DNA of 11,083 bases. It comes from Amoebophrya sp. AT5.2. Taxonomy: Eukaryota; Sar; Dinophyceae; Syndiniales; Amoebophryaceae. Both the position numbers and the translations under genes were made by a program. Under the pieces are notes generated by a model. It saw only the letters and a program-made list of their open reading frames with translations. It was not told the origin of the DNA and searched no databases. The stretch is taken from contig RXOD01006161.1 of NCBI GenBank assembly GCA_005223375.1, positions 1 through 11,083 on the forward strand, in the 5' to 3' direction. Below are positions 1-11,083 of the stretch, piece after piece (the first letter of the stretch is position 1; each line of letters begins with the position of its first letter).

Positions 1-12
1 GGTCGTGGGTGG

Positions 13-234
13 GATCGGGTAAGTACTTCCGCCAGGATCAGGTAAGTCCCTAGGATCGGGTAAGTCCGATCGGGTAACCCCTGAGATCGGGTAAACCCGG
101 ATCAGGTAAGGTTCTGAGATCAGGTAGTGCCAGATCAGGTAACGCACTCAGATCAGGTAAAAGGCCCCAGATCGGGTAACCTACTGAGATCAGGTAAATA
201 GCCCGAGATCAGGTAACCCACTCAAATCGGGTAA
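13..234 (+). repeat. Array of a 10-bp donor-like motif GATCRGGTAA
   Basis: Thirteen copies of GATCAGGTAA or GATCGGGTAA start at 13, 36, 54, 68, 85, 100, 118, 133, 151, 170, 188, 207 and 225. The copies at 118 and 225 carry one change each. A fourteenth, decayed copy is at 243. Start-to-start spacing is 14-23 bp, most often 18, so the motif is conserved while the 4-13 bp linkers are not. Several copies extend to GGTAAG, and the one at 36 reads CAGGTAAGT, the perfect U1-type 5' splice site. Where spacing is 18 the minus strand encodes a D-L-S-G-L-P-like hexapeptide, but no convincing gene covers the array. The array may continue off the left edge. Confidence 0.9.
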
Positions 235-507
235 CCCACTCAGATCGAGCCAAGCTTCGCCGGGTATGTTTGCGCTCGACTCCGGTTCCGACTCACCCGT
301 CCAACACCGCGACCAGACTCTCGCGGTCAGCACCATCTCCAACGCGAGCAATGACCGCGTGCCCACGACCAGCTGCGAGCCCATGTCGTCGCCACCACGC
401 GCAGATGATGGAACATCCCGGAGCGGGTCCACCTGTAATGTTGAAAGTTTGAAAGCGTTTCCATTTACTCCGCGCATGCAGTTACTACGCGCCCCCGTCT
501 TCTCTAA

Positions 508-1293
508 CTAAGAAGTAAAACTAAAAGCCGCGATCACGACGTCGCGCTTTCTTATATTTGCTTCCTGCGATCGTGCCCCGTGGCTACCAACACAGACCGA
601 CGAAGCGAGGCCGCCCATCGCGAATGATGGCAAAAGCGTCGGCGCCTTGTTTAGTGGATTGTAGTCGTTCCGATCCGATTCGACAGTTTTCCGGGCCCGC
701 AAGGACCTTACATCACGACACCACTCGCCGTCCGCTGTAGAGCTCGCGCGCAGCATTCGGTCGCGAAACGCGGCCGACACCTCCGTCTTCGGCCGCCGCC
801 GCACTGAGCACGCGCCAATCGTCTCGCGCTCGTGCTTCTCGGTCGGCATTACACGAGCCGAAGCTTCAACAGAAACGCATCCTCCGCTCCACAAAAATTC
901 CGACGCTCCACGACATCCTCCGACCTCACACGGCACGGCCACACACCCGACGCACATCATGAAAGCGAAAGCACGTAATCCGTGCGGCCGCCATAGCGTT
1001 CCGACCATAGCCGCGACCTCTTCATCTATCGATCCAGGAGCATCATGCGCACACGGCTGAGCCGCTTCACTCGTCGATCGCCCGTCCTCCCACGGCTGCA
1101 TCCCCTCCCTCTCTCTGCTACCACCACGACCCTCTGTGCCAGAAACTCCGCCGACTCTCGTCGAGAACGCCAGCACACTTCCCAACGGAGACGTGTGCCT
1201 TTGTGCTAGCACGCCCGAGATCGTGGATCGTCGCGTCCTTTTCTCCAAACAAACCGCCTCCTTAGCGCACGACCACGGCCACACATGGGACAA
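508..1293 (-). CDS. Weak candidate reading frame, hypothetical
   Basis: This minus-strand frame is open for 261 codons and ends with TAG at 508. There is no ATG at the 5' edge; the first in-frame ATG is codon 65 (about 1101), giving a 197-residue protein. Residues about 105-125 are mildly hydrophobic and cysteine-bearing (L-R-A-F-A-F-M-M-C-V-G-C-V-A-V). The rest is mixed and Arg-rich with no recognised motif. Length is the main argument: 786 nt without a stop is uncommon here. It lacks the Ala/Ser/Thr low-complexity style and the splice-phase support of the frames further right. It could be an exon of a separate downstream gene on the same strand or chance. Confidence 0.3.
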   Translation of the reverse strand: MSHVWPWSCAKEAVCLEKRTRRSTISGVLAQRHTSPLGSVLAFSTRVGGVSGTEGRGGSREREGMQPWEDGRSTSEAAQPCAHDAPGSIDEEVAAMVGTLWRPHGLRAFAFMMCVGCVAVPCEVGGCRGASEFLWSGGCVSVEASARVMPTEKHERETIGACSVRRRPKTEVSAAFRDRMLRASSTADGEWCRDVRSLRARKTVESDRNDYNPLNKAPTLLPSFAMGGLASSVCVGSHGARSQEANIRKRDVVIAAFSFTS

Positions 1294-1743
1294 AGAAAGA
1301 CACGAGCAAGAGACTTAGACACGGAAGCGCTACGCAAGCACGGTATGCGCTGAAGAGTTAGCTACTGAGACTGACCAAATTCAGACCGGCACCATTAAGA
1401 AGCACGACGGCAAAGATTACGATCTCCATCTGATCTCCACGATTTCGAGGACGACGCTAGAGCAATAGCCTTAGATTTTAGATTTAGATTTTAGATCTGT
1501 CATTCTTTCTACCACGACTAAGCGATGGATAGTAAAGCGAAAAAGCCCGGAAGCAGCCAAACGCTTACACTGGCTGGCGCAGCACCTGTGCTAAAAATAC
1601 AGTTGAAGTTGTCGAGCAGAAGTAAGTATACTATAGCAAGTAGCGAGTTGAAAAGTTAGCACGACAAGGAGAGATGACGTGTAGTAGCCTTACCGTCTTC
1701 TACATCTGATTCAGAAAGAAAATGTCTAGTGGTTATCGTCTTA
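1294..1743. other. No gene seen; AT-richer spacer
   Basis: No convincing reading frame or RNA gene was found between the end of the Lys-rich exon (stop at 1744) and the weak frame ending at 1293. The stretch is AT-richer than its surroundings and holds the short TTTAGA-type repeat at 1471-1496. It would be the 3' flank or UTR of the minus-strand gene ending at 1744. Confidence 0.5.
1471..1496 (+). repeat. Short imperfect TTAGATT repeat
   Basis: Four units alternate between TTAGATTT and TTTAGAT over 26 bp. It is AT-rich in a GC-rich context and lies in the presumed 3' flank of the minus-strand gene. It is not the TTTAGGG telomere unit. Confidence 0.8.
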
Positions 1744-2063
1744 TCATCGAGGTTTATGATTTTTCTTGGCCACGTTGGGCTTCGCGAATGCGTCAGCCTT
1801 CGGTCTAGCACCGCGCCCCCCCGCCTTCGCGTCGACCTTAAGTTTCGCGCCGGCCCTCGGTTTCGTGTCGGCCTTCGTTTTCGTGCCGGCCTTCGATTTT
1901 GTGTCGACCTTCGCTGTCGTGTCGACCTCCGTGTGCTTGTCCGTGCCGGCCACCTTACTCGTGGAGGATGAAGACGCGGCCGCCGCCATCGTACTCGTAG
2001 ACGGCAAAGACTTTGAGTTTGTGGCTTTCTGGTTGTTCTCGACTTTCGGGCACGCTGCTGCAC
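1744..2063 (-). CDS. Candidate terminal exon, Lys/Thr/Ala-rich tail
   Basis: The frame is open on the minus strand and ends with TGA at 1744-1746. I place the exon start just after a possible 3' splice site (pyrimidine-rich stretch then ACCCAG) at 2064; upstream of it the same frame loses its coherent composition. The peptide begins G-A-A-A-C-P-K-V-E-N-N-Q-K, passes through an Ala/Ser run (A-A-A-A-S-S-S-S-T-S), then a basic tail made of six-residue repeats, and ends K-K-N-H-K-P-R. Such a lysine/alanine tail resembles DNA- or RNA-binding tails of histone H1-like proteins in composition only. Its phase matches a possible donor at 3176 (GGCG|GTATTT), so it may be the last exon of the Ala/Ser/Thr-rich gene to the right. 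The frame is well supported, the linkage is not. Confidence 0.5.
1822..1911 (-). repeat. 18-nt coding repeat (KxxTKx hexapeptides)
   Basis: Five consecutive six-residue units read K-V-D-T-K-S, K-A-G-T-K-T, K-A-D-T-K-P, R-A-G-A-K-L and K-V-D-A-K-A, with a sixth decayed unit (E-V-D-T-T-A) at 1912-1929. The period is 18 nt, so the frame is preserved. Copies are diverged at DNA level while the K/A/T/D pattern holds, which suggests selection on the protein. Confidence 0.8.
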
Positions 2064-3176
2064 CTGGGTTGTAGAATAAAGATCGCGAAAGCAATGCGCA
2101 ACAATTAGCAGACTGCCATAGTATTCGGTCGACTACGACTTGCGCTTTCCTCCCGGCTTTCCGGCCGTGAATCAGAGGCAGGTGGGGGAGGTCGACCGAG
2201 TTCACGCTGGGCTTCGCCACCCCAAGCTGCAGGCGGTTTCTGGGGAGGCGAGCGAACCTGCGCGAAATAGGAGTGGCCTGAGAGCAGGCTGGCAGCACGT
2301 CGGCCCCGCAGCCCCTCAAGCCCGTTGGTGAACGAAGGAGCGCCCTTGCGGCGAACGAAGCGCTCGTGTAGCTGTAGCACGAACTCCGTTCGTGAAGCTC
2401 GGAGGGCCTTTCGTGTAGCGCCAGCAGCTGGCTAGCCTAGCGCGAGGCGTCCATAGCCTGTGCCCAGCATACGGCGCAGCGCGCGCTGGTCGGGAAGCGC
2501 GATCCGTTCTCGCAGAGTGAACTGCTCGCGCAGCAGGAAGTGTTCGCGTAGCACGAACCGTGCTTCACGCAGAGCGAGCCGCACGCTTAACGAGCCGCTC
2601 CTTCGCGTACAAAACCGGTCGCCTTCGCGCCACACCAATCTTTTGCGTAGCACGCACGGCGCGCGTAGAATGACCCGCCCACACAGCATGAGCCGTTCGT
2701 GTAGTACGCGCCGTCTGCCGTGCTCTCGACGGAGTGACCCGACCGCACAGTGCGCGCCGTTCCTTGCAGGGAACGGCGCCCCCGTTCGTGTAGCGCGAGC
2801 CGTCTTTGCCGTGCGGTAGACGAAGTCAGTGACCCGCCCGCACAGCACAAGCCGTGTTCCTTCGAGCAACGCGAACCGTTCGCGCAGCACAAAGCTCTCG
2901 CGCAACACGAAGCCTGCCTTCACGCGACGAGCCGCTTTCATGCGACCTCCCTGCCGCGCGACAAATTCATGCGAGAACGCTGCAGCCGCTTTGCATGTCG
3001 TTGTCTAAGGTCGAGCTCGAGGTCGAGACCCCTCCTCATTATAGAAAAGTGTCAGTATAGCTTCGAGCACGTGCAGGCGTACGCGTACGGCTACGGACGC
3101 TACTAGCGGTTCTTCTAGCGGCCAGCCCTATACATAGCAGGCACAGATACAAAATCAAAAAGAAGCCAAGAAATAC
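2064..3176 (-). other. Possible repeat-filled intron or gene-free stretch
   Basis: About 1.1 kb lies between the coding-like frame ending near 3177 and the Lys-rich exon starting at 2063. It contains the degenerate minisatellite at about 2340-2960, and otherwise I see no gene. Read as one intron it would run from a GT at 3176-3175 to an AG at 2065-2064, and the two codon phases match (one base left, two bases right). Alternatively the right-hand gene stops at 3115 and this is intergenic. Confidence 0.3.
2340..2960. repeat. Degenerate 18-21-bp minisatellite
   Basis: Diverged copies of a unit close to TTCGCGYAGCACGAACCG recur through about 600 bp, for example near 2525, 2550, 2700, 2785, 2875 and 2895. 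On the minus strand these read as repeated L-R-E-x-F-x, so a 169-codon frame (2941-2432) stays open, but several other frames are open too, which argues for a repeat rather than a protein. A higher-order element is visible: TGACCCGMCC with a shared right flank occurs at 2671, 2735 and 2830, and the last two also share an upstream GCCGTCT and TGCCGTG context. Confidence 0.75.
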
Positions 3177-3377
3177 CGCCAACGCCATGAGCCTCCAGCT
3201 GTGCCTTGGTGCTCGTGGATGTTTTCGCTGACGCTCCGGAAGTAGAAGTCTGCGCCACCTGCCCCGCACCTGTTGCGGTGGACTTCGTAGAAGCGTCGGC
3301 GCCGCGAACTCCTGCAGCGCCACAGTGCCCATTTTGCAAATTCCCCGCCAGCATTGTGGCCCCTGCGGCCGATGTAC
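3115..3377 (-). CDS. Ala/Ser/Thr-rich exon, hypothetical protein
   Basis: After an acceptor CCCGCAG at 3378 the frame runs T-S-A-A-G-A-T-M-L-A-G-N and on through Ser/Thr/Ala-rich sequence (S-T-K-S-T-A-T-G-A-G) to TAG at 3115. The composition matches the large exon upstream (4799-3557), and the phases fit: the upstream exon ends with one base of a codon and this one begins with two, giving Gly at the junction. Two other minus frames are open here; one encodes a strongly hydrophobic stretch (A-V-F-L-G-F-F-L-I-L-Y-L-C-L-L-C) but has different composition. The last 20 codons (G-I-S-W-L-L-F-D-F-V-S-V) are hydrophobic and may be a read-through of an intron, since GGCG|GTATTT at 3177/3176 is a usable donor in phase with the exon at 2063. 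Confidence 0.5.
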
Positions 3378-3556
3378 CTGCGGGCGTTCAAGTCCGTTAG
3401 CCTGCGGAAGATATGCCTGCCAGTGCCACTAGCACTACCTACTACTAGCTTCCAGATCCAGAATGTAGAGCTTACGCTTAGCACGCCAACATATGACTGA
3501 GGAAATCCAAGAAAAAAATAGCGCTGACTTTCGAGAAGACGAGCGAGCTGCAATAC
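3378..3556 (-). other. Candidate 179-nt GT-AG intron
   Basis: Donor CAAG|GTATTG at 3556-3555 and acceptor CCCGCAG at 3379-3378 on the minus strand. Joining them keeps frame and continues the same low-complexity style. AGGTA occurs at both edges in the same codon phase, so the junction is partly ambiguous, as expected if the intron arose by an insertion with target duplication. If retained, the upstream frame reads on to TAG at 3435. Confidence 0.5.
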
Positions 3557-4799
3557 CTTGCTGCTGCGGAACACCCCTCGAAATGTTCGCCAAAGATGTT
3601 GCGTTCGGTGGGGGACGCGACGCAGCCGCACCGGAAGCAGCGGTCTGCAAGACCGCAGCTGCGGAAGTCGAAGTCATAGGCTCGCCACCGCCAGAAGCTC
3701 CAGCGACCGAGAGCCAGGCAGCTGACGTTGATTTCGTACCTGTACCGGGAGCAGCGGGATGCAGATTCGCCCCCGCCCGCGCGGACGTCGAGCTCGAAGC
3801 AGCTGTAGCCTTGGCAAAACCTCCGTCTCCAGGACGCAGACGAGGGGCCGCCAGCGCTGATTGCATAGCCACGCCCGCGTCTGTCTCCTTCTCTTCCTGC
3901 TTTCCCGTGCTTTTGCCGAGAGCTGCGGGACGAGGCGCGGGGCGGGCCGATGTCATTGGGTTCGTAGCTGTACCGGCAGCAGAAGCGGGCTGAAAATGCG
4001 TCGCCGCGGTTGTTGAAGCTGTAGTCTTGCCGGGACCTGGCACTGCGTTCCCAGAGCGCAGAGGAGCAGGAGGGGCCGACGACTTCATAGCCACGCCCAG
4101 ATCTGCACTACCCTTTGCCTGGCTGCCCGTTGCGGAGTGTGCTGCGGCATCAGGATCAGCTTCAGCTTCAGCTTCAGCTTCAGCTTCAGCGGCCTTCTTC
4201 ACCTCATCAAGATACTCCAGCGCGTGCGTCAGCACTTCGAAAGTCGTGCCAGTCTTCTTGTAGTGTCCATGGTGCTTGGGCTTTCCGTCTCCTGCGCACT
4301 GTGGTCCAGTACCGAGCAGGAAACTAGCGACGTCGAAGTTTTGCCAGTTTGCCTTTGTTCTATCTTCCCGAATCTCCGCGACCACAACGTCGAAAGTGCT
4401 CTCCGGGAGAGCGGTCGGTCCATTTTTCCGGTCCTCTGCATTCGTCTGGACCGCTGCTCTCGCTGCCGCGCACTCGTCCGGTAACTGGTCGACCCACTTG
4501 CAGACGCAGTAACCGCACCCGAGCAACTTCCAGAAGAGATGCGGAATGCTGCGCTTTCCCCAATGCGTCAGAATCTGTTTTGCTGTCCGCAGCGGACACT
4601 TCGGCCCCCGCAACGCGACTGCGTGCACGCTCAGCTGGCGGAAAGGGATCGGAATCTTTTTCGGCGCCGTGGCTTCCTCATCCTGTGTGCCCGCTGTCTC
4701 CGGCCGCCCCAGACCCGCCGCAAGTTCCTCGCCCACTGCAATCTGTAGCCCGCTCCCCTTCTTTTCTGGGGCTGGTGAGAATAGGAATCCCCTCTTTTT
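3557..4799 (-). CDS. Large exon, hypothetical Ala/Ser/Thr-rich protein
   Basis: This is the longest coherent frame in the window. It is open from just after TAG at about 4828 and I start it at the CACACAG acceptor at 4800. Counting from the GTG at 4736, residues 40-180 are well mixed and look globular, with a cysteine-rich patch: C47 in C-P-L-R-T-A-K, then C74, C77 and C79 in G-C-G-Y-C-V-C-K-W, and C89. Residues 182-193 are (AE)6. From about 205 two imperfect units of roughly 60-70 residues follow, each opening with G-V-A-M-(K/Q)-S and continuing as Ala/Pro/Gly/Thr-rich sequence. There is no ATG at the 5' end, so at least one upstream exon is required; the best candidate is 5279 upward, joined in phase 0. 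No family recognised; the cysteine spacing could bind metal but that is a guess. Confidence 0.65.
4156..4190 (-). repeat. Hexanucleotide coding repeat, (Ala-Glu)n
   Basis: Nearly six perfect copies of the 6-bp unit TCAGCT on the plus strand. On the coding minus strand this is GCTGAA repeated, encoding alternating Ala-Glu. Perfect copies imply recent slippage, and the tract is likely length-polymorphic. Confidence 0.9.
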
Positions 4800-5278
4800 C
4801 TGTGTGGACGACGCAGCTAACTACCTAGGCCGCCCAGCTAATACTATACGCGCCAGCGCGCGCCCTTATGGGAGGGGGGTATGGGGACGGGGTATCGGGG
4901 CGGGGTATGGGAACGGGGTTGGGAACGGGGTATGGGAACGGGGCATGGGAACGGGGCATGGGAACGGGGCATGGGAACGGGGCATGGGAACAAGGTGTGG
5001 GGACGCACGGGGCATGGGAAAGGGGTTCGGGGAAGGGGTTCGGGAAAGAGGTTCCGGAAAGGGGTTCGGGAAAGGGGTTCGGGAAAGGGGTTCGGGAAAG
5101 GGGTTCGGGAAAGGGGTTCGGTATGGGGTACGGGGCATGGGGTATCAGGATGGGGCGTGGCGATGGTGTACGGAGAGCCACCGCCGAAGGGTGGAAGTTA
5201 GTAAGAACCAAGCCGCCCCTCGGTGGATCTAGAGGGAGGGAGAGGGGGACCAAGCGCGGGCGGCGCGATTTCATTTAC
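4800..5278 (-). other. Candidate 479-nt GT-AG intron holding a minisatellite
   Basis: Donor GAA|GTAAAT at 5278-5277 and acceptor CACACAG ending at 4800. Both sides are in phase 0, and the join reads P-P-A-R-E then K-K-R-G-F-L-F-S. Almost all of the intron is the 13-bp array, which lacks stops in several frames only because of its composition. A second possible acceptor, a 20-nt pyrimidine tract ending TCTAG, lies at 5250-5229. Confidence 0.45.
4867..5140 (+). repeat. 13-bp G-rich tandem array with two sequence families
   Basis: The left family is YATGGGAACGGGG, starting at 4880, 4893, 4906, 4919 (12 bp), 4931, 4944, 4957, 4970 and 4983. After a decayed stretch a hybrid unit CATGGGAAAGGGG occurs at 5013. 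The right family TTCGGGAAAGGGG follows at 5026, 5039, 5052, 5065, 5078, 5091, 5104 and 5117. The period of 13 is not a multiple of three, so every frame cycles and the open frames on both strands (Gly-rich on plus, Pro-rich on minus) are not evidence of coding. Each unit supplies a GGG and a GGGG run, so the plus strand has dense G-quadruplex potential. Confidence 0.95.
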
Positions 5279-5440
5279 TTCCCTCGCTGGCGGTTGGTAG
5301 CTAATCCGCCCATATTGTTCGCGATTGTGGTCCCGAATGGTCGCCCCAATTTTTTCGGGGCCGCGCTCCGCTGCTTCGAGTCCGCTCCTTCTTTTTTCTT
5401 TCGCTGCCACTCCGGCTGGCGCTGCGACTCGGCAAAGCAG
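5279..5440 (-). CDS. Candidate upstream exon, Lys/Glu/Arg-rich
   Basis: The minus-strand frame is open from after TAA at about 5448 to the donor GAA|GTAAAT at 5278. It reads A-A-K-E-K-R-R-S-G-L-E-A-A-E-R-G-P-E-K-I then A-T-I-R-D-H-N-R-E-Q-Y-G. There is no ATG. Several AG acceptors between 5428 and 5410 would all leave the same phase, and that phase also suits a possible donor in the preceding exon (GATAA|GTAGGC near 5606). The exon could therefore be the 5' part of the Ala/Ser/Thr-rich gene or a continuation of the DPF gene. The true 5' edge is undetermined. Confidence 0.4.
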
Positions 5441-5446
5441 TGCGGG

Positions 5447-5502
5447 TTAGAGGGGCAAAGCTGCGTACTCTCTAGGTGAGTAAAAGTTTTTTTTCAAAAT
5501 TT
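5447..5502 (+). repeat. Inverted copy of an exon-intron junction (arm 1)
   Basis: This 56-nt segment, read on plus, aligns without gaps to the minus strand of 5948-5893 at about 46 of 56 positions. Shared blocks include CAAAGCTGCGT and a T tract followed by CAAAATTT. The partner arm is the end of a coding exon plus the first 23 nt of its intron. This arm also keeps a donor-like AGGTGAGT at about 5474 and lies in the gap between the exons at 5567 and 5440. Confidence 0.8.
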
Positions 5503-5566
5503 CTGCGGCATCACAAACACAGCGTCACCATAAGCATCGCAAGCACCTGCGGTGGATTGGGTTGGG

Positions 5567-5832
5567 TCAGAAGTCGAGTTTGCTACTACTTGACTGATGC
5601 TTTTGCTTTGGCCTACTTATCTCCCCTGCTTGAATGCCCTCCCTGAATGGGGCAGGTGCGCAGATTTGGAGTTGCGAGCCAAAGCCCGCATACCTGTCGG
5701 GGATACGCACTTTCGATGGCCTGTCTGAGGGGGGTCTTCCATCCCCCTCAAAAAAAAGCGCGCAGATTTGGAATTGGAAGATAGCCGCTAGATACCAGGG
5801 CGGGAACGCATCCCGTAGACGACTCCTGATAG
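5567..5832 (-). CDS. Candidate exon of the DPF-motif gene
   Basis: Starting right after a CTAG acceptor at 5834-5833, the frame continues the upstream exon in phase (one base plus two) and reads I-R-S-R-L-R-D-A-F-P-P-W-Y-L-A-A then F-Q-F-Q-I-C-A-L-F-F. It ends with TGA at 5567 after a Ser run. Two nearly identical Q-(F/L)-Q-I-C-A segments occur 34 codons apart, from a 17-nt direct repeat. The TGA may be the true end or lie beyond a donor (GATAA|GTAGGC near 5606, or GACAG|GTATGC near 5695). A plus-strand frame with a real ATG (5634-5948, 104 codons) competes over the same bases, and third-position GC does not clearly separate the two. I prefer minus because of the splice-phase match. Confidence 0.4.
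5658..5776. repeat. 17-nt direct repeat pair 102 nt apart
   Basis: GCGCAGATTTGGARTTG occurs at 5658-5674 and 5760-5776 with one difference. The intervening sequence includes a stem (GAGGGGG at 5727-5733 pairing with CCCCCTC at 5743-5749) and an A8 run directly before the second copy. On the coding minus strand the spacing is 34 codons, so frame is kept. Confidence 0.8.
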
Positions 5833-5915
5833 CTAGTTCGAAGAACCACGAGGAGAGAACCAGCTCGCGGCGGCGCCGGTTGTCTGCTTTGAAAATTTTG
5901 AAAAAAAAACCTTAC
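5833..5915 (-). other. Candidate 83-nt GT-AG intron
   Basis: Donor GAAGTAG|GTAAGG at 5915-5914 is the strongest consensus donor among the gene-associated sites. The acceptor is a pyrimidine-rich stretch ending GAACTAG at 5833. Retention leads to a stop at 5833 itself. The first 23 nt of this intron are present again, inverted, at 5502-5480. Confidence 0.55.
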
Positions 5916-5948
5916 CTACTTCAAGAGGACGCAGCTTTGCCTCTCTAA
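5893..5948 (-). repeat. Inverted copy of an exon-intron junction (arm 2)
   Basis: This is the partner of the arm at 5447-5502. It spans the last 33 nt of the coding exon (L-R-E-A-K-L-R-P-L-E-V) and the first 23 nt of the following intron. In a minus-strand transcript the two arms could pair over about 50 bp with the exon at 5832-5567 in the loop. Confidence 0.8.
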
Positions 5949-6782
5949 GCGGGCAGTCGCCCGCGATATGCGCCGCCCGCGGGCAGCTGCAGGCAAGCGC
6001 CCGCACGAGCCCGCCCTGCTTGGGACGCGCGGCCGGGTCTGCCGAAATCACGACCGCCGTGTTAATCGACAAGCCTCGGAGGTAGTTGAAGCTCCACAGC
6101 GGGTTCTTGGGAAAAGTTGCGGGATGGAAGGTTGATTTTTTTGTTGTGTTTTGGCTTTGAGGCGCTGCCTCAACATCCGCATCGCCGAGAAGCATGCCGC
6201 TTACCGCGTCGTCGATATTGGTGTCGAACGGATCATCGGCCTCAGTCGCCGCGTCATCTGCTGGCGCCGCTTCGGCTTCGCCCGGAAGAGGGTCGAACGG
6301 ACCATTGGCATCAGTAAAGGGGTCACCAGTTCCAGCAAACGGCCCGCCGTCTTCATGCTGCGCCGACTGACTTGCTGCTTCCTGCTCGTTGTCGTGCGGC
6401 TGAGGATGGGCATCACCATCGCCGGCACGTCCGTCTTCGAAGTTCGCCGAAATTTTTCCGCGCCCATCTCCGGGAAGCGAGTGCGCCAGCTGTTCGGAAG
6501 TTGCTCCCTTTTTCAATGAGCCCCCGCCTGCGCATGATTTTTCTGTAGCGGCGGCGAGCGCGGCGGCCGAGGACGCAGAAGGAGAAGCCCGGGCCACATT
6601 TGGCTGCAGCTCTTCGTCGGACGCTTTTCTCGCTCCCTCCACGACGCGGACAGCGTAGGTGACGCAAGCCAGATCCTGGAGGCCATTGTCGATGATCCAC
6701 TTCCGCGCAAGTTCGGTGTCCCACTGCAAAAACCCCACGAAGAACTCCCGCCGCGAAGAATAGCTTCTTGGGCTGCCGTCGG
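5916..6782 (-). CDS. Exon of a DPF-motif protein, function unknown
   Basis: This is a 289-codon open stretch on the minus strand. It begins after a CAACAG acceptor at 6783; the frame itself opens after TAG at about 6833. The start reads R-E-F-F-V-G-F-L-Q-W-D-T-E-L-A-R-K-W, a mixed and apparently folded segment of about 60 residues. An Ala/Ser-rich linker follows, then an acidic disordered region with G-P-F and D-P-F tripeptides: G-D-P-F at about 6325-6316, G-P-F-D-P near 6300, D-D-P-F at 6237-6226. The final part is compact and holds A-C-S-C-P, then C-P-L-R-E-A-K. DPF motifs are known ligands of the AP-2 clathrin adaptor appendage in endocytic accessory proteins, but short motifs in disordered acidic sequence are weak evidence. 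The C-P-L-R-x-A-K segment recurs in the large exon at 4799-3557. Confidence 0.6.
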
Positions 6783-7213
6783 CTGTTGTGGGAACGTGTT
6801 TGGGTCGTCGAGTGGACGTCGATGAATCAAACTAGGAGTCGGTCGCCGTGGCCAACGACCATCCGACGAAGATGCCGACGCCAGAGCTCATTCCCACGCT
6901 CGATCTCGGCTTCGTGCCGGAGTACCAGCGTACCTGGAGCAAGACTGACCCCTAGACGAAGCGGCGAAAGGGGAGAAGCAGCTGCTTCGACATCGCGCTG
7001 GGACGCCCAGACGGCTTCGGCCCAGACTCCAAGAAGTGAAAGCGACAGCGAGGAACAAGGCACAGTGAGCTCAGCATGTTTATAGGCAACACTTCTACAG
7101 TAGATCACTCACTCTCACATCACCTACAGTAGGACTAGGAATCGAAAGAATTTTGTCTATTTAACTTAATTAGTTTACATCAACCAATACTACAAGAGAA
7201 GCAAAGCAAGCAC
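6783..7213 (-). other. Candidate 431-nt intron or unassigned gap
   Basis: A GT donor at 7213-7212 (ACAAAG|GTGCTT) and an AG at 6784-6783 (CACAACAG) join the flanking frames in phase. The in-phase GACCC shared by both flanks gives an alternative direct-repeat junction. The gap has an AT-rich part (about 7085-7190), two CTACAGTAG copies at 7095 and 7124, and a short plus-strand reading frame at 6836-6954. Confidence 0.35.
6836..6954 (+). CDS. Short plus-strand candidate frame
   Basis: Open between TAG at 6833 and TAG at 6955. From the ATG at 6872 it reads M-P-T-P-E-L-I-P-T-L-D-L-G-F-V-P-E-Y, then Q-R-T-W-S-K-T-D-P. About 23 of 27 codons end in G or C, better than the overlapping minus-strand frame, and the peptide looks protein-like. 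It is short, has no identifiable partner exon, and lies in a probable intron of the opposite-strand gene, so it may be a nested fragment or chance. Confidence 0.25.
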
Positions 7214-7569
7214 CTTTGTCGGGTCCCTGCCAGGGTCCCTGCCCGCGGGCGGTAGAGGTATCCATGCTCCAGCCGGGTGGTAGAGGTATCGCTAGCCACG
7301 CCCAGTCGATTGGGTCCGGGCTTCGGGTACGGGCATGCGGTAACCCGGGCCGCCGAACGGGTCGGCCACCGCCGTCGTTGTCGGGGTCGTAATCGCTGCT
7401 CTCCCCCGCGAACGGATCCTCGACGAGCTCACTCTCGCCGCCATCCTCGGACCCACCCATGGCCATGGGCCCAGCTCCTGCAGAACCGCCTCCCGACCCG
7501 TGGCGAATCGCCCCGCTCTCGCTCTGCGCTCCGGAATCAGCAGCGGCAGCAAAATTACAATCGTCGTCC
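7214..7569 (-). CDS. Exon of the DPF-motif gene, acidic and Gly-rich
   Basis: The frame starts directly at the edge of the inverted-repeat element at 7575-7903 and reads D-D-D-C-N-F-A-A-A-A-D-S-G-A-Q then G-S-G-G-G-S-A-G-A-G-P-M-A-M. It continues with E-L-V-E-D-P-F-A-G-E-S-S-D (DPF at 7418-7410), linking it in style to the exon at 6782-5916. Beyond about codon 65 the sequence becomes Arg/Pro-rich, while a second minus frame there reads V-A-D-P-F-G-G-P-G-Y, so a frameshift or small intron after D-N-D-G is possible. The frame reads on to TAA at 7170 if the donor at 7213 is not used. An ATG at 7466 exists, but continuity across the element suggests it is internal. Confidence 0.5.
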
Positions 7570-7574
7570 TTATC
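7570..7574 (+). repeat. Target-site duplication, left copy (TTATC)
   Basis: TTATC lies immediately outside the left terminal inverted repeat and is matched by TTATC at 7904-7908 on the other side. On the coding strand it reads GATAA. Confidence 0.85.
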
Positions 7575-7903
7575 TTAAAGGGGAGACAGACCCAGTCTGA
7601 TTATCAGTCTGCTTTTGAAATATTTTCACTATATATCCCTGTCCAACAATCTATCTGGACCAAACCACGAGCCGAATCACTTACACAGGGGCCGCAGCTC
7701 AGAAGTAAATGCCCGGGCGACGCTTTCGTCGCGGCTCGCGGCGGAACGGTCTGCGCGGAACCCCGGGAGGAGAAGGAAGGCGCTGCGCTGGTTTGGAAGA
7801 GAAGCGAAAACTCCACGCAGGGCCTTCTCCTGCGTCAGAAACTCCTAGAAGTAATAAATTAATGAGTGTCCCAGTAGACAGAAACGGTCTTTCTCCCCTT
7901 TAA
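7575..7903 (-). mobile_element. MITE-like or introner-like element, 329 bp
   Basis: The ends are inverted repeats of 18 bp with one mismatch: TTAAAGGGGAGACAGACC at 7575-7592, and the reverse complement of TTAAAGGGGAGAAAGACC at 7886-7903. The element is flanked by a perfect 5-bp direct repeat TTATC. It carries no convincing coding sequence. Open stretches (for example plus 7500-7862) run across its edges and show no transposase features. It is non-autonomous by size. It sits inside a minus-strand coding frame: to its right the exon runs into TAA made partly by the element's own TTAA end, and to its left the frame resumes. Removing the element plus one TTATC (334 nt) joins the two frames exactly. 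Strand is given as that of the host gene. This fits either a recent insertion or an intron created by the insertion. Confidence 0.85.
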
Positions 7904-8157
7904 TTATCGTCCATCTGCGGCAGCAGGTTCGTGCCATTCTTCGGCAGCTTCTGCGCAGCGGCAGGCGTAGCCGTAGCCCCGGCGGTGGCTCCAGGTCCTG
8001 ATAGTTCGTCCCAGATCGCTTTCGCTTCCTCCTCCACAGGCTGAAAATTGTCCAACTTCGCCTCCGGGTTCTTCACCAACCACGTCACCAGCTCGAGCTC
8101 CAGGGCTGTCGGCGCCGGGCAATCCTCTCGCGGTACGTGGATCGTTACAGGTTGGCA
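7904..8157 (-). CDS. Exon of the DPF-motif gene, hypothetical domain
   Basis: After TAG at 8160-8158 the minus frame reads C-Q-P-V-T-I-H-V-P-R-E-D-C-P-A-P-T-A-L, then E-L-V-T-W-L-V-K-N-P-E-A-K-L and an acidic helix-like stretch (V-E-E-E-A-K-A-I-W-D-E-L). An Ala/Thr-rich linker and L-P-Q-M-D-D follow. The balance of charged and hydrophobic residues makes this one of the most protein-like stretches here, but I do not recognise the family. The apparent stop at 7902-7900 is supplied by the inserted element. The right edge is uncertain: a CCAA shared in phase with the end of the exon at 9205 gives Q-H-Q-P-V-T, and a second option joins at an AG near 8125. Confidence 0.6.
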
Positions 8158-8183
8158 CTAGTTCACATTTCGAAAAACATAGC

Positions 8184-8214
8184 GCAAGACATGGAGCCCG
8201 CCGCCGTGTCTTGC
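8184..8214 (+). repeat. 8-bp stem hairpin
   Basis: GCAAGACA at 8184-8191 is the exact reverse complement of TGTCTTGC at 8207-8214, with a 15-nt GC-rich loop. Its role is unknown. Confidence 0.7.
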
Positions 8215-8821
8215 TGCGTCTTCTCGTCTAAGAAATGCACGCGCTGCGGTACGCCTCTCAGTCTTAGTTACCCTCCAGGCCTAGCGGTGGCGCTCCCCTA
8301 CTCGCGTGGCCGTTCCACTTCCCGCTCCCGTCCGACAGGGGCTAGACTAGGATAGCCCCCGACGCCTTTAGCTGCCGCACAGCACCCCCGTCGGCAAGGC
8401 GACAAGCATGACAGCAATACAAGACTGACACGAAGACCAAAGCGCGGCCTGCTGCTAGTGCTGCAATTCTCTGCGGCCGCGCCATCCGCATCCATAGTTC
8501 ACACACATGCCCCATTCCTATATGCGAAAAGCATGCACTTTCTCCCATTCGATATCCAAGCTAAGCCCGGCCTTTGCGTTCGGAGCACCTTAACCTTATG
8601 GCTATGCGTATGGCTATGCCGGCCAATATGGATTAACCCAACCCGTAAGATCGGATACAGCACGACCACGAGGCTGTCGCTGATCCTCGCGCGCAGCGAT
8701 CCGTAACCCCGCTCCACGAGCTGCCTGCCATTCAGGGCAGTATACTGGACCCCTCTTTACAAGGAGGCCAAGACTCAAAGTATTTCGTCCGTCCCTTCGC
8801 TAAAAATTATTGGAGGCACAG

Positions 8822-8909
8822 CGTCGATGGATCGGCCCGACCACAAGCCATCTGCTCGCGAATCGCGATCATTGAGAAGAAAGCCTATGGCCGAGCCGAT
8901 CCGTCGATG
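8822..8909 (+). repeat. Imperfect inverted repeat, about 22-bp arms
   Basis: The segment beginning GCGTCGATGGATCGGC near 8822 matches the reverse complement of the segment ending near 8909 (GGCCGAGCCGATCCGTCGA) at about 17 of 22 positions. The spacer of about 44 nt itself contains a TCGCGA-rich palindromic stretch. It could fold into an extended cruciform. Confidence 0.55.
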
Positions 8910-9204
8910 GCGATGCTGTGAGGTGCATCCTACGATCGGCATGCGTTGTAAATGCACGCACGAAGGCCAGGCGAAGTACAGGGCAGCGGCGTGGCAATGG
9001 CAACGAGATCCATGCGCCGCGACTTCATGCGGTCTAAATAAGTAGTGAGCGGCATCGGCCTACGCGTGAATCCCAAGGAACCCCCTGAACACTTCGGCAA
9101 GCTTTTGCTTCCGCCCTCTAGCTAGATTGTTCGCCGCGCCGCCAACAGTCACAAAGGAATGATCGCAGCGCTTCTACTTCATCTAAGACTAGGACGCGCC
9201 TACC

Positions 9205-9482
9205 TTGGTGCTGGCCCCCCTGGTAATTTTTCGTCTTGAACTTTCCCTGCGAAGTCCAATGCCGGCGACTTTTCCAGGACCCGTCGACGATCTTCTTCGA
9301 GAAGCCCTCCGGCGTTGCATACAATGGAGCGTCTTTGGTCAGCGAGAACGTGTTCGTCGGTGTCAGCACATTCTGCCCGCCCACGCCCGTCCCCTCCGAA
9401 AGGATCACGTTCTGAACGAGAATTTTCCGATTCGAATACGCTGCGACGATGGCTTTTTTCCAGAATTCGAGCGTCGGTTCCT
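9205..9482 (-). CDS. Exon of the DPF-motif gene, mixed-composition domain
   Basis: The frame begins after a strong 3' splice site (TTCTTTCCCTTGATAG) and reads E-E-P-T-L-E-F-W-K-K-A-I-V-A-A-Y then R-K-I-L-V-Q-N-V-I-L-S-E-G. It continues T-N-T-F-S-L-T-K-D-A-P-L-Y-A-T-P-E-G and ends G-K-F-K-T-K-N-Y-Q-G-G-Q-H-Q. It is hydrophobic/charged mixed, probably beta-rich, and not low-complexity, so it is likely part of a folded domain; no family recognised. I end it at CACCAAG with a possible donor GTAGGC at 9203; reading on gives a stop near 9118. The 5' junction is well supported by phase and by a GATAGA direct repeat. Confidence 0.6.
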
Positions 9483-9534
9483 CTATCAAGGGAAAGAATG
9501 ACGCGACTCAAGGGGAGGTCCGCAATTCAAAAAT
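9483..9534 (-). other. Candidate 52-nt intron with direct-repeat edges
   Basis: GATAGA occurs on the minus strand at 9539-9534 and again at 9487-9482, in the same codon phase. Removing the interval between equivalent positions joins E-S-S-K-I to E-E-P-T-L without a stop; reading through meets TGA at once. One consistent choice of edges gives an intron starting AT and ending AG, with a pyrimidine-rich 3' end (TCATTCTTTCCC). No GT-AG choice fits the same frames as simply. Confidence 0.6.
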
Positions 9535-9700
9535 CTATCTTCGAGCTTTCGGGGGCGGTTTCGCGATCTGGCGCGCGGGAGTGCTGGCGCAAGGACTGCG
9601 AGCGCGACGTGCTGGCAGCCTCCGCCAGCCGGACAGATTTGGCACGGGATCCACCAGCCGGCGCTTGCGCGGCGGCTGGGCGGGCTGCCGGCGGCCTGCT
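9535..9700 (-). CDS. Exon of the DPF-motif gene, Ala/Ser/Arg-rich
   Basis: From the right-hand copy of an 18-bp direct repeat the frame reads S-R-P-P-A-A-R-P-A-A-A-Q-A-P-A-G-G, then L-A-E-A-A-S-T-S-R-S-Q-S and ends R-E-T-A-P-E-S-S-K-I at the 52-nt intron. It looks like a disordered N-terminal region. The frame stays open further right into the palindromic array, but those codons are repeat-derived. Joining it to the exon at 10591-10514 through the shared S-R-P-P-A-A segment keeps the frame. Confidence 0.5.
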
Positions 9701-10531
9701 GCCAGAAGAGAACACGGAGCACGTGCTTACGCTCTGACGGAAGAGCCAACACATTTCCACGCAAATGCATTCCGTTGCGGCGGAGCGTGTGCCTGTGTTC
9801 TGCTGCAACGGAGCAAACATGTTCCCCAGCGGAACACGTACACGGAGCATGTGCTTACGATTACGCTCTGCTGCAACGGAGCAAACATGTCTCGCGTGCA
9901 CGTACATGCTCCCACGCGAATGCGTTCCGCTGCAGCGGAGCGCGTGCTTATGTTCTGCTGCAACGGAACAAACACGCGCCCACGCAAATACGTTCCGTCG
10001 CAGCGGAGCGCGTGCTTATCTATGTTCAGTTGCAGCGGAGCGATCATGGTTCCACGCAAATATGTTCCGTCGCAGCGGAGCGCGTGCTTCTTATGAACAT
10101 GTCTCGCGTACACTTGTGCACGAACATACTGCGACTGCCACGCAAACATGTTCCGTCGCAGCGGAACAGAGCACGTGCTTACGTTCTGCTGAAACGGAAC
10201 ACGTCTCGCGTGCGCGAACATGTTTCCACGCAAACGCATTCCGTTGCAGCGGAACATGTACACGGAGCACGTGCTTCTGCTCAGTTCCGTTGCAACCACC
10301 GGAACACGTCGCGCGTGCACGAATATGCTTCCCCGCAAACATGTTCCCTTCCGTTCGTTGCAAGCCGCGGAACATGTACACGGAACATGTGCGTATATTC
10401 TGCTGCAACGGAACACGTCTCGCGTGCACGAACATGCTTCAACATGTTCCGTCGCAGCGGCGCACGTCCTTACGTTTCGCGTGCACAAACATGCTTGCTG
10501 CCAGCCGGAGGCCTGCTGCCGGAGGCCTGCT
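9683..10531 (-). repeat. 18-bp in-frame direct repeats bounding the palindromic array
   Basis: AGCAGGCCTCCGGCAGCA (minus strand of 10531-10514) and AGCAGGCCGCCGGCAGCC (minus strand of 9700-9683) match at 16 of 18 positions and both encode S-R-P-P-A-A in the same frame. They are 831 nt apart. In that frame the interval contains TAA codons at 10093-10091 and 10018-10016, so the interval is not a continuous coding insertion. Further partial copies of the GC-rich repeat sit just inside the right end (10499-10520). Confidence 0.6.
9757..10496 (+). repeat. Array of near-palindromic 16-mers in longer units
   Basis: About 16 copies of a self-complementary motif close to TTCCGYTGCARCGGAA start at 9770, 9798, 9866, 9925, 9953, 9993, 10025, 10065, 10151, 10184, 10239, 10285, 10398 and 10447, with decayed versions near 9822 and 10343. 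They are nested in longer units that begin with CCACGCAAAY (9757, 9912, 9980, 10052, 10138, 10226, 10331) and are 68-155 bp long. Other short palindromes recur at fixed places in the unit: ACATGT, GCACGTGC, GTGCAC and GTAC. Open frames of over 200 codons exist on both strands because the motif contains no stop in most frames, so I do not call these genes. Confidence 0.9.
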
Positions 10532-10591
10532 GCTACGACAAAAGAGAATGAAAGGGATCCGCAAGGAGGGAGGCCGCGACTGGCTACGCAT
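10514..10591 (-). CDS. Candidate first exon of the DPF-motif gene
   Basis: ATG at 10591-10589 opens M-R-S-Q-S-R-P-P-S-L-R-I-P-F-I-L-F-C-R-S, then S-R-P-P-A-A at the left copy of the 18-bp repeat. The start is chosen because it is the first ATG downstream of an in-frame TAG (about 10680) and lies 113 bp after the previous gene's stop on the same strand. The short hydrophobic core (I-P-F-I-L-F-C) is too brief for a firm signal-peptide call. Its frame agrees with the exon at 9700-9535 if the palindromic array is removed. Confidence 0.4.
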
Positions 10592-10704
10592 GCCGCGGAG
10601 ACGATCCGTCTCCGAAGTGGGGCACTGGTCGAGGCTGCCGCGAGCTAAGGTCGGTGTAGCCGCGGGGCGGCGTTGAAGTACCTAAAGAAAGCGGACCAGA
10701 AGCC

Positions 10705-11083
10705 TTAAGATGTAGCCCCTCGAACCGCCATGCCCCTGAGTCGCTTTATTTTCTTCGTATCCTGTTTCTGCTGCGCGAACGTCTGGACACCCAGCCACGC
10801 CCTCTCCAAGGACTGGCTCGCGTAGGCTGTTCGCGCGAGCCCGTTCTCTCGGGCGGCCAAGCCCATGAACCAGCGCCCGCGGTCTGTTACTGTGCCGTCC
10901 GCGAGCACGTCGAAGAAATTTATGGCCAGACCAGCTGCGACGCAAGCAGTCGCAAAGTAGAAGTAGAAAGACAAAGGCCGCAATCTTGTTCCAAAAGCCA
11001 ACCCAAAAGCCAATCCAATAGCCAATCCAAAAGCCAATCCAAAAGCCAATCCAAAAGCCAACCCAAAAGCCAATCCAAAAGCC
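10705..11083 (-). CDS. C-terminal part of a gene with (GLAF)n repeats, partial
   Basis: The frame is open from the window edge and ends with TAA at 10705. The first part is a four-residue repeat G-L-A-(F/I). Then come P-L-S-F-Y-F-Y-F-A-T-A-C-V-A-A-G-L-A and I-N-F-F-D-V-L-A-D-G-T-V-T, a likely membrane-spanning or buried hydrophobic segment followed by R-G-R-W-F-M-G-L-A-A-R-E-N-G. The C-terminus is basic (K-K-I-K-R-L-R-G-M-A-V-R-G). The non-repeat part is compositionally normal and very likely coding. The 5' end lies outside the window. No family recognised. Confidence 0.65.
   Translation of the reverse strand, partial: AFGLAFGLAFGLAFGLAFGLAIGLAFGLAFGTRLRPLSFYFYFATACVAAGLAINFFDVLADGTVTDRGRWFMGLAARENGLARTAYASQSLERAWLGVQTFAQQKQDTKKIKRLRGMAVRGATS
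10991..11083 (-). repeat. 12-bp tandem repeat encoding Gly-Leu-Ala-Phe
   Basis: About 7.75 copies of CCAAAAGCCAAY run to the window edge and probably beyond. Variation is confined to one third-position C/T and one unit with T for A (Phe to Ile). On the minus strand each unit encodes four residues, so changes in copy number keep the frame and lengthen a hydrophobic stretch. Confidence 0.95.

Follow-up and report, generated by a model that had tools for sequence, protein, structure and literature searches.

The window, a stretch of 11,083 nucleotides, contains a 329-bp element with terminal inverted repeats (TIRs), element A, which is very probably an Amoebophrya-type introner; its removal at the RNA level, as an intron of a minus-strand gene, is deduced from reading frames and homologous proteins. 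A candidate introner at this site had been proposed in an earlier note, and the proposal is now supported by several lines of evidence: (i) relatives of the end motif elsewhere in the genome, (ii) agreement of the flanking frames in 13 of 15 elements, (iii) protein homologues, and (iv) the empty site of a second element, B. From these we infer splicing. Introners are a documented route of bulk intron gain by genes. Amoebophrya introners with non-canonical boundaries are already known from A25 and A120; the novelty here is a further genome in this lineage.

Structure of element A

Element A occupies positions 7575..7903 and is read as an introner-type intron on the minus strand. Its inverted ends, TTAAAGGGGAGACAGACC and TTAAAGGGGAGAAAGACC, lie at 7575..7592 (plus strand) and 7886..7903 (minus strand) and match at 17 of 18 bases. 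Two copies of the target duplication TTATC (7570..7574 and 7904..7908) enclose the element. The 18-bp TIRs with one mismatch, the perfect duplication and the length of 329 bp reported in the earlier note were thus all confirmed. TIRs with a target duplication of fixed length, as in TIR transposons and MITEs, are present, and so are the features of Amoebophrya-type introners, namely an inverted repeat of 8-20 nt at both intron ends (18 bp in A, longer in B) and a direct repeat of 3-5 nt over the exon borders.

When the window was scanned for inverted ends combined with direct repeats, A scored 20, and the maximum over 200 shuffles was 17. The stricter seeding of that scan missed B, and a mismatch-tolerant scan scored B 24 and A again 20. 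Applied to 211 kb, made up of the window plus 20 further stretches of 10 kb each, the tolerant scan returned six candidates with a score of at least 18 versus none in five shuffles; two of the six are A and B, two lie at locus L006, and two are hairpins that were later dropped. Folded as RNA, element A has paired ends, as expected from their inverted orientation, and its stability exceeds that of all 100 shuffles (z -4.1). A 72-bp candidate at 8830-8901, located in a presumed intron, has direct repeats of 8 bp and inverted ends that are short and imperfect; it was rejected, its score lying within the shuffle range.

The host gene and its reading frame

Excision of 334 nt (element A and one copy of the duplication, hereafter exact removal) yields an open frame on the minus strand, 217 codons long, with about 84 codons before the joint and 132 after it, reading GAC GAT AAG GAC. 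The claim that the minus-strand frames rejoin as GAT AAG GAC after removal of 334 nt therefore stands. The coding flank upstream of A on the coding strand (7906..8157, minus strand; CQPVTIHV...LLPQMDD) has a provisional 5' exon boundary; the downstream flank (7173..7569, minus strand) opens with KDDDCNF, and its exon may end earlier, at a putative GT donor near 7220.

The length of the open frame was rejected as proof, because about 40% of 20,000 random removals keep a spanning frame of at least 200 codons, 50 or more of them on either side of the joint. An open frame by itself is weak evidence in such a GC-rich genome, and codon usage was therefore used instead. The model was built from four uninterrupted exons, with the tested locus left out and the strand chosen by score alone. 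Both flanks of A share the same best phase, with scores of 15.6 (left) and 13.4 (right) against at most 1.6 in the other phases. Along the coding strand, the frame meets a TAA that starts one base in from the 5' end of A; the final three bases of A form a further TAA, the last in-frame stop ahead of the downstream flank. With stops at both edges, production of a single protein would require the removal of almost all of the element.

A chance origin of the two flanking open frames, with no protein in common, would accord with the frequency of long frames among random removals (about 40%), and the upstream flank had no homologue when compared with the paralogues on contig C1123. This explanation is very unlikely, as codon usage favours a single phase on both sides of A and the C1123 paralogues match the downstream flank (57% over residues 163-213, other parts more weakly). 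A Pfam search of the window exons gave nothing above the curated cut-off, the window exon 3438-4820 (461 codons) had no match among 7,992 candidates scored in a protein database, and an Rfam search of the window returned nothing useful. Given these negative searches, the evidence for exact removal at A itself comes from frame and codon usage. Even with splicing of this class of elements, the gene in the window might be a pseudogene.

The family of the window gene (5278-7350) is characterized by a repeated unit, GW...GP... followed by FF..FL..D...A..WI, of which several tandem copies lie on C1123:3000-8500 (L048). Two of these units had no match in Pfam; the unit may resemble a methyl-DNA-binding domain.

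Element B and its empty site

Element B (5447..5948, minus strand) is a 502-bp TIR element of a second family and lies in a frame on the same strand as the gene of A. Its TIRs (5447..5502, plus strand; 5893..5948, minus strand) are 56 nt long and 82% complementary, and its target duplication is GCGGG (5442..5446 and 5949..5953). The upstream coding flank (5954..6768, minus strand) runs from RSYSSRREFFVGFLQ to CPRAAHIAGDC, and the downstream flank (5278..5441, minus strand) from PHCFAESQRQPEWQ to QRGK and a stop. Without B, CPRAAHIAGDC is followed directly by PHCFAESQRQPEWQ, and the resulting frame has 349 codons.

A relic paralogue from this gene family, disrupted by stops and frame shifts, was found at C864:7697-7993 (L047). 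It reads GGCGACTG CCCGC GCTG; a single CCCGC thus stands in place of the CCCGC, element and second CCCGC of the window, and this is the empty, pre-insertion site of B at the DNA level. The earlier note had suggested a search for an empty site; none was found for A, and the relic supplies one such site for B.

Relatives of B were found on contig C2636 (532 bp, duplication ACCCC, inverted ends aligned over 57 positions) and at the end of contig C894. The latter adjoins a SURF1 exon (Pfam PF02104, 4e-13), directly before an I-G-P-R motif that in a relative (P0001) lies inside an uninterrupted protein. The first part of SURF1 is on C864, and about 20 residues between the two parts were found on neither contig end.

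The ends of B contain donor-like GTAAGG/GTGAGT sequences, at which the frame of B stays open. Their use as a splice site is disfavoured: the relic has no insertion that would match it, and in the C2636 relative an in-frame TAG stands at +26, directly ahead of the donor-like GTGAGT.

Related elements across the genome

The 50.7-Mb genome was searched for further copies, as the earlier note had proposed. The whole of element A matches only itself, and its exact end, with up to two mismatches, occurs 10 times versus 8 for the reversed control, which is no excess; other copies of the ends emerged with a wider motif covering the ends of A, TTARRGGNNNRAAARAYY, which has 341 genome matches versus one in the control. 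Together with the relatives of B on two contigs, these matches are the several copies or relatives expected of an introner. A second pattern, with TATGG ends and built from L006 and L048, has 636 matches versus none in the control. Among its matches listed there are at least five facing pairs, of which C28, C496, C633 and C1123 were used and C1314 was left out. At the sampled loci, TTARRGG-type starts and complementary ends form 12 pairs, four of them with identical flanking 5-mers, compared with 0 of 72 at control offsets. Three of these four were already known, and the fourth (L027) lies in a nicotinate phosphoribosyltransferase (NAPRT) gene.

The scan of the sampled loci gave nine rows with a score of at least 17, of which six were kept (A, B, two at L006 and two at L033). 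The two elements at L006 (contig C200) lie within one frame of 1859 codons, and the two at L033 (C2636) within one frame of 422 codons that has a weak match to PAN_1 (0.0013, below the cut-off). The remaining three rows are hairpins (L005:6945-7022, L019:69-184 and L033:550-738), which were rejected as elements and excluded from all counts below. They have self-complementary 4-mers outside, and two score as non-coding and one is unscorable; these near-perfect long hairpins are probably a different kind of repeat. A C200 element that likewise has a self-complementary 4-mer outside (GCGC) was kept, as a matter of judgement, because its frames rejoin.

In total, 15 elements were examined: 11 elements, namely the six kept from the scan, the four used with TATGG ends and the one in NAPRT, and a blind set of four facing pairs of end motifs within 500 bp, chosen on motif alone among the matches listed for TTARRGGNNNRAAARAYY. 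Element lengths range from 178 to 532 bp. The target duplication is an exact 5-mer in 12 elements, a 5-mer with one mismatch in one, 4 bp in one and 3 bp in one.

Two further features of these families were observed. In the TATGG family (e.g. C28, C496, C633, C1123 and C200), the sequence GTAAGTGG lies inside the inverted ends; it is donor-like and is left unused by exact removal. A further family with ends TTARAGGGGTGAAARACC is represented at L026, L030 and L031, 78-88% alike over 88-150 bp; no partners of these ends were found among the sampled loci.

Agreement of flanking frames

Under exact removal, the codon-usage phases of the two flanks concur in 10 of the 11 elements, compared with 34% of 6,000 random cuts. 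The lone miss is B, for which two competing phases of the right flank differ by a small margin (1.1 vs 0.3). A variant of the test that also used the frames to choose the strand gave agreement in 10 of 10. In the blind set, in which two elements, C90 and C212, have low coding scores, three of four concur outright. The fourth, in a CFAP58 gene, has an imperfect TTCAA/CTCAA repeat, and counting this 5-mer gives one 228-codon frame. Agreement is thus 13/15 on strict terms and 14/15 with the CFAP58 repeat counted. The question raised in the earlier note, whether other copies of the ends lie at exon junctions, is addressed by these rejoining frames, several of them in conserved genes.

These data bear on the explanation that A is an ordinary, unspliced MITE which inserted recently and broke its gene. 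The structure of A is indeed that of a MITE, and the relic paralogue demonstrates that pseudogenes of this gene family occur. Nevertheless, we consider a broken gene highly improbable. Elements built like A interrupt frames for a MAP kinase (MAPK), a choline/ethanolamine phosphotransferase (CEPT), NAPRT, Vps53 and CFAP58, with both flanks open and in phase, and the TIRs of the 11 elements match at 14 to 17 of 18 bases, so that the elements are not all fresh.

Homologues at the joints

For this class of elements, further evidence on the exact boundaries comes from conserved genes carrying elements other than A. Homologue alignments are ungapped at the joint in all four conserved genes inspected (MAPK, CEPT, NAPRT and CFAP58), and protein length there therefore fits removal of the element with one repeat copy. 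The MAPK joint reads DYDLDAMIRS against DTDLHQIIRS, the nearest gap being about 15 residues upstream. The ungapped CEPT joint comes from a weak match (9e-5). NAPRT aligned to structure 4yub has an ungapped joint and a one-residue gap about 8 residues downstream. Among nine NAPRT relatives, the joint is ungapped in the eight that cover it, including Amoebophrya sp. A25; P0010 does not cover it, and in P0007 a single additional residue occurs some way upstream. The CFAP58 joint is likewise ungapped against its homologue. A fifth joint lies within the span of a Vps53_N Pfam match (5e-45); a comparison of Vps53 with PDB gave nothing useful. An introner is expected to be recognizable against homologues or an empty site, and such evidence is available for B and for the insertions in MAPK, CEPT, NAPRT and CFAP58.

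Predicted intron boundaries

None of the 15 elements has GT-AG boundaries under exact removal. For A, the compatible pairs are GA-AA, AT-AG, TA-GA, AA-AT, AT-TA and TT-AA. The earlier note had considered AT-AG possible and GT-AG not; the latter part holds, and AT-AG, as just one of six compatible pairs, has no special status. Among the 11 elements, the exact options include GA-AG in MAPK and GC-AG in C633.

An alternative is that the introners are removed by the ordinary spliceosome using GA-AG or GC-AG variants, with boundaries a few codons off exact removal. For A, a GA-AG intron that takes out 6 nt more than exact removal preserves the frame; GA-AG or GC-AG is among the exact options in two of the 11 elements; GC-AG and GA-AG introns have been reported in Symbiodiniaceae (PMC11453091); and canonical introns seem to occur in this genome too, judging by a putative GTGGGC donor after the first SURF1 exon. 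In nine other elements scanned, frame-keeping GT-AG pairs exist away from exact removal; for the two best listed per element, the net length change is 0 to 69 nt. The arguments against these inexact pairs come solely from homology and the direct repeats. Removal by a relaxed spliceosome is still unlikely. The joints in NAPRT and CEPT, which align to homologues without a gap, leave no GT-AG, GC-AG or GA-AG option, A has no frame-keeping GT-AG pair within the range scanned, and the C2636 relative of B has its in-frame TAG before the donor-like GTGAGT. Searches for U1 and U2 snRNAs were negative and, having no positive control, are uninformative on the absence of U1.

In ciliates, excision of internal eliminated sequences is exact and leaves one repeat copy. 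Removal of the elements from DNA in some cells, without any splicing, would leave the same product. We give this explanation the least weight of all, with hardly any chance of being correct: dinoflagellates are not known to have a separate germline and soma, and the assembly contains the full elements. Moreover, PMC7789003 describes comparable introns in A25 and A120 as identified by RNA-seq junctions in the assembled genome.

Host lineage and comparison with known introners

A search for the dinoflagellate spliced leader with up to two mismatches found 50 sites, 18 of them exact, and none for the reversed pattern. The closest named protein found, for NAPRT, is from Amoebophrya sp. A25 (75% identity). 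These sequence matches mark the host as a dinoflagellate related to Amoebophrya. The mean GC content of the 20 sampled stretches is 56.7%; a published table lists 55.9 for AT5.2, 51.2 for A120 and 47.8 for A25 (PMC11453091). The long open frames found here fit the standard code, unlike those of Amoebophrya ex Karlodinium veneficum (PMC12005148, PMC6394959).

In A25 and A120, over 60% of introns with RNA-seq support are reported as non-canonical, and 11% (A25) and 30% (A120) of these carry inverted repeats of 8-20 nt together with direct repeats at the borders, 3-5 nt long (Farhat et al. 2021, PMC7789003). The elements described here resemble the introner elements of that report in several respects: (i) inverted repeats, direct repeats at the borders and, on the assumption of exact removal here, no fixed splice dinucleotides, (ii) many singletons and, in the description given there, no transposase inside, and (iii) the end sequences (PMC7789003). 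The inverted repeats of A25 start with TTA and two purines, as do the ends of A and B and the TTARRGG ends in general, and those of A120 start with TAT, as does the second large family here (PMC7789003). There are differences as well. Both end types occur here in one genome. Mean lengths of non-canonical introns are 120 nt in A25 and 240 nt in A120 (PMC7789003), compared with elements of 178-532 bp here, and some inverted ends here exceed the 8-20 nt reported there, at 57 in C2636 and 56 in B. Furthermore, the A25 and A120 introners were defined by RNA-seq (PMC7789003), whereas those reported here are known from DNA, in a different genome whose NAPRT protein is only 75% identical to that of A25.

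Among other lineages, introners of Symbiodinium microadriaticum likewise have TIRs and insert into exons, with 4-bp target duplications (Gozashti et al. 2022, PMC9860276). That element is described as carrying its own 3' splice site and taking the 5' one from the duplication (PMC9860276), in contrast to the 0 of 15 elements here with GT-AG under exact removal. The MITE-type introners of Aureococcus share direct repeats, TIRs and a DNA-transposon-like nature with the present elements (Huff et al. 2016, via PMC7789003). Dinoflagellate introners are also treated by Roy et al. 2023 (as cited in PMC11453091). In the open-licence literature, we found no report of such introns in a further Amoebophrya genome.

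Proposed route of insertion and removal

A non-autonomous, MITE-like TIR DNA transposon would insert into an exon and generate a 5-bp target duplication. Element A would then leave the transcript as an intron, together with one copy of the duplication, so that the mRNA would equal the pre-insertion sequence. The boundaries would fall inside or at the direct repeat, without GT-AG, and the paired inverted ends may, by analogy with A25 and A120, form a hairpin that brings the two direct-repeat copies together. In this Amoebophrya-lineage case, homology in conserved genes allows the boundaries to be assigned to the duplication, and GT-AG does not fit; how cells recognise introns that have no common splice-site letters thereby becomes testable.

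A broader reading, which we put forward tentatively and at somewhat less than even chances, is that the feature recognised in such introns is their shape, with inverted ends paired and flanked by a direct repeat, rather than any splice-site letters. Removal would then take out exactly one repeat unit whatever its sequence, and the unrelated families with TTARRGG, TATGG and AGTTG ends would share this exit. If so, almost any insertion would be harmless at once, and such introns would not be confined to A25 and A120, contrary to the suggestion in a later paper that these elements are restricted to a subset of the genus (PMC12005148). For AT5, 99.98% of introns were predicted as GT-AG (PMC7789003); if the present genome is that strain, such introns were missed there.

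Other repeats and contig ends

The window also contains tracts of short tandem or dispersed repeats at 36-246, 4867-5121, 9757-10496 and 10990-11083, the last at the contig end. Their units are an 18/37-bp GATCAGGTAA, a 13-bp GGGAACGGGGCAT-type, a 70-bp class and a 12-bp TCCAAAAGCCAA.

Elements were also observed near the ends of other contigs. SURF1 is split over the contig ends C864:19046-19246 (L040) and C894:16-607 (L034), and C894 starts inside a B-type element. Several of the listed end-motif sites, with the motifs of both families, are a few hundred bases or less from a contig start. Thus, introners may be breaking the assembly.
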